From: Brevibacillus humidisoli
GTDB taxonomy: Bacteria; Bacillota; Bacilli; Brevibacillales; Brevibacillaceae
Direction: 5' to 3'
Length of the DNA stretch: 64,000 bases
Assembly (NCBI RefSeq): GCF_020923435.1
Contig: NZ_CP087263.1
Location: forward strand, 3,863,970 to 3,927,969
The notes under the pieces were generated by a model, which made no database searches, was not told the origin of the DNA, and saw only the letters and a list, made by a program, of their open reading frames with translations. Position numbers and translations under genes: made by a program. How positions within the stretch are numbered: the first letter of the stretch is position 1; each line of letters opens with the position of its first letter. Below, one piece after another: positions 1 to 64,000 of the stretch.

Positions 1-3
1 CGA

Positions 4-402
4 ATGAAAAAGTGGGCACTCACATTGGCAGCCACGGCACTTTTGGGAAGTTTCTCTACCCCCGCTTGGGCAGCGCCTCAGCAAGGTTTCTACATCAATG
101 GGGAGGTAGATCGCTATTACTCGATCACCTCGTTTGTTAAGAACTTTGAACAAGCTCTTGAAGAGATTACTGATGCCGGTTTTGGAGAAACGATCTACGT
201 ATCGGATGATGCAACCGGCGCAACCATCCTGGAGGTTGTCGATGAAGGCTCTTTATTTGACGCCCTTCACGAGCTGACCGCTGGCGACTTTGAAGCAAAC
301 GGATATACCGAGATTGATGAAAACGGAGATGAACTGGATCTCGTCTTTCCGGGAGCAGAATTGGGCGGCGGCGACGATTTCGATGTAATCGACATCGAGT
401 AA
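4..402 (+). CDS. Secreted outer-wall-protein N-terminal-domain-only protein
   Basis: Encodes 132 residues with a signal peptide (MKK, hydrophobic core, cleavage near AWA-AP). The mature part matches the N-terminal domain of the full outer-wall-type protein at 43512-45845: GFYINGEVDRYYSI here, GFYIGGEVDKYYTI there, followed by similar blocks ending in SLFDAL. It then stops after an acidic tail (LDLVFPGAELGGGDDFDVIDIE-like) where the long paralogue goes on into Ig-like repeats. It is therefore a free-standing copy of the domain that starts the surface protein. It could be a secreted wall-associated protein or what is left of a longer gene. The upstream region and ribosome binding site lie at the window edge. 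The function is inferred only from the paralogue. Confidence 0.75.
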   Translation: MKKWALTLAATALLGSFSTPAWAAPQQGFYINGEVDRYYSITSFVKNFEQALEEITDAGFGETIYVSDDATGATILEVVDEGSLFDALHELTAGDFEANGYTEIDENGDELDLVFPGAELGGGDDFDVIDIE

Positions 403-430
403 ACACAACAAGGATAGGATGTTTGTGAAT

Positions 431-481
431 ACAAAACAAAGCTCCTGAGGTCTACCAAGGCCAACAGGAGCTTTGTTTTGT
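431..481. terminator. Bidirectional rho-independent terminator
   Basis: A long perfect stem (ACAAAACAAAGCTCCTG pairing with its complement) lies 30 bases after the stop of the preceding gene. It has A-rich and T-rich flanks, so it can work on both strands. Confidence 0.85.
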
Positions 482-529
482 ATTCCCCTCCCTAACCTGG
501 ACATACTAGCTGTAAAGGAGTGTGAAAAA

Positions 530-754
530 GTGGACAACAAGTCAATATACTACCCTGTGTCATGGGATGATGCCGCTGATTACACTCAAGCTCTAGAAGG
601 GATGGACATCCCCCATGCCGTTGAAGACCCTACGGATTTCCCGATGCTCCCCACTGGGCAGCTGGCAATCGTACTTCCCCATCTCTCTGTGCGCCAGTAC
701 ACCAAAGTTCGGCAGCTGTTCAGAGGAGAAGGTGAGCATTATCCGGAACAGTAG
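530..754 (+). CDS. Small hypothetical protein, 74 residues
   Basis: The GTG start at 530 was chosen because AAAGGAG lies nine bases upstream. An in-frame ATG at 473 lies just upstream, inside the terminator region, and has no ribosome binding site. The product is acidic and soluble, with no signal peptide or membrane segment. The central stretch HAVEDPTDFPMLPTGQLAIV and the terminal SVRQYTKVRQLFRGEGEHYPEQ-like part suggest a small folded domain. I do not recognise the family. It stands alone on the plus strand between a terminator and a converging YolD-like gene. Confidence 0.55.
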   Translation: MDNKSIYYPVSWDDAADYTQALEGMDIPHAVEDPTDFPMLPTGQLAIVLPHLSVRQYTKVRQLFRGEGEHYPEQ

Positions 755-842
755 CGCATCCTCTCGCTAAGTATACATGATAAAAATGTTTTGTCCTCAA
801 ATCGAAACCCCCGCCGCAGCAGGGGTAAGGAGTAGCTTAGTA

Positions 843-1208
843 TTAGCCTTCTATTGAATTTTTCCAAATCGCTACAATTCGGTTCATATCGATCCACTCG
901 GTTCCTTCATCGTTTACGATCTTGATCTGCTGGTTGGTGGCATCGATCCTCTTGATCCGCCCCCACACAGACTTGATTTCCCCGAGATCCGGTCGAATGG
1001 ATACCGGTACCCAAGACCGTACGGTAACGGCATAATCTCGATGAACAGAATCGTATATGATTCGGTTAAACTTATTTACCTCGTCCTCCTCAATGATTGG
1101 CTGTGCAACCAACTCCTGCTCTTGGTTCATCTTCAGGTATCCCTCGTGCTGCTCAGGAAGTGAACGGCTCGCTTCAAACAGGCTGTCTTTCTTGCTGACT
1201 GACTTCAA
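843..1208 (-). CDS. YolD-like protein
   Basis: About 121 residues. The start is taken as TTG at 1208, eight bases after AAAGGAG; an ATG at 1232 lies upstream of that site. It shows the YolD-like plan: SLFEASRSLPEQHEGYL near the N-terminus, then a small beta-rich domain with YAVTVRSWVP, a VWGRIKRID turn and the closing EWIDMNRIVAI. YolD proteins are small beta proteins often found beside Y-family polymerase genes in Bacillaceae and on mobile elements; their biochemical role is not settled. No polymerase gene is next to it here. A broken relative lies at 19733-19960. Confidence 0.75.
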   Translation of the reverse strand: MKSVSKKDSLFEASRSLPEQHEGYLKMNQEQELVAQPIIEEDEVNKFNRIIYDSVHRDYAVTVRSWVPVSIRPDLGEIKSVWGRIKRIDATNQQIKIVNDEGTEWIDMNRIVAIWKNSIEG

Positions 1209-1381
1209 CAGTTTGACTCCTTTCCAGGCCATGCCTCATAGGTGGTTACTTGTGTTCGGTCCGGCAGGGTTCCATACTATATACATTTCCTGTTCGAGCC
1301 AATGCAAAACCTGGAATACTCTTGTGAGGGGCACATCTCTGACAAACCGTGGAAGGAGCAAGCCTCGGCTTACTCAATTAA

Positions 1382-2167
1382 TTACCTTGCTTTAAATGCA
1401 GGTTTGGTCTTTTCCAAGAACGATTTCGTTCCTTCTCTAAAGTCCTCAGTAGAGGCAATCAGACCGAAGTAATCTGCACCGAGCTGCGCGGATTCTTCTA
1501 ATGTTAGATTGCAGCCCCGGTGTAGAGCCTCCCATGTCATTTTTACCGCAATAGGAGCCTGAGCGAGAATCTCTCGGAGAAGCTGTTCTGATTCAGGCAA
1601 TACCTGATCAGGCTCAACCACCCTGTTCACCAATCCGATCTGATGAGCTTCGGCAGCACTTATCACCTTTCCTGTGAGGAGAAGTTCGGCAGCGCGTCCC
1701 TTGCCGACAAGTCTCGGCAGCCTCGTTGTACCTCCAAATCCAGCAACAGCTCCAATGCGGACTTCCGGATGGCCCAATCTGGCATGATGGGCTGCCACAC
1801 GAAGGACGCAGGCTTCAGCCAATTCCAGCCCGCCTCCCAACGCGTGGCCATTGATCGCAGCGACAACTACTTTGCCCAATGACTCGATTTTGCTCGTCAC
1901 CGTCACCGCCAGTTGAGCCAATTCCCTCACTTCCAGAGGAGTGGCCCGGTTGAGAAACGCAATGTCCGCCCCCGCAGAAAATGCCTCTTCTCCTGCACCG
2001 ATAAGGATCACTGCCTTTACGTGATCATTCTCTTTCACCCTATCCAAGATGGACGAAAGTTGTTGGAGAACCTCTCGGCTTAAAGCATTTCGTACATCCG
2101 GCCTATTCAGGGTAATCCTCGCAATTCCATCTTCCTCCGTGTAAAGTACAATATCCTTTTCCGACAT
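1382..2167 (-). CDS. Enoyl-CoA hydratase/isomerase family protein
   Basis: Crotonase-superfamily enzyme of 261 residues, a full-length single domain. The start is ATG at 2167, because GGAGGG lies just upstream and an earlier in-frame ATG would place that site inside the gene. Visible motifs are the oxyanion-hole segment FSAGADIAFL, the turn INGHALGGGLELAEAC with the first catalytic-position glutamate, and LGHPEVRIG with the second. Both glutamates used by classical enoyl-CoA hydratases are present, which favours hydration of trans-2-enoyl-CoA in fatty acid or branched-acid breakdown, although substrates vary in this family. It appears monocistronic. It lies in core-like sequence just left of the first insertion element. 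Confidence 0.88.
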   Translation of the reverse strand: MSEKDIVLYTEEDGIARITLNRPDVRNALSREVLQQLSSILDRVKENDHVKAVILIGAGEEAFSAGADIAFLNRATPLEVRELAQLAVTVTSKIESLGKVVVAAINGHALGGGLELAEACVLRVAAHHARLGHPEVRIGAVAGFGGTTRLPRLVGKGRAAELLLTGKVISAAEAHQIGLVNRVVEPDQVLPESEQLLREILAQAPIAVKMTWEALHRGCNLTLEESAQLGADYFGLIASTEDFREGTKSFLEKTKPAFKAR

Positions 2168-2544
2168 CCTAGAACCCTCCAATCTGTTTCATGTATGGCT
2201 GAACCTCAGCGTTTCAACGTTAAGGAATGCCGTCGAAAAGCCATGATATGCGTGAGGTTTTCTTTCTATTACCATTCCATGCAACAAGATCTATTGTCAA
2301 GAATATTTTTACTATTCCCTGCTTCGTGATGGGTTCTTGGTACGGCTTGGTAAGGTGCGTGTTCTTACAACGTGTTCTTACAATAAGAAAGAAACGATCT
2401 TCTTCATGCACGAATGATAGGATCGTTGATGCCAATCAGCGAGAGGTTCAGCCCGATGGTAACTATAGGGTTCACCTCAAGGTGCTATATTTCCGATTCC
2501 TTTCCCGAAGGAAGGACGTCCGGTGAGAAAAGACCAATGCGAGG
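2168..2544. other. Intergenic region without a recognisable gene
   Basis: Nothing convincing is seen in this AT-rich stretch. A direct repeat GTGTTCTTACAA occurs twice in tandem near 2360-2385. The region probably holds the promoter of the crotonase gene to the left. Confidence 0.4.
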
Positions 2545-2900
2545 TTACTCTTGAGAACCGAAAACCGTATGAATCGTCTGTAAAATATCGCTCGACTGAA
2601 AAGGTTTGACGATGAACTCTTTGACCCCGATTTTCTGAGCCTCTTCCTTGAGGTGTGATTGTCCCATTGCTGTACAAATAAAAATGATTGCGTTTTCATC
2701 ATGGCGTAAAATGTGTCGGGCGGCCTTCATACCGTCCATCTTCGGCATCGTCAGATCCAGTGTCCACAAAATCAGGTCCCAATCTGATAAACTCTGCTAC
2801 TGCTTCCTCCCCATTCCTTGCCTCTCCAGCGATCGTTACGCCCGCTGTTTGTAAATATATTTCGTATGGCCAATCGCATGTACATGGAGTCATCGGCGTA
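2545..2900 (-). pseudogene. CheY-like response regulator, frameshifted and cut by an IS element
   Basis: Three reading frames together encode a single-domain receiver: YADDSMYMRLAIRNIFTNSG, then GVTIAGEARNGEEAVAEF with LGPD, then LDLTMPKMDGMKAARHIL to KEFIVKPFQSSDILQ. The acidic pair (ADD), the phospho-acceptor aspartate in LDLTMP, the conserved threonine (CTAMGQ) and the lysine in VKPF are all visible. Two single-base indels separate the frames, and the first codons are separated from the rest by the IS3-type insertion starting at 2904. The gene is therefore dead as written unless the indels are sequencing errors. Such free-standing receivers often act in chemotaxis or in phosphorelay to flagella or sporulation. 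Confidence 0.8.
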
Positions 2901-2969
2901 TACTGACCCCATAAGACCCCAGACAACATGTAAGTTATAATCAAGGAAGGGTCGAAAGGGGTCTTTGTT

Positions 2970-3257
2970 ATGTCGAGAAGAAAATGGACAGCCGAAGAAA
3001 AAATGAATATCGTCCTGGAGGGAATGGCTCCTGGCGCAAACATCTCCGAGGTATGCCGCAACCACGGCATTGCCCAAACCCTTTATTATCGTTGGCGTGA
3101 AGCATTCCTCCAAGCGGGGCTTTCTGGCCTTTCCGCGGGTCCTTCTACCCGTGAGCAACAGTTGGAGAAAGAGCTTTAGGAGGCAAAGAAACTGCTGGGC
3201 GATCAAGCCATGCAGATCGAGATCCTCCGAAAAAAGACGAACTGGGGTCGGAAGTAG
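2970..3257 (+). pseudogene. IS3-family OrfA with an internal amber codon
   Basis: The N-terminal part is a helix-turn-helix transposase subunit: RRKWTAEEKMNIVLEG, then ISEVCRNHGIAQTLYYRWRE. The leucine-zipper part continues in frame past a TAG at 3177-3179 (EAKKLLGDQAMQIEILRKKT) to a natural stop at 3255-3257. The single TAG in place of a sense codon truncates OrfA at 69 residues, so this copy probably cannot make the OrfAB fusion transposase. Confidence 0.8.
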
Positions 3258-3268
3258 GAAGTCGTCAG

Positions 3269-4114
3269 TTGGTTCAGGCTCTCCATCGTGAAGGGCATCC
3301 GATCCCGCGCATTGCTTCTGCCCTTCAACTGAATCGAACGTATTGCTACGCTCTGCTCAAGCCCTTGCGGACACAAAAGCGCCAACGTCCTGATGAAGCC
3401 GAAATCAAAGCCGAGATACGCCAGTTGTGCACAGAGCACCCGACCAACGGCTATCGTCGCATCCGGGTGTGGATGAAGAAAAAATACCAGCGTGTCATCA
3501 ATCATAAGCGTGTCTACCGGATCATGAAAGAACTGAATCTGTTGGTCGCCACCAAGGCATACGCCGCACGGCGTAAAAAAGAGAAAGGTAAGATCCCCGT
3601 CGAACGGTCCAACCAACATTTTCAAACAGATATGACCAAGGTGTGGTGCGGGAAAGACGGATGGGGATACCTTTTTGCTGTGATTGATGCCTATGATCGA
3701 GAGATTGTTGGCTACAGCTTTTCTCGCTTCTGCCGGACGGATGAACTGCTGCAAGCAGTGAACATGGCCATTGATTATCGGTTTCCAACGGGTGTCAAGG
3801 GGCAAGGGTTACGTATTCGCAGTGATAACGGTTGCCAGATGACCAGCAAACGCTATGTACAAGCTCTCAAGGATGCAGGGATCAAACAGGAACGAACGGG
3901 CTACAACAATCCCGATGCAGACGCTTACATCGAGAGATGGTTTCGTACGCTCAAAGAAGAAACGGTTTGGGTGCAAGAATACCTGTCTTTTTCCGAGGCG
4001 AAACAAGACATTGAGGAATACATCCGATTCTATAATGAGGAGCGTCCACACTCTGCTTTGCGGTACCAATCACCGACCGAGTTTCGGAAGTCGCAGATGG
4101 CTCATGCTGCATAA
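3269..4114 (+). CDS. IS3-family transposase OrfB (DDE integrase domain)
   Basis: 281 residues. An HTH_21-like N-terminus (ELCTEHPTNGYRRIRVWM-type region) precedes an rve integrase core. The catalytic triad is visible: aspartate in HFQTDMTKVW, aspartate in RIRSDNGCQM, and glutamate in DADAYIERWFRTLKEE, 35 residues later as expected. The C-terminus ends FYNEERPHSALRYQSPTEF, typical of the family. It normally needs a programmed frameshift from OrfA, which here carries an internal stop, so the element is probably immobile on its own. Confidence 0.92.
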   Translation: MVQALHREGHPIPRIASALQLNRTYCYALLKPLRTQKRQRPDEAEIKAEIRQLCTEHPTNGYRRIRVWMKKKYQRVINHKRVYRIMKELNLLVATKAYAARRKKEKGKIPVERSNQHFQTDMTKVWCGKDGWGYLFAVIDAYDREIVGYSFSRFCRTDELLQAVNMAIDYRFPTGVKGQGLRIRSDNGCQMTSKRYVQALKDAGIKQERTGYNNPDADAYIERWFRTLKEETVWVQEYLSFSEAKQDIEEYIRFYNEERPHSALRYQSPTEFRKSQMAHAA

Positions 4115-4119
4115 CGATG

Positions 4120-4223
4120 CGTTTTCCGACCTATCCGAGACAGAGGATGATCTGCGATATGGGTCAAGTGCCTTCCTTGACGCATATCGCAGATCATCCT
4201 ACGATTCAGGTGGTCGGAAAACG
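4120..4223. repeat. Long imperfect inverted repeat in the IS3 element's right end
   Basis: CGTTTTCCGACC pairs with GGTCGGAAAACG, and inside it AGGATGATCTGCGATATG pairs with CATATCGCAGATCATCCT. The result is a two-tier hairpin right after orfB. It may act as a transcription terminator or shield for the element. Confidence 0.7.
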
Positions 4224-4272
4224 TTCTAACGTAAAACAGCAAAAATTTGTCTGGACTTTGGGGGGGCATTAC

Positions 4273-4769
4273 GGTAATTGGTCATATCCATACAAGCATC
4301 GTTACTGAGAATAACATCCCCGCAACCGTTCCCTCTTGTGTGAACATGGGGCCACACTGTTTCTGCCGCCGGACTATAATCCCCGCCTACTGTGAAGATG
4401 TGTTCTCCGTCTGCGTTCGTCCTAGCTTTCGCCAGTAGGCCGCCTCAGTTGCCCCCACGCTCATGGCCCAACAAGTGAATTTTTTAACCCTCCCTGTATT
4501 ACCAAACGCGGGATTGTGGTTTAAAGCCGAGGATCTCTTATTGAGAACTAATCAGACGTATTCGCTTTCTTTAAGAGCCGTACAATGCATTCAACAATCA
4601 ATGCAACGGACATTGCAATGAGTAATAGTCTACTCCACGCCATCCATTGCGGTTCATTTTTTCAAGCGGTGCAATGTTTACTTCACCAAACACCGTGATG
4701 CAAAAAAACTTCTGTACTTACCCGAAACAAGCTAATCTACAGTTCACCTTCCTTTGTGTATTGGTCCGA
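4273..4769. other. Gene-poor stretch
   Basis: Stop codons are frequent in all frames and no recognisable gene remnant is visible, apart from the possible first codons of the cheY-like gene directly beyond the IS target site. Confidence 0.4.
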
Positions 4770-5185
4770 ACTGACGGTTACTAATACTCCAACTAATAAC
4801 AAACAGATTAAGATTTCTGAAATGACGGAAGTTGGCTTCACTTAGAGAAGTAACAGCAAAAACAACATTCTATGTGAAAGTGCATAGGAATTGATTTGTG
4901 GAGTTACACCCTCTATCAAGATGCCAAAACTGACGGTGAAAAGATTACTTGGTATGCAGGGACCCCATATACTTCTCCGAGAATATTCTAAATGTCTGGA
5001 GACTAGACAGCGAAGCAATGGGGAATACAGAGTCCGAAGATGGAGAGGCAGTTGTCGCAACTACTAGTGCTAAGTTAAGTTGGGGAATAAGGGATGTCCT
5101 TAACATCCAAACAATGAACCTCAAAGGGTCTTTGGAAATCCAGGACAATAGAAGATATAAGTGTTATTGGAAGGAACTAAAATAA
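4770..5185 (+). pseudogene. Degenerate gene remnant, function unknown
   Basis: Several plus-strand pieces separated by stops or shifts look like one decayed protein: LTVTNTPTNNKQIKISEM, then IDLWSYTLYQDAKTDGEKIT with WYAGTPYTSPRIF, then NVWRLDSEAMGNTESEDG and a C-terminal part ending in NRRYKCYWKELK. The phrases resemble beta-rich secreted or phage proteins, but I cannot name a family. The last piece alone is open for 78 codons from an ATG at 4949, with no good ribosome binding site. Confidence 0.35.
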
Positions 5186-5206
5186 GCAACATTTACAACT
5201 ATAATA

Positions 5207-5230
5207 CCCTCCGGCGAGTATGCCGAAGGG
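5207..5230 (-). terminator. Terminator of unit 1 lysis operon
   Basis: The stem CCCTTCGGC/GCCGGAGGG lies a few bases after the original stop of the endolysin gene. It is followed on the minus strand by an AT-rich tract. Confidence 0.6.
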
Positions 5231-5240
5231 TTCTGAATAA

Positions 5241-6510
5241 TTATCTCGGTATCCTTGCAACATCCCGCAAAGCGTTAGCAGCATAACGTGCCGCATCCTG
5301 CACCCGCTTGTCGGCGCTTGTCGGCGCTAGCCGTCCAGAGCGCTCCCAGGACACCAATGACTTTCTCCGCAGCTTCTTTATCCACAGAGTTATCAACAGG
5401 AGGTGTGAATATCTTTGTCTGCTGCAGTCCCTCTAGGTAGTCCCGCACAATCGACTGCCCATAGTCTGCAGCCAGTGCCCACTTCCCGCCGAGAGATTCC
5501 ACTGTCCGTGCCGTTCCCTCGATAGAAGAGAAGTGCCGAGGGTCTACGATCTCTCCGCTCACTTCCACGCCAGCATACAAGGCCAGATGCTGCAGATGAG
5601 CCAGCACACCGGTTTCATCATCGGGGAACTGAGCGTGTGCGTTCGGATCGCTGTTGCTGCCGCCCTGAGTGGTTTTCAGTCCACACCAGTTGTGGAACGA
5701 ACGATCAACCACTCCGCCGAATCTGCCGAACGCCGTCTCCTTGGCCGCTTGCGCATACGCTACTTCTGGCCGGATGCCGATCTCCGCCCCAAGTCGCCAG
5801 TAGATTGGAGCTACGTCAATGAAGGCTTGAGCTGCCCCACGGTTCCGCGCCCACTCTTGCGCTTGTTCTACTGTGGATTGAGCCGATCCAGCTATGGACG
5901 TACCTGCAGGTTGACCCTCCGGCACGTATTCAACGCTAAAGTATTCGCATATCCCTGTAACGATCTCCTCGGCACATTCTTTTCGATATGCTTCGGACCG
6001 CAACAGCTCCGCCTCCTCCCGATTGTCCATGAATCCGCACTCTACGAGCACTGCTGTCATGGTAGTATGGCGCAGAACGTAGAAGTCGGCAGTCTTCACG
6101 CCTCGGTCAGGCAGATTGGTTCCCCGCAGCAGATGGCTGTGGATGATCTGTGCCGCTCGTTTTCCGTCCTCCACATCGGGGTAATGGTACGTCTCAATCC
6201 CCCGCGCTTTGTCCTGCCACTCGCCTGTGAAGGCATTCGTGTGGATGCTGATATACAGGTCTGCCGGCCGGTTGTACTTGTTTCGGATAGCATTGTTAGA
6301 CAGCTCGGTACGAGTGCTCAGTGGTACGTCATCGTCACCAGGCGCCACCAGAAGCGTAAGAAAGCCGCACCGTTGAAGTGCGGCATCCAGGTAGGCAATA
6401 ACGGCCCGGTTGAATTCGTTTTCTCTCATGACTGTTCCGTCGGAAAATGGAGGTGTTCTTTTTCCGGCAGTCTCCATTCCATGGCCATCATCTACTGCGA
6501 TCAACTTCAT
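5241..6510 (-). CDS. Unit 1 endolysin: Amidase_3 plus glucosaminidase-like domain, C-terminus frameshifted
   Basis: Phage-type lysin that cuts host peptidoglycan after holin release. Residues 1-190 form an N-acetylmuramoyl-L-alanine amidase of the Amidase_3 type: VDDGHGMET with the first zinc histidine, the glutamate in MRENEFN, the SIHTNAF motif, and the late glutamate in AVLVECGFM. Residues about 215-370 form a glucosaminidase-like domain (YAQAAKETAFGRFGG, HNWCGLKT), nearly the same as in the unit 2 lysin. A tandem copy of the ten bases CTTGTCGGCG near 5310-5335 shifts the frame. As read, the protein ends at 5275 with RRQAGAGCGTLCC instead of the ancestral tail ending ALRDVARIPR at 5241. 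The start ATG overlaps the holin stop (ATGA). Confidence 0.88.
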
Positions 6511-6704
6511 CGTGCATCCTTCTCCTCTTTGAAGTTGTTGAGAAACGCTGCCACAACGGCGGCAGCCGCAGCTACACCGTTGGCAATCGCGTTGATTTGG
6601 TCTTCCGTGATGATGCTGTAGCCGAATGCCTCCAATGTCAGTTTGGCGGCACCCAACAGGCCGGTCACTAGAACAACTACGTTTCCTTGCTTCTTGCTCT
6701 TCAT
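6507..6704 (-). CDS. Holin-like small membrane protein (unit 1)
   Basis: 65 residues: a short basic N-terminus (MKSKKQG), a hydrophobic segment VVVLVTGLLGAAKL, a polar DQIN turn and a second, Ala-rich hydrophobic segment (IANGVAAAAAVVAAFL), ending with charged residues. Size, topology and position directly before the endolysin fit a phage holin. It is conserved almost residue for residue in unit 2. The stop overlaps the endolysin start, so the two are probably translationally coupled. Confidence 0.75.
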   Translation of the reverse strand: MKSKKQGNVVVLVTGLLGAAKLTLEAFGYSIITEDQINAIANGVAAAAAVVAAFLNNFKEEKDAR

Positions 6705-6705
6705 C

Positions 6706-6921
6706 TTACTTCCCCACCTTTTCTTTGACTTCTCGCAGCTCTGAGTTCACTTCGCGCAGTTCCGTAATCACCACGTCATACTTGTCACTGAACTTGTTGA
6801 GCAACTCCTGCAGGCGCATCTCTCGTTCTTTGCTCGTCTTCATGACATAAAATAGCAGCCATACAAAAAGGGCCGCGAACGGCCCCTGCTGCAGCAACGT
6901 ATTCCATAGTGTCTGTTCCAT
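6706..6921 (-). CDS. bhlA: BhlA-type holin/bacteriocin-like protein (unit 1)
   Basis: 71 residues. One N-terminal membrane helix (FAALFVWLLFYVM) is followed by a charged amphipathic tail with KTSKEREMRLQELLNKFSDK, the BhlA/UviB plan. The tail carries an extra seven-residue repeat (LREVNSE, then LREVKEK) that the unit 2 copy lacks. It sits directly upstream of the second holin and the lysin, as in PBSX-like lysis cassettes. A terminator-like hairpin lies between it and the preceding gene. Confidence 0.82.
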   Translation of the reverse strand: MEQTLWNTLLQQGPFAALFVWLLFYVMKTSKEREMRLQELLNKFSDKYDVVITELREVNSELREVKEKVGK

Positions 6922-6947
6922 GTGCTCGCTTCCCTCCTCCTCAAACA

Positions 6948-6972
6948 GAAAAAGGGAGCCATGCAGCTCCCC
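6948..6972 (-). terminator. Intrinsic terminator-like hairpin before bhlA (unit 1)
   Basis: On the minus strand GGGAGCTGCATGGCTCCC is followed by TTTTTCTG. It sits between the small membrane gene and bhlA, at the same place as an unrelated hairpin in unit 2. Confidence 0.7.
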
Positions 6973-7157
6973 TATTTCCTTCGTTCCTTTTCCAGTTGTT
7001 CGATTCTCTGCTCCAGTTCCGTTACCTTTCTCTTCAATCCACAGCGATAGATTAGGTAGATCATCAGCACACCAGGTATCACAAAGACGATGAGTGTGAC
7101 AATAAGCTGAAAAATCATCGTTCCCCACTCAAAACTGACCGCGCCTAAATCGAACAC
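6972..7157 (-). CDS. Small membrane protein with coiled-coil tail
   Basis: 61 residues from a GTG start preceded by AAGGAGGG. There is one hydrophobic helix (MIFQLIVTLIVFVIPGVLMI) and then a heptad-like charged tail (VTELEQRIEQLEKERRK). It resembles DUF4083-type small proteins found in lysis regions. Unit 2 has no homologue at this position and carries two CD1375-like genes instead. A role as an accessory holin is inference from location and topology. Confidence 0.6.
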   Translation of the reverse strand: MFDLGAVSFEWGTMIFQLIVTLIVFVIPGVLMIYLIYRCGLKRKVTELEQRIEQLEKERRK

Positions 7158-7233
7158 AACCTTGACCCTCCTTAAGCATTCCTATCCATTGATACGATAT
7201 GGACAAGGACAAAGTTGCGCAATTGCTGTAGTT

Positions 7234-7800
7234 CTAGCTTGGAGTCTGATAGCAAACGAAACCGTGGCAGCTTCTCAAGAAAAACGTCTCTCTACTATGC
7301 TGAGAAAGGTATCGCCTACGATTCTCCCGATTTGCCACTCGCTCCAGCTTATCCGACCGGGCCAAATCTGCCGGCGTCACTTTCCCCAACGGCCTCAACG
7401 ACAGGTCGATCCCGGCTGCTGCATACAGCTCATCGGCAAACTCTGAGCAGTTCATGCGGTCAGGAGTGTCGCGAATCGCCAGACCAGTCAGAAGATACAA
7501 GCCATTGGTGATTGACTGAATGAAATCATATGGCGTCCACAGCTTGGCCTGGATGAAGTCATCCATTGCTGCAGCCTGTGCTGGCGTGACCGGCTCCCGA
7601 TACCGGTACACATCGATCATGTCCTGAGGATATGTCAGGTGCCGCACCTTCAACGGGGACCACCAGTTTGTTTCTGCCACGTGCCACTCATCCAGAACGA
7701 CGGCAACATGAGAATAGGGCGAGTCCGTCACTTGGCGGTTGATCCGTCCGAGACACGTTCGCCCTTTCACGAAGATTAGGGCGTAGGGTTTCAGGTCCAC
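7234..7800 (-). CDS. Permuted papain-like amidase/peptidase (NlpC/P60-superfamily, YiiX-type)
   Basis: 188 residues starting at GTG 7800. The histidine-bearing strand comes first (DSPYSHVAVVLDEWHV) and the nucleophile cysteine later (RMNCSEFADELYAAAG), the circularly permuted order of the YiiX/YebB-like papain fold. The preceding segment ALIFVKGRTCLGRINRQVT fits an N-terminal beta strand. Such phage proteins can cleave amide bonds in wall peptides or lipids. It lies between the lysis genes and the fibre cluster in unit 1 only. The last 25 residues are Cys- and Arg-rich and unlike the rest, perhaps after a frameshift. Confidence 0.7.
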   Translation of the reverse strand: MDLKPYALIFVKGRTCLGRINRQVTDSPYSHVAVVLDEWHVAETNWWSPLKVRHLTYPQDMIDVYRYREPVTPAQAAAMDDFIQAKLWTPYDFIQSITNGLYLLTGLAIRDTPDRMNCSEFADELYAAAGIDLSLRPLGKVTPADLARSDKLERVANRENRRRYLSQHSRETFFLRSCHGFVCYQTPS

Positions 7801-7811
7801 GGTGATCCCAC

Positions 7812-8264
7812 CTACCAGTTGATCGTATCCACTTCTTCTTTTGTTGTGGCATCCTGTGCCTGAGCTTTCAGTGTCCAGTATCGCTCCATTAGGCTACGCT
7901 TGTGCTGCTCGGCTTCGTTCGTCACGGCCAGAAACTGCTCGCGGGTATGCACCACAACACCGGCATCTTCGGTTTTCCATGACACTTCCGCAATGGATTG
8001 GTCAGCAACCAGAAGTAGCATCTGCTGCGTGAAGTTCATCTGATCCAGCTGATTGAATCGATAGAAATGCCCAGTTGTTTGAGATGTGAATCCGGAGAGA
8101 ATATCCCGCTCGGCCATCCCGTCCAACTGGGCTATCTTGGCTTCTTTCCACTCTTCCAACGGCGCGTTGGTCTGCCTGATGGTTTGGTACCATTGATCGG
8201 CTGTCATCTTAGATCGTTCTTTTCGCCTTTGCTCTAGCAAGTCGGTTTGGGTGATTGCTCTCAC
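7812..8264 (-). CDS. Phage tail-fibre-associated protein (DUF4376-like)
   Basis: 150 residues from a GTG start behind GGGGAGG. It is mainly helical; the central part (AERDILSGFTSQTTGHFYRF, then QQMLLLVADQSIAEVSWKT) and a VVVHTREQFLAVTNEAEQHK segment resemble DUF4376-type proteins encoded next to tail fibres. It probably assists fibre assembly or attachment. It follows the large fibre gene by 18 bases. Confidence 0.65.
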   Translation of the reverse strand: MRAITQTDLLEQRRKERSKMTADQWYQTIRQTNAPLEEWKEAKIAQLDGMAERDILSGFTSQTTGHFYRFNQLDQMNFTQQMLLLVADQSIAEVSWKTEDAGVVVHTREQFLAVTNEAEQHKRSLMERYWTLKAQAQDATTKEEVDTINW

Positions 8265-8282
8265 GACTTTTCCTCCCCTCTA

Positions 8283-10835
8283 TCAGTCGAACGAGAACCC
8301 GATTCCGTCAAACGAAATCTCGTTCCAAGAATCATTTGCCGTCACCGTCACGCGAAGGTCAATCGCCCAATCGGCTGCCGTCTTGGTCGCGTTGGCGAAT
8401 TGGTGGTACTGCCGGGTCAGGAAGGCCGTCGTCGTCGCATCCTCCCAAGTTGGGGCAGCGTCATTCCCGTTGTTGCAGACTTCTACCAGAATTCCTGCCG
8501 GGATCGTGCCGTCCGCAGCCAAGCTATAGACAGCACTAAAAACTAGCCGCTGAGCTGCTACGCTGGTGACGATGGGGCTTTTGAGTTTGAACTGAAGTTT
8601 GTCCCCCACTCGGATGGATCGGGTCTCTGTCCATGCTCCCCGTGCCCCTGTAGTGGCGTCTATCGGAGCCATGCGCCAGTAGTAGGTCTGTCCCTCGGTC
8701 AAATCGACTTGCATCGTGCAGCGCACCTGCCCGCCTTCATACGTGCTGTCTACGCCTGCTGTGGTCAGCGGGGCAAAGGAACCACTCGGCGGGGCAACTT
8801 CCCAACCCGTGGCGTCTGTGCTGCTGATGAATTCTTGCAGGTTGATGGAGAAAGCATTGTCGTCCGCCAACTGCAACACGAAATGCTGGCCGTCATCCTC
8901 CACGTCGTCGCCGATCTGGGCCGTGAAGGCAGGGCGTACAGGTGTCCGTAGCGTGTCTACCGGGCTGATCGTCGTCAGGGCTGCCGGTGCGTGGTTCGTG
9001 ATGAAGTATTGCGGGCTCGTCCACGCGCTCACCATGCCCGTGCTGTCTATGACCTGCACCTGCCAGTAGTATGTTTCCCCAGCCAAGAGAACACCGTCAG
9101 GCACGTCATGGAATGGGTCTGCGGACGCTACCACGCCGCTGTCATGGACGAGCGAATCGTCAGCGCCTTTGTACACCCGAGATTGGTACTTCTGCTGTGC
9201 GTGCCCCTCTGGATCGCTGTATGACCATTCAAGACGGGGAGCTGTACCGGCAGCCTGCGGGGTAGTGCTTGTACCCGTTGGATTGGTTGGAGTGGCTGTC
9301 GGTGCCTTCATCGTCTTGAAGTATTGAGCATCGCTCACTGGGCTGGCTGCGTCATCGTTGTCCCACACCTGCACCGTCCAGTAGTAGAGCGTGTCCGGCT
9401 CCAGTTTTCCTGCTGGTATGGTCGTGGATGTGCTGCCACTTGTCACTTTTCCGGTGTCATGCACCACGCTGTCTTCCGCCGCCTTTTTCACCACCACTTG
9501 GTAGGCGCTCTGTGAGTCGGTCGGGTCTTGGTCACTAAACGACCACGACAGTGTAGGTGTCAGTGTTGCCACTGATCCAGGGGCGCCGCTGGTTCCTGCG
9601 GGTGATAAGTTCGATGGCGGGTCTGGTGGATCGTTGACGGTCCAGGTACCCATGAACTTGACGGCAGATGCTTCGTTGTCCCGATAGATGAACAAAGGCT
9701 CGCTGAAATCTAGCAAAAACGTGCTGTCAAATAGTGTTGACGGGTGCATAGCATTGTCTATTGTGTTGTTAGTGATTATTGAAACAGCGCCCCAACCTGT
9801 ATCGTTATATTTTACTTTTTTAATCTGGTAGAAGGTCGCTGAAACAGATGTCTCGATTCCCCCGAAGACTATCGTTGGGTTTCCGTTAGGATCGGCAGTG
9901 ATTGATGGTTGATTTCCGTTGTCAGAACCCGTTGTAAGCTTCTGTACCGGGGACCACGATTCACCCAAGTCGTCAGAATAAGACACTTTCAATTGAACTC
10001 TAGGGGTGTCCGTTCCATCCGTGCCATGCCACGCAACCCAAATGCGGCCATTTGCTAATCCGTTCACATTTTGCGGTACATATATAGCGCATGGGGAGGA
10101 TTGATTATAATAGTCACCGTACTCGGTATAGCTGCTAAAAACAAACCCGTCCCGATAACCACCACTCCAACCGTTACTGTACTTGGCGTAACTTATTGCG
10201 ATTGGAAAGGATGCGCTAGGTGATGCCTCTTCGTAAACGATTACTGGATTTCCATCAGGCAGTAGAACTACACAGGGACTCGTCATGTTGTGTCCTGTTG
10301 TATTAATAGTGGTCACCTGCTCTACCGTACCCCACGTCACCGACCCGTCTTCCGCGATTGTCCCTTTGCAATAGGCGATATTATTAGAGTTTACGGAACC
10401 AGACATAACAGCAGACCAAGCAGCATGAATCGTATTATCTGCATGATTGACTGTCGGTGTCGGGGTAAAGTCGGAGCCAGAGGAAGAGTAGGCATAAAAA
10501 ATATAAGGATCGATTAATTGGGAATCTACTGTAACAGTAGTTGCATCAAACCCGTAAAAATGTCCTTGAGTATCTCTTCCCACTAACAAATAAACCCTTG
10601 TGCCGAGGTTTACTATAGCAATGTTACTGGTAGAATAGTTGGCATTATACGCATAGCACAAACTACTCCACGTATTTCCGTCCTCGGACTTATAAAAATT
10701 ATAGCGCTTATTGGTACTGTCGAAAGCAACTACAATAACCCACCCATTTGATAATCGCACCAACTTCCGCCCGCCGTTGCCGTATGTGTGGTATGGTTGC
10801 GCTACAACCGTTGACTGTACGTCATATGTCGGCAT
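8283..10835 (-). CDS. Large phage tail fibre/receptor-binding protein (unit 1)
   Basis: 850 residues. The first 400 look like a repeated beta-propeller of BNR/sialidase-like blades (KSEDGNTWSSL, YSDDLGESWSPVQKL, ITADPNGNPTIVFGG). Three fibronectin-III-like domains follow, with PPDPPSNLSPAG, LYYWTVQVWDND, YYWQVQVIDSTG and YYWRMAPID. The last 90 residues (VTSVAAQRLVFS, DAAPTWEDAT, then HQFANATKTAADWAI) match the C-terminus of the unrelated unit 2 fibre. It probably sets host or cell-surface specificity at the tail tip. It is absent from unit 2, which has a DNRLRE fibre instead. Confidence 0.8.
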   Translation of the reverse strand: MPTYDVQSTVVAQPYHTYGNGGRKLVRLSNGWVIVVAFDSTNKRYNFYKSEDGNTWSSLCYAYNANYSTSNIAIVNLGTRVYLLVGRDTQGHFYGFDATTVTVDSQLIDPYIFYAYSSSGSDFTPTPTVNHADNTIHAAWSAVMSGSVNSNNIAYCKGTIAEDGSVTWGTVEQVTTINTTGHNMTSPCVVLLPDGNPVIVYEEASPSASFPIAISYAKYSNGWSGGYRDGFVFSSYTEYGDYYNQSSPCAIYVPQNVNGLANGRIWVAWHGTDGTDTPRVQLKVSYSDDLGESWSPVQKLTTGSDNGNQPSITADPNGNPTIVFGGIETSVSATFYQIKKVKYNDTGWGAVSIITNNTIDNAMHPSTLFDSTFLLDFSEPLFIYRDNEASAVKFMGTWTVNDPPDPPSNLSPAGTSGAPGSVATLTPTLSWSFSDQDPTDSQSAYQVVVKKAAEDSVVHDTGKVTSGSTSTTIPAGKLEPDTLYYWTVQVWDNDDAASPVSDAQYFKTMKAPTATPTNPTGTSTTPQAAGTAPRLEWSYSDPEGHAQQKYQSRVYKGADDSLVHDSGVVASADPFHDVPDGVLLAGETYYWQVQVIDSTGMVSAWTSPQYFITNHAPAALTTISPVDTLRTPVRPAFTAQIGDDVEDDGQHFVLQLADDNAFSINLQEFISSTDATGWEVAPPSGSFAPLTTAGVDSTYEGGQVRCTMQVDLTEGQTYYWRMAPIDATTGARGAWTETRSIRVGDKLQFKLKSPIVTSVAAQRLVFSAVYSLAADGTIPAGILVEVCNNGNDAAPTWEDATTTAFLTRQYHQFANATKTAADWAIDLRVTVTANDSWNEISFDGIGFSFD

Positions 10836-10849
10836 ACTCTCCCTCCTTT

Positions 10850-11245
10850 CTAAGGCAGATAGACTTTCTCGTTCGTAACATCAAAAGACCCGTGTATCAT
10901 CTCTATATCATTCAATGTTTGGAACGTCTCAACAAAAATGTTGGCCGTGACACCGTTGAGCGTGGCTCCCTTCAACGTCTCAAACTCGATGGACAGGTCG
11001 ATGAAGTTCACCTGCAAGTCGTGGACTTGTTGCAGCGTCGCCTCTTCCAACCCTTCTGTCCTACTCTCCAGCTCGTTAATCTTATCCACCATCGGATTCA
11101 GCGTCGCTTTGTTAATCGGCGTTCCAGGCCGCTCCACTTGCCCAGTGAACACAATGTCCACCGTACCATCTCCCCGGTCCGTAATCCGATACCGGTTCTC
11201 CTCCCCTATCCGTACCTGTTCATCTTCAAAATGCGGCAGCATCAT
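10850..11245 (-). CDS. Phage baseplate/fibre-connector protein (unit 1)
   Basis: Start taken at ATG 11245, six bases after GGGAGG; the open frame goes further up but lacks a site there. The N-terminus LPHFEDEQVRIGEENRYRI and the motif RPGTPINKATLN are typical of short tail proteins that link fibres to the baseplate. A coiled-coil part follows (INELESRTEGLEEATLQQ). Start and stop overlap with the upstream gene (ATGA). The unit 2 gene at 28114 holds the same position but is not clearly the same protein. Confidence 0.7.
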   Translation of the reverse strand: MMLPHFEDEQVRIGEENRYRITDRGDGTVDIVFTGQVERPGTPINKATLNPMVDKINELESRTEGLEEATLQQVHDLQVNFIDLSIEFETLKGATLNGVTANIFVETFQTLNDIEMIHGSFDVTNEKVYLP

Positions 11246-11541
11246 GGTGTGCCTCCCTTCCACGTCATCTCCACTCGTATCTCCAGCGTCATGTCCCGTT
11301 CGGGCTTCACGATGTCCACGGGATCGTCCCACACCACCTGTCCCGTCTCGTCTTTCACAATCCGCCGGGTAATCCGGCCAACCTCAGCAGCCGGGATGTT
11401 GATAAAAACCCGCACCTGGGCGCCATCTTGCACCTTGGTGAGGGTCATGGGTTTTATCACACCGTCAATCTTAACCTCCGCCGATACAAACAGGGACGCC
11501 AAAAGATCGGCGTGTCTACCCAGCGCGTACTCGGTCATCAT
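11242..11541 (-). CDS. Phage tail protein of unknown function (unit 1)
   Basis: About 100 residues, mostly beta. It follows the YmfQ-like gene with an ATGA overlap and overlaps the next gene in the same way. Contents such as ITRRIVKDETGQVVWDDPVD and MTLEIRVEMTWKGGTP suggest a small virion protein. I do not recognise a named family. The positional equivalent in unit 2 is 28387-28704. Confidence 0.6.
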   Translation of the reverse strand: MMTEYALGRHADLLASLFVSAEVKIDGVIKPMTLTKVQDGAQVRVFINIPAAEVGRITRRIVKDETGQVVWDDPVDIVKPERDMTLEIRVEMTWKGGTP

Positions 11542-12122
11542 AGCCTCCACCTTCCTCCACAAGAGAATGTCCCGCAGATCGGAAACCGGTTGATGTAGAC
11601 CCGAACAGCGTCAGACGTCAGGGAAAACCGCACTTCTCCGCCTTTAAACAGGTTCGGGATGAACCGGTGCGGCACCCGTTTCCGCTTCTCGATGGCCCTG
11701 ATCCACTCCTCCAGGTCGCGCAGCGTGGTCAAGGGTACCGAGATCACAAACGCCCCGGTGTCGACGTTCTCCATCACTTCGACATGGCCCTGCCCTTCCG
11801 GTGTCAGGAACACATGCGTAATCTCCGTCGCAAGCGCGGGCGTGAACGGATTCCGTTGCCGGTACTTGGCCATGATGCGGGCTCGCCGCGTGTCATATGT
11901 GTCCCCCGGTTTGGGCTGCACCTGAAAGAGGTACTCCCAATAGGCCAGTCCCCAGGTGGCCGTAGCGAGGATCATCTGCCGGGCCACATCCAGATCGTTT
12001 TCCCGCTGCTCATCCATCTCCGCGCCCGCGGCGTGCAGGTGATAGAGCGCCACCCGATTCTCCCGCCAATAAGGGGGTAACTGCGGTCGGTTCCTTTCGG
12101 GTATCAGCTTCACATCGCTCAT
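11538..12122 (-). CDS. YmfQ/XkdU-like phage tail protein (unit 1)
   Basis: 194 residues. It carries the DUF2313/YmfQ signature: an N-terminal LPPYWRENRVALYHLHAAG, a helical region with LATATWGLAYWEYLFQV, the ARIMAKYRQRNPFTPAL block and a beta C-terminus. In PBSX-type contractile tails the XkdU protein sits at the baseplate outer edge next to the J-like protein. The gene overlaps the baseplate-J stop (ATGA) as in unit 2. Confidence 0.82.
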   Translation of the reverse strand: MSDVKLIPERNRPQLPPYWRENRVALYHLHAAGAEMDEQRENDLDVARQMILATATWGLAYWEYLFQVQPKPGDTYDTRRARIMAKYRQRNPFTPALATEITHVFLTPEGQGHVEVMENVDTGAFVISVPLTTLRDLEEWIRAIEKRKRVPHRFIPNLFKGGEVRFSLTSDAVRVYINRFPICGTFSCGGRWRL

Positions 12123-12811
12123 AACAATGTCACCTCCACGCTGGCCGCTACCGGAATGGACCCGAACGGGATGGTGACATTATCGGTGCTTCCGTTGATC
12201 AGCACGTTTCGGTAATCCACGACCCCCTGCACCTTAAACAGCCGGTGGACTTCCGAGTACAGCACCCGCTCGCGCTGCGTCCGGATGTATTCACGGATGC
12301 CCGCTTCGATTTGCGGGGCCACCTGATCCAACGTTGTCCCTGCCGCAAGTTCAACCTGACCGGTGATGCTCAGATTGATGGCAGTGGCGGCAGACACGAT
12401 CACCTGGTCATTCATGTGGTGCTTGTCTGGACGGTTCACATGCTCTTGCACCGCCGTCACCAGATCGGCTGACGCAGGAGCACCAGTAGCGTCCGTAATC
12501 GCAATGCGGACCGTATTCGGCGGCTCGCCCCACACGAAAACTTCGCCAACATTCGCTACCTCTTTGGTCCAGCGGGTGTAATCGTACTCGGCTCCGCTGC
12601 CTTCCTCCTCGACCGCCTTGGCGATAAGCCGGTCACGGTAGGATTCGTCGTTTTCCCCCTCGTTACGCTTTAGTCCAAGCAGGACACCGTGTGCATCCAG
12701 GAATTCACCGTCCGCCCAAGAGAGAAATCCCTGTAAGAAATGGTACTCCCGCAATTGCTGCTGTTCACTGATCTCTTCAGCCAGGGGGTATTCCAAGTCG
12801 TACGGTTCCAT
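12119..12811 (-). pseudogene. 5'-truncated baseplate J-like gene fused to another gene's start (unit 1)
   Basis: The 230 residues match the unit 2 baseplate J (29270-30085) from its YDLLYPIADEISEQQQLLEY block onward (here YDLEYPLAEEISEQQQLREY). The first 50 residues are absent. The sequence just upstream matches the leader and initiation region of the unit 2 gene at 34963-35289. A deletion has thus joined that gene's start codon in frame to codon 50 or so of baseplate J. The product may be made but lacks the conserved N-terminal part, so normal baseplate function is unlikely. Confidence 0.85.
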
Positions 12812-12891
12812 CTTTCCATATTGTTCCCATCGCTTAGCGGCATTGTACGGAAGCGCAAGTTGACATCACACCCAAACAGACGGGGAACAGC

Positions 12892-12971
12892 CAACAAAAA
12901 AACCACCCGGTTCGTCCGAGTGGTTGATAGGCTTGGGTGACCCTTAGCTGCTGGTCCTTGACCCTATTATA
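12892..12971 (-). ncRNA. Short terminated leader RNA upstream of tail operon (unit 1)
   Basis: On the minus strand a TATAAT box (12966-12971) is followed by two small hairpins (GGTCAAGGACC, GGGTCACCC). After them come an intrinsic terminator stem (ACCAC...GTGGT at 12901-12925) and a T-run. The whole block is conserved in unit 2 at 35374-35451. It could be a free small RNA or an attenuator controlling the tail operon. Confidence 0.5.
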
Positions 12972-13000
12972 ACGGAATGACGGCCCTGCCCAGGTTGAAT

Positions 13001-13026
13001 GTCCAGAATGTAAACCCTTGTCTGGA
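13001..13026. promoter_or_regulatory. Palindrome between divergent promoters (unit 1)
   Basis: GTCCAGA and TCTGGAC are separated by 12 bases, midway between the minus-strand leader promoter and the plus-strand toxin promoter. The site is conserved at 35481-35507 with one change in a half-site. A regulator binding site is the simplest reading. Confidence 0.5.
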
Positions 13027-13059
13027 CTGTCAACACAAGTGCCGCTCCGCCTCATTTCG

Positions 13060-13076
13060 TGGTATAATTTTCCCCA
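13060..13076 (+). promoter_or_regulatory. Extended -10 promoter of toxin 1
   Basis: TGGTATAAT with no clear -35 box, and a purine about eight bases downstream. The same TGGTATAAT precedes toxins 2 and 3 (35542-35550, 36634-36642). Confidence 0.7.
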
Positions 13077-13146
13077 GTACAATAGAATCGGCTCCTCAAG
13101 GGTGGTCGGCTCACCTTCTATCCCCTAACGGGAGGGGGTGAGAGCC

Positions 13147-13230
13147 ATGACAGTATACGAAGCACTCAGTCTCATGCTGGCATTTGGCATGCTAGTCGTA
13201 GCTATACTGTCCTTCCACAAAAAGAAGTAG
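13147..13230 (+). CDS. Type I toxin, putative holin-like toxin 1
   Basis: 27 residues, MTVYEALSLMLAFGMLVVAI followed by LSFHKKK: a short membrane helix with a basic tail, the plan of the TxpA/BsrG-type toxins annotated as putative holin-like toxin (Hol_Tox). A strong site, GGGAGGGGGTGA, precedes the ATG. The mRNA 5' end (GTACAATAGA, then GGCTC) is complementary to its 3' part (GAGCC ... TCTATTGTAC at 13297-13306), which would fold the ends together. An antisense RNA overlaps the 3' end. By analogy with bsrG/SR4 the peptide would disturb the membrane when not repressed. Confidence 0.82.
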   Translation: MTVYEALSLMLAFGMLVVAILSFHKKK

Positions 13231-13367
13231 ATCACCCTTGAGTTAGGACCTCAGTGATCTACTTCCCCAGAAATGAGCCGCCCCTTGTGGGGAACCTCTA
13301 TTGTACAGACCGTAGGTGTTCGCAGCACCTGCGGTCTTTTTAGCATATGCTTGTACAAGCTATTTTA
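13222..13367 (-). ncRNA. Antisense antitoxin RNA 1
   Basis: Minus-strand promoter: GTGGCA (13386-13391), 18-base spacer, TAAAAT (13362-13367). The RNA starts near 13355. It runs across the toxin terminator and ends at the hairpin GTAGATCAC...GTGATCTAC with TTCTTTTT (13226-13262), inside the last codons of the toxin. This 3' overlap is the layout of RatA and SR4 antitoxins. Confidence 0.72.
13308..13341 (+). terminator. Terminator of toxin 1 mRNA
   Basis: The stem GACCGTAGGTG/CACCTGCGGTC is followed by TTTTTAG. The same stem ends toxin 2 and toxin 3 transcripts. Confidence 0.85.
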
Positions 13368-13489
13368 ACACAACCTCTTGGCAAATGCCACCTAACCTGC
13401 TTTACACAGTAAAGGTATCCTTGCCCCTCAGTATGCCCAACCTTTCGATTTTATGGCATATTCTCCGTGTTCAATCATGCGGTAGACAC

Positions 13490-13542
13490 AAAAAAACGGA
13501 TTCACCCCTTCGTTCACTTTCCAAACCGGAATCCGCCATCTA
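13490..13542 (-). terminator. Minus-strand terminator, possible small RNA end
   Basis: GGCGGATTCC...GAATCCG is followed by TTTTTTT on the minus strand, with no gene directly upstream. A weak promoter (TTGATT, 17 bases, TATGTA) lies near 13550-13580, so a short RNA is possible. Confidence 0.4.
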
Positions 13543-13600
13543 AATGGGCTCCCGTACATATAGTAGAAGGGTAAATCAATCAACGAAAGGAGAGGATATC

Positions 13601-13744
13601 GTGGGCCGATCAAAAAAACCAGCTGCCTCAGGAGCCCAGCCATCGAGCCAGAACAAGAGATCTTTAACCGAAATCGCAAAATCCCAAAGCAAACCGTCCC
13701 TCACGACGATTTCTCACAAACAATCACAAAGTCAGAAGAAGTAG
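13601..13744 (+). CDS. 47-residue basic Ser/Gln/Lys-rich peptide (unit 1)
   Basis: GTG start behind GAAAGGAGAGG. The product is low-complexity and basic, with SKKPAASGAQPSSQNKRSL and a conserved core IAKSQSKPSLTTISHKQ ending in QKK. A paralogue with the same length and layout occurs at 37121-37264 (SKKPSATGPETSSQNKGSL, IAKSQNKPSLTTIAQQQ). The difference pattern (changes mostly within Ser/Thr/Gln/Lys classes) suggests it is translated. Its last 44 bases overlap the end of the converging membrane-protein gene. I know no function; nucleic-acid or membrane binding would fit the composition. Confidence 0.65.
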   Translation: MGRSKKPAASGAQPSSQNKRSLTEIAKSQSKPSLTTISHKQSQSQKK

Positions 13745-14432
13745 TGTTTAGCTCATGCTTAGCATGCTCCAGCATGAGATCACTGTTGAAGACGTTTATG
13801 ACAATCCCCGCTTTGATATCGACAAAAACCTTTTCAGGCTCTGGACGATATTTGGCAACCACCTGTGTCCAGAGCCTGATGCCGTCTAAGACCAGCACTC
13901 GTTCCGGCTCAAATGGTCGGGAGACATGAATGATGGAACCAATCTGTTTTTCTTCAGGCTTATCCAGTTTGCTGATTTCCACGACCTGCGGCTCCTGCGT
14001 GGAAAAGATCTCGTCCCACACCGTCGATCGACTCGATAAATCAGCAAGGCCTCGCCGGTAACGCACCTTGTTGATCAGCTTTTCCAGACGGGATGCCAAA
14101 AACGTACTCCACACTACACATAGTCCAAAACTGACCCATGCGCTAACCGCCACAAAGAGCAGGAGGTAACGGATGTCGCCCGTGGCCTGCATCAGCTCAT
14201 CTGCCGTCCAAACACGTTTGACAGCAAGCAGCGGAACGTACTCACCCATCAACGACCAGAGGTTGAGCAGGCAAAGGGAAGCAAAACTGATCGGGAGCCA
14301 CAGCAGCGCTGAGATTCCCGCCACTTCTGATGTGGTATGTTTCACCGGGGGAGTGAGCCCAAACACTTGCAGCCAGAAGTATGCCATCAGACCGGGTAAC
14401 AAAAACACGAACGTACCCAAGAAATAGTTCAA
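13701..14432 (-). CDS. Membrane protein of unknown function, DUF6338-like (unit 1)
   Basis: About 243 residues. The TTG start at 14432 is preceded by AAGGGGGAAAGG; an upstream in-frame ATG at 14528 has no such site. There are three membrane segments: LGTFVFLLPGLMAYFWLQVF, a second near SALLWLPISFASLCLLNLW, and a third, LLLFVAVSAWVSFGLCVVWS. A soluble C-terminal domain of about 120 residues (VWDEIFSTQEPQVVEISKLD, then FVDIKAGIVINVF) faces the cytoplasm. The general plan resembles DUF6338 proteins. A nearly identical copy lies at 37221-37952, differing mainly at the last 15 residues, exactly where the gene overlaps the 47-residue peptide gene. Confidence 0.7.
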   Translation of the reverse strand: MNYFLGTFVFLLPGLMAYFWLQVFGLTPPVKHTTSEVAGISALLWLPISFASLCLLNLWSLMGEYVPLLAVKRVWTADELMQATGDIRYLLLFVAVSAWVSFGLCVVWSTFLASRLEKLINKVRYRRGLADLSSRSTVWDEIFSTQEPQVVEISKLDKPEEKQIGSIIHVSRPFEPERVLVLDGIRLWTQVVAKYRPEPEKVFVDIKAGIVINVFNSDLMLEHAKHELNTTSSDFVIVCEKSS

Positions 14433-14557
14433 TTCCTTTCCCCCTTGATCAACTCGATGAGCCCGATGAAAAACCTTCATTGAGAAGTCTATGTCTCTGC
14501 CTCTTGGGGGATGTCTCCTACTTCTCATAAATTAACGACTTCACCAGTAACAGCTAG

Positions 14558-14755
14558 GTATTCTAATAATCCCGCTGCACCCGGAGTTGGCCCCGATCCT
14601 CCAGGAATACCTAGAAAACGTCAGGCCGCCGGACCGTTCAGGTTCAAGCGCAACTGTCGGAACGATTGTCGGGTTTTGTGAATAATACCGGGTTCACGGT
14701 AAAAGATGTGGTGAACAAGGCGGTGGAGGAGTTTTGGGAGAAGTACGGCGGCTAG
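14558..14755 (+). pseudogene. Fused remnants of tyrosine recombinase and RHH-type DNA-binding gene (unit 1)
   Basis: The first 70 bases equal the recombinase fragment of unit 2 (PLHPELAPILQEYLENV). They run straight into the 3' end of the gene found intact at 40671-41354 (TVQVQAQLSERLSGF, GFTVKDVVNKAVEEFWEKYGG up to the TAG). A deletion has removed everything between, about 0.6 kb in addition to the IS21 element seen in unit 2. Confidence 0.85.
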
Positions 14756-14778
14756 TCTCAATCTAGACACAGCAAAAA

Positions 14779-14810
14779 AGGGTCTAACCGTCTCTCGACG
14801 CTAGACCCTT
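14779..14810. terminator. Terminator shared by both units
   Basis: AAGGGTCTA pairs with TAGACCCTT and has an A-rich 5' flank. It sits between converging genes and is conserved at 41382-41414. Confidence 0.75.
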
Positions 14811-14839
14811 CCCAACTAACAGATTACACGTATCACTTC

Positions 14840-15817
14840 TTACTCCCATTGCAGAGTTGGATAACCACTGCCCTCTTGGATCTCCCAAACACTCGCAAAC
14901 TCCCAGCCAGAAAACGAAGCTTCCTGCTTCATCTCCGCTGTAGTGAGCGGAGTTCCTTTGTCCGTGTCACTCTGCCCGCTCGTATCAGCATCATAGTAAG
15001 AACGACTGACGGTTCCCGTATTCGCTCCGATCAGCCCGCCTATGTTGGGAGATGCACTATTAACGCTCCCGGAAGCATACGTTTCCGTAACAGTGTCCGC
15101 ATTGCTTCCAACGAGCCCTCCGACATCATTGCTGCCACTGCCTACGTCTACCCATGAATAGGATTGCGAGATGGTTCCATAGTTTTCCCCGACTAATCCG
15201 CCTAAGCTAGAAGCGTTATTCTCAGCGGAACCTATGGCAAACGATTCTTCAATAGTCCCCTCGCTCGCCCCCACAAGTCCTCCGGTAAACCCAAAACCTT
15301 TAACCGTCGCATCGGCAAATGTGCGGGTGAGTTTCGCCTCTGCACTCATTCTTCCAACGAGCCCGCCTGTATAATAATCCTCATTGACCACAGTTCCCGA
15401 GCTTGAGCTATTCGAAATCGTTCCTTCCTCCATAAAACCGACCAACAATCCTGCGTTAAAACTGTCAGCCGTCACATCACCCATCACAGACGAGCTGTCA
15501 ATCGTACCTCCTTGCATGTGGCCGACGAGCAGCCCGACGTTTTTCTGGGTGCTGGCCACGCTGGCATCCTCCAGCGCCAATTCTCTAATGTTGGCACCAT
15601 CTGCAATGCTTGCAAAGAGGCCAATATTCCCCCCTCCGTCTACCCGCAGGCCACGGATCACATGCCCTTTTCCATCTAGATTTCCGGTAAACGGACTGCT
15701 CACCGAACCGATCGGGTTCCAATTCGTATTTGAATCAAGCTGAATGTCTTGACCGAGTTGGAAGTGAGAGGATAGATGATCCCGTATGTTGTCCAGGTGA
15801 GCAGCATTTGTAATCAC
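14840..15817 (-). CDS. GLUG-repeat surface protein, 5'-truncated
   Basis: 325 residues from GTG 15817. In-frame coding continues upstream to 15872 (DENSEFDSGDGTVSNPYVIT), so the beginning is missing. The body is a series of GLUG repeats: GGLVGASEGTIEES, GGLVGENYGTISQSY, GGLVGSNADTVTETY, GGLIGANTGTVSRSYYD. Such repeats form beta-helices in surface or adhesin proteins. It ends with the usual WEIQEGSGYPTLQW. The missing 5' part meets the intron-like repeat that starts at 15897, so the gene was probably separated from a surface-protein N-terminus. Without a signal peptide it is unlikely to be exported as it stands. Confidence 0.75.
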   Translation of the reverse strand: MITNAAHLDNIRDHLSSHFQLGQDIQLDSNTNWNPIGSVSSPFTGNLDGKGHVIRGLRVDGGGNIGLFASIADGANIRELALEDASVASTQKNVGLLVGHMQGGTIDSSSVMGDVTADSFNAGLLVGFMEEGTISNSSSSGTVVNEDYYTGGLVGRMSAEAKLTRTFADATVKGFGFTGGLVGASEGTIEESFAIGSAENNASSLGGLVGENYGTISQSYSWVDVGSGSNDVGGLVGSNADTVTETYASGSVNSASPNIGGLIGANTGTVSRSYYDADTSGQSDTDKGTPLTTAEMKQEASFSGWEFASVWEIQEGSGYPTLQWE

Positions 15818-15896
15818 ATAGGGATTGCTGACTGTGCCATCCCCACTGTCAAATTCGCTATTCTCGTCTTATACCCGGTTTGGGCTTTCAAATCGA

Positions 15897-16595
15897 GCCT
15901 ACACCGTGCGGGCGCCTTTCAGCGCACACGGCGTGCCATCAACGATAAGCGGTGTAACGTACAACGGGCAGTGCCATCATACCATACCCTAGCTCCTCTA
16001 TGGGTAAAAATCCCTTTACTTTCATGCAAAGAGCTCTACAAACGGAAGAAAAGACCAATAGGACTGCCAATACCAAGGTATCAGCAATCCTGATCGGTCT
16101 TGTATCAAACTGTTGCGCCCGTTGTAACATCACATCTTATCGCTGACTGGGTCCCTTCGCTCCGGTCTGTTTTCCCCTCCCGCCATGTTGCCATCGCGGT
16201 ACCAACGGCAGACCCTCTTCACTACTACGAACCCGCCGCCATTCTGCCGGGATCGTTGACGCTATCCCATCTCCTCCGGCAAAACTTCAAACGTCCCGTT
16301 CCGTCTATCCCTTCTTTTGATGACCGTAGGTTCCCACTATTCAGGTATGAGAACGACCAGTTTAACAGCCCAATTGTGCTGATCGCCGCTGCATGATCGC
16401 ACATGCAGGGATGGATGCCGAACTGCTAGCATCGGATCACGACACCCACTACCTCACCCTGGATCGTCATGGGTTCGTCTGCCTAACCATAGCCATCTTT
16501 TAAGGAGCCCGGCCTCTAGCGAGTACGACTTTACCTGACTTCACCCCTTCAGTGTGGATAGCGCCTCTCTGGATGCAGGAGATTAGGCACAGGAC
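15897..16595 (-). repeat. Group II intron-like element, ORF-less, copy 1
   Basis: A 699-base block almost identical to 42567-43265. On the minus strand it has CGTAGTAGTGAAGAGGGT and later ACATGGCGGGAGGGGAAAACAG, which resemble the sequence before the maturase gene in Lactococcus Ll.LtrB. Near its end it has a domain-V-like hairpin (GCCGTGTGCG, CTGAAAGGCGC, CCGCACGGTGT) with CGC where group IIC introns carry the catalytic triad. No reverse transcriptase is encoded. It lies downstream of the surface-protein terminator, a preferred site for group IIC introns. The 3' end (domain VI) is unclear because the two copies diverge seven bases after the hairpin. Confidence 0.5.
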
Positions 16596-16665
16596 ACGGT
16601 TACTCGTCTGATCGTGGCTGTTGTCCTGGACAGGAATTGCACCTGTCAATTCAACGGAACAGTTA

Positions 16666-16714
16666 GAGAAAACCCCCATAGCCGACTAATGTCTGCACTA
16701 TGGGGGGTTTTCTC
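16666..16714 (-). terminator. Terminator of outer-wall-protein gene, copy 1
   Basis: GAGAAAACCCCCATAG pairs with CTATGGGGGGTTTTCTC over a 16-base loop. Present again at 43412-43460. Confidence 0.85.
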
Positions 16715-16761
16715 CACTTCTTTCGCTCATCCTAGGGATGGCTTATGAAGTTGCGTTTCGG

Positions 16762-18650
16762 TTACTGTTTGTCAACAGTGATAGTGATGTTGTCTTCTGC
16801 TAACGGGTTGGTTGCTTGATCTTGTGCATCACTGCCGTCCAGCAGTTTCAACTCGATTAGAGTATCGTCAGCTACTTGATCTGGTGTGATCGGATTAGTT
16901 AGTGTCAGATCAAACTCATTATCATCTGTGGCTGAACCTGCGACCGAAGCAACTGCGGTAATCGCATTCTTAACTCCATCGACATATACTTCAAAGTCGT
17001 CTCCAGAGCCAGCAGCTACTTCAATCTCATTGTGTCTCATTACTTCAGAGAACGTTACACGAATAGTGTCCCCATCAACCAATTCGGCAGAAACTAGTTC
17101 GGGTTTTACATTCTCGTTGAGTCCCTGTGTGGTAGAATCCTCGTCAATAGCTACGTCATTTTTACCCTTGACAGCACTGCTGATTACAAATTCACGATTA
17201 CCAGAGGTAGTTAATTCTCCATCTGCAATAGTAAGTTTAACTAATGTCTCATCTCCAACAAACACAGCATCTTCAAAGACATTTAGTCCATCAATGGAGT
17301 AGTTCGATACATCAATCGCAGATGGACCCATTTCAGCATCATACTTGACATAGATTGTGTTTAGAGGAACATTAGCAGGCCCACCGTCTCCGCTTGCATC
17401 ATCACCTGGGATGTAAATCGCACTTACATCTGGTTTCGACGCATTGTCATTCGCTTCTAAGGTGAATGAAATTTCAAGATCATCAGAAGCTGCATTTGCA
17501 CCGTCAGAAATACCAGCAGCAGGAATGGTTAGATTATACGCACCAGCTTCAAATCCTGTTACTTTGATTTTTAACACTTCATCGGTTGCAGTAACATCTG
17601 TACCCTCGTTTATAGCAGCGGTATCCACATTCTTAACGATGTTGTTGGCTGTGACATAAGTGCCGGTAATATCTTGACCTTGAGCTGCAGCTTGATCAAC
17701 GTCCTCATTAAAGGTCAATACTACGAAAGTATCGCTACCGATCACCTTTACCTCTGTATTCAACAGCTCAGGCGCGTCAGCTTGGAAGCTTACGGCTTTT
17801 GTATAGGTGTCCCCACTGTTGTTATATGGATCACTATACCCAGAAATTACTACAGACTCTATCGAGTCACCAGCAGGTTCAGCAGAACCCAATGCAACCG
17901 TAAGTGTGTTAGTGTCTTCATCAAATGATTGCGCTCCGTCTGCTGTAATTCCTCCAACTGTAACAGTAGCGAAGGTGGTTGTGCCAGCCAGTTTTTCATT
18001 AAACTCAATAACCAATGTGTCTCTGTCAATCGCTTTGACGGATACAACTTCTGGAGGTGTAGTGTCCTCTTCAAGTACATTTACATCTTCGGAGGTTGGG
18101 TTCGGGCTAATAAAGTTTCCAGACTGGTCTTTTGCACCAACTACTTCAACAGTGTACACCTTGTTGCTGGTTAGACCTGTTAATTCAAGATAATTTTCAC
18201 CAGCATTGAAAGTGGTAAGATTATAATCAACACCATTTGACAGCAGAGTTGAGCCATCATATACCTTTACACTTCCAAGAACGGAAAGCTCCTCAGTAAA
18301 GTATACACGTGCAGTTCCAGCCGCTGGATAGCTTACTTCTTTAAATTGTGGCTTTGTCGTGTCACTGAAGGTAATTGTTTTTGTAAATACCTCAGTCTTA
18401 ACAGAGCCATCACTTTCAAGAGCAATAGGCAAAACGTTAATTGCAAAAGTAGTGTTGTTAGAAATTGCGTTTTGAAGCGCCAATTCAACTGTCTTGCCGT
18501 CTTCTAACAACGTAGGTGTGATGGTACCAGCATTGAAGCCGTTAATTGAGTAGTTAGCGGCATTCTCGGCACCATTTGTGCCACCACCAGCTTCTACTTC
18601 TTTACTAAACACTACTTGCAGCTTCTTAGCGTTAATAGCACTTAACGTTA
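16762..18650 (-). pseudogene. Outer-wall-protein-like gene lacking its 5' part
   Basis: Encodes the C-terminal 620 or so residues of a surface protein built of bacterial Ig-like (SbsA/SbsC-type) repeats: VISGYSDPYNN, VRVTFSEVM-like strands, VVVFSKEV. In-frame coding upstream of the first ATG (18612) reads VTLSAINAKKLQVVFSKEVE, which equals VESVSAINATQVEVVFSVEV inside the full gene at 43512-45845. The signal peptide and N-terminal domain are therefore missing. The junction lies near 18645, directly next to the terminator of the following minus-strand gene. Repeats have diverged well from the full gene, so this is an old copy, not a recent one. Confidence 0.85.
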
Positions 18651-18660
18651 CAAAAAATCA

Positions 18661-18684
18661 AAAACCGCATAATGACGCGGTTTG
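18661..18684 (-). terminator. Terminator of GyrI-like gene
   Basis: AACCGCGTCATTATGCGGTT on the minus strand, then TTTGATTTTTT. Confidence 0.75.
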
Positions 18685-18800
18685 TTGAGGACTGAATAGA
18701 GTTTGCGTGCAATAACAAAACAAGCATAAACATTACCAAACTAGTACAGTTGATGTATTGTCCGATTGTCCGATAATACACTTGAGAATCATATCACAAT

Positions 18801-19646
18801 TTACTCTGGTCGGTTTAAACGATCAATATTAAACTTAGCATTCTTAGCATCACCAATTTTTAACCAATTCCATCCTTCTTCATTTAAAGTTTCATGTGTG
18901 GAAACGACTGTCCAATCCAAGCTGGAGTCAAAAATGTATAAATCAGAAGGAAAATCCGTTAATTTATTCATTAATTCTTGAAACGGCATTTTAAAAATAT
19001 ACGTTCTACCCATTGTATATGTAAACGGTGACGTACCATCCCAAAAAAAGAAAACCTCCTGGTTAAGATCCATGCCATACTTTACGTCTTCAAAACAAAC
19101 AACCGCAAAACCTGATTTTAATACATCCCAAAGGTACCCATACCCTTGGAGATAGTCTTGATAATAGCTCTTTTTCTTTTGCTCTTCCAAATTACAAAAA
19201 GTACGAATATATTTTTTTCTTAAGCGTAACGATTCTTCCCGGGAGAGGCTTGGTAGCAGATTTATACGTAATTCGTAATCTTTTATAGGAACATAGAGGT
19301 CAACCCGCTTTTTTATACCCTCTTGAAAATGGTGCACTTCAAACCAATATCCAATGGTCGCATAGGAGTCGGTCTGTTCTATTTCACTGATCTGCTCTTT
19401 TGGAAAAACCGCATACTCTCCAGTTGGAATTGTTATTTCTTTTAAACCTTGCTCTACTCCATCCACATGGGATACTTGTTTTCCGATCATGTAGTAATAT
19501 TCGTCATGGATTTTATAAACTGTATCATTATCTACAGTGTTGTTTATACTTAACTGCTGATAACAATATTGGTCAACCTCAGTTTTCTTGTCGCACAAAA
19601 CCCCCACTATTTTTATCGAGTCCATCCGTTTTATTTGCAAAGTCAT
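18801..19646 (-). CDS. GyrI-like effector-binding domain protein with unknown C-terminal domain
   Basis: 281 residues; ATG 19646 follows a GGGGTG site. Residues 1-130 have the GyrI/BmrR effector-binding pattern (IKRMDSIKIVGVLCDKK, the VSHVDGVEQGLKEITIPTGEY strand pair, QTDSYATIGYWFEVHHFQE), with YEL ending the strand. The rest (about 150 residues, RLRKKYIRTFCNLEEQKKKS, VCFEDVKYGMDLNQEVFFFW) resembles no family I can name; it has one WDGTSPFTYTMGRTYIF block that may form a second ligand pocket. No DNA-binding domain is present, so it probably binds a small molecule without regulating transcription itself. Composition is AT-richer than the tail genes, fitting transfer. Confidence 0.6.
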   Translation of the reverse strand: MTLQIKRMDSIKIVGVLCDKKTEVDQYCYQQLSINNTVDNDTVYKIHDEYYYMIGKQVSHVDGVEQGLKEITIPTGEYAVFPKEQISEIEQTDSYATIGYWFEVHHFQEGIKKRVDLYVPIKDYELRINLLPSLSREESLRLRKKYIRTFCNLEEQKKKSYYQDYLQGYGYLWDVLKSGFAVVCFEDVKYGMDLNQEVFFFWDGTSPFTYTMGRTYIFKMPFQELMNKLTDFPSDLYIFDSSLDWTVVSTHETLNEEGWNWLKIGDAKNAKFNIDRLNRPE

Positions 19647-19684
19647 AATAGCACCCCTGATACACATTAGATATATTGGAGCAC

Positions 19685-19724
19685 AAAAACAGGCAACCGT
19701 TACACGATTGAATGGTGCCTGTTT
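19685..19724. terminator. Terminator-like inverted repeat
   Basis: AAAACAGGCAACC pairs with GGTGCCTGTTTT (one mismatch) across a 14-base loop, with T-rich ends on both strands. Confidence 0.65.
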
Positions 19725-19732
19725 TCTGTGCT

Positions 19733-19960
19733 TTAGTCAAGTCCAGGTATTCCAATAATGGAAATGATGCCCTTTACTCTGCTTTCCAAATGACACAATT
19801 CGCTCACATCAATCCATTCAAAGTCATCATTGACCACTTTGATCTGCTTATTTGTGGCAGCCCCACATCGACCGTATCCCCCAACGGGAGCAATGCTACA
19901 CGGTGACGGCGTAGTCATTCCTGGATTCGATATTGCATATTCGCTGTTCATCCACCGCTA
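19733..19960 (-). pseudogene. Broken YolD-like gene
   Basis: Pieces NDYAVTV in one frame and AATNKQIKVVNDDFEWIDVS plus ELCHLE in another match the YolD-like protein at 843-1208 (DYAVTV, DATNQQIKIVNDEGTEWIDM). The stretch between them is deleted and the N-terminus is absent. With the intact copy at the left end it suggests that each unit once had a YolD gene at its outer edge. Confidence 0.7.
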
Positions 19961-20041
19961 AGAACGGTTTCGGGGCTATCCCAAGTACAGCTTCTCTGAT
20001 GCTTTGTCAGGGGGAGGTATGGAGAATAATTGGCCTTATCC

Positions 20042-20074
20042 AAAAAAATGACCCGCCTCTAGATGAGAGACGGG
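20042..20074 (-). terminator. Terminator of the macrodomain operon
   Basis: On the minus strand CCCGTCTC...GAGGCGGG is followed by TCATTTTTTT, a few bases past the stop of the macrodomain gene. Confidence 0.85.
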
Positions 20075-20086
20075 CAAACCTTGGTG

Positions 20087-21130
20087 TCAGTCTGTTGTGG
20101 GCATAACATCAGCCTTTCTAAGATGCTCAAGGGCTTTTTTTATGTGGCTCTCTGTAAAAGTCCGCTTTTTGCGGGGACTCCATTGATGAACTTCGTAAAC
20201 GACCTTGTCTGGAGAGTCAGCAATCCCCGGCTTTTCTTTCACCACCCAGTGAACCGTCGCCAATAATTCCATGCCGTATGGGGTTTCAAATCCTCTAATG
20301 ATTTCCTTTACGTGATCCAGTCTTCGCAGGGACTCTCCTTCATTCGCCAGAAAGTCCTTAGCCTCTTCCGCCGCATGGGGAAGTACGTATATTTCCGCAT
20401 CCTTGCTTCTGTCACCATACCCTCGAATATAATGCCCTTCTAATGCTTGGAGGACGTGATTCAAATTTTCCGCATAGGGGCCGTAGTAGAACCGCACAAA
20501 TTTTAGTCTTAATTCTTCCCCCACTTCTTGCAAAAAATAAGCCAGTTTCTGAATCTCCAGCAGGGACAGGCGATACCCTGGCAAAGCGTACTCCTTCATA
20601 AGTGAGAGAAACAGAGCGCGAGCTTTAGTCATTCTTGGTTTTTTTGTGCCGATCTTCATGGCGTCAGGTGCAGGACTCCCGGAGGGTACATACAGCTCAA
20701 CATATACATCTGAAAGTGGCGCAAACGCATTTTCGATTCTCGGACGCACTACATTCCAATCAAGTCCGCCATTGCCGCATCCCAAAGGAGGAATCGCGAT
20801 TGATTTAATGTTGAGGGTCTTCACTTCTTGAACCAGTGCTGTTAACCCTGCATCGATATCCTCTAGCCTGGATGCCTCTTTCCAGTGCCTTTTTGTCGGA
20901 AAATTGATGATGTACTTGGGATTCCACAAAAAACCGGTCATGACGGTAAGCATCTTGCCGGGTTGCACGCCACCAACCCTGCACGCCTTCACATATTCGG
21001 TGAAATTATCGGGGAAGGCCTGCTTAAATTGTAAAGCAATCCCCTTACCCATAACCCCGACACAGTTGACCGTATTGACCAGCGCTTCCACATCTGCTTC
21101 AAGAAGGTTTCCTCTTTTGTATTCAATCAC
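20087..21130 (-). CDS. darG: DarG-type macrodomain DNA ADP-ribosyl glycohydrolase (antitoxin), no DarT adjacent
   Basis: About 347 residues, the usual DarG length. The GTG at 21130 is preferred over ATG 21139 because AAAGGATG then has normal spacing and the product begins IEYKRGNLLEAD. The macrodomain (1-155) shows GNLLEADVEALVNTVNCVG, GVMGKGIALQFKQAFP, and AIPPLGCGNGGLDW, the loops that hold ADP-ribose. The C-terminal domain has RLSLLEIQKLAYFLQEVGE, FYYGPYAENLNHVLQALEG and GMELLATVHWVV, as in full-length DarG. DarG removes the ADP-ribose that DarT places on thymidine in single-stranded DNA. Here darT is missing; the two genes upstream encode an XRE-ImmA protein and an unknown protein. Confidence 0.85.
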   Translation of the reverse strand: MIEYKRGNLLEADVEALVNTVNCVGVMGKGIALQFKQAFPDNFTEYVKACRVGGVQPGKMLTVMTGFLWNPKYIINFPTKRHWKEASRLEDIDAGLTALVQEVKTLNIKSIAIPPLGCGNGGLDWNVVRPRIENAFAPLSDVYVELYVPSGSPAPDAMKIGTKKPRMTKARALFLSLMKEYALPGYRLSLLEIQKLAYFLQEVGEELRLKFVRFYYGPYAENLNHVLQALEGHYIRGYGDRSKDAEIYVLPHAAEEAKDFLANEGESLRRLDHVKEIIRGFETPYGMELLATVHWVVKEKPGIADSPDKVVYEVHQWSPRKKRTFTESHIKKALEHLRKADVMPTTD

Positions 21131-21152
21131 CTGGATCATCCTTTAGTAAAAA

Positions 21153-22307
21153 TTATCTGGGTCTCAAATGAATGATCTTAGCAGATGGTCCTGTTTCTCG
21201 TTCGGTTAAGTAACCATCAGGGAAATTGGCTACTTCTTCAATCTCCTTGGCAGACAATCCAATTTCCGACACGAGATCTGACTTACCTTTCACATTGTGC
21301 TCAAGCAATAATTCTATGGCTTGTTTCAATGCAATAGGTTCTTCTAAGGGCGTTTCAGCATCTAATGGTTCCCTTTTCGTCATTCCTAGTGCATTCATCT
21401 TTTTTCGTAGATAGAGGGCTTGATAGTCACTAATGATCCCCAATTCTTCCGCACGATAAATCATAGCACCTATTGAGACATTCCATCGTTTTTTCAGTGA
21501 TATAAAATGATCCAGCGAACTCGAGAATATTTCCTGGGGGAAAGAGTTATAAGGAAGCAGGAATGCTGAAGCAAACCGATGAGCTTCCTTTTCCATCCGT
21601 TTGTAGTTTTCTTTTTTCTTGAACTCCTCTAATGTTATCGAGGAGTGAAGAATCAGATGCCCTAACTCATGGGCCAAATTAAATCTTGAGCGAACAGCGG
21701 ATTGTTCATCGTTTCCCAGTAAGATATATGGTCGTTCTCCCTCATTCCATAGAGAACACGCATCAATTTTGTAGTTCATCAAGCGTGCTCGAGCAATGAT
21801 GACCCCTTTTTTCTCCAACAACCGAATAAGGTTGGTGATAGGACCGTTTCCTAATCCCCAACGCCTTCTGACCTCTAACGCAATATCATCAATATCATTG
21901 AAATTGGTTTCCACAAAATGAGACGTAGTGTTAACCTTAGGTATATCTAATGCTGGGAAGTCTAATATACTCTCCAGATAACAATGCACATCTCTAAGCC
22001 AGTTTATTTTTGTTTGATGTATCTTTTTAGATTTTACTGAAGCTGCCGCTATTGATCTGAAGTAAACAATCCCATCCCTTTTTTCTTCGATGGGCCTTAG
22101 AAAGAATGAAAGGGGAAGATTTAATACGTATGTTATTCTATCTAAAACATTATGTGCGGGCACTGCTTTTCCCTTTTCATATTTCGATACAGCTTGGTGC
22201 GTGACTCCAATTTTCTCAGCCAATTCCACTAAGGTTAATCCCCTGGCCTCGCGACCTTCTTTCAACCTTTCTGGAACGAAGCTAGAAAATTGCTTCCTGT
22301 TCTTCAC
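21153..22307 (-). CDS. XRE-family regulator fused to ImmA/IrrE metallopeptidase
   Basis: 384 residues, GTG start overlapping the upstream stop (GTGA). Residues 10-70 form an XRE helix-turn-helix (LKEGREARGLTLVELAEKIG, VTHQAVSKYEKGKAVPAH). After a linker, the peptidase has RFNLAHELGHLILHS with the HExxH zinc site and a third ligand region EKEAHRFASAFLLP. The last 90 residues are helical. Proteins of this plan act as protease-type derepressors or as antitoxin partners (RmrA of RosmerTA is, as I recall, of this type). It is 22 bases upstream of the macrodomain gene and probably represses its own promoter. Confidence 0.85.
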   Translation of the reverse strand: MKNRKQFSSFVPERLKEGREARGLTLVELAEKIGVTHQAVSKYEKGKAVPAHNVLDRITYVLNLPLSFFLRPIEEKRDGIVYFRSIAAASVKSKKIHQTKINWLRDVHCYLESILDFPALDIPKVNTTSHFVETNFNDIDDIALEVRRRWGLGNGPITNLIRLLEKKGVIIARARLMNYKIDACSLWNEGERPYILLGNDEQSAVRSRFNLAHELGHLILHSSITLEEFKKKENYKRMEKEAHRFASAFLLPYNSFPQEIFSSSLDHFISLKKRWNVSIGAMIYRAEELGIISDYQALYLRKKMNALGMTKREPLDAETPLEEPIALKQAIELLLEHNVKGKSDLVSEIGLSAKEIEEVANFPDGYLTERETGPSAKIIHLRPR

Positions 22308-22960
22308 TCATTTTGCACTCCTTGAACAAAACGCTTAAAACTGACTAAGCGTTCCTCCATGTTGGCATCATCTTCGATCTGAATATCATTATTTTGCACC
22401 AAATGCTTTTCTTTTAGCAAGTTGATACGGTCAATCCATTCCTTCTTACCCGGGATACCAAGCATGATAAAATCCGGTTCCACATTTCCATACCCATGGG
22501 TAAGGAGTAAATATCTTTTCTCTTGTAGAATGTTATATTGATTCACTTCGCCGAAATAGTCGATAAACAACTGATTCAGATTCAGTTCCTGATACTTCTT
22601 GCGAAAAAAAGCTGGTCTTGCTATACGATTAGGGCTACGAGTTTGACTGATGGTAATAATCGCTCGATTCGTCAGTAATTCAAGGTGTCGCGCAGTCTTA
22701 TTCTTGTTGTAACTTAAACGATATTGAAGATTAAGTTTTCCTTCATCGATGGCTTTCTTAAACATGAATTGAATAGCTATAGGTTTAAGATAACCAACAT
22801 GAGCATGGCCAATTTCCCAGTTCAAGAAGTCAGAATTATGTACTGCCTGATAAGCAAGCGAATAGCTACTACGGATGATTGGAACAATACTCGCTCGAAC
22901 TTTAAGCGGAATTTGTTGGTTGATAAAATCCTCCGCAATTTCAGGAACTACTACCTTCAC
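22304..22960 (-). CDS. Unknown protein, first gene of XRE-ImmA/macrodomain operon
   Basis: 218 residues from GTG 22960, placed seven bases after AAGAGGTG; an apparent longer frame up to 23023 overlaps the promoter and is not used. Mixed alpha/beta, soluble, no known catalytic motif that I can see. Notable segments are VPEIAEDFINQQIPLKVRAS, NWEIGHAHVGYLKPIAIQFM, QTRSPNRIARPAFFRKKY and THGYGNVEPDFIMLGIPGKK. It lacks the DarT hallmarks. Position before an XRE-ImmA gene with a 4-base overlap suggests the toxin or effector half of a RosmerTA-like pair, which is inference. Confidence 0.7.
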   Translation of the reverse strand: MKVVVPEIAEDFINQQIPLKVRASIVPIIRSSYSLAYQAVHNSDFLNWEIGHAHVGYLKPIAIQFMFKKAIDEGKLNLQYRLSYNKNKTARHLELLTNRAIITISQTRSPNRIARPAFFRKKYQELNLNQLFIDYFGEVNQYNILQEKRYLLLTHGYGNVEPDFIMLGIPGKKEWIDRINLLKEKHLVQNNDIQIEDDANMEERLVSFKRFVQGVQNE

Positions 22961-22985
22961 CGGCAAACACCTCTTGACAAATGTT

Positions 22986-23025
22986 GTTGCAACCATATTA
23001 CCTAAATCATTGGAATTTTGCAACC
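22986..23025 (-). promoter_or_regulatory. Operon promoter with two operator repeats
   Basis: Minus strand: TTGCAA (23018-23023), 17-base spacer, TAATAT (22995-23000). The plus-strand 8-mer TTGCAACC occurs at 22987-22994 and 23018-23025, 31 bases apart (about three helix turns). One copy covers the -35 box and the other the transcription start. This fits dimer binding by the XRE protein and autorepression. Confidence 0.75.
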
Positions 23026-23205
23026 GAAATTACAAGGGCAAAGTCCTTGTAATCGAGCTCACAGAGTAGCCGCTAGTTGCTACCTGTAGAGTTATCTCTT
23101 GGTCTTTTCGTATCCAGCTATACTTTTCGATGTCTGACAAATCAATCTAGTTCGCTACAAACACGTCATCTTTCTTGCTAATTGACTAAACCCAAACAGC
23201 AACGC

Positions 23206-23237
23206 CTCAGCAACGCAATTCTGGTCTGCTGAGGTGT
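23206..23237. terminator. Hairpin in gene-poor region
   Basis: CCTCAGCA pairs with TGCTGAGG over a 14-base loop. A minus-strand fragment reading ANVAVGGAMQVLWEIDREEY stops just to its right; the parent gene is not recognised. Confidence 0.45.
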
Positions 23238-23352
23238 CACTCAATATATTCCTCTCTGTCAATCTCCCAGAGCACCTGCATGGCACCACCTACGGCTACG
23301 TTCGCCTTGCAGGGAAAAACAATAAACGCCAAAGATTTTCACCAGTAAGCCG

Positions 23353-23500
23353 TTAATCCCTGATCATCGACCGCGGAATGGGAATCATCCGCATGTACTG
23401 AAGCATCTATCCGGTATGCACGGCTTCGTGATAAGCCATCCGCATCAGAAAATCACCCAGACTGCGTACATAGCCAATTTTGTTCGCTTGTGTAACAGAG
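23353..23500 (-). pseudogene. DinB-family remnant
   Basis: Minus-strand translation gives IGYVRSLGDFLMRMAYHEAVHTG, a TAG, then MLQYMRMIPIPRSMIRD and a natural stop. This is the C-terminal helix pair of a DinB/YfiT-like protein, including the HEAVHTGQ-type metal ligand region. The rest of the gene cannot be seen. The remainder of 23026-23730 holds no gene. Confidence 0.6.
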
Positions 23501-23681
23501 CCATTTTTTGTATCATGGAATTATCCGAACGCCGGTAGGCTGGCCTTTGAACGAGTGTGCCCCTTGCTCATGTGATGATTCCGAGGAAGGGGTTTTAATC
23601 TTTATAGGAGAAGTTCCGGCGGTAAGGTCTGATGTTTTGGAAGTACAAAAGATATTGGGTTGTTGAGACTGGCTATTAAAT

Positions 23682-23709
23682 ATCATGGACCTGTGGTTTC
23701 CACAGGTCT
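23682..23709 (+). terminator. Terminator or leader hairpin before lipoprotein gene
   Basis: GACCTGTGG/CCACAGGTC followed by TCTTTAT, 22 bases before the GTG of the lipoprotein gene. Confidence 0.6.
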
Positions 23710-23730
23710 CTTTATATCAGGAGGACTTCC

Positions 23731-24339
23731 GTGAAAAGACTGTTCACTTGCTTGATAATGATCATTTTGATCATTTTGTTATCGGCGATCACAGGTTGTA
23801 GTGTGGACAAAGATCACTCTACTAGAGGTAACGAGCCAATGGATTTACACAACAAGGAACTTTCCGACATTGAAGATAAAATAAAAACGTCAAGCTTTTC
23901 ATCAACCTTGCCAACTTCATACAATATATCCGTAAACATTAGTCTGAAACAAGAAGAGATGGATCGAATTATCTACGAAGTGACAGTCGATGAAGCGAAA
24001 CAGATGATGAAAGACGTTACGTTAAGCGCTCATCTTGATCCTGACATGGCATTGAAGCTTAAAACGAGTAATGTATTTTTCACCAATATATTTGATATTG
24101 ATACATACCCCGATCGATTTCTACTTAAACCAGGTGGGGAAATAAAGGGCGTACAACTGTTTAGAGGATTTATCCTTGATCCCCAAGCGCTTGACCAGTC
24201 TTTCGTTGATCTCTACGAAACGGTTTATGTAAAGGTGTCTTGGAAATCAAGCGATCATACATTGCACACAGAATACTTTAAGATTAAAGGAACATCTAAC
24301 GAAGAAATAACGGAATACATTCAAGAAAAGGCTAACTAA
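23731..24339 (+). CDS. Putative lipoprotein of unknown function
   Basis: 202 residues from GTG, with CAGGAGG nine bases upstream. The signal peptide is MKRLFTCLIMIILIILL, then LSAITGC, a valid lipobox with the lipidated cysteine at residue 23. The mature part begins with a polar linker and then a beta-rich domain (YNISVNISLKQEEMDRIIYE, YETVYVKVSWKSSDHTLH, YFKIKGTSNEEITEYI). It should be anchored to the outer face of the cytoplasmic membrane. No family recognised. It is AT-rich and stands alone, in the opposite direction to the neighbouring lysis operon. Confidence 0.75.
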   Translation: MKRLFTCLIMIILIILLSAITGCSVDKDHSTRGNEPMDLHNKELSDIEDKIKTSSFSSTLPTSYNISVNISLKQEEMDRIIYEVTVDEAKQMMKDVTLSAHLDPDMALKLKTSNVFFTNIFDIDTYPDRFLLKPGGEIKGVQLFRGFILDPQALDQSFVDLYETVYVKVSWKSSDHTLHTEYFKIKGTSNEEITEYIQEKAN

Positions 24340-24359
24340 CTCTTCTTCTTTTGATTTCG

Positions 24360-24389
24360 AGGCCTCCAGCGATTTGGCTGAAGGCCTTC
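24360..24389. terminator. Shared terminator of lipoprotein and unit 2 lysis operon
   Basis: AGGCCTCCAGC pairs with GCTGAAGGCCT (one mismatch) between two converging genes, with T-rich sequence on the minus-strand 3' side. Confidence 0.65.
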
Positions 24390-24394
24390 ACACA

Positions 24395-25540
24395 CTACCT
24401 CGGAATCCCCGCCGCGTTCCGCAACGCACTAGCCGCATAATGTGCAGCATCCTGTACTTTCTTATCTGCGCTGGCGATCCAGAGCGCTCCCAAGACACCG
24501 ATCACCTTCTCGGCTGCCTCTCTATCCACAGCATTATCCACAGGCGGTGTGGATACTTTCGTGGCCAACAGGCCCGCCAGATAGTCCTTCACAATCGACT
24601 GCCCGTAATCAGCTGCGGGTGCCCACTTTCCGCCCAACTCCTCCACCGTCGGGGCCGTCCCTTCGATGGACGAGAAGTGCCGGGGGTCTACGATCTTGCC
24701 TGTGACTTCCACGCCAGCGTACAGTGCCAGATGTTGCAGGTGCGCCAGTACCCCGGTTTCATCGTCTGGAAACTTTGCGTGTGCGTAGGGATCGCTGTTG
24801 GCTCCGCCTTGGGTCGTTTTCAGCCCACACCAGTTGTGGTGATCGCGTGTGACCACGCCGCCGAAACGCCCAAACGCCGTTTCCTTGGCCGCTTGCGCAT
24901 ACGCTACTTCTGCCCGGATGCCCATCTCCGCCCCAAGTCGCCAGTAGATTGGAGCCACGTCAATGAACGCTTGAGATGCCCCGCGGTTCCGCGCCCACTC
25001 TTGGGCTTGTTGTACGGTAGCTTGCGCCTGCCCTGCAATAGGCGTACCTTTCATGTGCCGCTGGACGCTGGCCATGAACTCTTCCCATCCATCGGGACGC
25101 GACCGGATCACATGCGGGCAGTTCTTCCCTGTCCAGTGGCTGTGTTGGACTACGGCATTCGGTCCAAGTCCAAACTGCCGCAAAAGAGAAGCGACCAATT
25201 CCGCAGCATTTGCTTCTGCTTTGGAACGGTCGCCGTCGCTGTTTTCGCATACCTCGATGCCGATTGATGTGCTGTTGCCTGGGCCATTGCCGTCTCCAGC
25301 GTGCCAGCCGATCTCATCAAGTGGCAGGTGCTGCACAATGCGGGTGTCGTCTACCGTGAAGTGCCAGGAGACAGGCCGACTCGCAGCGCTGTCTCCTTTC
25401 AGGTACCGGGCGTGCGCTAGTGCGTCAGCCCCGGCATTTGGGTTGGCCGTGTCGTGGACAGTGATGTACTTCGGTCCTGTCAGTTTTGTTCCTGGACGGT
25501 TTGGGCGGCCGGCCGGAATGAAATCCTGAATGATGTTCAC
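24395..25540 (-). CDS. Unit 2 endolysin: Amidase_2 plus glucosaminidase-like domain
   Basis: 381 residues. Residues 1-165 are a PGRP/Amidase_2 domain of the CwlA/XlyA type: KYITVHDTANPNAGADA with the first zinc histidine, VSWHFTVDD, GWHAGDGNGPGNSTSIGIE, and HSHWTGKNCPHVIRS with the remaining ligands. Residues from about 185 to 330 are the same glucosaminidase-like domain as in the unit 1 lysin (YAQAAKETAFGRFGG, HNWCGLKT, HFSSIEGTAPTVEELGG). The C-terminus is intact (AAHYAASALRNAAGIPR), showing what unit 1 lost by its 10-bp duplication. The start overlaps the holin stop. Confidence 0.9.
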   Translation of the reverse strand: MNIIQDFIPAGRPNRPGTKLTGPKYITVHDTANPNAGADALAHARYLKGDSAASRPVSWHFTVDDTRIVQHLPLDEIGWHAGDGNGPGNSTSIGIEVCENSDGDRSKAEANAAELVASLLRQFGLGPNAVVQHSHWTGKNCPHVIRSRPDGWEEFMASVQRHMKGTPIAGQAQATVQQAQEWARNRGASQAFIDVAPIYWRLGAEMGIRAEVAYAQAAKETAFGRFGGVVTRDHHNWCGLKTTQGGANSDPYAHAKFPDDETGVLAHLQHLALYAGVEVTGKIVDPRHFSSIEGTAPTVEELGGKWAPAADYGQSIVKDYLAGLLATKVSTPPVDNAVDREAAEKVIGVLGALWIASADKKVQDAAHYAASALRNAAGIPR

Positions 25541-25734
25541 TGTCCATCCTTCTCCCCTTTGAAGTTGTTGAGAAACGCTGCCAAAACGGCGGCAGCCGCA
25601 GCTACACCGTTGGCAATCGCGTTGATCTGATCATCGGAAATGACACTGTAGCCAAACGCCTCCAATACCAGTTTCGCGGCACCCAGCAAGCCAGTCACCA
25701 ATACCACCATGTTTCCTTGCTTTTTGCTCTTCAT
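25537..25734 (-). CDS. Holin-like small membrane protein (unit 2)
   Basis: 65 residues starting at the second ATG (25734), which gives exact correspondence with unit 1 (MKSKKQGNMVVLVTGLLGAA). Two hydrophobic segments are separated by a polar DDQINAIANG turn. About 90 percent identical to its unit 1 partner. Confidence 0.75.
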   Translation of the reverse strand: MKSKKQGNMVVLVTGLLGAAKLVLEAFGYSVISDDQINAIANGVAAAAAVLAAFLNNFKGEKDGQ

Positions 25735-25735
25735 G

Positions 25736-25930
25736 CTACTTCCCCACCTTTTCTTTGATTTCACGTAGTTCCGTGATCACCACGTCATACTTGTCACTGA
25801 ACTTGTTGAGCAACTCTTGCAGGCGCATCTCTCGTTCTTTGCTGGTCTTCATCACGTAAAATAGCAGCCAAACAAAAAGGGCCGCGAACGGCCCCTGCTG
25901 CAGCAACGTATTCCATAGTGTCTGTTCCAT
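25736..25930 (-). CDS. bhlA: BhlA-type holin/bacteriocin-like protein (unit 2)
   Basis: 64 residues, identical to unit 1 up to VITELRE, but without the extra VNSELRE repeat. It has the N-terminal membrane helix FAALFVWLLFYVM followed by a basic amphipathic tail. Confidence 0.82.
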   Translation of the reverse strand: MEQTLWNTLLQQGPFAALFVWLLFYVMKTSKEREMRLQELLNKFSDKYDVVITELREIKEKVGK

Positions 25931-25954
25931 GTGCTCACCCTCCTTCCAGGCAAC

Positions 25955-25980
25955 AAAAATAGCCCCGATCGGTTCGGGGC
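25955..25980 (-). terminator. Intrinsic terminator-like hairpin before bhlA (unit 2)
   Basis: GCCCCGAACCGATCGGGGC followed by TATTTTTG on the minus strand. It is at the same place as the hairpin in unit 1 but has a different sequence. Confidence 0.75.
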
Positions 25981-26001
25981 GAGCTGTAATATTGTGATGT
26001 T

Positions 26002-26136
26002 TTATGGTAAAGGTTGTCCATCGGTACCCAAGCCAAGCACCTCCAGTTCTGCTTGTACAGCAGGCTGCAGGATAGATGGAACCTGATCGAAGGTTCGACG
26101 ACCGTAAATGATCAAGGCGACGTACAAGGCGACCAT
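26002..26136 (-). CDS. CD1375-like small phage protein A
   Basis: 44 residues from ATG 26136, behind GGAGAGGGGG: MVALYVALIIYGRRTFDQVP, then QPAVQAELEVLGLGTDGQPLP. It matches the short CD1375-like proteins found between fibre and holin genes in Firmicute phages; function unknown. A longer upstream frame has no ribosome binding site and is not used. Confidence 0.75.
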   Translation of the reverse strand: MVALYVALIIYGRRTFDQVPSILQPAVQAELEVLGLGTDGQPLP

Positions 26137-26176
26137 ATCGACACCCCCTCTCCAAAAAAGTATCCATAGCACGAAG

Positions 26177-26296
26177 CTAAGAAGCATGGTTCTCAGCATC
26201 CATGAGGGCTTGAACATCTGCACGGAGATTTTCCGGGACTTGTTCTATGGTTCTGCGTCCTTCCTTGATCAAGGTATAGTAGATTTGCACTATCAT
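26177..26296 (-). CDS. CD1375-like small phage protein B
   Basis: 39 residues: MIVQIYYTLIKEGRRTIEQV, then PENLRADVQALMDAENHAS. It shares the pattern of protein A just downstream (aliphatic start, GRRT, Q-V-P, then a helical end), so the two are paralogues in tandem. ATGGAGGAACTAC supplies the binding site and the start overlaps the upstream stop (ATGA). Confidence 0.7.
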   Translation of the reverse strand: MIVQIYYTLIKEGRRTIEQVPENLRADVQALMDAENHAS

Positions 26297-26496
26297 GTAG
26301 TTCCTCCATTCAAAGCTAGTAACTGCTCATACACTTCTGCTACCGCCTCCATCGTCATGAGGCTGTCGGCCCGAAGCGTTTGATTTTCGGCCCTCAGCGC
26401 TGTGTTTTCGGCTTCCAGTTGGGCAATTCTCACTTCGGGACTCTGCCTTTCCTCTTCGCGGATCTCCGAGATCGGTTTCACGTTCTGGAATCGCAT
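26293..26496 (-). CDS. Small coiled-coil phage protein
   Basis: 67 residues from ATG 26496 overlapping the fibre gene stop (TGATG). A coiled coil RIAQLEAENTALRAENQTLR occupies the centre. Similar short coiled-coil proteins follow fibre genes in many Gram-positive phages; likely a fibre-associated oligomerising protein. Confidence 0.7.
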   Translation of the reverse strand: MRFQNVKPISEIREEERQSPEVRIAQLEAENTALRAENQTLRADSLMTMEAVAEVYEQLLALNGGTT

Positions 26497-28058
26497 CAGT
26501 CGAATGCACCTCCGTATCCGTTCAGCAACACTCTTTCCGTTGCTGTCCCCTTCGCTATGCTCACCCAAATGTTGATTCGCCAGCTCTCAGCGGTTTTCGT
26601 CTCGTTTGTAAAGAGATGCCCTCGTCCTGCGATTACAGCTGCCGTTGCATCCTCCCAGGTAGGCTCCGCATCCATCGCGTTGTTTGTTACCCGCACAAAC
26701 TCGATTTCTGAGCCCGGTGGGAGATACCGTTCCAACTTCACGAGCACCCGTTTCGGCATCCCGTCCAGCGTGAAGTGCACCTCCACATCAGGGTTGTCGA
26801 AATCGAGCATGAATTCGATGTGGGTCTCGGTTCTCACGAAAGTGAACGTCCGGGTAGATGTGAGGCCGTTGTCGTCAGTAGCCTCCACGGTCAGCTCGTG
26901 TGGCGTGTCCAAGTCAAGCCTGATCCAGCGATCATGCGGAATGGTTACCGTCTCTTCCTGGCCAGTAACGCCTGGGAAAGAGCGAATGACCGTTCCGTTG
27001 ATTTTCTCGGTGATCATGAACGGGTTTCCTTCTGGATCCGTAACTGTGTATGTCCGGACAGGCGGCGCCATGATGGTTCCCAGATCCTCGTTGGCCCCGC
27101 TGATGGTCGGTGGACGGTTCCAGATGACGGTAAAGTTCCTGACCTCTTCGGTTGAAACACCGCCCTGGTCATCCTCAACCCATACATGCAACGTGTGGGC
27201 CGTGTTCTCGGCCAGATCTACACCGGTTACGTCCGTGGCGCCATCCCACAGCCGTTTGTTTTGGTACGTCAGCGCCTTTGCAAAAGAAAGAGGCGTGCTT
27301 CCATCGCTTACACCGGAGGCAATCGCCCTTTCTGTGCCGTTGTTGATTTTATACTTGACCGTCACCACGTTGCCATTGTCTGCGTCGGTCGCGCTTCCCT
27401 CGATGTCGTATGCAGTACCTTCCGATAATGTTTGATTATCGGTAGGTAAACTAACATTTAACAAGGGAATTTGGTTTGAGTAGGTTATTTCTAGATATGG
27501 CCGCTTATTTACGTCAGTGTTCTCTTTGGTACCAGTCTCTATGCCTGCCCATGAATTACCTGTCTCCCCAAATTCGCTATGAATGTAAAAGTTTAAAATG
27601 TTCTGACCTTCTCCAATAGCAGCCAAAAGAGAATTAAGGATATCAAGTTTTACTAGACTACCTACGGATTCATCTCCTGTTATTATGGTACCGACGTTGC
27701 CATCGTCAATTCTATTAAAATTATAATTGGCTAGATCGGATGAATTGTATGTCAAGGTATTTTCATTCCATTCATTTTTCCATCTATAGACCTTGGCTGA
27801 GATAGCGCTGTAACTCAAATAGGCAAATGCTCTCGTGACTGGTATTACTAACTTCGCATCAGTAATTCCAGAAAGGTTATTGACCCCTGAGATATCGAAT
27901 TTAAAGAATGGATAGGAGTATTGTGCCCTATTCAACCTTCCTATTTCATTAATCGTCGGCGATGTTGCACCAAATGCAGTGTCGGCGGTATTACCAGAAT
28001 TTCCGGCATTTACAAATGTATCGGCTAATATATTAGTCACTTTCTTGGTATACGACAT
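26496..28058 (-). CDS. Tail fibre with DNRLRE-type domain (unit 2)
   Basis: 520 residues. The N-terminal 190 residues resemble a DNRLRE domain (ILADTFVNAGNSGNTADTAF, YSYPFFKFDISG, VYRWKNEWNENTLTY), a beta-sandwich found in surface proteins. Two Ig/fibronectin-like domains follow (NKRLWDGATDVTGVDLAENT, TVTDPEGNPFMITEKING). The final 90 residues (MDAEPTWEDATAAVIAGRGH, ETKTAESWRINIWVS) are homologous to the unit 1 fibre end, so the two fibres share only the C-terminal tip. It occupies the same operon position as the unit 1 fibre. Confidence 0.8.
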   Translation of the reverse strand: MSYTKKVTNILADTFVNAGNSGNTADTAFGATSPTINEIGRLNRAQYSYPFFKFDISGVNNLSGITDAKLVIPVTRAFAYLSYSAISAKVYRWKNEWNENTLTYNSSDLANYNFNRIDDGNVGTIITGDESVGSLVKLDILNSLLAAIGEGQNILNFYIHSEFGETGNSWAGIETGTKENTDVNKRPYLEITYSNQIPLLNVSLPTDNQTLSEGTAYDIEGSATDADNGNVVTVKYKINNGTERAIASGVSDGSTPLSFAKALTYQNKRLWDGATDVTGVDLAENTAHTLHVWVEDDQGGVSTEEVRNFTVIWNRPPTISGANEDLGTIMAPPVRTYTVTDPEGNPFMITEKINGTVIRSFPGVTGQEETVTIPHDRWIRLDLDTPHELTVEATDDNGLTSTRTFTFVRTETHIEFMLDFDNPDVEVHFTLDGMPKRVLVKLERYLPPGSEIEFVRVTNNAMDAEPTWEDATAAVIAGRGHLFTNETKTAESWRINIWVSIAKGTATERVLLNGYGGAFD

Positions 28059-28113
28059 ATTCCTCCCCCTCCCTTCTCAAAATGGCCGTTATCCGAAGGT
28101 ATCCGCATATTAC

Positions 28114-28386
28114 CTATACCTCCAACCGCGTCTCAGCTGCATTGTAGTAGCCGCGAATCACTATGATGGAGTCGACCGTGCTCAGGTCGTCGTCAAACTT
28201 GTTGTGGATGAAGTTCTCGGGCAAAATGCCTTCCAGCGTGTAGACGCGGGTTTTCAGGTTGTTCACATCCGTGGAGAGTTGGGCGAGTTGTGCATGTGCA
28301 TCTGCGATACCCTGCTCCCAGCGGTTGATGTCTTGCTCTGTGACAGGATCACTGTATTTCCAGTCGATCTTTGCTTGATAAGGCAC
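28114..28386 (-). CDS. Phage tail connector protein (unit 2)
   Basis: 90 residues: YQAKIDWKYSDPVTEQDINR near the start, a coiled-coil middle (LAQLSTDVNNLKTRVYTLEG) and a beta end. The phrase ending in QDINRWE is common in short Firmicute phage proteins next to fibres. It directly follows the preceding gene with no gap. Confidence 0.7.
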   Translation of the reverse strand: MPYQAKIDWKYSDPVTEQDINRWEQGIADAHAQLAQLSTDVNNLKTRVYTLEGILPENFIHNKFDDDLSTVDSIIVIRGYYNAAETRLEV

Positions 28387-28704
28387 CTATACCCCTCCTT
28401 TCACCTGCACAACGAATGTCAAGGTCAAAAACTGCGAGCCGTTCATTCCGATCTGAGTCACCTTTTCTGCCACGACAACGCCATCCGAGGTCAACAGTTT
28501 CAGATTGTTGATTAGCGGTACGGAATCTACATGCAGCGCCTGTACCTGCAGGGCAATCGCGTTTTGAAACCCAACAATGGGGTGGGTTGAAATCACCGCA
28601 CCTTGCACTGGAACAGAAACGGAATCGTTTATAAGGATGCTGCCGCCGTTCAATCGTGAGAGGAGGTCATTTCTGGCAAGAGTCAGGTAATCTTTGTGCA
28701 TCAT
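28387..28704 (-). CDS. Phage tail protein of unknown function (unit 2)
   Basis: 105 residues, beta-rich (SVSVPVQGAVISTHPIVGFQ, LTLTFVVQVKGGV). Start overlaps the YmfQ-like stop. It holds the place of the unit 1 gene at 11242 but sequence similarity is weak. Confidence 0.6.
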   Translation of the reverse strand: MMHKDYLTLARNDLLSRLNGGSILINDSVSVPVQGAVISTHPIVGFQNAIALQVQALHVDSVPLINNLKLLTSDGVVVAEKVTQIGMNGSQFLTLTFVVQVKGGV

Positions 28705-29273
28705 ACCAGCACCTCCTCATATCGTTTAATTGGTGTCATGCCGACGCGAAACTCGGCTACGATGTGGTACTCCTTGATGCCGACCACTACGTTGTCCACG
28801 AACTGCAAATGATCGCCGCTCACTGGCTCAAAGGAAACGCCGTTACAATGCACGGGGCGAATCTTCTCTACTGACTGAACGGCGTGCTTCGTATCGAACG
28901 GATCCTCGATCGGGTAAACGTAGTGAATGACCTTTCCGAGAAAGTCCTCCACCATCTGGACGTTTTTCAACGTAGAGGCGCTGAGGCCAATCGCGCGAAG
29001 GACGCTGGGCGTAAACCCCAACCGTGCCCAATGTTTCCGCTGGATGTTCTTCCGCCGCTCCTCTGTCCCAAGAGGCTGCTTCTGTCCGAAGTAAATCCAG
29101 TCCCACACATCCAGTGCATAGGTGGCCAAGAGGGGAAAAAACTGCAGTCCCAACTCTCCCCGACGAGCGGCATAGTCATCGACGGGTACGGCTACCCCTT
29201 CAAAGTAGTACTCAGCCACCCTGTTCTCATACCAGTAGGGTGGCAACATTTCTCGGTATCGCTCAGGAATCAT
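28701..29273 (-). CDS. YmfQ/XkdU-like phage tail protein (unit 2)
   Basis: 190 residues with the family block MLPPYWYENRVAEYYFEGVA, the helix LLATYALDVWDWIYFGQK and the RRKNIQRKHWARLGFTPSVL region. It overlaps the baseplate J stop. It has diverged further from the unit 1 copy than the lysis genes have. Confidence 0.8.
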   Translation of the reverse strand: MIPERYREMLPPYWYENRVAEYYFEGVAVPVDDYAARRGELGLQFFPLLATYALDVWDWIYFGQKQPLGTEERRKNIQRKHWARLGFTPSVLRAIGLSASTLKNVQMVEDFLGKVIHYVYPIEDPFDTKHAVQSVEKIRPVHCNGVSFEPVSGDHLQFVDNVVVGIKEYHIVAEFRVGMTPIKRYEEVLV

Positions 29274-30085
29274 GTCGTCACCACCAGTTCTAGCGTTGCA
29301 ACGGCATCAGCGGGGATCGTCAGATTGGCAGTCCCGCCATTCAACGTGTAGTTGGTGAAGTCTTTGACACCGTCTACCAAAAAGAGCGATCCAATCACCT
29401 GGTACACGATCTCGGAACGCCCTTTCAAGTAGGTTTTGATTTGATTGGTTATCTCCGAAGTAACTTTCTCCATCACAGCGTCTGGCTCAAGGATCAGCGC
29501 CACTGATACAGAAACCGGATAGACATTGGCCGGAAGCACCTGCAAGTCATGCAGGGCCTTTCGTTTTTCTTCCAATTGATCCCGCACCTGCTGCGCTAAC
29601 TCCGCAGATGCTGGCTGCCCGGTACTATCCGTGATGTACACGTCGATCGATAGATCGTGTCGTGCCTTCTCGATGGCAACTGCGCCTCCCACCCCGTCAA
29701 TTGCCCGCGCCCACTGCTCGTAATCAATCCTGCGCCCATCCCCCTCTTCCGTCCGTGCGCGGTCGATCAATCGCTGCCGGTACGGATCATCTGCCTCGTC
29801 GATGTTTCGCTCCAATCCCATAAACACACCGTGAGCATCCAAAAACTCCCCATCCGCCCAAGGCAGGAATCCCTGCACAAAAGCATATTCCAACAGCTGC
29901 TGCTGCTCGCTGATCTCGTCGGCAATCGGGTAGAGCAGATCGTAGAAAAACTCCCCTTCCTCTGTAGCTGGCAGAGTCTCCCCTCGCTCCTGCGCCAAAG
30001 CCTCCAGCCGGTTCACCATTCGCTGATAAATCTGATCCGCCGTCTCCCGCAAAATCGGCATCTCCGGCTTCTCTATCGCTGCCAT
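29270..30085 (-). CDS. Baseplate J-like protein (XkdT-type)
   Basis: 271 residues. The N-terminus has ILRETADQIYQRMVNRLEAL; then comes the GEFFYDLLYPIADEISEQQQ block, the HGVFMGLERNIDEADDPYRQ loop and the standard DGRRIDYEQWARAIDGVGGA core. The C-terminal domain ends in SLFLVDGVKDFTNYTLNG. In contractile tails this protein forms the wedge of the baseplate. At 271 residues it is shorter than PBSX XkdT (about 348), so it may lack part of the outer domain. Start lies within the end of the XkdS-like gene. Confidence 0.88.
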   Translation of the reverse strand: MAAIEKPEMPILRETADQIYQRMVNRLEALAQERGETLPATEEGEFFYDLLYPIADEISEQQQLLEYAFVQGFLPWADGEFLDAHGVFMGLERNIDEADDPYRQRLIDRARTEEGDGRRIDYEQWARAIDGVGGAVAIEKARHDLSIDVYITDSTGQPASAELAQQVRDQLEEKRKALHDLQVLPANVYPVSVSVALILEPDAVMEKVTSEITNQIKTYLKGRSEIVYQVIGSLFLVDGVKDFTNYTLNGGTANLTIPADAVATLELVVTT

Positions 30086-30507
30086 GCGTCCACCTCCGTT
30101 CTGGTTGTGCCTCTTACACCTTCGATTTCAAGCGAGAATATGATGCCGTTTCCTTCAAACCGGATGTCCATTACCTCGGCCCGCTCGATCTCGCTGTGGG
30201 CCTCCAGCGCTTCCTGGGCCTGTGTTTTAATGGTTGCCAGGGATATACCCGACCGCATGCGGCCCACTTCGTATAAGAAGTCCACCCCGTACCGCTCCGA
30301 GTAGATGGCGTAGCGAAACCGTCTAGTGTTGAGAATCTTTTTAGCCGCCTCCTCCAGGTACTCGGCATAGCTGGTCGTACGAAGGTACCGCCCATCTGGC
30401 CCCTGTCGAAACTGTTTCGTTTCCCAGTCAAACTTGTACGTCCAGGGGATCGGCGTCTGTTCATCCTGCTGCTTGAGCAGTTGGTTGTCTTGCAGTTGTG
30501 GAAACAT
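30073..30507 (-). CDS. XkdS-like (DUF2634) baseplate protein
   Basis: 144 residues: TPIPWTYKFDWETKQFRQGP, the FRYAIYSERYGVDFLYEVG motif that marks DUF2634/gp25-like proteins, and a beta end. It is a baseplate hub or wedge component and sits between the XkdR-like and J-like genes as in PBSX. Confidence 0.88.
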   Translation of the reverse strand: MFPQLQDNQLLKQQDEQTPIPWTYKFDWETKQFRQGPDGRYLRTTSYAEYLEEAAKKILNTRRFRYAIYSERYGVDFLYEVGRMRSGISLATIKTQAQEALEAHSEIERAEVMDIRFEGNGIIFSLEIEGVRGTTRTEVDAWQR

Positions 30508-30508
30508 T

Positions 30509-30757
30509 TCACTTCACCTTCCCCAACACCAGATATTGACCATTCGCACAGCGGACAAGCACGACTTTCCTGCCAATGTCCTCTGACAGAATCACCTCAT
30601 CCTCCAGCAAAACGCATTCCTCCTCTTCCAACGGTTCCGGGTCCCGATCCAGCTTAATCGTGAGAGGGGCGTGCAACTGAATGGTCCCGAATTCCGGCTG
30701 TGTATCCGTAATACCTGACCTGGCCCCTTGAAACAGTTTCGCAATCGCGGTCTGCAT
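30509..30757 (-). CDS. XkdR-like (DUF2577) baseplate protein
   Basis: 82 residues starting at ATG 30757, because GGAGGTGAG lies 12 bases upstream and the preceding gene ends at 30768. Contents QTAIAKLFQGARSG, GTIQLHAPLTIKLDRDPEPL, KVVLVRCANGQYLVLGKV match DUF2577, a beta-barrel hub protein. Confidence 0.82.
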   Translation of the reverse strand: MQTAIAKLFQGARSGITDTQPEFGTIQLHAPLTIKLDRDPEPLEEEECVLLEDEVILSEDIGRKVVLVRCANGQYLVLGKVK

Positions 30758-30767
30758 CTCTCTGTGC

Positions 30768-31718
30768 TCACCTCCTCTCCATCTCCAGATCCATCGTGAA
30801 CTGGCCGCCCTTCCACATGCCGCGGCAGGACGTGACGATCCAATCCGAGATGGTTTGTCCATCCTTCTCCTGAATCTTGATGGCCCACCCGGCCCGCAGC
30901 ATCGCCGCCTTGGGATCGCTGTGCTTGACGGTAATCGACCGGGTGACGGGCACCTTGGACAGTTCCTTCAATTGCCTGTCGGCTAAGCTGGACAGGTTGG
31001 TGTCTTCTCCGGCATCGACCATCTTTTCCATCCGGCCAATGTCCTGGATGAGCGATCCGTTTTCCTTGGTTACGCGGCCTGCCACCTTATCGTCTTTATA
31101 TCGCTCGACGGTGACCACCGTGTACACGTCCTCGATGCTGTTGCCGGTCGAGCTGCTTTCCAACAGATCGGCACGGAAGAGGGGAATGCTCTGATTCCCT
31201 CCTTCCGGCACGACGGTCAGCTTGTCTCGCTGATGCTGGAGGAAGTAACGCTTTCCTGTCTTTTCATAGGCTTGTTCCATGATGGTCGTATACAGCGACC
31301 CATACGATTGCGAGACCATGCGCTCCTTGATCGAAAAGCCGAGGGACGGGCAGGAGAAGGCGATCCCTGTACCCTTGATCACTCGCTCCAGCTCCTTGCC
31401 CGCATCCCCGTTCAGGCGAACCGGCCCAGTGTCATTCTTCTGCAGGTACCAGGACAGTTCGTAGGCTGTGGCGGATAAGTCAACCGTCTTGTCATCCCGC
31501 CGGGGGTTGACGATGGGGCCATGAAAGAATTGCTCACTCTCCATCAGCTCCTCACCGGAGAAGAGCATCAAAAAACCCGCTGCTTGTAACAGCGGGGAGT
31601 TGCGGATGCGGATGTCGCAGGTCTGGGCGATCTGACCGCGCGACGATGACCAAGAGAGATCCACGATGGAATCGGTCAGCTCGATTCGTTCCGCTCCTTT
31701 GCCGTATACCACTCTCAT
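30768..31718 (-). CDS. XkdQ-like tail hub protein
   Basis: 316 residues. It begins RVVYGKGAERIELTDSIVD and has the gp27-like hub fold: SWSSSRGQIAQTCDIRIRN, the strand FFHGPIVNPRRDDKTVDL, AYELSWYLQKNDTG, and a C-terminal barrel ending TVKHSDPKAAMLRAGWAIKI. In contractile tails this hub caps the tube and carries the puncturing device. Confidence 0.88.
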   Translation of the reverse strand: MRVVYGKGAERIELTDSIVDLSWSSSRGQIAQTCDIRIRNSPLLQAAGFLMLFSGEELMESEQFFHGPIVNPRRDDKTVDLSATAYELSWYLQKNDTGPVRLNGDAGKELERVIKGTGIAFSCPSLGFSIKERMVSQSYGSLYTTIMEQAYEKTGKRYFLQHQRDKLTVVPEGGNQSIPLFRADLLESSSTGNSIEDVYTVVTVERYKDDKVAGRVTKENGSLIQDIGRMEKMVDAGEDTNLSSLADRQLKELSKVPVTRSITVKHSDPKAAMLRAGWAIKIQEKDGQTISDWIVTSCRGMWKGGQFTMDLEMERR

Positions 31719-31730
31719 CCAATCGCCCCC

Positions 31731-32327
31731 TTATGTCCCGATCGCACGGTTGAGACTGGCCAGTTTTCGATCGATCCGCTCCCGCTGCGTCAGTTGAAGG
31801 GTGGACGCCACCAGGGATTGACTGGACGTGCTTTTTTTCTTGGCCGTTTTGCCTGTCGTGTTCGGCCTCGCCTTGGTCTGCTTGGCCACGACCGCAGCTG
31901 GTTGCAACAACTGCTTCTGGTTGGTGTAGGTGACAAACTCGTCCTTCTCAAAGAGAGGCAGTTCAATGTTGCCGTAGAAATCGCCGTTGATCCCCTTGTA
32001 CGCTCCTTCACACGGACCGATGAGTACCGTCCACGCCAAGTCCAGTTCGTCAATGGTAATCAGCACTTCCTTGGGTGTCAGTCGATCCAGACCCTCCAGC
32101 CAGGCTTTCGGTCCCTGGTAGCCCGGTACTTCGTTGAGGGGAGACTGAGGGTCACCCGGCAAGACGAAATCAAACGAGATGGACTTCGGTCGACGTCCCG
32201 CCATCCGTGACTTGGTGGACAGCGTAATCGTCGTTGTGGATTCCGTATCGTTTCCGTATCCCCGCAGCTGCACTTCGCCGGGAGTGACCGGGAAGGTAAG
32301 CCGGTACATGCCTTGCAGTCGAATCAT
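31731..32327 (-). CDS. XkdP-like tail protein without a clear LysM motif
   Basis: 198 residues from ATG 32327 (AGGAGG 11 bases upstream). The N-terminal half is of the XkdP type (LTFPVTPGEVQLRGYGNDTE, ISFDFVLPGDPQSPLNEVPG, ITIDELDLAWTVLIG). XkdP normally ends in a LysM peptidoglycan-binding domain; here the last 60 residues are basic and Ser/Thr-rich (KARPNTTGKTAKKKSTSSQS) with no recognisable LysM pattern. Wall binding may therefore be lost or replaced. Confidence 0.78.
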   Translation of the reverse strand: MIRLQGMYRLTFPVTPGEVQLRGYGNDTESTTTITLSTKSRMAGRRPKSISFDFVLPGDPQSPLNEVPGYQGPKAWLEGLDRLTPKEVLITIDELDLAWTVLIGPCEGAYKGINGDFYGNIELPLFEKDEFVTYTNQKQLLQPAAVVAKQTKARPNTTGKTAKKKSTSSQSLVASTLQLTQRERIDRKLASLNRAIGT

Positions 32328-32342
32328 ATGCCATAACACCTC

Positions 32343-34913
32343 CTATGTGGTGGCGCCGCCCGCCGTTTCGATGGCATCAACCAGAAACTTCTCCACCATG
32401 TTCTTCACCTCGTTGCTGACCTTGGGATCGCGCAAGAGCCGCAAAAGACCCGCGACATCCTGGAGGATACCGTCTGCCTGCAGGGTGATCGGCATCTGTT
32501 GAACGGTCAGAGACGCCAGCTTGGGTTTCTCCTCTTTGGGCTTGGTCGGAGATACAACGGGCACCCCAGCCGGTTTCACACCTTGCGCCTGGGCATTTGC
32601 GTTCTCCTCCATTTTCTTTTTCATCCCCGCCCAAATCTTTTCACCGAGGGGAGCCAACGCTGTCGCGACGCCGCCAAACGTCGTCTTCGCGGCAGCATCC
32701 TTCAAGATGCCGCCCACGTCTTTCAACACTTCTTCCGGCGGTCTAGGCGGTTTCGGCGGCTTCGGTGGCTTCTCTGGTGTGCCATTCCACCAGGCTTTCA
32801 CTTTATCAAAGATGGCACCGCCGCCAAACGCCCCGATGGTTCCTCCAATGGCACCCCCAATCGCTGTCCCGATACCCGGTACGATGGAACCCATGGCCGC
32901 CCCTGCTACGGCTCCTCCCAGCGCTCCAATCGTTTCGGAACCGACTCGTCCGGCTGCCTCCCATTTGTTGTCCGCGGTCGCGATCTGGCCCACGCCGATG
33001 GCGGCTCCGATCCAGGGGAGCTTCCGCACCAGACCGCCGCCAAAGGTTTTCAGCTTGTTCCACATCCCGCCGCTCTCTCCTCCGAAGTTCAGCAGCTCTT
33101 TCGCACCGTTCCACAACCTGCCTCCCGCATCCTTGATCCGGTCGAGACCGGCTCCCAGACGGCCTCGCAGTCCCTGACTGCTGCCGCTTCGGGTCCCGCC
33201 TGTGTCCGGTGGCGCAGGTGAAACAGTCGTCATCCGGCGTCTGCCCACAAACCGTTGGCCTGCCCCGCCCAGCCTGCCTCTGCGTAACCGACGCCGACCG
33301 CTGCGTCGCCGCCTTCGATTCCCGCCGCCCTCCTCACAGCAGCAACACATCCCCTGACTTTTCCGGCCGTAGTTCTTAGCTGCTTGCTCCAACTCCCTTG
33401 CGGCACGCTCCTGCGCTTCTGCCGCCCTCTCCTGGGCTGCGGTAGCCTGTCGGCGGGAAGAGAGCGTGTTGAGAAGGACCTTGGCTCCTACGCCCAATGC
33501 GGTACCAGCTGCCACCAGCTCCGTCCCCCATCGGGCCCAATCCGGCATCTGGCGAAATCCATCCAGCGCCCATTGAACGGATCGGGCCAAACCAGAGAGC
33601 ACCGGCGCCACATCTTGGGCAATCAAGGCAGAGAAGTCCAACAGCGCCTGTTTCGCTTCATTTTGCGCTTGGGTGTACGCAAACAACGGATTGCCTCCGG
33701 TTGCCGCCTGATAAGCCGGATTGAGTCGGTCTCTGATCGTTGGCGTCACCTCTCCCGTAGCAAGCCGCCCAGCCGCCTCCAGCAATGGACGGAAATCCTT
33801 GCCCATGTCTTCTCCGGGGCCGCTGCCCAGTTCGTTCAGCACCTGCTGCTGGGCGTTGCGATCTCGGATCGTCGACAGGTCAATCATCAACCGGCCCATT
33901 GCGTGCTGCGCATCCGCTTGATTCCCGGAACTCAGCAACTCCCGCAACAAAGCCGCTTCTGTCTCCGCTTTCTCCTGCGCATCTTTTGCGTCCATCCCTT
34001 GGGTTTCGTAACCGGTTTTCAAGACGTTGGCCAGATCGCCCTGGTTGGCCAGTTTCAAGGTGGTTTCCTTTAAGGCATCGAAACTTTTATCCAGCGACCA
34101 AACGCCCATCTTGCCCATTTCCTCGACCAAGGCCGCCATCTTCTCGGGGGAGTCCAGGAACTTGCTGGTCTGAATGCTGTACTCCACCAAGGAGTCGATC
34201 AGCTCACCTCGCAGATCTTTTGCACTCTGCTGCATGTGCAGGACAACATTCCCCAATCGTTCGGCATCGTCCACATCAAAGGCAGCCCTCATCGCAGCCA
34301 TCGCGGTCAGTGCGTCGGTTTGGTCCAGATCGCTGGTGATGTGCAGTTTGGAAGCAACCGATGCGTAGTCGTTTCCGTTCTCTCCGAAATACTTGGAGGA
34401 TGCACGCAACAACGCCATTTGTTCGCCACGCGAAGCGTAGGGGTTGATCCGGACCAGATCCCGAGAGCGCTGATCATAGGTCGTCATCTCTTCATCGGTC
34501 CGACCCTTGGCGGCATAGAGCATCCGCTGCCGGTAGATATCGTCAATCTCTCCTTTGATGTCGCCTATTCCCATCCCGATGGCGATCCCGCCTGCCAGTG
34601 TACTCAGCCGCACCAACTGTTCTCGGATTCCAGCGATCTGATCGCTGGCTTGGTCGTCAATCTGGACCGTGGGCCGCGCATCCGTCCCGTTGAGGCGGCG
34701 AAGATCGGCGCGTAATTCGTTGATCTCCCGCTGCATTCGCTCCATATCCTGAATGGCGTCCTGGGCAGCCCGCTCCAACGAGTGGTCCATCTGGCGAGTC
34801 TCTCGCTCAAAGCCACCAAGGCCACGACGCAGTTCCCGAATCTCGCGCTGCATGCGAACCAGTTCGGGTGTAATCCGATTGCGTGCGACGAACGTGGCTG
34901 TAATCGTTGCCAA
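32343..34913 (-). CDS. Phage tail tape-measure protein (XkdO-like)
   Basis: 856 residues. The N-terminus is a coiled coil (ELVRMQREIRELRRGLGGF, RMQREINELRADLRRLNGTD). Then comes the helical tape-measure core (TLAGGIAIGMGIGDIKGEID). A membrane-like Gly/Ala-rich segment follows (LGGAVAGAAMGSIVPGIGTA, IGGAIGGTIGAFGGGAIF). An unusual linker at about residues 528-560 has CCCC, EE, GGG and then Arg-rich clusters (RRRRRSGRRRLRRGR). The length would set a tail of moderate size. It is the first large gene of the tail operon here; sheath, tube and chaperone genes that should precede it are absent. Confidence 0.88.
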   Translation of the reverse strand: MATITATFVARNRITPELVRMQREIRELRRGLGGFERETRQMDHSLERAAQDAIQDMERMQREINELRADLRRLNGTDARPTVQIDDQASDQIAGIREQLVRLSTLAGGIAIGMGIGDIKGEIDDIYRQRMLYAAKGRTDEEMTTYDQRSRDLVRINPYASRGEQMALLRASSKYFGENGNDYASVASKLHITSDLDQTDALTAMAAMRAAFDVDDAERLGNVVLHMQQSAKDLRGELIDSLVEYSIQTSKFLDSPEKMAALVEEMGKMGVWSLDKSFDALKETTLKLANQGDLANVLKTGYETQGMDAKDAQEKAETEAALLRELLSSGNQADAQHAMGRLMIDLSTIRDRNAQQQVLNELGSGPGEDMGKDFRPLLEAAGRLATGEVTPTIRDRLNPAYQAATGGNPLFAYTQAQNEAKQALLDFSALIAQDVAPVLSGLARSVQWALDGFRQMPDWARWGTELVAAGTALGVGAKVLLNTLSSRRQATAAQERAAEAQERAARELEQAAKNYGRKSQGMCCCCEEGGGNRRRRRSGRRRLRRGRLGGAGQRFVGRRRMTTVSPAPPDTGGTRSGSSQGLRGRLGAGLDRIKDAGGRLWNGAKELLNFGGESGGMWNKLKTFGGGLVRKLPWIGAAIGVGQIATADNKWEAAGRVGSETIGALGGAVAGAAMGSIVPGIGTAIGGAIGGTIGAFGGGAIFDKVKAWWNGTPEKPPKPPKPPRPPEEVLKDVGGILKDAAAKTTFGGVATALAPLGEKIWAGMKKKMEENANAQAQGVKPAGVPVVSPTKPKEEKPKLASLTVQQMPITLQADGILQDVAGLLRLLRDPKVSNEVKNMVEKFLVDAIETAGGATT

Positions 34914-34962
34914 CGACGTTCACCTCCTCTCAAATGAAAAAACACCCGGTTGCGGGTGCATG

Positions 34963-35289
34963 TTACAGGTGCCCTTCATCTGGCCACTCGATATCGTGAT
35001 CAGCTCGGCAACGCGGGCAACGGACTTCGTAGTGGTAACGATAAACCACCAACCGTTTGCCGCAACGTTGACAAGCAAACCGGGAGCACTTGCGAGCCTT
35101 CTTCCATGTCCCGATAGCGCCCCATACGCCGAAGAGAAGCAACGGAATGCCAATCAGAAACAGCCCGAAGAGGATCAATAGCATGCCGACCATTAAACTG
35201 GACACGAATTCCGCAGCTCCGAGAATCATCCATCCGTAACTCGACAGCCACCGTCTCGGCATGTCCACATGTACGCGATACAATTCCAT
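34963..35289 (-). CDS. Small membrane protein with zinc ribbon
   Basis: 108 residues from ATG 35289 behind AGGAGGG. Two hydrophobic segments (WMILGAAEFVSSLMVGMLLI, then LFGLFLIGIPLLLFGVWGAI) precede a cytoplasmic zinc ribbon with CQRCGKRL and CPRCRAD. It is the first gene of the unit 2 tail operon. Only its leader and start codon survive in unit 1, fused to baseplate J. Not a known virion protein; perhaps a regulator or host-takeover protein. Confidence 0.7.
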   Translation of the reverse strand: MELYRVHVDMPRRWLSSYGWMILGAAEFVSSLMVGMLLILFGLFLIGIPLLLFGVWGAIGTWKKARKCSRFACQRCGKRLVVYRYHYEVRCPRCRADHDIEWPDEGHL

Positions 35290-35373
35290 CGTTCCCTCCT
35301 GTTTTTCCATCGTTGGCGGCATTGTACCGAATCGGCGGGGTGACGTCACACCAAACAGACGGGGAACAACCAA

Positions 35374-35451
35374 CAAAAAAAACCACCCGTTTCGTCCGAG
35401 TGGTTGATGGGCTTGGGTGACCCTTGGCTGCTGGTCCTTGACCCTATTATA
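35374..35451 (-). ncRNA. Short terminated leader RNA upstream of tail operon (unit 2)
   Basis: Counterpart of the unit 1 leader: TATAAT (35446-35451), hairpins GGTCAAGGACC and GGGTCACCC, then a terminator with ACCAC/GTGGT and eight Ts. Both stems and loops are conserved between units even though flanking bases differ. Confidence 0.5.
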
Positions 35452-35480
35452 ACGAAATGACAGCCCTGCCGAGGTTGAAT

Positions 35481-35507
35481 GTCCGGAATGTAAACCCTTG
35501 TCTGGAC
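35481..35507. promoter_or_regulatory. Palindrome between divergent promoters (unit 2)
   Basis: GTCCGGA...TCTGGAC, same position and spacing as 13001-13026. Confidence 0.5.
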
Positions 35508-35628
35508 TGTCAACACAAGTGCGCCGCTCCGCCTTATTTCGTGGTATAATCTTCCTCAGTACAATAGAATCGGCTCCTCAAGGGTGGTCGGCTCACTCTC
35601 TATCCCATCAGGGAAGGGGGTGAGAGAC

Positions 35629-35748
35629 GTGGCAATCACGCACGAAACGATGACACTCATGCTCCAGTTCGGCGGATTTCTGATCGGCCTGCTGAGCTTA
35701 ATCGTCACAATCGTCATTGCCTTGACCAAGAGAAATGACCGCCCTTGA
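35629..35748 (+). CDS. Type I toxin, putative holin-like toxin 2
   Basis: 39 residues from GTG 35629: a polar start (AITHETMTLMLQFGGFLIGL), a long hydrophobic stretch (LSLIVTIVIALTK) and RNDRP. It belongs to the second common sequence class of putative holin-like toxins. The promoter TGGTATAAT is at 35542-35550. The mRNA ends carry the same pairing as toxin 1 (GTACAATAGA with TCTATTGTAC near 35818-35828). The binding site GGGAAGGGGGTGA is strong but lies in the folded leader. Confidence 0.8.
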   Translation: MAITHETMTLMLQFGGFLIGLLSLIVTIVIALTKRNDRP

Positions 35749-35889
35749 GCTGTGGCAGCCAGGCGGTCATTTCCGTGACCACTGATGTTTTGCTGAGCCG
35801 CCCCCTTGTAGGGGAACGTCTATTGTACAGACCGTAGGTGTTCGCAGCACCTGCGGTCTTTTTAGCATATGCTTGTACAAGCTATTTTA
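35735..35889 (-). ncRNA. Antisense antitoxin RNA 2
   Basis: Promoter GTGGCA (35908-35913), 18 bases, TAAAAT (35884-35889). The RNA would end at the hairpin GAAATGACCGCC/GGCGGTCATTTC (35735-35775), which overlaps the toxin's last codons. Confidence 0.68.
35830..35864 (+). terminator. Terminator of toxin 2 mRNA
   Basis: GACCGTAGGTG/CACCTGCGGTC followed by TTTTTAG; identical stem to toxin 1. Confidence 0.85.
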
Positions 35890-35961
35890 CCACAAGCTTT
35901 TGGTAAGTGCCACCTAATCTGGTCGATAGAAAGATACACTCACTCCACATCTCCCCAAAGA

Positions 35962-35986
35962 AAATACCGGGAGTATTCCCGGTATC
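35962..35986 (-). terminator. Terminator of coiled-coil gene
   Basis: ATACCGGGA/TCCCGGTAT with a T-rich minus-strand 3' side, at the stop of the gene to the right. Confidence 0.7.
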
Positions 35987-36284
35987 ACCCTCGCAGGCGA
36001 TCGCGCAAAATCGAAACATCTACTTCAAGCTCCTCAATGCGCTCAGAGTGGAGAGCAAGCCGCTGATGAACACGGTCAAACTTCGATTCTAAGCGTTCCA
36101 CACGTTGTCCAACTTTCTGTATTTCAGCCTCCAAACGATACTGAGATTCTTCCAAACGATCATGCCGTTTCTCTAACCTCTCCAAGCGTTCCTCCATCCG
36201 AGATTGCCCTTCGATCAACTTTCCAACCTTCCCGATCAAGTCAGTCATCATGACCTCTAACCGCTCCAACCGCTCCTCACTCAT
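35985..36284 (-). CDS. Coiled-coil protein of unknown function
   Basis: 99 residues, almost entirely heptad coiled coil: ERLERLEVMMTDLIGKVGKL, MEERLERLEKRHDRLEESQY, VERLESKFDRVHQRLALHSE. A short DVSILRDRLRG end follows. GAAAGGGGCGAG is the binding site. It lies between toxin 2 and the orphan antisense RNA. A similar protein with strict 7-residue repeats is at 51803-52303. Structural or scaffold role is likely; no enzyme motif. Confidence 0.65.
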   Translation of the reverse strand: MSEERLERLEVMMTDLIGKVGKLIEGQSRMEERLERLEKRHDRLEESQYRLEAEIQKVGQRVERLESKFDRVHQRLALHSERIEELEVDVSILRDRLRG

Positions 36285-36411
36285 GTCGCTCGCCCCTTTC
36301 TTACGAAAAACGAAAAAGAAAATTGATTTGAAAATAACGGGAAAAGACTCCCGGTGCCTTGCCTATTGCTCCTGCTGCGGTTGCGAAACCCGGAGTTGGT
36401 AGATCGCCTTT

Positions 36412-36560
36412 AAGTAGTAGACCTCCCTTGAGCCTGCGAAGCCAGGAGGTCTACAATGCAATACCCTGAGCCGACGCCTTTGAGGGCGGCTATTGTACAA
36501 GGCCGTAGGTGTTCCCAACACCTGCGGTCTTTTTAGCTTATGCTTGTACAAGCTATTTTA
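36412..36560 (-). ncRNA. Orphan antisense antitoxin RNA 4 (no toxin gene)
   Basis: It has the conserved promoter GTGGCA (36579-36584), 18 bases, TAAAAT (36555-36560), the shared hairpin GACCGCAGGTG...CACCTACGGCC and the end hairpin GTAGACCTCC/GGAGGTCTAC (36417-36454). No toxin frame, leader or TATAAT lies where one should be. Either the toxin half was deleted or the RNA acts in trans, for example on toxin 3 just to the right. Confidence 0.62.
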
Positions 36561-36718
36561 CCACAAGCTTTTGGTAAGTGCCACCTAGTCCTGATGGTAC
36601 TCATATTCATGTATACCCAGCACTTCAAAACGGTGGTATAATCCCCCTGTACAATAGAATCGGCTCCTCAAGGGTGGTCGGCTCACTCTCTATCCCATAA
36701 TGGGAGGGGGTGAGAGAC

Positions 36719-36802
36719 TTGACAGTATATGAAGCACTCAGCCTGATGCTTGCATTCGGCATGTTGGTCGTCGCCATACTGTCTTTTCCTAAAAGGAAAT
36801 AG
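36719..36802 (+). CDS. Type I toxin, putative holin-like toxin 3
   Basis: 27 residues from TTG 36719: TVYEALSLMLAFGMLVVAIL, then SFPKRK, nearly the same as toxin 1. TGGTATAAT precedes it (36634-36642), and GGGAGGGGGTGA is the binding site. The 5'/3' end pairing is kept (GTACAATAGA with TCTATTGTAC near 36873-36882). The terminator of a 3' antisense RNA is present (GAAATAGACCGCC/GGCGGTCTATTTC), but the conserved antisense promoter motif is not found downstream. Confidence 0.8.
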   Translation: MTVYEALSLMLAFGMLVVAILSFPKRK

Positions 36803-36883
36803 ACCGCCCTTGAGTTGGTAGCTCGGCGGTCTATTTCGCATTGAGTAATGAGCCGCCCCCTTATGGGGAACGTCTATTGTACA

Positions 36884-36917
36884 GACCGTAGGTGCGCCAA
36901 CACCTGCGGTCTTTCTT
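36884..36917 (+). terminator. Terminator of toxin 3 mRNA
   Basis: GACCGTAGGTG/CACCTGCGGTC with TTTCTT. The downstream sequence differs from modules 1, 2 and 4. Confidence 0.8.
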
Positions 36918-37120
36918 AGTTTATACGGCTGCTGCTATTTACATCCCTAGTTTACTACATGAAACATGGACTGACAACGAAAAGACGCATAAAATGGACA
37001 ATACGCCAACAGCCGCCCACCGCCTGGCAAGCAGAGATTATTTCCTAAATGAAAGGAACCTGCCTCATAAGGGTAGAAATCGAATAGAGATTTTAATAAC
37101 CAAGGAAAGGAGGGAGTACC

Positions 37121-37264
37121 GTGAGTGATTCAAAAAAACCATCTGCGACAGGACCCGAAACGTCTAGCCAAAACAAGGGTTCTTTAACCAACATCGCCAA
37201 ATCCCAAAACAAGCCTTCCCTCACGACGATCGCTCAGCAACAGTCACAAAATCAGAAGAAGTAG
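37121..37264 (+). CDS. 47-residue basic Ser/Gln/Lys-rich peptide (unit 2)
   Basis: GTG start behind AAGGAAAGGAGGG. SDSKKPSATGPETSSQNKGS, then IAKSQNKPSLTTIAQQQ and QKK at the end. Length and layout are the same as the unit 1 copy, and the last 44 bases overlap the converging membrane-protein gene in the same way. Function unknown. Confidence 0.65.
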   Translation: MSDSKKPSATGPETSSQNKGSLTNIAKSQNKPSLTTIAQQQSQNQKK

Positions 37265-37952
37265 TGTTTAACTCCCGGAGGGCGTGCTCCAGCATTACAT
37301 CACTGTTGAAGACTTTTATCGCAATCCCCGCTTTGATATCGACAAAAACCTTTTCAGGCTCTGGACGATATTTGGCAACCACCTGTGTCCAGAGCCTGAT
37401 GCCGTCTAAGACCAGCACTCGTTCCGGCTCAAATGGTCGGGAGACATGAATGATGGAACCAATCTGTTTTTCTTCAGGCTTATCCAGTTTGCTGATTTCC
37501 ACTACCTGCGGCTCCTGCGTGGAAAAGATCTCGTCCCACACCGTCGATCGACTCGATAAATCAGCAAGGCCTCTCCGGTAACGCACCTTGTTGATCAGCT
37601 TTTCCAGACGGGATGCCAAAAACGTACTCCACACTACACATAATCCAAAACTGACCCATGCGCTAACCGCCACAAAGAGCAGGAGGTAACGGATGTCGCC
37701 CGTGGCCTGCATCAGCTCATCTACCGTCCATACACGCTTGACAGCAAGCAGTGGAACGTACTCACCCATCAGCGACCATAGGTTGAGCAGGCAAAGGGAA
37801 GTAAAGCTGATCGGAAGCCACAGCAGCGCTGAGATTCCCGCCACTTCTGATGTGGTATGTTTCACCGGGGGAGTGAGCCCAAACACTTGCAGCCAGAAAT
37901 ATGCCATCAGACCGGGTAACAAAAACACGAACGTACCCAAGAAATAGTTCAA
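37221..37952 (-). CDS. Membrane protein of unknown function, DUF6338-like (unit 2)
   Basis: About 243 residues from TTG 37952 (AAGGGGGAAAGG upstream). Nearly identical to 13701-14432: the same three membrane segments and soluble C-terminal domain. Differences concentrate in the last 20 codons (AIKVFNSDVMLEHALRELNT here), which overlap the 47-residue peptide gene. The pair is kept together in both units, which hints at a joint function. Confidence 0.7.
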   Translation of the reverse strand: MNYFLGTFVFLLPGLMAYFWLQVFGLTPPVKHTTSEVAGISALLWLPISFTSLCLLNLWSLMGEYVPLLAVKRVWTVDELMQATGDIRYLLLFVAVSAWVSFGLCVVWSTFLASRLEKLINKVRYRRGLADLSSRSTVWDEIFSTQEPQVVEISKLDKPEEKQIGSIIHVSRPFEPERVLVLDGIRLWTQVVAKYRPEPEKVFVDIKAGIAIKVFNSDVMLEHALRELNTTSSDFVTVAERSS

Positions 37953-38082
37953 TTCCTTTCCCCCTTGATCAACTCGATGAGCCCGATGAAAAACCTTCAT
38001 TGAGAAGTCTATGTCTCTGCCTCTTGGGGGATGTCTCCTACTTCTCATAAATTAACGACTTCACCAGTAACAGCTAGGTATT

Positions 38083-38324
38083 CTAATAATCCCGCTGCAC
38101 CCGGAGTTGGCCCCGATCCTCCAGGAATACCTGGAAAACATCAGACCATCCGGCTGCGATCCGCATTTCTTCATCACCAAGAAAACGGGCACAAAAATGA
38201 CGACCGGCTACATCCGGGCCATACTGCATAAGGCAACTGCCGCAGCTGGTATCTCCAAAAAGGTAACACCGCACGTCCTCCGTCACTCCTTCGCTACTTC
38301 ACTTTACAAGGATCACGGAGTCGA
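38083..38324 (+). pseudogene. Tyrosine recombinase, left fragment (interrupted by IS21)
   Basis: Encodes the middle of a phage-type tyrosine recombinase: PLHPELAPILQEYLENIRPS, FFITKKTGTKMTTGYIRAIL, and PHVLRHSFATSLYKDHGVD with the HxxR box. The N-terminal half is missing. Removing the IS21 element and one TCGA copy restores the frame into the right fragment (GVDLLRIGKLLGHAS). Confidence 0.88.
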
Positions 38325-38410
38325 TGTGAACGGCACTGTTAAAATCCTCAATAACGGCACTTGAAAATTCCCCACTTTCGGCAGAAAATCTCTCCCTGGA
38401 GGAGAGAAAT

Positions 38411-39652
38411 ATGCTAAAGAATGGGGAGTTTTACTTGATTAAAGACATGAAACAAAGAGGAATGAGTACCACGCAAATTGCGAACGAATTAGGGAGGGAT
38501 CGAAAAACAATCCGTAAGTGGCTGAAGAGAGATGAACCTTCGAAATACCAGCGAACCGTCAAAAAAGCAAGCATCCTCGATCCATTTAAACCCTATATCA
38601 AAGCGAGAATGGAAGAAGGCTGCTTAAATGCTGTTGTCTTGTTTGATGAAATTAGAGCCCAGGGATACTCAGGACAAATTAGACTCCTTCGTTCCTTCAT
38701 GGAACCATTGCGCCCCGTCGTTACCTCCAAGGCAACGATCCGTTATGAAACCACACCTGGTAAGCAAGCGCAAGTAGACTGGGGACATTTCAAAGTGGAA
38801 TGGAATGGTGGATATAAACGACTATACGCCTTTGTCATGGTTTTGGGATACTCGAGAATGTTGTATGTGGAATTTACGGAGAACGAACGGCTGGATACCC
38901 TCATCGGCTGTCACTTACGTGCCATGCAATACTTTGGAGGCAGACCGGATACATGCTTGTACGACAATATGAAAACCGTCATTGCAGGTTACGACGACCA
39001 AGGCCATGTATTGTGGAATGAACGTTTTTCTCAGTTTGCAAGTCATCACGGCTTTACCCTCCGGCGTTGTGCCCCCTACCGTGCACGAACAAAAGGGAAA
39101 GTAGAAAATGGTGTTGGCTATGTGCGAAAGAATTTTTGGCCTCGCGTACAGTCGTTTACCAGCCTGAGTGACTTGAATCAACAAGTACGCCATTGGTTGG
39201 ATACGGTAGCCAATGTACGGATTCACGGCACCACACATGAAAAGCCGGTAGATCGATGGAAACATGAACAGTTGAAGCCGCTTAACCCGGTTCCGTTCGA
39301 AGAAGTAGAACGGCATACTCGAAGAGTATCCAACGATTTGCTCGTTTCTTACGGAGGAAGCAGGTATTCTGTACCCTATACCTATATTGGTCATACGGTA
39401 CAGGTACAAGATCTCCAGAATGGTCATATCCGGATCTATCAGGGCAACACGATTATCGCTGAACATCAAAAAGCAGTTCGTTCCAAACAAGTCGTAACCA
39501 ATAAAAAACACTTCGAGGGGATTCAAACCCAAAGTCGCGTGAAGGCTCCCCAACCTATGCCGCGTCTGGTTTCAAATCCAAGCCCTGAAGTGGTGGAACG
39601 TGATTTATCAGTCTACGAGCAGTTTGCTGACGAGGAGGTGATCGTACAATGA
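38411..39652 (+). CDS. istA: IS21-family transposase IstA
   Basis: 413 residues. N-terminal helix-turn-helix (MSTTQIANELGRDRKTIRKW), then a DDE core: aspartate in QAQVDWGHFKVEW, aspartate in CLYDNMKTVIAG, glutamate in TKGKVENGVGYVRKNFW. The C-terminal beta domain (VSYGGSRYSVPYTYIGHTVQ) is typical of the family. It acts with IstB for insertion. Confidence 0.95.
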   Translation: MLKNGEFYLIKDMKQRGMSTTQIANELGRDRKTIRKWLKRDEPSKYQRTVKKASILDPFKPYIKARMEEGCLNAVVLFDEIRAQGYSGQIRLLRSFMEPLRPVVTSKATIRYETTPGKQAQVDWGHFKVEWNGGYKRLYAFVMVLGYSRMLYVEFTENERLDTLIGCHLRAMQYFGGRPDTCLYDNMKTVIAGYDDQGHVLWNERFSQFASHHGFTLRRCAPYRARTKGKVENGVGYVRKNFWPRVQSFTSLSDLNQQVRHWLDTVANVRIHGTTHEKPVDRWKHEQLKPLNPVPFEEVERHTRRVSNDLLVSYGGSRYSVPYTYIGHTVQVQDLQNGHIRIYQGNTIIAEHQKAVRSKQVVTNKKHFEGIQTQSRVKAPQPMPRLVSNPSPEVVERDLSVYEQFADEEVIVQ

Positions 39653-40428
39653 TGCTCCAGTCCCGTTTAGAAGAAGCCTTTTCGCAAATGGGATGGGTAC
39701 GAATCCCGGAAATTATTCACCACCACGCAGAAGAAGCTGCTGCTCAGAATATATCGTATTTGGAGTTCTTGGACAAGCTTTTGCAAGAGGAAATCAAGGC
39801 CAAGAGGGATCGATTTATTCGAATGAAGACACGATTGGCTCATTTACCCTACCATAAAACATTAGAGCAATTCGATTTCAGTTTCCAGCCTTCCGTAGAT
39901 GAAAGACGGATTCGTGATTTGGCAACCCTCCGGTTTGTGCACCAACAGGAGAATCTCATTTTGCTGGGTCCGCCAGGAGTCGGAAAGACCCACTTGTCTG
40001 TTGCATTGGCTCTGGAAGCCATTAAGCAAGGTTTGACAGTTTACTTTACAACTGCTCACGATTTGGTTCAGACACTTCAGATTGCCCATCAAAACAATAG
40101 TATCAAACAAAAAATGCGGGCTTTTATTAAGCCGAATGTACTGATCATTGATGAAATCGGCTATCGCAAGATGGATGAAACGGCAGCTCATTTTTTCTTT
40201 CAAATCGTTTCGGAGCGTTATGAATCTGGTTCGATTATTCTTACCTCGAACAAGTCTTATGGTTCGTGGGGAGAGATATTTGGAGATACGGTACTTGCCA
40301 CCGCCATCCTTGATCGATTATTGCATCACTCCCACACCATCAACATTAAAGGAGAAAGTTATCGCATAAAGGAGAAGAAAAAAGCTGGTTTCTTTCGACC
40401 AGAGACAATTGAAGATAAAACCGAATGA
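39649..40428 (+). CDS. istB: IS21-family helper ATPase IstB
   Basis: 259 residues, DnaA/DnaC-like AAA+ ATPase. Walker A is LLGPPGVGKTHLSVAL, Walker B is VLIIDEIGYRKMD, sensor 1 is SIILTSNKSYGSWGEIFGD. Its start overlaps the istA stop. IstB selects target sites and activates IstA. Confidence 0.95.
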   Translation: MMLQSRLEEAFSQMGWVRIPEIIHHHAEEAAAQNISYLEFLDKLLQEEIKAKRDRFIRMKTRLAHLPYHKTLEQFDFSFQPSVDERRIRDLATLRFVHQQENLILLGPPGVGKTHLSVALALEAIKQGLTVYFTTAHDLVQTLQIAHQNNSIKQKMRAFIKPNVLIIDEIGYRKMDETAAHFFFQIVSERYESGSIILTSNKSYGSWGEIFGDTVLATAILDRLLHHSHTINIKGESYRIKEKKKAGFFRPETIEDKTE

Positions 40429-40546
40429 ACGGAATTTTCCCGCCGCCAGCCCCCCTCGGGGGGCATTATTCAAACAAACCTATTGCCTAATATGGGGAAA
40501 ATTCAAGTGCAGATAATGGGGAATTTTCATTTGCAGTTGACATCGA

Positions 40547-40655
40547 TTTGCTGCGGATCGGGAAACTGCTTGGCCATGCTTCACCGCGGGCCACATCCAT
40601 CTACACTCATACCACGCCGGAGCATCTGCGAGAGGCATTAGAAAAACTCTCATAG
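40547..40655 (+). pseudogene. Tyrosine recombinase, right fragment
   Basis: LLRIGKLLGHASPRATSIYT, then HTTPEHLREALEKLS and a stop: the C-terminal part with the GHxS/W-like box and the nucleophile tyrosine in SIYTH. Confidence 0.88.
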
Positions 40656-40670
40656 AAAGGAGATTAAAGT

Positions 40671-41354
40671 GTGGAAACGAACGAACGTGTCCAGGTAATC
40701 ATTGAGTTGTTTCAAGAAGGGCATTCACCGGAAGAAATCGCCGACCTGCTTGGGTACAAAGGAAAAGGCGGCGTTAGCGGCTACATGCGCCGACACGGAT
40801 ACCGATGGGATTGGACGGTGAAGAACTATGTACCTGATCCGGTGAAAAACGGAGAATCATCCAAGAGCGTTAACCAGCAAGCTCTTTTACTTGACCAAGC
40901 AACAAGCAATTTGCAAAAAAGTGAAATGGATAGCCAGACATTGCCGGTAAGCAATGAATGGCAAGGAAGCAATCAACAGCAACTTGAAACTGGCAATCCA
41001 TTGAAAGAAGCAAGCAATTTCTTGCAAGAGTCGCAGGAATCAAAAGATAACAACGTTGTCTCGTTCCCAAAATCAGTGGAGAAGAAGCCTGCAACACCGG
41101 CAGTTTTACCGCCAGAACTGCTGCACGGCTTACAGGAGATCCTGCGAAACAAGGACAAGCTGCTAAACATGGTTACAGATGGAGCCCCACCACTCCATAT
41201 GAAACGGTACAGGGGACCGGCAGTAACCAAGACGGTACAGTTTCAAGCGCAGCTGTCGGAACGATTGTCGGGTTTTGTGAATAATACCGGGTTCACGGTA
41301 AAAGATGTGGTAAACAAGGCGGTGGAGGAGTTTTTGGAGAGGTATGGGGGATAG
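40671..41354 (+). CDS. DNA-binding protein with HTH and ribbon-helix-helix-like ends
   Basis: 227 residues from GTG behind AAAGGAG. The N-terminus has a helix-turn-helix (VIIELFQEGHSPEEIADLLG, then GGVSGYMRRHGYRWDW). A Gln/Ser-rich linker follows, and the end looks like a ribbon-helix-helix (TKTVQFQAQLSERLSGFVNN, FTVKDVVNKAVEEFLERYGG). It follows the recombinase gene by 15 bases, as do regulators in integrative elements. Unit 1 keeps only the last 40 codons. It could control excision or plasmid-like partition; function is inferred from the domains only. Confidence 0.72.
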   Translation: METNERVQVIIELFQEGHSPEEIADLLGYKGKGGVSGYMRRHGYRWDWTVKNYVPDPVKNGESSKSVNQQALLLDQATSNLQKSEMDSQTLPVSNEWQGSNQQQLETGNPLKEASNFLQESQESKDNNVVSFPKSVEKKPATPAVLPPELLHGLQEILRNKDKLLNMVTDGAPPLHMKRYRGPAVTKTVQFQAQLSERLSGFVNNTGFTVKDVVNKAVEEFLERYGG

Positions 41355-41381
41355 CTCAACCTAGACATAGACACAGCAAAA

Positions 41382-41414
41382 AAGGGTCTAACCGTCTCTC
41401 GACGTCAGACCCTT
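41382..41414. terminator. Terminator after the DNA-binding gene
   Basis: AAGGGTCTA pairing with TCAGACCCTT (one change), same as in unit 1. Confidence 0.72.
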
Positions 41415-41449
41415 CTCTCGACTACCTGGACACAGTAACCCCTCTCACT

Positions 41450-41520
41450 CCCATGGCAGGGGAATCACCGCTATCCCCTTGGATCTCCCAAACACTCCTA
41501 AACTCTCAAGCAGGAAACCA
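41450..41520 (-). pseudogene. Remnant of a GLUG-repeat gene 3' end (unit 2)
   Basis: The bases match the last 25 or so codons of the unit 1 GLUG gene (CTTGGATCTCCCAAACACTC and neighbouring bases, encoding the VWEIQEGSGYP end), but with frame-breaking changes. Unit 2 thus once had a GLUG gene here, replaced by the pentapeptide gene. Confidence 0.65.
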
Positions 41521-41539
41521 AAACTAGAGGTTTAGGCTC

Positions 41540-42544
41540 CTACCATTCAACAAAAGCAGTATCGGCTCCTGTAAAATCGGTACCGCTTCGATTGGCATTA
41601 CGAAAATCTGCAAATGCCAGAAAAGCATCCCGAAAGGTTGCATTTGACACATCAGCCTCATAGAATACACCGTATCCAGCTTCACTCTGATTCAGATTAG
41701 CGTTGGAAAGGTCTGCATTGCTAAAATCCGCGAAGGTTAATTCAGTCTGACTTAAATCAGCATGGCTTAGATTGGCGCCTTTCAATTCAGCATAGCTCAG
41801 ATCGGCCTTTTTCACGTTTGCGTAGGACAGATTTACTCCTTTTAGATTGGCGTTGCTTAAATCAAGACCTTCCAGATCCGCTCCTGATACCGTTACGGAA
41901 AAAGAAGTATCTACACTCAAATGGGTAGGATCTTTTGCCGTTACGCGCACTGTAACGTCCCCAGGTACGATCGGATGAATGATCAACTCGTCTCCGGTGA
42001 TGGTGACCGATGCAATGGTATCGTCATCTGAAACAGCACTATAGGTTAATACATCACCATTCTCATCTTCAAACACTGCCGACAAATCTACTTTTTTATC
42101 TCCACCTCCAATATTGTATTGTTTCCAGGTTGTTCGGATTGTCTTTGGACCTATTATCGCGGTCTGACCATCGATTGGTTCAGCAATAGAAGGAGCAAGG
42201 TGGGGTAACACTACCGCTGTTGCTGAGCCAAACTTGACTACCGCATTCGTCGCGGCATTGACTTCGGCAACATAGACATCATGCCCATCTACCGCAGCGA
42301 TACTGCCATCACCAGGCAGATCTGTCCAGCTCGTCAGTCTATCGCCTACTCTTGGTGCCGGAAGTGTCGTTGCACTCGTCTTATAAACAAACTTATTGCC
42401 GGGATCTGCTCCCGAATCTACTTGCACGATGGTATGGGTCTCATTTGATCGATCATCCATTGTGGAAACGGTCAGTCCCGATGCTTCGGGTGGTGGTGGT
42501 GGAGGCGTATATCCTCCTTCTTTGCTATTCCCGCCTAACCACAT
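41540..42544 (-). CDS. Pentapeptide-repeat surface protein, 5'-truncated
   Basis: 334 residues. In-frame coding reaches only 42562 and then a stop, right next to the intron-like repeat. The N-terminal part has a proline linker (GGYTPPPPPPEASGL) and a beta domain (DDRSNETHTIVQVDSGAD, VGDRLTSWTDLPGDGSIAAV). Then comes a cadherin-like Ig domain (KVDLSAVFEDENGDVLTYSA). The C-terminal third is a pentapeptide repeat beta-helix of the A(D/N)LS type: LSNANLKGVNLSYANVKKAD and LSHADLSQTELTFADFSNAD. No signal peptide is present, so as it stands export is unlikely. It looks like the end of a larger wall protein. Confidence 0.72.
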   Translation of the reverse strand: MWLGGNSKEGGYTPPPPPPEASGLTVSTMDDRSNETHTIVQVDSGADPGNKFVYKTSATTLPAPRVGDRLTSWTDLPGDGSIAAVDGHDVYVAEVNAATNAVVKFGSATAVVLPHLAPSIAEPIDGQTAIIGPKTIRTTWKQYNIGGGDKKVDLSAVFEDENGDVLTYSAVSDDDTIASVTITGDELIIHPIVPGDVTVRVTAKDPTHLSVDTSFSVTVSGADLEGLDLSNANLKGVNLSYANVKKADLSYAELKGANLSHADLSQTELTFADFSNADLSNANLNQSEAGYGVFYEADVSNATFRDAFLAFADFRNANRSGTDFTGADTAFVEW

Positions 42545-42566
42545 CCGTTTTGTGGTTTTCGGTCAG

Positions 42567-43265
42567 GCCTACACCGTGCGGGCGCCTTTCAGCGCACACG
42601 GCGTGCCATCAACGATAAGCGGTGTAACGTACAACGGGCAGTGCCATCATACCATACCCTAGCTCCTCTATGGGTAAAAATCCCTTTACTTTCATGCAAA
42701 GAGCTCTACAAACGGAAGAAAAGACCAATAGGACTGCCAATACCAAGGTATCAGCAATCCTGATCGGTCTTGTATCAAACTGTTGCGCCCGTTGTAACAT
42801 CACATCTTATCGCTGACTGGGTCCCTTCGCTCCGGTCTGTTTTCCCCTCCCGCCATGTTGCCATCGCGGTACCAACGGCAGACCCTCTTCACTACTACGA
42901 ACCCGCCGCCATTCTGCCGGGATCGTTGACGCTATCCCATCTCCTCCGGCAAAACTTCAAACGTCCCGTTCCGTCTATCCCTTCTTTTGATGACCGTAGG
43001 TTCCCACTATTCAGGTATGAGAACGACCAGTTTAACAGCCCAATTGTGCTGATCGCCGCTGCATGATCGCACATGCAGGGATGGATGCCGAACTGCTAGC
43101 ATCGGATCACGACACCCACTACCTCACCCTGGATCGTCATGGGTTCGTCTGCCTAACCATAGCCACCTTTTAAGGAGCCCCGCCTCTAGCGAGTACGACT
43201 TTACCTGACTTCACCCCTTCGGCGTGGATAGCGCCTCTCTGGATGCAGGAGATTAGGCACAGGAC
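42567..43265 (-). repeat. Group II intron-like element, ORF-less, copy 2
   Basis: Near-identical to 15897-16595 (offset 26670). Minus-strand domain-V-like hairpin is at 42571-42605. After it, the flank here (CTGACCGAAAACC...GGTTAGG) can fold into a hairpin that could serve as domain VI, unlike copy 1. No reverse transcriptase is present. Confidence 0.5.
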
Positions 43266-43361
43266 TAATGCAATGAACAGGGAAACAATGAATAGTGAAT
43301 AGCGCCCGATGTCAGACATTACACGTTTTCATTGTTCCTTATTTATTATTCATTGCATTTA
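43266..43361. repeat. MITE-like insertion in copy 2 flank
   Basis: About 96 bases found only here. The ends AATGCAATGAA and TTCATTGCATT are inverted repeats, and inside there is further palindromic sequence. Copy 1 has 24 unrelated bases at this point. Confidence 0.65.
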
Positions 43362-43411
43362 CGCTGTTGTCCTGAACAGGAATTGCACCTGTCGATTCAA
43401 CGGAACAGTTA

Positions 43412-43460
43412 GAGAAAACCCCCATAGCCGACTAATGTCTGCACTATGGGGGTTTTTCTC
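43412..43460 (-). terminator. Terminator of outer-wall-protein gene
   Basis: GAGAAAACCCCCATAG/CTATGGGGGTTTTTCTC, 50 bases past the stop of the surface-protein gene. Confidence 0.87.
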
Positions 43461-43511
43461 CACTTCTTTCGCTCATCCTAGGGATGGCTTATGAAGTTGC
43501 GTTTCGGTTGA

Positions 43512-45845
43512 CTATTGAACAGTAACTTCTACACCTTCAGCTACACCGTAGCCATTAGCGTCAGTCAAAGTTCCAGCTTTAGTAGTCACTGTAACTGTAT
43601 CAGCTGCTTTGATTGTGTCCCAGTTAGAATCTCCACCGGTAATGGTCAGGATCAACTTGTTATTTTCAACGTCCGATGATACAGCGTCTGTAGCACCATC
43701 TTCAAGAGCAGTAGATCCGGCTTCGATGTCCATCTCGGCTAACACAGCGGAGAGGTCAGCAGCAGTGAATGCTGCGTCCAGGTCCTCATTAAAGGTTAGT
43801 ACAAGGATGTCACCAACCAACTCAGCAGATTGCAATTCAGCTGCTGTGTTGTCAGAAATGGTCACAGTCAAATTAGTAGTGTCAGCTACATTCCCAGCTT
43901 CGTCTGCTACATTGGCCACAGTAAGAACGGCGTCTGTTCCAAGACCTACTGTTCCAATATTTACAGAACCCTCAGGAAGTTCAATAGTGACCATATCCTT
44001 AGAGGAAGAATTAAAGTAAATGTCAGTACCATCAGGTAGGGACTGTCCATCGAGTTTGTAATTGCTCAGATCCAATGCACTTGCAGTTACTTTCTCACCA
44101 AAATCTACTACAAAGACGTTCTCGCTACTTGCTCCATCTAATGCAACTGTAGGTTTCTCGTTGTCGGTAGAGTCACCCACTGTTACTTCTGTAGTAAATG
44201 CAGCGTTTTTGTTACCCAACGAGTCAACTACGGCACCTTCTTTGAATTGAAGAGTGTAAGTACCGTTAGTCATCTCTGTTCCCCCGGTGACAAAGTCTAG
44301 AACAAGGACTTTTTCATCTCCACCAGCAGCACCCTTACGGTCTGTCTCTGCTGCAACTAAACTGAACCTTACACCATCTTCGTTTGTAACAATGATCTTG
44401 GTCTCATCAACATCAGCACCATCTTTGATCATCTCGTCAAATGTTACTTCAATCGCCTGCTTATTGGAGCTTACTTCAGCCGAATCAAACGCTGGTCCTT
44501 CAGCATCGCGAGTAAAGGTAAAACTTTGAGATACTGCTTCAATACCATTCCCCGTGGCATCTTCAACAGCATCAGCATCAATCAAAAGAGTCACAGTTGC
44601 ACTAGAAGCGGTGCTGTTAGGATAAATACCGTACTCGTTAGGTCCTTCACCACCAAGATCAAACTCAACGTCATAGGTTTTACCAGTTGGATCTACAGTT
44701 GTGTTTTTATTAACAGTGGTAGCCGTAGCGTAAGCATCACCATCATAGTAAACTGTAGAGCCAATAAGTACTTTAATATCTCCATCTTCCAATTCAGTTC
44801 CACCTAACGGCTCACTGAATTGGACTCGGATAGCATTTTGGGCAATTTGTTCAATTGAATCAATTTCTGGCGCCACTGCGTCGTCCGGAACTTCGAAGGA
44901 TCCATTGTAGAGAGCCATTTCATTACCTGCAACGTCCTTAGCACCTGCTACGTATAATGTTGCAGTTGATCCTTTCGTCAAAGTCGGAAGATCAGCTTGA
45001 AGAACAGTAACAGTGGTATCACCGGCTCCTACAGCTTGAACTGTAACTGGATTGCCATTAACGCGAACAATCGGATCAACAGCATCAAGCGGTTCGGAGA
45101 AAGTGATTTCCAAATCACCATTTGACTTAATAGTAGCTTCCGTTACTTCTGGTGCAACCGTATCATCGAAAGACACTACATGAGTGGACTTGGCCAGTGT
45201 TTGACTCTTGTCGGCGGACTTAACGCCTGCAATTTCGAAAGTTTGAGAGGTTCCATCTTGAGATGTGTTAAAGGTTAAAATAACAGTCTTTTTATCATCC
45301 TGGAGCTCCGCAGTTACGTTAGTGGTATCCAACTTAGTACCATCTACAGTGTAACTAGAAGTTGTATCCCCAGGAAGAGTTGTTAAATCTTCAGCGGTTG
45401 TTTTATCGACTTCTACACTAAATACAACCTCAACTTGAGTTGCGTTAATAGCACTTACACTCTCAACAGTCAGTTCACCAGGATCTACCGGATCAAGTTG
45501 AGAAATCGGATCAACATCTTCACCAGTTACAGCATCTGTGTAGATTCCTTCGAAGTCGTTTTCGGTAGCTTGACGCAGGGCATCGAAGAGAGATTGTTGA
45601 TCTACAATTTCCTTCAGAGATGCTGCTTGGCCATCTTCATGTACGTAGACGACGTTGTCAAACGAAGCGTCCACGATTTCGCCGGTAGCTGTTGTGCTGT
45701 CGTTAACGAAAGCGCTAATGGTGTAGTATTTGTCAACCTCTCCGCCGATGTAGAAACCGCCACTTGGTGCAGCGTAAGCGGAGGAAGCGATGCTGCTTAC
45801 TACAGCCGTTGATAATACAGAGAGTACCAACTTCTTGTTCTTCAC
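43512..45845 (-). CDS. Outer-wall-type S-layer protein with Ig-like repeats
   Basis: 777 residues from GTG behind GGAGGGG. A signal peptide (KLVLSVLSTAVVSSIASSAY, cut after AYA) is followed by the domain GGFYIGGEVDKYYTISAF. This resembles the start of the Brevibacillus outer wall protein (OWP). Then come about six Ig-like SbsA-type repeats (VSAINATQVEVVFSVEVD, EATIKSNGDLEITFSEPLDA, ITDSIEQ-like and so on). No SLH domain is present, so attachment would be through another layer. It is the second gene after the SLH-type protein, the order of the cwp operon in B. brevis 47. A 5'-less relative is at 16762. Confidence 0.85.
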   Translation of the reverse strand: MKNKKLVLSVLSTAVVSSIASSAYAAPSGGFYIGGEVDKYYTISAFVNDSTTATGEIVDASFDNVVYVHEDGQAASLKEIVDQQSLFDALRQATENDFEGIYTDAVTGEDVDPISQLDPVDPGELTVESVSAINATQVEVVFSVEVDKTTAEDLTTLPGDTTSSYTVDGTKLDTTNVTAELQDDKKTVILTFNTSQDGTSQTFEIAGVKSADKSQTLAKSTHVVSFDDTVAPEVTEATIKSNGDLEITFSEPLDAVDPIVRVNGNPVTVQAVGAGDTTVTVLQADLPTLTKGSTATLYVAGAKDVAGNEMALYNGSFEVPDDAVAPEIDSIEQIAQNAIRVQFSEPLGGTELEDGDIKVLIGSTVYYDGDAYATATTVNKNTTVDPTGKTYDVEFDLGGEGPNEYGIYPNSTASSATVTLLIDADAVEDATGNGIEAVSQSFTFTRDAEGPAFDSAEVSSNKQAIEVTFDEMIKDGADVDETKIIVTNEDGVRFSLVAAETDRKGAAGGDEKVLVLDFVTGGTEMTNGTYTLQFKEGAVVDSLGNKNAAFTTEVTVGDSTDNEKPTVALDGASSENVFVVDFGEKVTASALDLSNYKLDGQSLPDGTDIYFNSSSKDMVTIELPEGSVNIGTVGLGTDAVLTVANVADEAGNVADTTNLTVTISDNTAAELQSAELVGDILVLTFNEDLDAAFTAADLSAVLAEMDIEAGSTALEDGATDAVSSDVENNKLILTITGGDSNWDTIKAADTVTVTTKAGTLTDANGYGVAEGVEVTVQ

Positions 45846-45976
45846 GTACTACCCCTCCAGATAGTTGATAGGAATCTTTTTATGAAGAAGAGAAACATCG
45901 TGATGGTCTGTATCTATGCTGATTGCTTCTCTCCAACAACAATATCATGCTTTCAAAGATTGGGGGCTTCTATGTA

Positions 45977-46010
45977 GGGATACCCTCGGGGGTGCCCCCG
46001 AGAGTACCTA
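45977..46010 (-). terminator. GC-rich hairpin between the two wall-protein genes
   Basis: On the minus strand GGTACTCTCGGGGG/CCCCCGAGGGTATCC with a two-base loop, no strong T-run. It may lower read-through or protect the 3' end of the upstream message. Confidence 0.6.
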
Positions 46011-46052
46011 CTATGAGATTCCCAAATCAATCACACTAGATTGAAGAGTATA

Positions 46053-49000
46053 TTACTCAGCAACGCTTACGCTGATTTCCTCTTCGTCTTCTTTATCGCC
46101 AAGAGTTACGTTGATCGTAGCCTTGGTTGCCTTATCTTCGGTAGCGAATTCCAGCGGACCGAAGGAACCGTCGCTGTTCACTTCAGCAGTTTTGGTTTGA
46201 CCGCCAAGGGTTACTTCGACAACGGCATCCTTGTCAACGGTACCAGCAGGTGCCTCAACTGTGTAGAAGTAAGCACCAGCCAGTGCTACACCTTTGGCTT
46301 CAACGTCCTCTTCTTTAATCAGGTCGTCGCCGCCAGGCTCTTCACCAGATTGAGCAACTTGCTTCAGGAACTCTTCGACTTCAGCGCGGCTGTACTCGTC
46401 TGCTGGTTCATCCAGTACCAGTACGAAGTCGTACTTGTCGCTGTTGTCGTCGGTGTCGACGAGGATGACCAGATCGTCTTCGTCAGCGTCGCGAACTTTT
46501 TCGTCGTCGAATACGATTACCGCATTAGACAGTTGGAAGGTCTTCTCATCGAAGTCGTTTCCAGTAGCTACTTCCAATTCAACTTCGCTCTTATCGAAGT
46601 CAACCACACGGCCAACTACAACGTCGTCAACTTGGGAGTAGTTTTTGTTGATCTCATAACCATCTCCGTCGAGGAAATCGTCATCGAGAGTTGCGATCAC
46701 TTCTACGCTGTCGAGGTCGATTTCATCGTCACCGTTCAGCTCGAAGTAGATCAGGTCGCTGTCAGCGAATTCTTTTCTTGCATCTTCATAGTCGCCGTCC
46801 AGCTTGTATTCTTTTTCTTCACCATCTTCGTTGATGATGATAGCCGTATCGTCAGTGCTCTTGCTGAACTCTTTCACGTAACCGAAGGTACCTTCGGAAG
46901 TAATGGAGTTGGAGATAACGAATACGTACTCTACATCGCCATCTTCAGTGATGTAGTATACTTCGTGATCGTCACCTTCGACGTAGCTCCACTTGGTGGT
47001 GTCTGCATCGTCGATCTCGTCACGGTCACCCGATTTTTTCAGGTCGCCAGTCAGATCGAAGACAACGGTGCTGTCAGTGATGTCGTCACCATCAAGCGTA
47101 TCTTCTTCGGACTCGTCTCCGAATGTGTCAGCATCCATGTGCTGCAGGTCGTCGGAGTCAAGAACCTCAACAGACTCTACATCACCTTCGTCGTCCAGTT
47201 CCAGCTCAACGAAGACAGGTTTTTTGCTGCTCACTACATTGAATACGTCAACGTAGTCTTTCAGGTTGTCGGAGTCGATATCGTCATCATCGTTTTCGAA
47301 GGAGATATCGTCAGCATCAGTAATGACAACTTTTTTGCCACTGACACCTTTCTCGTCAACCACTTCAAAAGTCAGCTCGTCGCGGCCTGGATCGTAGTAA
47401 GCATCTTTGGTTACGACAGCTTTGACGGTGTTGTCATTGCCTTCGCCTACCAAGATGTGGCGTACACGGCCGCTGGAGTCGAGGTAGAGGGTTACCTCGT
47501 CATCGTACAGATCACGAATATCGTCATCGTTTGCAACTTCTGCAGTCTCGTTGTCATCGTCAGAGATGGTTACGTCGCCTCTCATGCGGTAGGTTTCACC
47601 GTTGATGACCAGACGGTTGTCAGTGTCGCTCTTGATGGTAACTTTCTCAACCGTACCCTCAACTGTTTTGCTGGTTGCTACGACGATGCGCTTGTCTTCG
47701 TCGCCACCTGCATAGTACACGTTCACAACGTCGAGCGGTTTCAGGTCACCAAACGTTGCACGCTCACCGTTGCGCAGGACGATGAAGTCAGTACCTTCTT
47801 CCAGATCTTCGAAGTCGAGGTCATCGCCATCGAAGAACTCAAGACTCAGATCCTCAGCGTCGATTTCTTTGACAACTTCAGAACCGAATTTATAGTCGGA
47901 CTCTTGGTCACCTTGTACATCGTCGACGATGTGGATGTAGTTGATTTGACCTTGGCCGTTCAGCACGGCTTTGGTTTGCATGCCATCTACATCAGAGTTT
48001 TCGATGACGGTTTCGATGAACTCCTGCATGTCGTCAATTTTTTGATAGTTGTAGACGAATGCAGCGTTGTCAGCGAACTCGTATTTGCGTCCGCCCAGCT
48101 CTACGCGGATTTCATCCTCGTCATCGAGGTCAACGTTGTCATCGTCGTAGTTGTCACCATCGAGGTCATCTCCATCAAAGGAGAAGGCGTCGAAAGTGGT
48201 GTTGAGAACTTCTTCATCTTCAGAAGGTTCCATCCAAACGATTACGTTGCTGCTTTCCTTCACCCACACTTGTACGTGTTGGCCAGCGAACTCGTTCGGG
48301 TTGATGCCGTTGGATACCTTGTAGGTACCTTTCAGACCGCCAGAGAAACCAGAAGCCAGCGTGATTTCATCCTCTTCCAGGTCGCCCAGTTCAACAGCCG
48401 GTACGCCGGTTACGAACGGAAGGTCGTCAGCATCGTACTCGTTGTCCAGGTCATCCTCTGTATACCAGTCCATGTCGTATACGATTACGTTGAGGTAGTC
48501 CTCAACCAGGCTGGTTCCCGGAACAGCTTTGTACTCGATCTGCGAACCGTAAGTAACTTGTTTCATGAGGTCGATGTCCAGAGAGTTGTCGAGCATCATG
48601 AATACGTCAGCACGAGTAGCAGGCTTGTTAGGATCGATTTGTACGTTGTCGGAGATGCCCAGCTCAGCTGCTTTCGCGATGAAGTTGTTCGGCCATCCAG
48701 CTTGGCTTACAGACGGCTCGTAACCCAGTGCGCGAACGAGCATGGTAGCTGCTTCGGCATAAGTAACGTTGTTGTTCGGACCAAACGTGTTGTTCGGGTA
48801 ACCTTTTACAAGGCCTTCACCGGACGCTACGTTAATCCAACCGGAGTACCAGTCGGACACCAGGATGTCGCTGTACTTGGTTTGATATTTTGCGAGCGGT
48901 ACACCGCTAGCCAGACCGCGAGCACGAACAACCAGAGTAGCGAACTCAGCGCGGGTGATCGGGTTTTCCAGGTTCAGTTGACCTTTGTCGTCACCGGTAA

Positions 49001-49142
49001 CCAGCTCAAGAGCTTGCAAACGGTCGATCGTGTTTTGCAGCTTGGAATCGATTTGAGTGTCATCTTCAGCAGCACTTACTGCCATAGGAGCTACAGACAG
49101 TGCCAGTGCACTTGCCAATACGCTGTTAACAACCTTTTTCAT
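46053..49142 (-). CDS. Middle-wall-type S-layer protein with SLH domains
   Basis: 1029 residues from ATG 49142 (AGAGGAGGAGAACC upstream). The signal peptide MKKVVNSVLASALALSVAPM ending AVSA is the Brevibacillus MWP/HWP type. Residues 25-200 hold SLH motifs (NPITRAEFATLVVRARGLAS, SGWINVASGEGLVKGYPNNT, ATRADVFMMLDN), which bind pyruvylated or other secondary wall polymers. The rest is very acidic (Asp/Glu-rich, many DDD runs) and forms the lattice. The acidic codon pattern leaves a long open frame on the opposite strand, which is an artefact. A second start lies 30 codons upstream. Confidence 0.92.
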   Translation of the reverse strand: MKKVVNSVLASALALSVAPMAVSAAEDDTQIDSKLQNTIDRLQALELVTGDDKGQLNLENPITRAEFATLVVRARGLASGVPLAKYQTKYSDILVSDWYSGWINVASGEGLVKGYPNNTFGPNNNVTYAEAATMLVRALGYEPSVSQAGWPNNFIAKAAELGISDNVQIDPNKPATRADVFMMLDNSLDIDLMKQVTYGSQIEYKAVPGTSLVEDYLNVIVYDMDWYTEDDLDNEYDADDLPFVTGVPAVELGDLEEDEITLASGFSGGLKGTYKVSNGINPNEFAGQHVQVWVKESSNVIVWMEPSEDEEVLNTTFDAFSFDGDDLDGDNYDDDNVDLDDEDEIRVELGGRKYEFADNAAFVYNYQKIDDMQEFIETVIENSDVDGMQTKAVLNGQGQINYIHIVDDVQGDQESDYKFGSEVVKEIDAEDLSLEFFDGDDLDFEDLEEGTDFIVLRNGERATFGDLKPLDVVNVYYAGGDEDKRIVVATSKTVEGTVEKVTIKSDTDNRLVINGETYRMRGDVTISDDDNETAEVANDDDIRDLYDDEVTLYLDSSGRVRHILVGEGNDNTVKAVVTKDAYYDPGRDELTFEVVDEKGVSGKKVVITDADDISFENDDDDIDSDNLKDYVDVFNVVSSKKPVFVELELDDEGDVESVEVLDSDDLQHMDADTFGDESEEDTLDGDDITDSTVVFDLTGDLKKSGDRDEIDDADTTKWSYVEGDDHEVYYITEDGDVEYVFVISNSITSEGTFGYVKEFSKSTDDTAIIINEDGEEKEYKLDGDYEDARKEFADSDLIYFELNGDDEIDLDSVEVIATLDDDFLDGDGYEINKNYSQVDDVVVGRVVDFDKSEVELEVATGNDFDEKTFQLSNAVIVFDDEKVRDADEDDLVILVDTDDNSDKYDFVLVLDEPADEYSRAEVEEFLKQVAQSGEEPGGDDLIKEEDVEAKGVALAGAYFYTVEAPAGTVDKDAVVEVTLGGQTKTAEVNSDGSFGPLEFATEDKATKATINVTLGDKEDEEEISVSVAE

Positions 49143-49232
49143 AACCTTAGGTTCTCCTCCTCTAGTATAAAGAGATTGTCTTTGGGGAATTATTTCTTTT
49201 GTATCTTTCTTTTTAAAGCCCGAATCCTGCAA
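49143..49232 (-). promoter_or_regulatory. Upstream in-frame translation start of the wall protein
   Basis: TTG at 49232 follows a very strong site (AAGGGAGGTGA) and opens 30 extra codons (QDSGFKKKDTKEIIPQRQSL, YTRGGEPKV) in frame with the ATG at 49142. Brevibacillus mwp genes are known to have dual starts of this kind. The two starts could tune output over growth. Confidence 0.8.
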
Positions 49233-49509
49233 GCGCGTTTCACCTCCCTTCGCAGGATCGTGGATTTTTTCGCAACAGATTAAATCTTTCAGTAAATCTC
49301 ACGTTTGCGTAAAATACAACAATCCCTAGTGTATCATAAGTGCTAGAGTTCGTGAATTCTTTTTTACACAAATTCCCCATTTTGTGTGTGACATTCTATT
49401 AAACGCTTCATCCATTGAAAAGTTGCGGTGCCTTGGAGAAAAAATTTTTAAATCTTTGCGAGACGAGGATTTGCCGTAATCTGTACGGTTTTCCAGCCTC
49501 ACAATTCGT

Positions 49510-49538
49510 ATTATAGGGGAGGCGAGATGGATTGTCAT
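49510..49538 (-). promoter_or_regulatory. Candidate promoter of the wall-protein operon
   Basis: ATGACA (49533-49538), 17 bases, TATAAT (49510-49515) on the minus strand, giving a leader of about 270 bases. Further weak promoters (TTCACG, 17 bases, TACACT near 49330-49370) may exist. Confidence 0.65.
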
Positions 49539-49563
49539 CGCCAACCTTTTTCCATTTTTACGA

Positions 49564-50730
49564 CTAGTTGCCCAGCGCGTTTTCAAACGAAACCAGAGCC
49601 AGGTTGTAATTGTGTACAGCCTGCTGGTATTGGTTCTCGCGATTGGACAGCTCTTCTTCAGCCTGGATCACTTCCAGCGTTGTCGCAAGACCAGTCTCAT
49701 AGCGCAGATTGGTCAGTCGATAATTTTCTGCCGCAGACTCTTTTGCTTTTTTATAGGCATTGATCGCCGTTAACGCTGAATCCAGATTGTAGTAGGCCTG
49801 AGAGACTTCAACAGCGATGTCCTGCTTTGTCTGCTCCAGTTGGATCTGGGCCTTCTCCTTATCTCTGGTACTGATCCGGCCTTGATAGGTACCGAGATAC
49901 GCATACTTATCGATCAACTCCAGATTTAGTTGCGCCACCTTGATCTCTTCCTCTTTTTGCTTTACTTCTACTCTTTGCTCTTGTGCCTTGGCAATCGATT
50001 CTTCCAGGTCGATCTGCTTCTTCTCGATTGATAAGTCTGTGGAAGTAAGGTCCCACTTCTTGGACAGATCGGAACCGATAAACTGATTGAGCTTCATGCG
50101 GGCCACTTCAACGTCGCTTTTCGCCACAGCCAGAGCTGCCTCGGCACTAGCTACGCCTGCCTCCGCCTGGAGCACATCGGTTTTTGCTCTTGTTCCCACG
50201 TCAAAGGCTGCTTTTGCCACCTTGAGCTGTGCCTCTGAACGCTTTAGGCTTTGTTCTTTCAGCGCTAGTTCATTTTGCGCATGCAGCAGTTCGTAGTAAG
50301 CTTGTTGCGCACCAAGTTTGATCTTATTCTCGGTCGCCTGATACGTGAGCTCATTCACCTTTTTGGCCATTTCCGCTTTTGCTTCATTTACGTATTTTTG
50401 CTGGGCGGTCTCCAGTGAGTTGATGAATTCTGAAGAGAGGTCATCTAGTTGAGAATCCACCATCCTGTAGTTAATGTTGGCATTCTCCACATCAAGCTTA
50501 AGAGCCTTTAAGTCTGGGTTGTTTTTCAAAGCCATCTCGATTGCCGTATCAACCGTCAGTTCGTTTTGGTTGACTTGCTCTTTCGCCTCGGGCTTTGCTT
50601 GCTGAGCCGACTCAGCAGATGGCTGATTGGGGATTGCGGTGGACTCAGCCGCTGCAGCAGCCGTAGATGTCAGCACCAACGCTGCCAGTGAAAGGCTCAG
50701 CCACTTCGACTTGGAATATGGAAAGTTCAT
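49564..50730 (-). CDS. TolC-family (outer membrane efflux protein-like) secreted protein
   Basis: 388 residues from ATG 50730 (GGAG eight bases upstream). A signal peptide (SLSLAALVLTSTAAAAA) leads a low-complexity linker and two OEP repeats: VDTAIEMALKNNPDLKALKL, GVASAEAALAVAKSDVEVAR, then ISTRDKEKAQIQLEQTKQDI and GLATTLEVIQAEEELSNREN. The long alpha-hairpins of TolC are clearly predicted, but the beta-barrel strands are short. In a monoderm with an S-layer, such proteins are thought to bridge the wall or periplasm-like zone. It is directly upstream of the wall-protein operon, in the same direction. Confidence 0.82.
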   Translation of the reverse strand: MNFPYSKSKWLSLSLAALVLTSTAAAAAESTAIPNQPSAESAQQAKPEAKEQVNQNELTVDTAIEMALKNNPDLKALKLDVENANINYRMVDSQLDDLSSEFINSLETAQQKYVNEAKAEMAKKVNELTYQATENKIKLGAQQAYYELLHAQNELALKEQSLKRSEAQLKVAKAAFDVGTRAKTDVLQAEAGVASAEAALAVAKSDVEVARMKLNQFIGSDLSKKWDLTSTDLSIEKKQIDLEESIAKAQEQRVEVKQKEEEIKVAQLNLELIDKYAYLGTYQGRISTRDKEKAQIQLEQTKQDIAVEVSQAYYNLDSALTAINAYKKAKESAAENYRLTNLRYETGLATTLEVIQAEEELSNRENQYQQAVHNYNLALVSFENALGN

Positions 50731-51033
50731 CTGGTACACTCCTTTTCGGTCTCATCTTTTCAGTTTACCGTTTTATTTTCTCACAAGGCTTATCATACCG
50801 CTCCTCACCTGACTATACCACAGCCTTGAGTCGGATTGATGTCAGGTTGTCCGATTGTTAGAAAGTTTTCATCTGATCCGTATTTTTCCACACTCTCTAT
50901 GTGTATCCCTCCTCGGTTGATTTGATGACGGCATAGAACCTGTCTATTATTACGTTTTAGTGACAGATTTGATTTCAGCCAATTGCATCAAGGTGGAAAA
51001 CTGGGCTATGCTGTCTCATGAGGTGATGTTTGC
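50731..51033. other. Divergent promoter region
   Basis: No gene is seen. It contains the 5' regions of the TolC-like gene (left) and the YigZ-like gene (right). Confidence 0.4.
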
Positions 51034-51687
51034 GTGATACAGCAGTACAAGACAGTCGCAGGCTATGGGGAACAGGAGATCGTGATTGAACGTTCGCGTT
51101 TTATCGGTTACGCGCAGCGAGCGACGACAGAGGAGGAAGCGACCGCGTTCATTGCGATGATCAAAAAGAAACATTGGGATGCGACGCATAACTGCTCCGC
51201 TTTTGTGATCGGTGAGCACGATCAGATTCAGCGCTCCAGCGACGACGGGGAGCCGAGCGGGACGGCAGGCAAGCCAATCTTGGAGTGCATCAAGAAAAAC
51301 GGACTCAAAGATACCGTGGTCGTCGTGACCCGTTATTTTGGCGGGATCAAGCTGGGAGCGGGCGGACTGGTGAGAGCCTACACAGCCGGTACCGTGGCCG
51401 CGCTGCAGGGCGCGAGGATCGTGGCTCATATTCTGCACGTGCGCATCACCGTGACGGTAGACTATCACTGGTGGGGCAAGGTGGAAAACGAGCTGCGGGT
51501 GGGCGATCATCGCGTGGTGGACACTTCCTATACAGATACGGTAGCGGTCCAAGTACTGATTCCGGCCGGAGAAGAGGATGGATTTGTAGAGCGCATGACT
51601 GATCTGACCAATGGACAGGCCGAGATACTTCTTGAGGAGAAGGAGTACGTCGAGGTACCGATTGAAGAGGTTGGGGAGGAAGCGTAG
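51034..51687 (+). CDS. yigZ: YigZ/IMPACT family protein
   Basis: 217 residues from GTG (GAGGTGATG upstream). The N-terminal IMPACT domain is clear: IERSRFIGYAQRATTEEEAT, WDATHNCSAFVIGEHDQIQR, SSDDGEPSGTAGKPILECI and VVVTRYFGGIKLGAGGLVRA. The C-terminal domain is ferredoxin-like. Eukaryotic IMPACT inhibits GCN2; the bacterial role is linked to ribosome or nucleotide homeostasis but not settled. Single gene in core sequence. Confidence 0.92.
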   Translation: MIQQYKTVAGYGEQEIVIERSRFIGYAQRATTEEEATAFIAMIKKKHWDATHNCSAFVIGEHDQIQRSSDDGEPSGTAGKPILECIKKNGLKDTVVVVTRYFGGIKLGAGGLVRAYTAGTVAALQGARIVAHILHVRITVTVDYHWWGKVENELRVGDHRVVDTSYTDTVAVQVLIPAGEEDGFVERMTDLTNGQAEILLEEKEYVEVPIEEVGEEA

Positions 51688-51802
51688 AAAGGATGACGCG
51701 ATATTTCCGGGCAGTGGCAAAGCGCAGTGAGATTTTCTTTGCGACATCCCTTGTCTTGTCTTACCATTATATAAGAGGATCTGGAGGATAAGGGGAGGTC
51801 AA

Positions 51803-52303
51803 ATGATGGGGAAGTCGCTGGACGATCTATTTGCGAAGATCGAGCAGATGGGGGAGCAGTTCGGCAAAAAGTTTGACCAGATTGATCAGAGGTTTGAGCA
51901 GATCGATCAGAGGTTTGAACAGATCGACAAGCGGTTTGAGGAGATTGATCAAAGGTTTGAGCAGATTGACCAGAGGTTTGAACAGATTGATCACAGACTT
52001 GAACAAATGGACCAGCGGTTCGAGAGGGTTGAGTCACGCCTTGATCGAATTGAAGGGCAGACGAAGCGTACCGAGGAGATGTGTGCGTCCCTGATCAAGA
52101 TGGTCGGGCAAAACAATTCCTATCTGCAAGAAACGAATACACGCATCGATCGGCTTGAAACTACAGTGAAGAGGCTGCAAGCGGACAACCAGTACAGTCA
52201 GAAAATCCTCTGGAGGCATGATCGGGAAATCTTTGCACTGGGTCATCACCTCCATGTGGACCTGGATGCACTGGTAGAGGATGGCCCGGACGACCCCAAG
52301 TAG
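51803..52303 (+). CDS. Heptad-repeat coiled-coil protein
   Basis: 166 residues. The centre has about nine tandem copies of a 7-residue unit (QIDQRFE with variants QIDKRFE, QIDHRLE, QMDQRFE), encoded by 21-bp DNA repeats at about 51870-52030. A second coiled coil (RIDRLETTVKRLQADNQYS) and a C-terminal part (LWRHDREIFALGHHLHVDLD) follow. The strict heptad gives a stable straight coiled coil. The repeats are prone to slippage, so length may vary among strains. Function unknown; structural. Confidence 0.75.
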   Translation: MMGKSLDDLFAKIEQMGEQFGKKFDQIDQRFEQIDQRFEQIDKRFEEIDQRFEQIDQRFEQIDHRLEQMDQRFERVESRLDRIEGQTKRTEEMCASLIKMVGQNNSYLQETNTRIDRLETTVKRLQADNQYSQKILWRHDREIFALGHHLHVDLDALVEDGPDDPK

Positions 52304-52349
52304 TTGGCTTATTGATACTAACCATACATTCCTCTCCATAGATTAAGAA

Positions 52350-52395
52350 AGCAGCAAAAAAAGCTGATGGGCTCGCGGCCCTTCAGCTTTTTTCC
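52350..52395. terminator. Bidirectional terminator
   Basis: AAAAAAAGCTGATGGGC pairs with GCCCTTCAGCTTTTTT, between the converging coiled-coil gene and the giant SLH gene. Confidence 0.87.
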
Positions 52396-52412
52396 TTATT
52401 TGCCTGCCTGCT

Positions 52413-55400
52413 CTAGCGCACGGCTTGCAGTTCCGGCAGTTTCTTCTCATCCGCCATAATGTTGGCCATGATGATCGCTGCATCCCCACGCAGCAGGTTG
52501 GCTTGTGGCTCAAACACATATCCCTGTTTGGGATCACTCTCATCAACAGGTGCCCCTTTGACGTATCCTGCCTTGGCTATTGCCAATACTGCCGAACGGC
52601 TGTATGGCGAAATCAAGTTATAGTCCTTGAAGAGTTTTTGCAGGTCTTTCTCAATCTTTTTCGCATTGGTCTCCATTTTCAACTCCAACGCGCGGGCGAT
52701 GATGACCGATGCATCCTCACGTGTGATAGGTGCGTTTGGCTCAAAGGTTTGTGCCGATGTGCCTCGTAGAATACCCATGTTGGCAGCTGTTTCGATATAG
52801 CGGTAATCCCACAGGTCATCCGCATCGTAGTACAGCGGCACGTCATTAAAGTTAAGTTTTTCCGGGTCGAAATTAAGCGGTACTCCGAGGGCACGAACCA
52901 CCATGGCGGCAAACTCACCTCGGGTAATGTTTTGATCCGGGCCGAATTCGTCGATTTCTACCGGTTTCATGACCCCTTTTACGTACATCGCTTCCGAATG
53001 GTTGCGTGCATAAGGGTGTGAGACTAGGTCATTAAACGTGTGCGACAGTTTGCCGACCACGTAATAACCAAATCGGTCGAAGTTGACCGTGATCTCTGCA
53101 TTCTTGGAATTGACGACTCCGCCAACGTTAGTCCAGGTATAATCTTCCGGATCAAAGCGGAACACGGTTACCCATGCGGACGCATCCGTCACGACATTTT
53201 CGTCGAACTTGAGCGTCAGTTCCCCCCGTTTGGTCGGAACAACCATCAGGTCAGCGCGTCGCTCGTCGAAGTCCGGCAATCCCGATGACGGCATTTGATG
53301 AGGCAGGAAGCCGTGCTTCACATCATCGTATTCCGAGGTGTCGTCATCGTCGGCCATACCGGCGTCAATCCAGTACAGAGGACTGATCGGCTTAAAGTTG
53401 TAGTCAAACGACCCCTGCAGCAGAGCTTCGCTTCGTTCGATGCTGGCCTCAAAGCTGTTCGGCCATTCCTCGTAGTCGTACCGGTTTACGACGCCATCCA
53501 CCGGGTTTGCGATGCCAAACAGGATGGAATGGTCAGCGTATACCTGAGTCTTGTACAAGTTGGGGCTCTTCGGATCCATCCGGCGCACATATGTGTCTTT
53601 CGGGAAGTCCAGTTCTAGAGCATCGTCAAACACTTTGTGGCCGCTGTCCATCGGCTCCATCATCTGGGCTCCGGGGATGAGATCCTGCGCGAACATGATC
53701 TCGAATTCACCCTCTGTTTCATCGTCCCCGTTGATGATCGTAAACTCTATCGTGTTGCTCTTGTTCGGTTTCAGATCCATCACGATGGCGCGGAACACAT
53801 CCTTGTAATCAGTGTCACCATCATTGTCTTCGTCGAAGTCGATCATTTCCGCTTCAATGTCGTTGATGATGACCTGCTCTGCACCAACAGCTTCGATAAT
53901 CACTTCCACGTAGTTGCGGTTGATCGATCCGTTCCGTTCCTGAACCACCGGTCTGAGGATCGTATACGGCAAGTTTCTAGGCGAGATCTCCAGTGTGTAG
54001 CTGGCGTAAGGACCGGACTTGCCGGAGTTGTACACCTTAAAGGTAAAGATCGCCTTGTTGCCGTCCTTTGGCATGTCCTGATCTTCGATGATGAAGGAGA
54101 ACGTCTCGTCTTCCGTATCGTACATCACTTGCAGATCTTCGATGTCGTCATTGTTGTTAAAAACGGTACTGCTGTTTACCAAAGAAAACTCATTGGTCAG
54201 GTTCCACGTCCAGGTGGTTTTTGTATCAGTACGTTCGATTTGCAGGATATAGTTCTCTGCATCGTCACCCAACGCACTCAACTTCGTCTGTACCGACTGG
54301 CGAGAAGTGCCCAGGTCAATAAAGTCAAACGTACCATATACGTTAAATTCTTTTTCTTCCGTCACATAAGCGCCATCAGAACCTTTAAACCGCTTGGAAT
54401 CTTTCTCCGGTTCTTCATAGCTTGCCGGATACGGGTAAATATCCGTGTCAGGTACCGGTATGACCGGGACGTTAGTAGACGAAAGCCGGATCACCAGTTC
54501 CCGTTTGTAGATATCTTCTTGTTTGGTCGTCGGACCATCCGACTTGTAATAGAAGATAATCTTGTTCTCACCAGGCAATAGCGCTTCGTATATCTGTTCA
54601 AAGGTGGTAGAGTTGGTTCCTGCTGTCTTTACATTAAAGCGATTGGGGGCGCTGCTGCTCTCCCGCTTCAGAGAGACCTCAAAGTTATTGACATACAGGA
54701 ACAGTCGTTGATCGTCGCCTTCTTTTACGAAGTAGGCATCATTCGACAGATCTGCATTGCGCATTTCACCGGCAAGAGCGCCAAGTGCCTTCTCCACGAC
54801 TGATTCGACTAGGTCGTCCTTTGGTTCGGTCGTATCAATGTTGATCACTTGACCATCGTACATGGAGTCAAAGGTGACAAATGTGCCTGCCACATACGTG
54901 ACCGTACGCTTAATCTCCTGCTCCACACCATCTACTTTCAGCTTGAATGTAAGCGTCTGTGTTCCTTCAAACGGCAGCTCTTTCAGCAGGAAGTTGATGT
55001 ACGTCACGTCGTGATTGACTCCATCGATACGGACTACTTCATCTTGAATCGAGTAAGCAGCCATTTTGTTCGTATTGTATGTGACGAAGTACTTGTCAGG
55101 ATTCTCGTGCAGCTTGACCGTGTCTCCGGCCAGGCTGGTAGCGATCACTTCCATATCGAAGTTGGCGCTCGCGTCCGGAAGGCTGCCTGTCGTACCCGTA
55201 CCATTCATATCAGCCGAATCGTCATCAATGACCACATACTGAACAGCAAATGGTGTATTGTACAATGTCGTTCCATCCGTCAACCGAGCCAGATTGTCCA
55301 GATTGAGCAGCCAGCTCTGACCGATGCTGCTGACATTTCCTGGAGAAGCCTTGAAGTTGACCTCGTGGAAGAACGGTTGGTTGGGCAAATCCAACAAGAA

Positions 55401-58400
55401 GCGCAGTTCACCGTCTGCCGTGCCTTGTTCTGCTACTGGGTTCAAGGTAAGGTTGTCTGCAAGAAGGTTCACCCAGTATTCCGTTTGGTAGCCGCGCGTA
55501 CTGGTAGACAATGTTTCGTTGATTTCAAAGATGAAATACGGATCGCTTTCCTCGTAACTTTCGCCGGCGATCGTCCGCAGCTTCACTCCGGGAATAGAAT
55601 CAAGCACATCGCCATTTTCATCCTTGTATACGACAGTTGCCGTATAATCCGGAATGTAGCCGCCGACGATTTTGGTCACATCAGGCTGGGCAGAACGATC
55701 GTCGCCGTCAAAATTGCCGTTCAACAGCACCATTGCTTCATTGATAGAGGTTAACGGCACATTGCCCACACTCACGTTGGCTCCGCCGCCCTCTCTCGGA
55801 TACGATCCTTGCAGCGAGATATAACCGTAGTCGTTGAAGAACGACTTACCGCTCGAATCCATGATGATTTGCAGGGTCTTGTGTCCGCTTGTCTCACCCA
55901 GCCAGCGCAATCTTCCCTGAATACCAAGCGGGTCGGAATTTCTAAAGATACCGCGGTTATCCGTTCCGCTGCCGTATACCCCTTCGACCAACACTTTGCT
56001 GGTGTCGATGCCACTCAGTGTGCTGGTGGACTGTTTCCGCAGCTGATTTTGCGGATCTTGGAAAATCACGTTGATCGATTCGCCTTCGTCTACGTTGCCG
56101 CTGTCACCATCAGCATTCACTTCTGCACGGATGATCGAAGGCTTTGTACTGTCAAACGAACCTGCGGCAAAGAACGGCAGATTGCCGGTTCCATTCAGCG
56201 TTACCCCATCGGCTACATAAGCGATGGTCGTACCGGCCGATGCTGTAACCGTTGAGATTGCACCGGACAAAACTACGCCTGGCGCAGCCACAACAGGAAT
56301 GGCTGTTGCTCCTGCTGGTGCGTCATCTGTGGCGATCGCGTACTGAGTGCCTACCTGCAGCACCGTTCCTCCGGTCACAGCAGTGGAGATCCCTGCACCA
56401 CCAATGGCCAGAGAAAGTTTGCCGTCCAGTCCGACCCGTTGGCTGCCGCTCACCGAACCAAGGGAGGTTCCGGCACTAGTGGTCGCTGTGGTAACGGTGC
56501 TTCCATCAGACAAGGCGTCTCCATTCAGCCCTACAATCGGCAGGGTGGAGATAGTTTCACTGCCTGCCGCCGTATCACCAATCGTCAAAGCAGTGCCTGC
56601 CGGATTTTTCGGTACGGCCACAATGACCGGTTTTCCGTCTGCAACAAGCAGTTGTCCTGATTGGATACTACCCAGCAAAGCAGCTTTTTGATCACTGCCG
56701 ACGTTGAGCGAGAGTTGGGCATTCACGTCACCGATCGTGCTGAACGCCTGTTTTCCATAGACGCGTCCTTTGTCTCCTCCTAGTGCTACGCTGCCCTGTA
56801 CACCCGGACCGGGGGCAACACCTGCGTAATTGATCTTTTGCAGTACGTAATCAGCCTGTATGGTCTCGGTGGCATATACCTTTACCTGACTGGCTGGACC
56901 TGCTGCGTCAGCTGCCACAATGCCATATATGATGTCGGCAGGGGCCGCCGGATCGTCAACAAAGCGCACCAGTTCTCCTTCCGTGAAGGCGACAGCAGCA
57001 TTTGCCGGGATTCCTCCAGTATCTGTACCGGTCGCCGTATCATGTACTTTTAAACTGACTGTCGTGCTGTTGTCACTGTTGCTGGTTGTGCTGTCCACCC
57101 GAACTTGCAGGTTTGCTGCCGTATCGGTAACCGTAGTCGCTGTCTCATCCACGGTATCAACAGCAGGGTTATTCTCATCGACAGCTTTAACAATCCGCGT
57201 GTTTTCCGGGATTAGTTGCGCAGGATCAGGGTTGCCTACGACAAAGATCTGCTCCACCCGATCACCGCTGTTTAGCCCATCGCCTACCAGCACCCAACGC
57301 TGGTTCGCATTGGCGTCATTGACGGCAGCGGCTGAATCGGCACCATCGCCAATCAGCAGCACGTCGCCAATCTCCAGGTCCTCCGTCAGCTGGAGCACTC
57401 CGTTGTCAGCGTCGTCGTTGTCGATGCGAATCGCCGGATTGATCCCCGGTAATGTTGGGTCGTCTTCAGCAACCAGTTCTTCCTTAAACACGATGAATGG
57501 CATATTTGCCGTCGTGCTGTCGGTAGAAGCCCATGGGACAAATTTCTCAACGTCTGCTTCGCCAAGTGTTATCACATACGTGCTGGGATCTACCCATTCA
57601 CCGGTCGTCTGCACACTGTTGTCGGGATTACGCTCGTCCAGAGCTGGTATCTCCACTACATTTCCGCTCGTTCCACCAGCCACGTAGTAAAATCCGAGCA
57701 TATCGTTGATATCAGCAGCGTCATCCGTACCCGTTCCACCGTCTACGTCCTGGTTGAACTCGATGACGATGCGCTCATCGGCATCGACACCCGATGTACC
57801 GGTAGCATCTGCCTCCATATAGACAGCAGTCACGCGTAGGCCTTCTTCTTCCACTGTGTAACCATTGGGGACAATCACCTTGGCGTTCAGCTCGATCGCT
57901 TCGCCATTTGCATCCCCGCTGCTGTCATCATCCTCAATATAAAACGGCTCCAACTTACGCAGGTAGCGCTCTTCCGTTTCCGCTCCTGCAGCTGCCGGGT
58001 TTACCAGTTTTTCGTCGTAGAATGTAACATTTCCGTCAAAGTAGACAACGGTACGATACGTTTCCGTGTATTGGTCTTCTGTCCGCAAGATAAACTGAAG
58101 CAGGTTTTTTCCAGGCTGCAGTTCGATACCTTGGGTAGAAAAGCTGGAGTTGGACATGACCGAAGCCGTCGTCCCCTCCGCTTCACCGGTCGAAACATCA
58201 ATGACATTTACCGTCACTTGTTTGACGTTTGGGGCGTTCCCTTTGATAAATACCGTTCCTCTTCTCGGATCGCTCACATTGTTAGGAGTGATCACCGTCG
58301 TACCGGTATCCTTGATGATTACTTCCTGAGAACCACCTGTGATCTGCAAATTATACAGCGAGGGGGCATCAATATAACGAACAAATACATGTTGGGTATA

Positions 58401-58784
58401 GGCAGCTCCTCCGCTGGTTCCGTTAAATGTGATTCGGTTCAACCCGGGGAAAAGCTGTACGCCCGAAACCGTGATTTTGGATCCTTGGGTAATGATTCCG
58501 CTATTCGGACTGGCACTCAGCCCTACTTCCATCGTATCCTTGTTCACGATTTGTTCCACCGTATAGGACAGAGTGCGTCCATCTACAGTGTTGAGCGTCC
58601 CTTCCATGTCTATACGGGACGAATTGTGTTCATACGGATTGTTCACATCCGTGCTGTTTAATTGCCGATTGGTAAAATCAATAAAATTGACCGCGCCGTA
58701 GGCTGGTGCCGGTGGTATGGTCGTAAACATCGTGCCTATCATCATCACAAAGACGAGAAGCACTAACAACGGCTTTCTGAACAT
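52413..58784 (-). CDS. Giant SLH-domain surface protein
   Basis: 2123 residues. A signal peptide (LLVLLVFVMMIGTMFTTIPP, then PAYGA) precedes several Ig-like domains (about 40-300). A large Thr/Ala/Gly-rich beta region covers 300-900 (repeats of the TVLQVGTQYAIATDDAPAG style). Further beta domains reach 1850. Three SLH domains close the protein at about 1915-2110: FGPDQNITRGEFAAMVVRAL, FEPNAPITREDASVIIARAL, FEPQANLLRGDAAIIMANIM. The SLH anchors attach to secondary wall polymer, whose synthesis genes (tagO, tagA) are next to it. Likely a wall-anchored matrix or adhesion protein. Related long proteins occur at this place in Brevibacillus. Confidence 0.87.
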   Translation of the reverse strand: MFRKPLLVLLVFVMMIGTMFTTIPPAPAYGAVNFIDFTNRQLNSTDVNNPYEHNSSRIDMEGTLNTVDGRTLSYTVEQIVNKDTMEVGLSASPNSGIITQGSKITVSGVQLFPGLNRITFNGTSGGAAYTQHVFVRYIDAPSLYNLQITGGSQEVIIKDTGTTVITPNNVSDPRRGTVFIKGNAPNVKQVTVNVIDVSTGEAEGTTASVMSNSSFSTQGIELQPGKNLLQFILRTEDQYTETYRTVVYFDGNVTFYDEKLVNPAAAGAETEERYLRKLEPFYIEDDDSSGDANGEAIELNAKVIVPNGYTVEEEGLRVTAVYMEADATGTSGVDADERIVIEFNQDVDGGTGTDDAADINDMLGFYYVAGGTSGNVVEIPALDERNPDNSVQTTGEWVDPSTYVITLGEADVEKFVPWASTDSTTANMPFIVFKEELVAEDDPTLPGINPAIRIDNDDADNGVLQLTEDLEIGDVLLIGDGADSAAAVNDANANQRWVLVGDGLNSGDRVEQIFVVGNPDPAQLIPENTRIVKAVDENNPAVDTVDETATTVTDTAANLQVRVDSTTSNSDNSTTVSLKVHDTATGTDTGGIPANAAVAFTEGELVRFVDDPAAPADIIYGIVAADAAGPASQVKVYATETIQADYVLQKINYAGVAPGPGVQGSVALGGDKGRVYGKQAFSTIGDVNAQLSLNVGSDQKAALLGSIQSGQLLVADGKPVIVAVPKNPAGTALTIGDTAAGSETISTLPIVGLNGDALSDGSTVTTATTSAGTSLGSVSGSQRVGLDGKLSLAIGGAGISTAVTGGTVLQVGTQYAIATDDAPAGATAIPVVAAPGVVLSGAISTVTASAGTTIAYVADGVTLNGTGNLPFFAAGSFDSTKPSIIRAEVNADGDSGNVDEGESINVIFQDPQNQLRKQSTSTLSGIDTSKVLVEGVYGSGTDNRGIFRNSDPLGIQGRLRWLGETSGHKTLQIIMDSSGKSFFNDYGYISLQGSYPREGGGANVSVGNVPLTSINEAMVLLNGNFDGDDRSAQPDVTKIVGGYIPDYTATVVYKDENGDVLDSIPGVKLRTIAGESYEESDPYFIFEINETLSTSTRGYQTEYWVNLLADNLTLNPVAEQGTADGELRFLLDLPNQPFFHEVNFKASPGNVSSIGQSWLLNLDNLARLTDGTTLYNTPFAVQYVVIDDDSADMNGTGTTGSLPDASANFDMEVIATSLAGDTVKLHENPDKYFVTYNTNKMAAYSIQDEVVRIDGVNHDVTYINFLLKELPFEGTQTLTFKLKVDGVEQEIKRTVTYVAGTFVTFDSMYDGQVINIDTTEPKDDLVESVVEKALGALAGEMRNADLSNDAYFVKEGDDQRLFLYVNNFEVSLKRESSSAPNRFNVKTAGTNSTTFEQIYEALLPGENKIIFYYKSDGPTTKQEDIYKRELVIRLSSTNVPVIPVPDTDIYPYPASYEEPEKDSKRFKGSDGAYVTEEKEFNVYGTFDFIDLGTSRQSVQTKLSALGDDAENYILQIERTDTKTTWTWNLTNEFSLVNSSTVFNNNDDIEDLQVMYDTEDETFSFIIEDQDMPKDGNKAIFTFKVYNSGKSGPYASYTLEISPRNLPYTILRPVVQERNGSINRNYVEVIIEAVGAEQVIINDIEAEMIDFDEDNDGDTDYKDVFRAIVMDLKPNKSNTIEFTIINGDDETEGEFEIMFAQDLIPGAQMMEPMDSGHKVFDDALELDFPKDTYVRRMDPKSPNLYKTQVYADHSILFGIANPVDGVVNRYDYEEWPNSFEASIERSEALLQGSFDYNFKPISPLYWIDAGMADDDDTSEYDDVKHGFLPHQMPSSGLPDFDERRADLMVVPTKRGELTLKFDENVVTDASAWVTVFRFDPEDYTWTNVGGVVNSKNAEITVNFDRFGYYVVGKLSHTFNDLVSHPYARNHSEAMYVKGVMKPVEIDEFGPDQNITRGEFAAMVVRALGVPLNFDPEKLNFNDVPLYYDADDLWDYRYIETAANMGILRGTSAQTFEPNAPITREDASVIIARALELKMETNAKKIEKDLQKLFKDYNLISPYSRSAVLAIAKAGYVKGAPVDESDPKQGYVFEPQANLLRGDAAIIMANIMADEKKLPELQAVR

Positions 58785-58911
58785 TCTTTCCCCTCCTAAT
58801 GTTTCTGCGGCAACTGCTAAAATGTTTCCCTTTCTTTTATATCGGTGTCTCTGCCTTTGATGATTAGACTTGTTTGCCTGTCCATACGTGCAGTCGCAAA
58901 AATCTTCGTTT

Positions 58912-58950
58912 TAAAAAAAGAAAGCCGCATCTGCTTTAAACAGATGCGGC
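58912..58950 (-). terminator. Terminator of tagO
   Basis: GCCGCATCTG/CAGATGCGGC over a seven-base loop, then TTTCTTTTTTT on the minus strand. Confidence 0.87.
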
Positions 58951-58979
58951 TTCACGTATTTTTCACTTAATAAACCGTA

Positions 58980-60056
58980 TTATTGCGTCCTCCGAGTTAG
59001 ACGGCGGTAGGCGTTGATGATCGGACGGTGGCCCCTGCCGACCAGACCCGTCACTTCCGTTGCCATGTGAATCACAACAAGCAAAATGCCCATAATGATA
59101 ATCGAGGCCCATAAGGCTTCCGTCTGGGTGAGCAGGATCGCCGTTGCTCCAAACAGGATACTGACCCCGTAGATGGTGATCACCGTAGTCCGATGGGACA
59201 GGCCCATGTCCAGCAGACAGTGATGCAGATGTCCCTTGTCCGGACTGGATATCGGCTTCTTGTTGACAATGCGGCGAACGATCGCAAAAAACGTATCCCA
59301 CAGAGGCACACCAAGCACGACGATCGGGATGATGAAGGAGACAAACAGCGCTTCTTTAAAGCCCATCACGGACAGCGCAGCCAGGTTGAACCCGAGAAAG
59401 AGCGCTCCCGTATCTCCCATGAAGATGCGGGCGGGATAGAAGTTGAAATACAGGAACCCCAAAATGGCTCCTAACAGGACAAAACAATAAGTGGAGACGA
59501 CGATGTCATTCATGATGAGGGCCATAATCGCCATCGTGGCGGTAGCAATCGCCGATACTCCCGCCGACAACCCGTCCAAGCCATCGATCAGATTGATCGC
59601 GTTGGTTACGCCAACAATCCAGAACATCGTAATCGGTATGGCCAGCCAGACGAGCCAACCGCTGGAAAAGTCGATCATGCCACCGAACGGCAGGTTAACC
59701 ACGCCAATCTTCAAACCAAACGGAATGACAACAATGGCAACGCCAACCAACTGCCCGAGCAGCTTCCATCTGGGAGCAAGCTGGTATCGGTCATCCAACA
59801 TACCGACGAGCAGAATGATCGTTCCCCCGATAAAGATACCGATGATTTCATTTGTCAATGGTACAAACAGAAACAAGGAAACCACATATCCCAGGTATAT
59901 AGCCAAACCGCCCATGCGCGGCATGATTTTGGTATGTACTTTTCGACTGTCGGGAGCATCCACCGCTCCCAGCTTGACTGCAAGACGCTTTACATAAGGT
60001 GTGGCCAAAAAAGCAATCAGCAGTGAAGTCAAGAGCCCTAAAACATAGCTGGACAT
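58980..60056 (-). CDS. tagO: Undecaprenyl-phosphate N-acetylglucosaminyl 1-phosphate transferase
   Basis: 358 residues, about ten membrane helices. Transfers GlcNAc-1-P from UDP-GlcNAc to undecaprenyl phosphate at the membrane, starting teichoic acid or secondary wall polymer synthesis. Motifs: GMLDDRYQLAPRWKLLGQ, the NAINLIDGLDGLSAG loop with catalytic aspartates, FMGDTGALFLGFNLAA, and the histidine loop GHLHHCLLDMGLSHRTT. It lies 22 bases downstream of the tagA-like gene, so the two form an operon. In this setting it feeds the polymer to which SLH proteins bind. Confidence 0.93.
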   Translation of the reverse strand: MSSYVLGLLTSLLIAFLATPYVKRLAVKLGAVDAPDSRKVHTKIMPRMGGLAIYLGYVVSLFLFVPLTNEIIGIFIGGTIILLVGMLDDRYQLAPRWKLLGQLVGVAIVVIPFGLKIGVVNLPFGGMIDFSSGWLVWLAIPITMFWIVGVTNAINLIDGLDGLSAGVSAIATATMAIMALIMNDIVVSTYCFVLLGAILGFLYFNFYPARIFMGDTGALFLGFNLAALSVMGFKEALFVSFIIPIVVLGVPLWDTFFAIVRRIVNKKPISSPDKGHLHHCLLDMGLSHRTTVITIYGVSILFGATAILLTQTEALWASIIIMGILLVVIHMATEVTGLVGRGHRPIINAYRRLTRRTQ

Positions 60057-60077
60057 CTGTATTCTCCTCTCTTACCC

Positions 60078-60815
60078 TTACGATTGCATTCGTTGTGTCC
60101 ATTTTTCCCGCAGAACGGCAGCCACAAATTGCGGAATCGCTAACTGCCGTCGCCAACGGGAAGGCTGACTGATCAAGCGGTAAAGCCACTCAACATGCAT
60201 CTTTTGCCAAATGAGAGGGGCGCGCTTTACGGCACCTGCCAACACATCAAAACTGCCACCTACCCCCATCGCCAAGGGAACCTGAATCTGCTCCCAGTAC
60301 GTGTGTATCCACTCGTCCTGCCTGGGGGAACCAAGTGCTACGAACAGCAAATCGGGGCGTTTGGCGGCGATATCTTCTACGATTGCTGCTTCTTCCTCTT
60401 TGCAGAAGTACCCGTCACGAACACCGACGATCCGGGACTGCGGGTACTGCGTGCTGAGAGTTGAGGCAGCCTTTCCGATCACATCAGGACTGGCACCCAG
60501 CAGGTAAACACTCCACCCATAAGCATTGGCACGTTCCATCAAGGCAGTCATCAGTTCGATTCCCGTCACGCGCTCTCGCATCGGGTAGTTCAGCCACCGC
60601 GCTGCATATACAATGCCGATGCCATCTGGAACGACATAGGCTTGGTCCAAAACCGCCCTAAAATGAGGATTGCTGCGAGCCACCATCACCACTTCCGGAT
60701 TGGCTGTGACCACATGGGTTCGATCGCCTGCATCGATACGTCCCGTCAGGTGAGTCACGGTCTCCTCAAAGCCACTCGTCTTAAATGGTACACCCAGTAT
60801 CTTTGCGACCTGCAT
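60078..60815 (-). CDS. tagA: N-acetylmannosaminyltransferase (WecG/TagA/CpsF family)
   Basis: About 245 residues from ATG 60815 (GAGGGTGGG upstream). Adds ManNAc to the lipid-linked GlcNAc made by TagO. Motifs: VVTANPEVVMVARSNPHFRA, YVVPDGIGIVYAARWL, VYLLGASPDVIGKAAS, LLFVALGSPRQDEWIHTY and GVGGSFDVLAGAVKRAP, with the catalytic aspartate in PDGIG. The C-terminal basic helix (RRQLAIPQFVAAVLREKW) mediates membrane contact. Confidence 0.92.
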   Translation of the reverse strand: MQVAKILGVPFKTSGFEETVTHLTGRIDAGDRTHVVTANPEVVMVARSNPHFRAVLDQAYVVPDGIGIVYAARWLNYPMRERVTGIELMTALMERANAYGWSVYLLGASPDVIGKAASTLSTQYPQSRIVGVRDGYFCKEEEAAIVEDIAAKRPDLLFVALGSPRQDEWIHTYWEQIQVPLAMGVGGSFDVLAGAVKRAPLIWQKMHVEWLYRLISQPSRWRRQLAIPQFVAAVLREKWTQRMQS

Positions 60816-60957
60816 CAAAACATACCCACCCTCGTTAGTTAGACGCAATCCGTTTGCAAAAAGTTACGTCAGCGTAACGCTTTCTTTTCAAAAGTAAATC
60901 TACCGTTATTATAACGGAGTTTACCTCTTGTGTAACAGTACTATTTGGAATAAGCCT

Positions 60958-61401
60958 TTATGCCTTGGACAGGGCAAACAGGAGATCTCCTTCAGCCACG
61001 ACCTTCTCGCCGACTCGCGCCACAGCATGCCCTTTTCCTAGTGTACCCCGCAGCCGGGTCATTTCCACTTCCAATTGCAGTGTATCCCCTGGCGTCACCT
61101 GTTCCTTAAAACGAAACTGGTCAATGCCGGCGAAAAAAGCAAGCTTGCCCTTATGCTCTTCCATACTGAGCACCGCAACCGCGCCAACCTGGGCCAACGC
61201 TTCTACGATCAGGACCCCCGGCATCACCGGGTATTGGGGAAAATGTCCCTCGAAGAACGGCTCGTTCACCGTGACGTTTTTCAGACCGACTGCCCGTTTC
61301 CCAACTTCTAATTCCGTGATCCGATCGACCAGTAAAAACGGGTATCGATGCGGAATAATCGCCTGAATCTGTGTGCTATCAAGAACTGCCGAAATTTCCA
61401 T
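60958..61401 (-). CDS. fabZ: 3-hydroxyacyl-ACP dehydratase FabZ
   Basis: 147 residues from ATG 61401. Dehydrates 3-hydroxyacyl-ACP in fatty acid elongation; hot-dog fold. The catalytic histidine is in [20 protein letters not shown], with the glutamate in the same stretch; the N-terminal [12 protein letters not shown] and [18 protein letters not shown] are diagnostic. The start was chosen to begin with the usual short strand before [11 protein letters not shown]; longer upstream reading has no site. Confidence 0.94.
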
Positions 61402-61514
61402 GCCAACAACTCCATTTCCATTAAGATTGCTTGTCCCGCACGCATGAAGAGACTCTTGGCCATATAAACTATGGTCAATTCCCTTTCCCTGCGGGGATGC
61501 GGGATTGAGATAAA

Positions 61515-61544
61515 GGGGCACTTCTCGCTGAAGAAGTGCTCTTT
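61515..61544 (-). terminator. Terminator of pgsA-like gene
   Basis: GCACTTCT/AGAAGTGC hairpin just after the stop, with CCCCTTTATC on the 3' side of the minus strand. Confidence 0.7.
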
Positions 61545-61548
61545 ATCC

Positions 61549-62067
61549 TTATGATACCCGATTGATCAACCGGAACTTGACCACATAGACGGCACTGGTG
61601 ACAAACGAAAAAACGATGACAAACCACAGCCCAATCTCGGCGTACGGATACTGAAACATAATCAGGGTAAATACCAGATAGAACAAGACTGTTGTCAGCT
61701 TGCCAAACACATTGGCTGGAACAGTCTTTTTTCCACGCAAGTGAAAAATGGCGGAAGCGACAATCATCCCAATGTCCCTAGCAAAGAAAAACAGGGCGGC
61801 CCATACACTTATCCGCTCTGTCAAAAAAAATGATGTGATTACCGCTAACATCATCAGCTTGTCTGCCAAAGGATCCATCATTTTTCCAAATTCGGTTATT
61901 AACTTATAGGTTCTGGCAATGTACCCATCGATTATATCCGTCAAGCCCGCGATGATCAATATGACATAGGCGATCTCGATTTTGTAGGGATATGATGAAA
62001 AGAAGATGTATAGATAGATCGGTACCAGCAAAATCCGAAAGATCGTTAGAGCATTAGGAACGTTCAT
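61549..62067 (-). CDS. pgsA: CDP-alcohol phosphatidyltransferase (PgsA-like)
   Basis: 172 residues from ATG 62067 behind GGAGGG; an apparent longer frame upstream is not used. Likely makes phosphatidylglycerol phosphate from CDP-diacylglycerol. The family signature is complete: IIDGYIARTYKLITEFGKMM followed by DPLADK (DG-x2-AR-x8-G-x3-D-x3-D). Five or six membrane helices are evident (AYVILIIAGLTD, LMMLAVITSFFL, VLFYLVFTLIMF). Many Firmicutes have a second PgsA-like copy, so this one may be the accessory one. Confidence 0.88.
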   Translation of the reverse strand: MNVPNALTIFRILLVPIYLYIFFSSYPYKIEIAYVILIIAGLTDIIDGYIARTYKLITEFGKMMDPLADKLMMLAVITSFFLTERISVWAALFFFARDIGMIVASAIFHLRGKKTVPANVFGKLTTVLFYLVFTLIMFQYPYAEIGLWFVIVFSFVTSAVYVVKFRLINRVS

Positions 62068-62199
62068 CCGAATCCCTCCGTGGGTCCCACCTCTGACACG
62101 CGACACTCCTTGACCACTTGTTTCATTATACCTCCATTGTTTGTTGAACAGCAACAGGGCTTTTGCCAAAGAATACCTGTCAAGGAGGATGCACACGAT

Positions 62200-62238
62200 A
62201 AAAAGAAAAGAGCTTTCGGAACAAGGCCGAAAACTCTG
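62200..62238 (-). terminator. Terminator of the EpuA-like gene
   Basis: GAGTTTTCGG...CCGAAAGCTC on the minus strand, followed by TTTTCTTTTT. Confidence 0.8.
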
Positions 62239-62256
62239 CTGTACGATGCCTTTGTG

Positions 62257-62514
62257 TTACGTGCCTTCAAAGATTAAGTCGTACATATGGGTAAACGTAC
62301 GGAGATCAAAGACCTCCGATACAGGGCGATCCCCCAGTACACTGTAGCCGATCATCAACCCCACGATCAGCGACAGAAACAACAAGCCGGGGATCAACAG
62401 AACTCTCGTCAACAGCAAAACCCGCTTGTTGGCCCTGCCATTGGGCTTCGGCTTCTTTTGCTCGCTTGTTTGCTGCGGCCTGCGCGAATAGCGGTTTTGT
62501 TCCACTTGTTCCAT
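62257..62514 (-). CDS. EpuA-like small membrane protein (annotated elsewhere as RNA polymerase subunit beta)
   Basis: 85 residues: a basic cytoplasmic start (RRPQQTSEQKKPKPNGRANK), one membrane helix (LLIPGLLFLSLIVGLMIGYS), and an outside end with VSEVFDLRTFTHMYDLIFEG. This is the EpuA family, often labelled as DNA-directed RNA polymerase subunit beta in databases though it has no RNA polymerase motif. It lies in a flagellar/wall gene neighbourhood in many Bacillales. Confidence 0.82.
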   Translation of the reverse strand: MEQVEQNRYSRRPQQTSEQKKPKPNGRANKRVLLLTRVLLIPGLLFLSLIVGLMIGYSVLGDRPVSEVFDLRTFTHMYDLIFEGT

Positions 62515-62588
62515 CAGGACTGCCTCCGTTTTTTCGTATGCGCCGCCTGTTCAGCCTGCTTCAGCAGTCAGCGTGCACGGATGTGGCT

Positions 62589-63443
62589 TCAGCGGCTGCG
62601 CAGGGAATTGGCAATCCCCATCATTTGTTCACTGATTGCGACTGCACGTGCGTTTAACTGATAAGCCCGCTGAACGGTAACCAGTTTGGCCATCTCTTCC
62701 TGCAGATTCACATTGGACATCTCCAGGGCTCCCTGGCGGATCTTGGATCCAATCCTCAGGTTTTCCTGGGCAGGAGGATACTCGGGGTTTTCATAATTTA
62801 AAAAGCCCATCACCAAACTCGGATCGTTTACTCCATCCGGCAGCGTCAATACATATTCGTTGTCTCCGATCTGCCGATACTGCCCTGGATTTGGGATGTG
62901 CCAGACCGGAATGCGCGGATCTTCTTCCGCCCCATTCACCATGATCCGGCCATCAGGGCTGATCGAAATCGTATCAGAGGGGTCGATGTCCAACTCCACT
63001 TCGAAACCATCTTCCCCCACCAGCTTGTCGCCAGATGCATTGACAAGGCTATAGGTTCCAGATGTGTTCTGCATCAGTTGGAATGCACCATTACGGGTGA
63101 AGACGTACTCGTCAGGGTTGTCCATCCGTCTCACCAGGAAGAAGCCTTCCCCCTCGATCATCAGATCAGTCGGGACGTCAGTCGCCTTCATATTGCCTTG
63201 GCTCATATCCAGGCGCGTCTCACCCAATCGGACACCGCTGCCAATTCTGAGTCCCGGTGGCGTGGTACGGTTCTCCCTATCATTGTACGGCTGCTCGTTC
63301 ATGGAGTCAAACAGCAGCTCAGAAAACGAGGCATTGCGCCGCTTGTAGCCAACTGTGTCCAGATTGGCCAGGTTGTTGCCTGTTGTATCTAGAGCGTATT
63401 GAATGCTGCGCAAAGCGGAAGTGGATATGTGTAAGGATTGCAT
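62589..63443 (-). CDS. flhP: Flagellar hook-basal body protein FlhP
   Basis: 284 residues from ATG 63443 (GGGG spacing fits). Rod protein of the FlgF/FlgG type. The N-terminus has STSALRSIQYALDTTGNNLA and NLDTVGYKRRNASFSELLF; the middle has FFLVRRMDNPDEYVFTRNGA; the end has QEEMAKLVTVQRAYQLNARA with the final helix QMMGIANSLR. It follows flhO directly, as in B. subtilis flhOP. Confidence 0.92.
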   Translation of the reverse strand: MQSLHISTSALRSIQYALDTTGNNLANLDTVGYKRRNASFSELLFDSMNEQPYNDRENRTTPPGLRIGSGVRLGETRLDMSQGNMKATDVPTDLMIEGEGFFLVRRMDNPDEYVFTRNGAFQLMQNTSGTYSLVNASGDKLVGEDGFEVELDIDPSDTISISPDGRIMVNGAEEDPRIPVWHIPNPGQYRQIGDNEYVLTLPDGVNDPSLVMGFLNYENPEYPPAQENLRIGSKIRQGALEMSNVNLQEEMAKLVTVQRAYQLNARAVAISEQMMGIANSLRSR

Positions 63444-63478
63444 TCCGTACACCCCTTTCCTCAAAGGTTGTAACTAGC

Positions 63479-64000
63479 TTATCCGTTTACCCGGCCAATC
63501 TCGTTAGCCGCTTTTTCCAATGTACCGTCAAGGGTGGTGATGACCCGCTGGTTCGCCTCGTAAGCCCGCAGGACGGTCATCATATCGGTCATCGTCCTGG
63601 CAGAATCTACGTTTGCCCGTTCAATCCAGCCCTGACGAACCGCGTAAAAACCTTCAAGCGCAGGATCTTCGGATACGTCAGCCGGGACCTCTTCTCCTTC
63701 CCAGCGGTACACACTGTTTCCTTCCCGTACGAGCTGGTACGGATCGTCGACAACTTTGATCCCGATCCGCGGTCCGGGTTCATTATTCAACGGCTCGGTT
63801 AACGGTACATATGTCCCCTCCGGCTCAAATGGGTCAGGCCGCAGCAACTGTCCATCCGGCAAAATTTTCAGATCTTCTCCCACGTCGATGGTGCCTCCGA
63901 CCAAGTCTTGCAGACCGTTTACGCGGATCGCACGATTTTGCTGGTCCAATACGTGGTATCCTTCTGCTGTCACCAGATACCCCTGGTCGTTTACCTGCCA
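63479..64000 (-). CDS. flhO: Flagellar hook-basal body protein FlhO, C-terminal part (cut by window edge)
   Basis: At least 173 codons. Coding continues without a stop to the window end, starting here with WQVNDQGYLVTAEGYHVLDQ, and ends with ARTMTDMMTVLRAYEANQRV and ITTLDGTLEKAANEIGRVNG. It is the partner of FlhP in the rod. The start codon lies outside the window. Confidence 0.92.
   Translation of the reverse strand, partial: WQVNDQGYLVTAEGYHVLDQQNRAIRVNGLQDLVGGTIDVGEDLKILPDGQLLRPDPFEPEGTYVPLTEPLNNEPGPRIGIKVVDDPYQLVREGNSVYRWEGEEVPADVSEDPALEGFYAVRQGWIERANVDSARTMTDMMTVLRAYEANQRVITTLDGTLEKAANEIGRVNG

Follow-up and report, generated by a model that had tools for sequence, protein, structure and literature searches.

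A putative paired operator with 31-base spacing on the promoter of a RosmerTA operon of Brevibacillus humidisoli

Two exact copies of an 8-mer flank the promoter of a small operon of Brevibacillus humidisoli. We wanted to know whether these copies are an operator and, if so, which protein would read it, or whether they are a chance repeat around a promoter. An earlier note on this DNA had proposed that they form a paired operator, read by the product of the second gene. We analyzed in silico the surrounding stretch of 64,000 nucleotides (the window; contig NZ_CP087263.1), together with homologous operons of other bacteria.

The operon and its promoter

The operon is located on the minus strand of the window. 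It is an anti-phage toxin-antitoxin operon of the RosmerTA system, which the earlier note had not named, and in it the toxin gene rmrT is followed by rmrA, encoding an XRE-ImmA antitoxin, and then by an orphan darG gene. The rmrT gene (22304..22960) encodes a RosmerTA toxin of 218 aa (PADLOC RmrT PDLC03933, E 9.9e-60). We chose the GTG at 22960 as its start codon; the listed open reading frame (ORF) is 239 aa long and begins at an upstream TTG inside the first of the two repeat copies described below. A Shine-Dalgarno-like sequence, AAGAGGTG (22968..22975, minus strand), is present 7 bases before this GTG. The rmrA gene (21153..22307; PADLOC RmrA PDLC03947, E 2.7e-155) overlaps rmrT by 4 bases and encodes the antitoxin and presumed repressor of 384 aa. 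In RmrA, an XRE helix-turn-helix (HTH) domain (Pfam HTH_3) is fused to an ImmA/IrrE-type peptidase domain (Peptidase_M78) with the sequence HELGH. Two features of RosmerTA, an RmrA with an XRE HTH and an ImmA-type peptidase domain and an adjoining RmrT gene, are present.

The predicted structure of RmrA has a mean pLDDT of 86.6. For residues 8-73 the structural match is the P22 c2 repressor (Z 11.8, rmsd 2.5, 66 aligned), tied with ImmR and SinR; for residues 134-314 it is CapP (Z 10.4, rmsd 3.6, 166 aligned; E 9.8e-6 in Foldseek), tied with IrrE. The RmrA domains also compare with DdrO and CapH. RmrT matched no Pfam or NCBIfam family at E values up to 0.1, and no PDB entry matched its model (pLDDT 74) below E 0.12.

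The third gene (20087..21139, minus strand) encodes a DarG-like antitoxin of 350 aa (NCBIfam NF048014, 469 bits for a cut-off of 250; PADLOC DarG, 7.8e-138). A search of the genome for DarT (PF14487, E 0.001) gave no match, the control having matched in one of 14 known genomes; with DarG and no DarT match in the genome, the locus does not qualify as DarTG. The idea that RmrT may be a DarT-like enzyme guarded by DarG gained no support from these Pfam, NCBIfam and PDB comparisons of RmrT. DarG was also unmatched (phmmer, E 0.001) in 41 stretches around double sites of the kind described below; some of these stretches stop within the operon or shortly beyond it. A 288-aa ORF with weak Cass2/GyrI-like and DUF4275 matches follows darG (18801-19667). 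On the other side, minus-strand ORFs at 24395-31718 resemble, by eye, a prophage lysis and tail module, and the operon may therefore be cargo at a prophage edge.

Upstream of rmrT, the 8-mer TTGCAACC is present exactly at positions 22987-22994 and 23018-23025 of the plus strand, 31 bases from start to start, as the earlier note had it; the interval given there (22986-23025) starts one base too far to the left. Read along the minus strand, that of the operon, the elements are GGTTGCAA, the 17-base spacer AATTCCAATGATTTAGG, TAATAT and again GGTTGCAA. Putative operator copy 1 (23018..23025, minus strand; GGTTGCAA, core GTTGCAA) covers the -35 hexamer TTGCAA (23018..23023), which lies inside it. 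Putative operator copy 2 (22987..22994, minus strand; also GGTTGCAA) directly follows the -10 hexamer TAATAT (22995..23000; spacer 17) and lies over the expected transcription start. The layout previously proposed, with one copy on the -35 box and the other on the start site, is thus the one found on the minus strand, the start site being the expected one. The description of the promoter as near-consensus was overstated. TTGCAA and TAATAT each match the consensus at four of six positions by manual count, and the rmrT promoter has no entry in the promoter scan, whose threshold was 9/12. Because its hexamers match at only 8/12 positions, the promoter is ordinary to weak.

Two further elements are present near the pair. 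A perfect inverted repeat with 9-base arms, ATTACAAGG-7-CCTTGTAAT (23029..23053), lies just upstream of operator copy 1, and a TTGTCAA-like leader word is found 3' of the second copy, at varying spacing, in the window (22974-22981) and at loci L010, L012, L042 and L064. A 434-like reading with two half-sites (GCAA-N6-TTGT with the downstream TTGTCAA) was dropped, because not all promoters have the second half, which also varies in spacing.

The pair before homologous operons

Short repeats are frequent in this DNA. A third copy of TTGCAACC is present at 31900-31907 of the minus strand, and three copies in 64 kb are at chance level (mean expected 2.68). Counting exact 8-mers with two or more G/C that are repeated 9-40 bases apart, we found 127 in the window, two of them at offset 31, and for a 52-base stretch of such composition the probability of some exact 8-mer repeat is about 0.013. 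The bare 8-mer pair, taken alone, is therefore mildly unusual and weak evidence. In the genome (4.9 Mb), the longer pattern GTTGCAA-N24-GTTGCAA is found at a single place, and a reversed-pattern control at none. What raises the pair above chance is that it is single in the genome and conserved before homologous operons.

These operons, before which the earlier note had suggested looking for the motif, were collected by protein and not by motif. RmrT matched at E 0.001 in eight of 398 genomes drawn from the class (own genome included), and an RmrT-family match was found in six of 398 genomes drawn from the phylum (own included), which gave 12 non-self RmrT operons, seven from the class draw and five from the phylum draw. 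The exact pair GTTGCAA-N24-GTTGCAA is present before rmrT in four of the 12 (L010, L012, L013 and L022). A fifth operon, L014, contains TTGCAA twice at 31 bases but differs at the G in front of each, giving two mismatches, and the pair is absent from the remaining 7/12. The outcome that the earlier note had named as a refutation, a motif missing from homologous operons, was not obtained. RmrT identity in the five operons with an exact or two-mismatch pair is 33-41%. For 11 of the 12 upstream regions (that of genome G686 was left out), we computed from a first-order model that the exact pair should occur 2e-7 to 9e-6 times in each, or about 1e-6 times per operon. The rmrT relative of G686 (L086 and L087) was found split in two, an internal stop lying in one of the parts, and the adjoining rmrA is open. 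The rmrT promoter of L014 contains three TTGCAA copies, 30 and 31 bases apart, the third lying 30 bases further upstream.

Among the seven operons without the pair, L011 has GTTGTTA and GTTGTAT at the two site positions, and the -35 boxes of the other six are TTGACA, TTGATA or TTGATT. We compared the block around the -35 box with the word 31 bases downstream. The similarity is 0.91 for L088 (ACTTGACAAA/ACTTTACAAA), 0.73 for L090 and 0.64 for L089; there is little sign of a pair in L087 and L091 (0.55 each) and in L015 (0.36).

A scan with the pattern GTTGCAAN17TANNATNGTTGCAA returned 33 stretches in a collection of 84,980 genomes and eight in viral contigs. RmrT and RmrA are encoded directly after the site in nine of the 33 genome stretches and three of the eight viral ones; the pair stands without rmrTA in the other 24 and five, respectively. 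The nine genome matches are from Paenibacillus (three), Enterococcus (two), Kroppenstedtia, Sporolactobacillus, Halolactibacillus and a Paenibacillaceae MAG, so that the pair before rmrT is found across several families of Bacilli. With the spacer altered to 16 or 18 bases, which was scanned in viral contigs only, 15 and eight stretches were obtained, with RmrT or RmrA in 0/15 and 0/8. Because altered spacers also give matches in such numbers, the argument lies in the linkage to rmrTA and not in the number of matches. When viral contigs were scanned with the RmrT and RmrA proteins, no relative was found.

The looser pattern GTTGCAA-N24-GTTGCAA is present in 15 of 149 relatives' genomes (own included), at 17 places versus three for the reversed-pattern control. 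It is found in three of the five genomes with an RmrT match (that of the window included) versus 12 of the 144 without. In nine further genomes with RmrT, it occurs once in each of the two that have an exact promoter pair and in none of the other seven.

At seven loci (L053, L039, L045, L135, L138, L144 and L131), a double operator looks intact and yet is not followed by a match to rmrTA. At L053, from Paenibacillus popilliae, what appear to be the first rmrT codons are kept, and the same assembly contains an open operon (L064). Genome G115 contains a full operon (L132) as well as an orphan site (L144), and at L131 an unrelated ORF of 101 aa with no Pfam match lies at the usual distance behind the site. 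No remains of rmrT or rmrA were detected at L039, L045 and L053 by tblastn at E 0.001.

For the conservation analysis, operons repeated between sets, as judged by promoter and helix, were entered once (L061, L062, L065 and L066 as L042, L012, L013 and L022, respectively), leaving 14 distinct promoters. Both 7-mers average 1.79 bits per column, the -10 box 1.46 and the remaining spacer 0.53; the downstream and upstream flanks have 0.37 and 0.16. Eight of these promoters had been picked by a motif of which TA..AT is part. For the six that had not, window included, the corresponding values are 1.55 for the 7-mers, 1.24 for the -10 box, 0.45 for the spacer, 0.31 downstream and 0.02 upstream. Constraint is equally strong on the second copy, which is no promoter box, and this argues for selection on binding.

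In the window operon, direct and inverted arrangements of the two sites are indistinguishable because TTGCAA is its own reverse complement. In 13 RmrT-family promoters, the 11 bases around the -35 box show a direct similarity of 0.706 to the block 31 bases downstream, while the highest value for any other offset from 22 to 45 is 0.385; the 'others' group of this comparison excluded loci from L100 on. The seven promoters without the pair gave 0.636 at offset 31 versus at most 0.377 elsewhere. The best inverted values were 0.469 (offset 32) for all 13 and 0.532 (offset 22) for the seven. Searching the whole upstream regions of the 13 promoters gave a z of 5.2 for direct offset 31 and 2.4 for the best inverted arrangement. 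The spacing of 31 bases is firm for the RmrT family. Shuffling the partners among loci gave a P of 0.0002 for concordance within promoters over all 13. In the seven promoters without the pair, concerted turnover of both copies did not reach significance in the same procedure (P 0.079), and it is mainly the contrast between operator classes that suggests that the two copies change in concert.

For RmrA proteins that go with other toxin families, the evidence for such spacing is weak. A 31-base plan for all XRE-ImmA antitoxins is not claimed, as the groups with a KQ or EQ helix peak weakly, at offset 30 (z 2.7) and offset 31 (z 2.1). In this offset search, five of 16 A-only loci had been left out beforehand and near-identical upstream regions were removed (EQ from 15 to 11, A-only from 11 to 10). 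Several XRE-ImmA genes that no toxin gene precedes (L098, L104, L106, L108, L109, L113, L126 and L128) show an inverted pair, GGTTTACA ... TGTAAACC, or variants of it around the promoter; over 16 loci, the inverted similarity at offset 29 is 0.489.

The recognition helix of RmrA and the proposed mechanism

At E 1e-20, 80 places encoding XRE-ImmA proteins were found (44 and 36 further), of which we examined 72, window included; the eight left out are G277 and seven of the 36 further ones, and L114, which is counted in the 72, lacks residues in the helix columns. Residues 37-44 form the recognition helix of the RmrA model, with His37 of an HQ dipeptide at its start. HQ at the start of this helix is found at nine of the 72 loci. 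Six of the nine contain the TTGCAA pair (the window, L010, L012, L013, L014 and L022), versus none of the 63 non-HQ loci, two of which have H but not HQ. The three HQ loci without the pair (L110, L112 and L113) have no RmrT-family toxin in front. RmrT-family operons with the pair encode [ST]HQ in all 18 listed proteins (duplicates included), and the seven without it encode SQQ, SRQ/TRQ or SSQ/TSQ.

We built a tree of RmrA without the HTH, omitting L041, which is too short, and the four duplicates. In this tree, L011 (SQQ, with GTTGTTA and GTTGTAT) is placed among the TTGCAA operons as sister to L064 (SHQ, with GTTGCAA twice), with support 100/97. Because the two are sisters, helix and both sites differ together over a short path. 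On the whole tree, the operator-and-helix label needs two changes, versus 8.7 in shuffles; these are few events, and they speak of co-variation and not of binding. In the residue code of the 434 repressor, Gln28 goes with A. His37 may correspond to position 28 of that repressor, judging by the alignment ranges alone (query 5-61 with chain 3-58).

That the operator is read by the XRE-ImmA protein, which the earlier note had called probable, is the most likely reading, given that the pair recurs and that the recognition helix co-varies with it. We consider it quite probable that RmrA, alone or with RmrT, binds both GTTGCAA sites and represses its own operon. The two sites would then be the autoregulatory operator of the rmrT-rmrA(-darG) operon, one RmrA unit (alone or complexed with RmrT) sitting over the -35 box and another over the start site. 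Being 31 bases, or about three helical turns, apart, the sites would lie on the same face of the DNA, and cooperativity between the two bound units is plausible. Repression is the natural reading, because a protein over the -35 box and the start site would exclude RNA polymerase; the toxin operon would thus be kept low. With RmrA as the putative binder and repressor, the candidates for release would be loss of free RmrA or its possible self-cleavage.

The pair could also have arisen as a promoter feature, with TTGCAA serving as the -35 box and the second copy being accidental. The first copy is indeed the -35 hexamer, and close 8-mer repeats are common in the window. We nevertheless regard this as very improbable and rejected chance and promoter-only readings on conservation, since the second copy is conserved like the first without being a promoter element, and four exact pairs in 12 homologues stand against the roughly one in a million expected for each. 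A regulator of the host or of a prophage, other than RmrA, might read the sites, and in favor of this other bacteria have pairs in front of genes that are not rmrT. This too is improbable, although less so, as the genome contains a single copy of the pair, several families of Bacilli carry it before rmrT, and the RmrA helix co-varies with it. A better candidate, which we still hold to be somewhat less probable than its negation, is the RmrT-RmrA complex as the binder, with the toxin-to-antitoxin ratio tuning repression (conditional cooperativity). Among the 72 XRE-ImmA loci, the TTGCAA pair occurs only where the RmrT profile also matches; three such toxins scanned in PADLOC match the PDLC03933/03940/03938 group; and an Xre-RES complex is described as repressing its own promoter (PMC12204516). 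Against a need for the toxin, the operator also follows the recognition helix of RmrA, and the RmrA of L022, 40% identical to that of the window, retains both the pair and HQ.

How repression by RmrA would be lifted is a separate matter. The earlier note had ImmA activity cutting the repressor upon a signal, so that the sites would be vacated and toxin and antitoxin made. HELGH is present in RmrA, HELGH or HELAH is found in 10 listed relatives (two of which duplicate one another), CapP and IrrE are fold matches of the peptidase domain, and HTH cleavage was suggested in 2023 for Rosmer-like systems (PMC10440598). On the other hand, ImmA cuts a separate protein, ImmR, as described there (PMC10440598), while the HTH and HELGH of RmrA are in one polypeptide, and no separate small repressor or XRE gene was seen in the operon's ORF list, so that RmrA itself is the sole candidate substrate. 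For the related antitoxin RipB, moreover, the passages available report that it counters the toxin and treat autoregulation only as possible (PMC12795458). As written, release by an ImmA that cuts a repressor is unsupported, and the full scheme is unlikely. We are equally doubtful about a bolder version, in which RmrA is a one-protein switch that combines repressor, antitoxin and protease and clamps the promoter with two HTH domains, 31 bases apart on one face of the DNA. Upon a phage or DNA-damage signal, RmrA would cut off its own HTH, which would simultaneously open the promoter and unleash the toxin, and in evolution the operator code would have been switched (HQ reading GTTGC and QQ reading GTTGT) with the spacing kept.

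Comparison with known systems

Autoregulation by an antitoxin through an operator on its own promoter is textbook knowledge. The window operon has two features of an autoregulated type II toxin-antitoxin operon: an antitoxin with a DNA-binding domain, and an operator-like element on its own promoter that recurs with the operon. Like RmrA, the systems ImmR/ImmA of ICEBs1, DdrO/IrrE and CapH/CapP join an XRE domain and an M78-type peptidase. In DdrO/IrrE and CapH/CapP, the repressor and the peptidase are separate proteins. ImmA and its repressor are also separate (PMC10440598), whereas RmrA is fused and has a toxin gene in front; with one polypeptide and no separate XRE gene seen in its ORF list, the window operon does not qualify as a switch of the ImmR/ImmA type.

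The closest relatives are the RosmerTA systems, including RipAB of Streptococcus pneumoniae, in which a fused XRE-ImmA antitoxin is likewise encoded behind the toxin gene (PMC12795458). For pneumococcal RipB, that study supports an antitoxin role and goes no further than not excluding an effect on the transcription of ripA (PMC12795458). The toxin of the window belongs to RmrT group PDLC03933, in contrast to the PDLC03931 toxins of L033 and L035. These two loci provide the only antitoxins among six scanned that pass the cut-off of 335 bits of the RipB (spr1629) model NF052239; the window RmrA scores 253 bits and falls outside the model. Upstream of the toxin gene, L033 and L035 contain ACTTTAAA words 31 bases apart. 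The portions of the literature that we searched hold no description of a RosmerTA operator.

A 31-base paired operator with a matching helix position is directly testable. The change of His to Gln together with that of GCAA to ACAA is a candidate specificity switch that a few point changes could test, and the paired operator offers a handle for finding further RosmerTA operons.

Xre-RES of Pseudomonas putida shares the XRE antitoxin, autoregulation of its own promoter and the proposed simultaneous use of two sites, but its predicted sites are about 20 bp apart, the binder is the toxin-antitoxin complex, and the excerpt available mentions no peptidase domain (PMC12204516). PraR of Rhizobium leguminosarum is an XRE repressor with the same MEME consensus, TTGCAA; unlike RmrA, it regulates attachment and biofilm genes and, as far as the consulted text goes, is not part of a toxin-antitoxin operon (PMC4149787).
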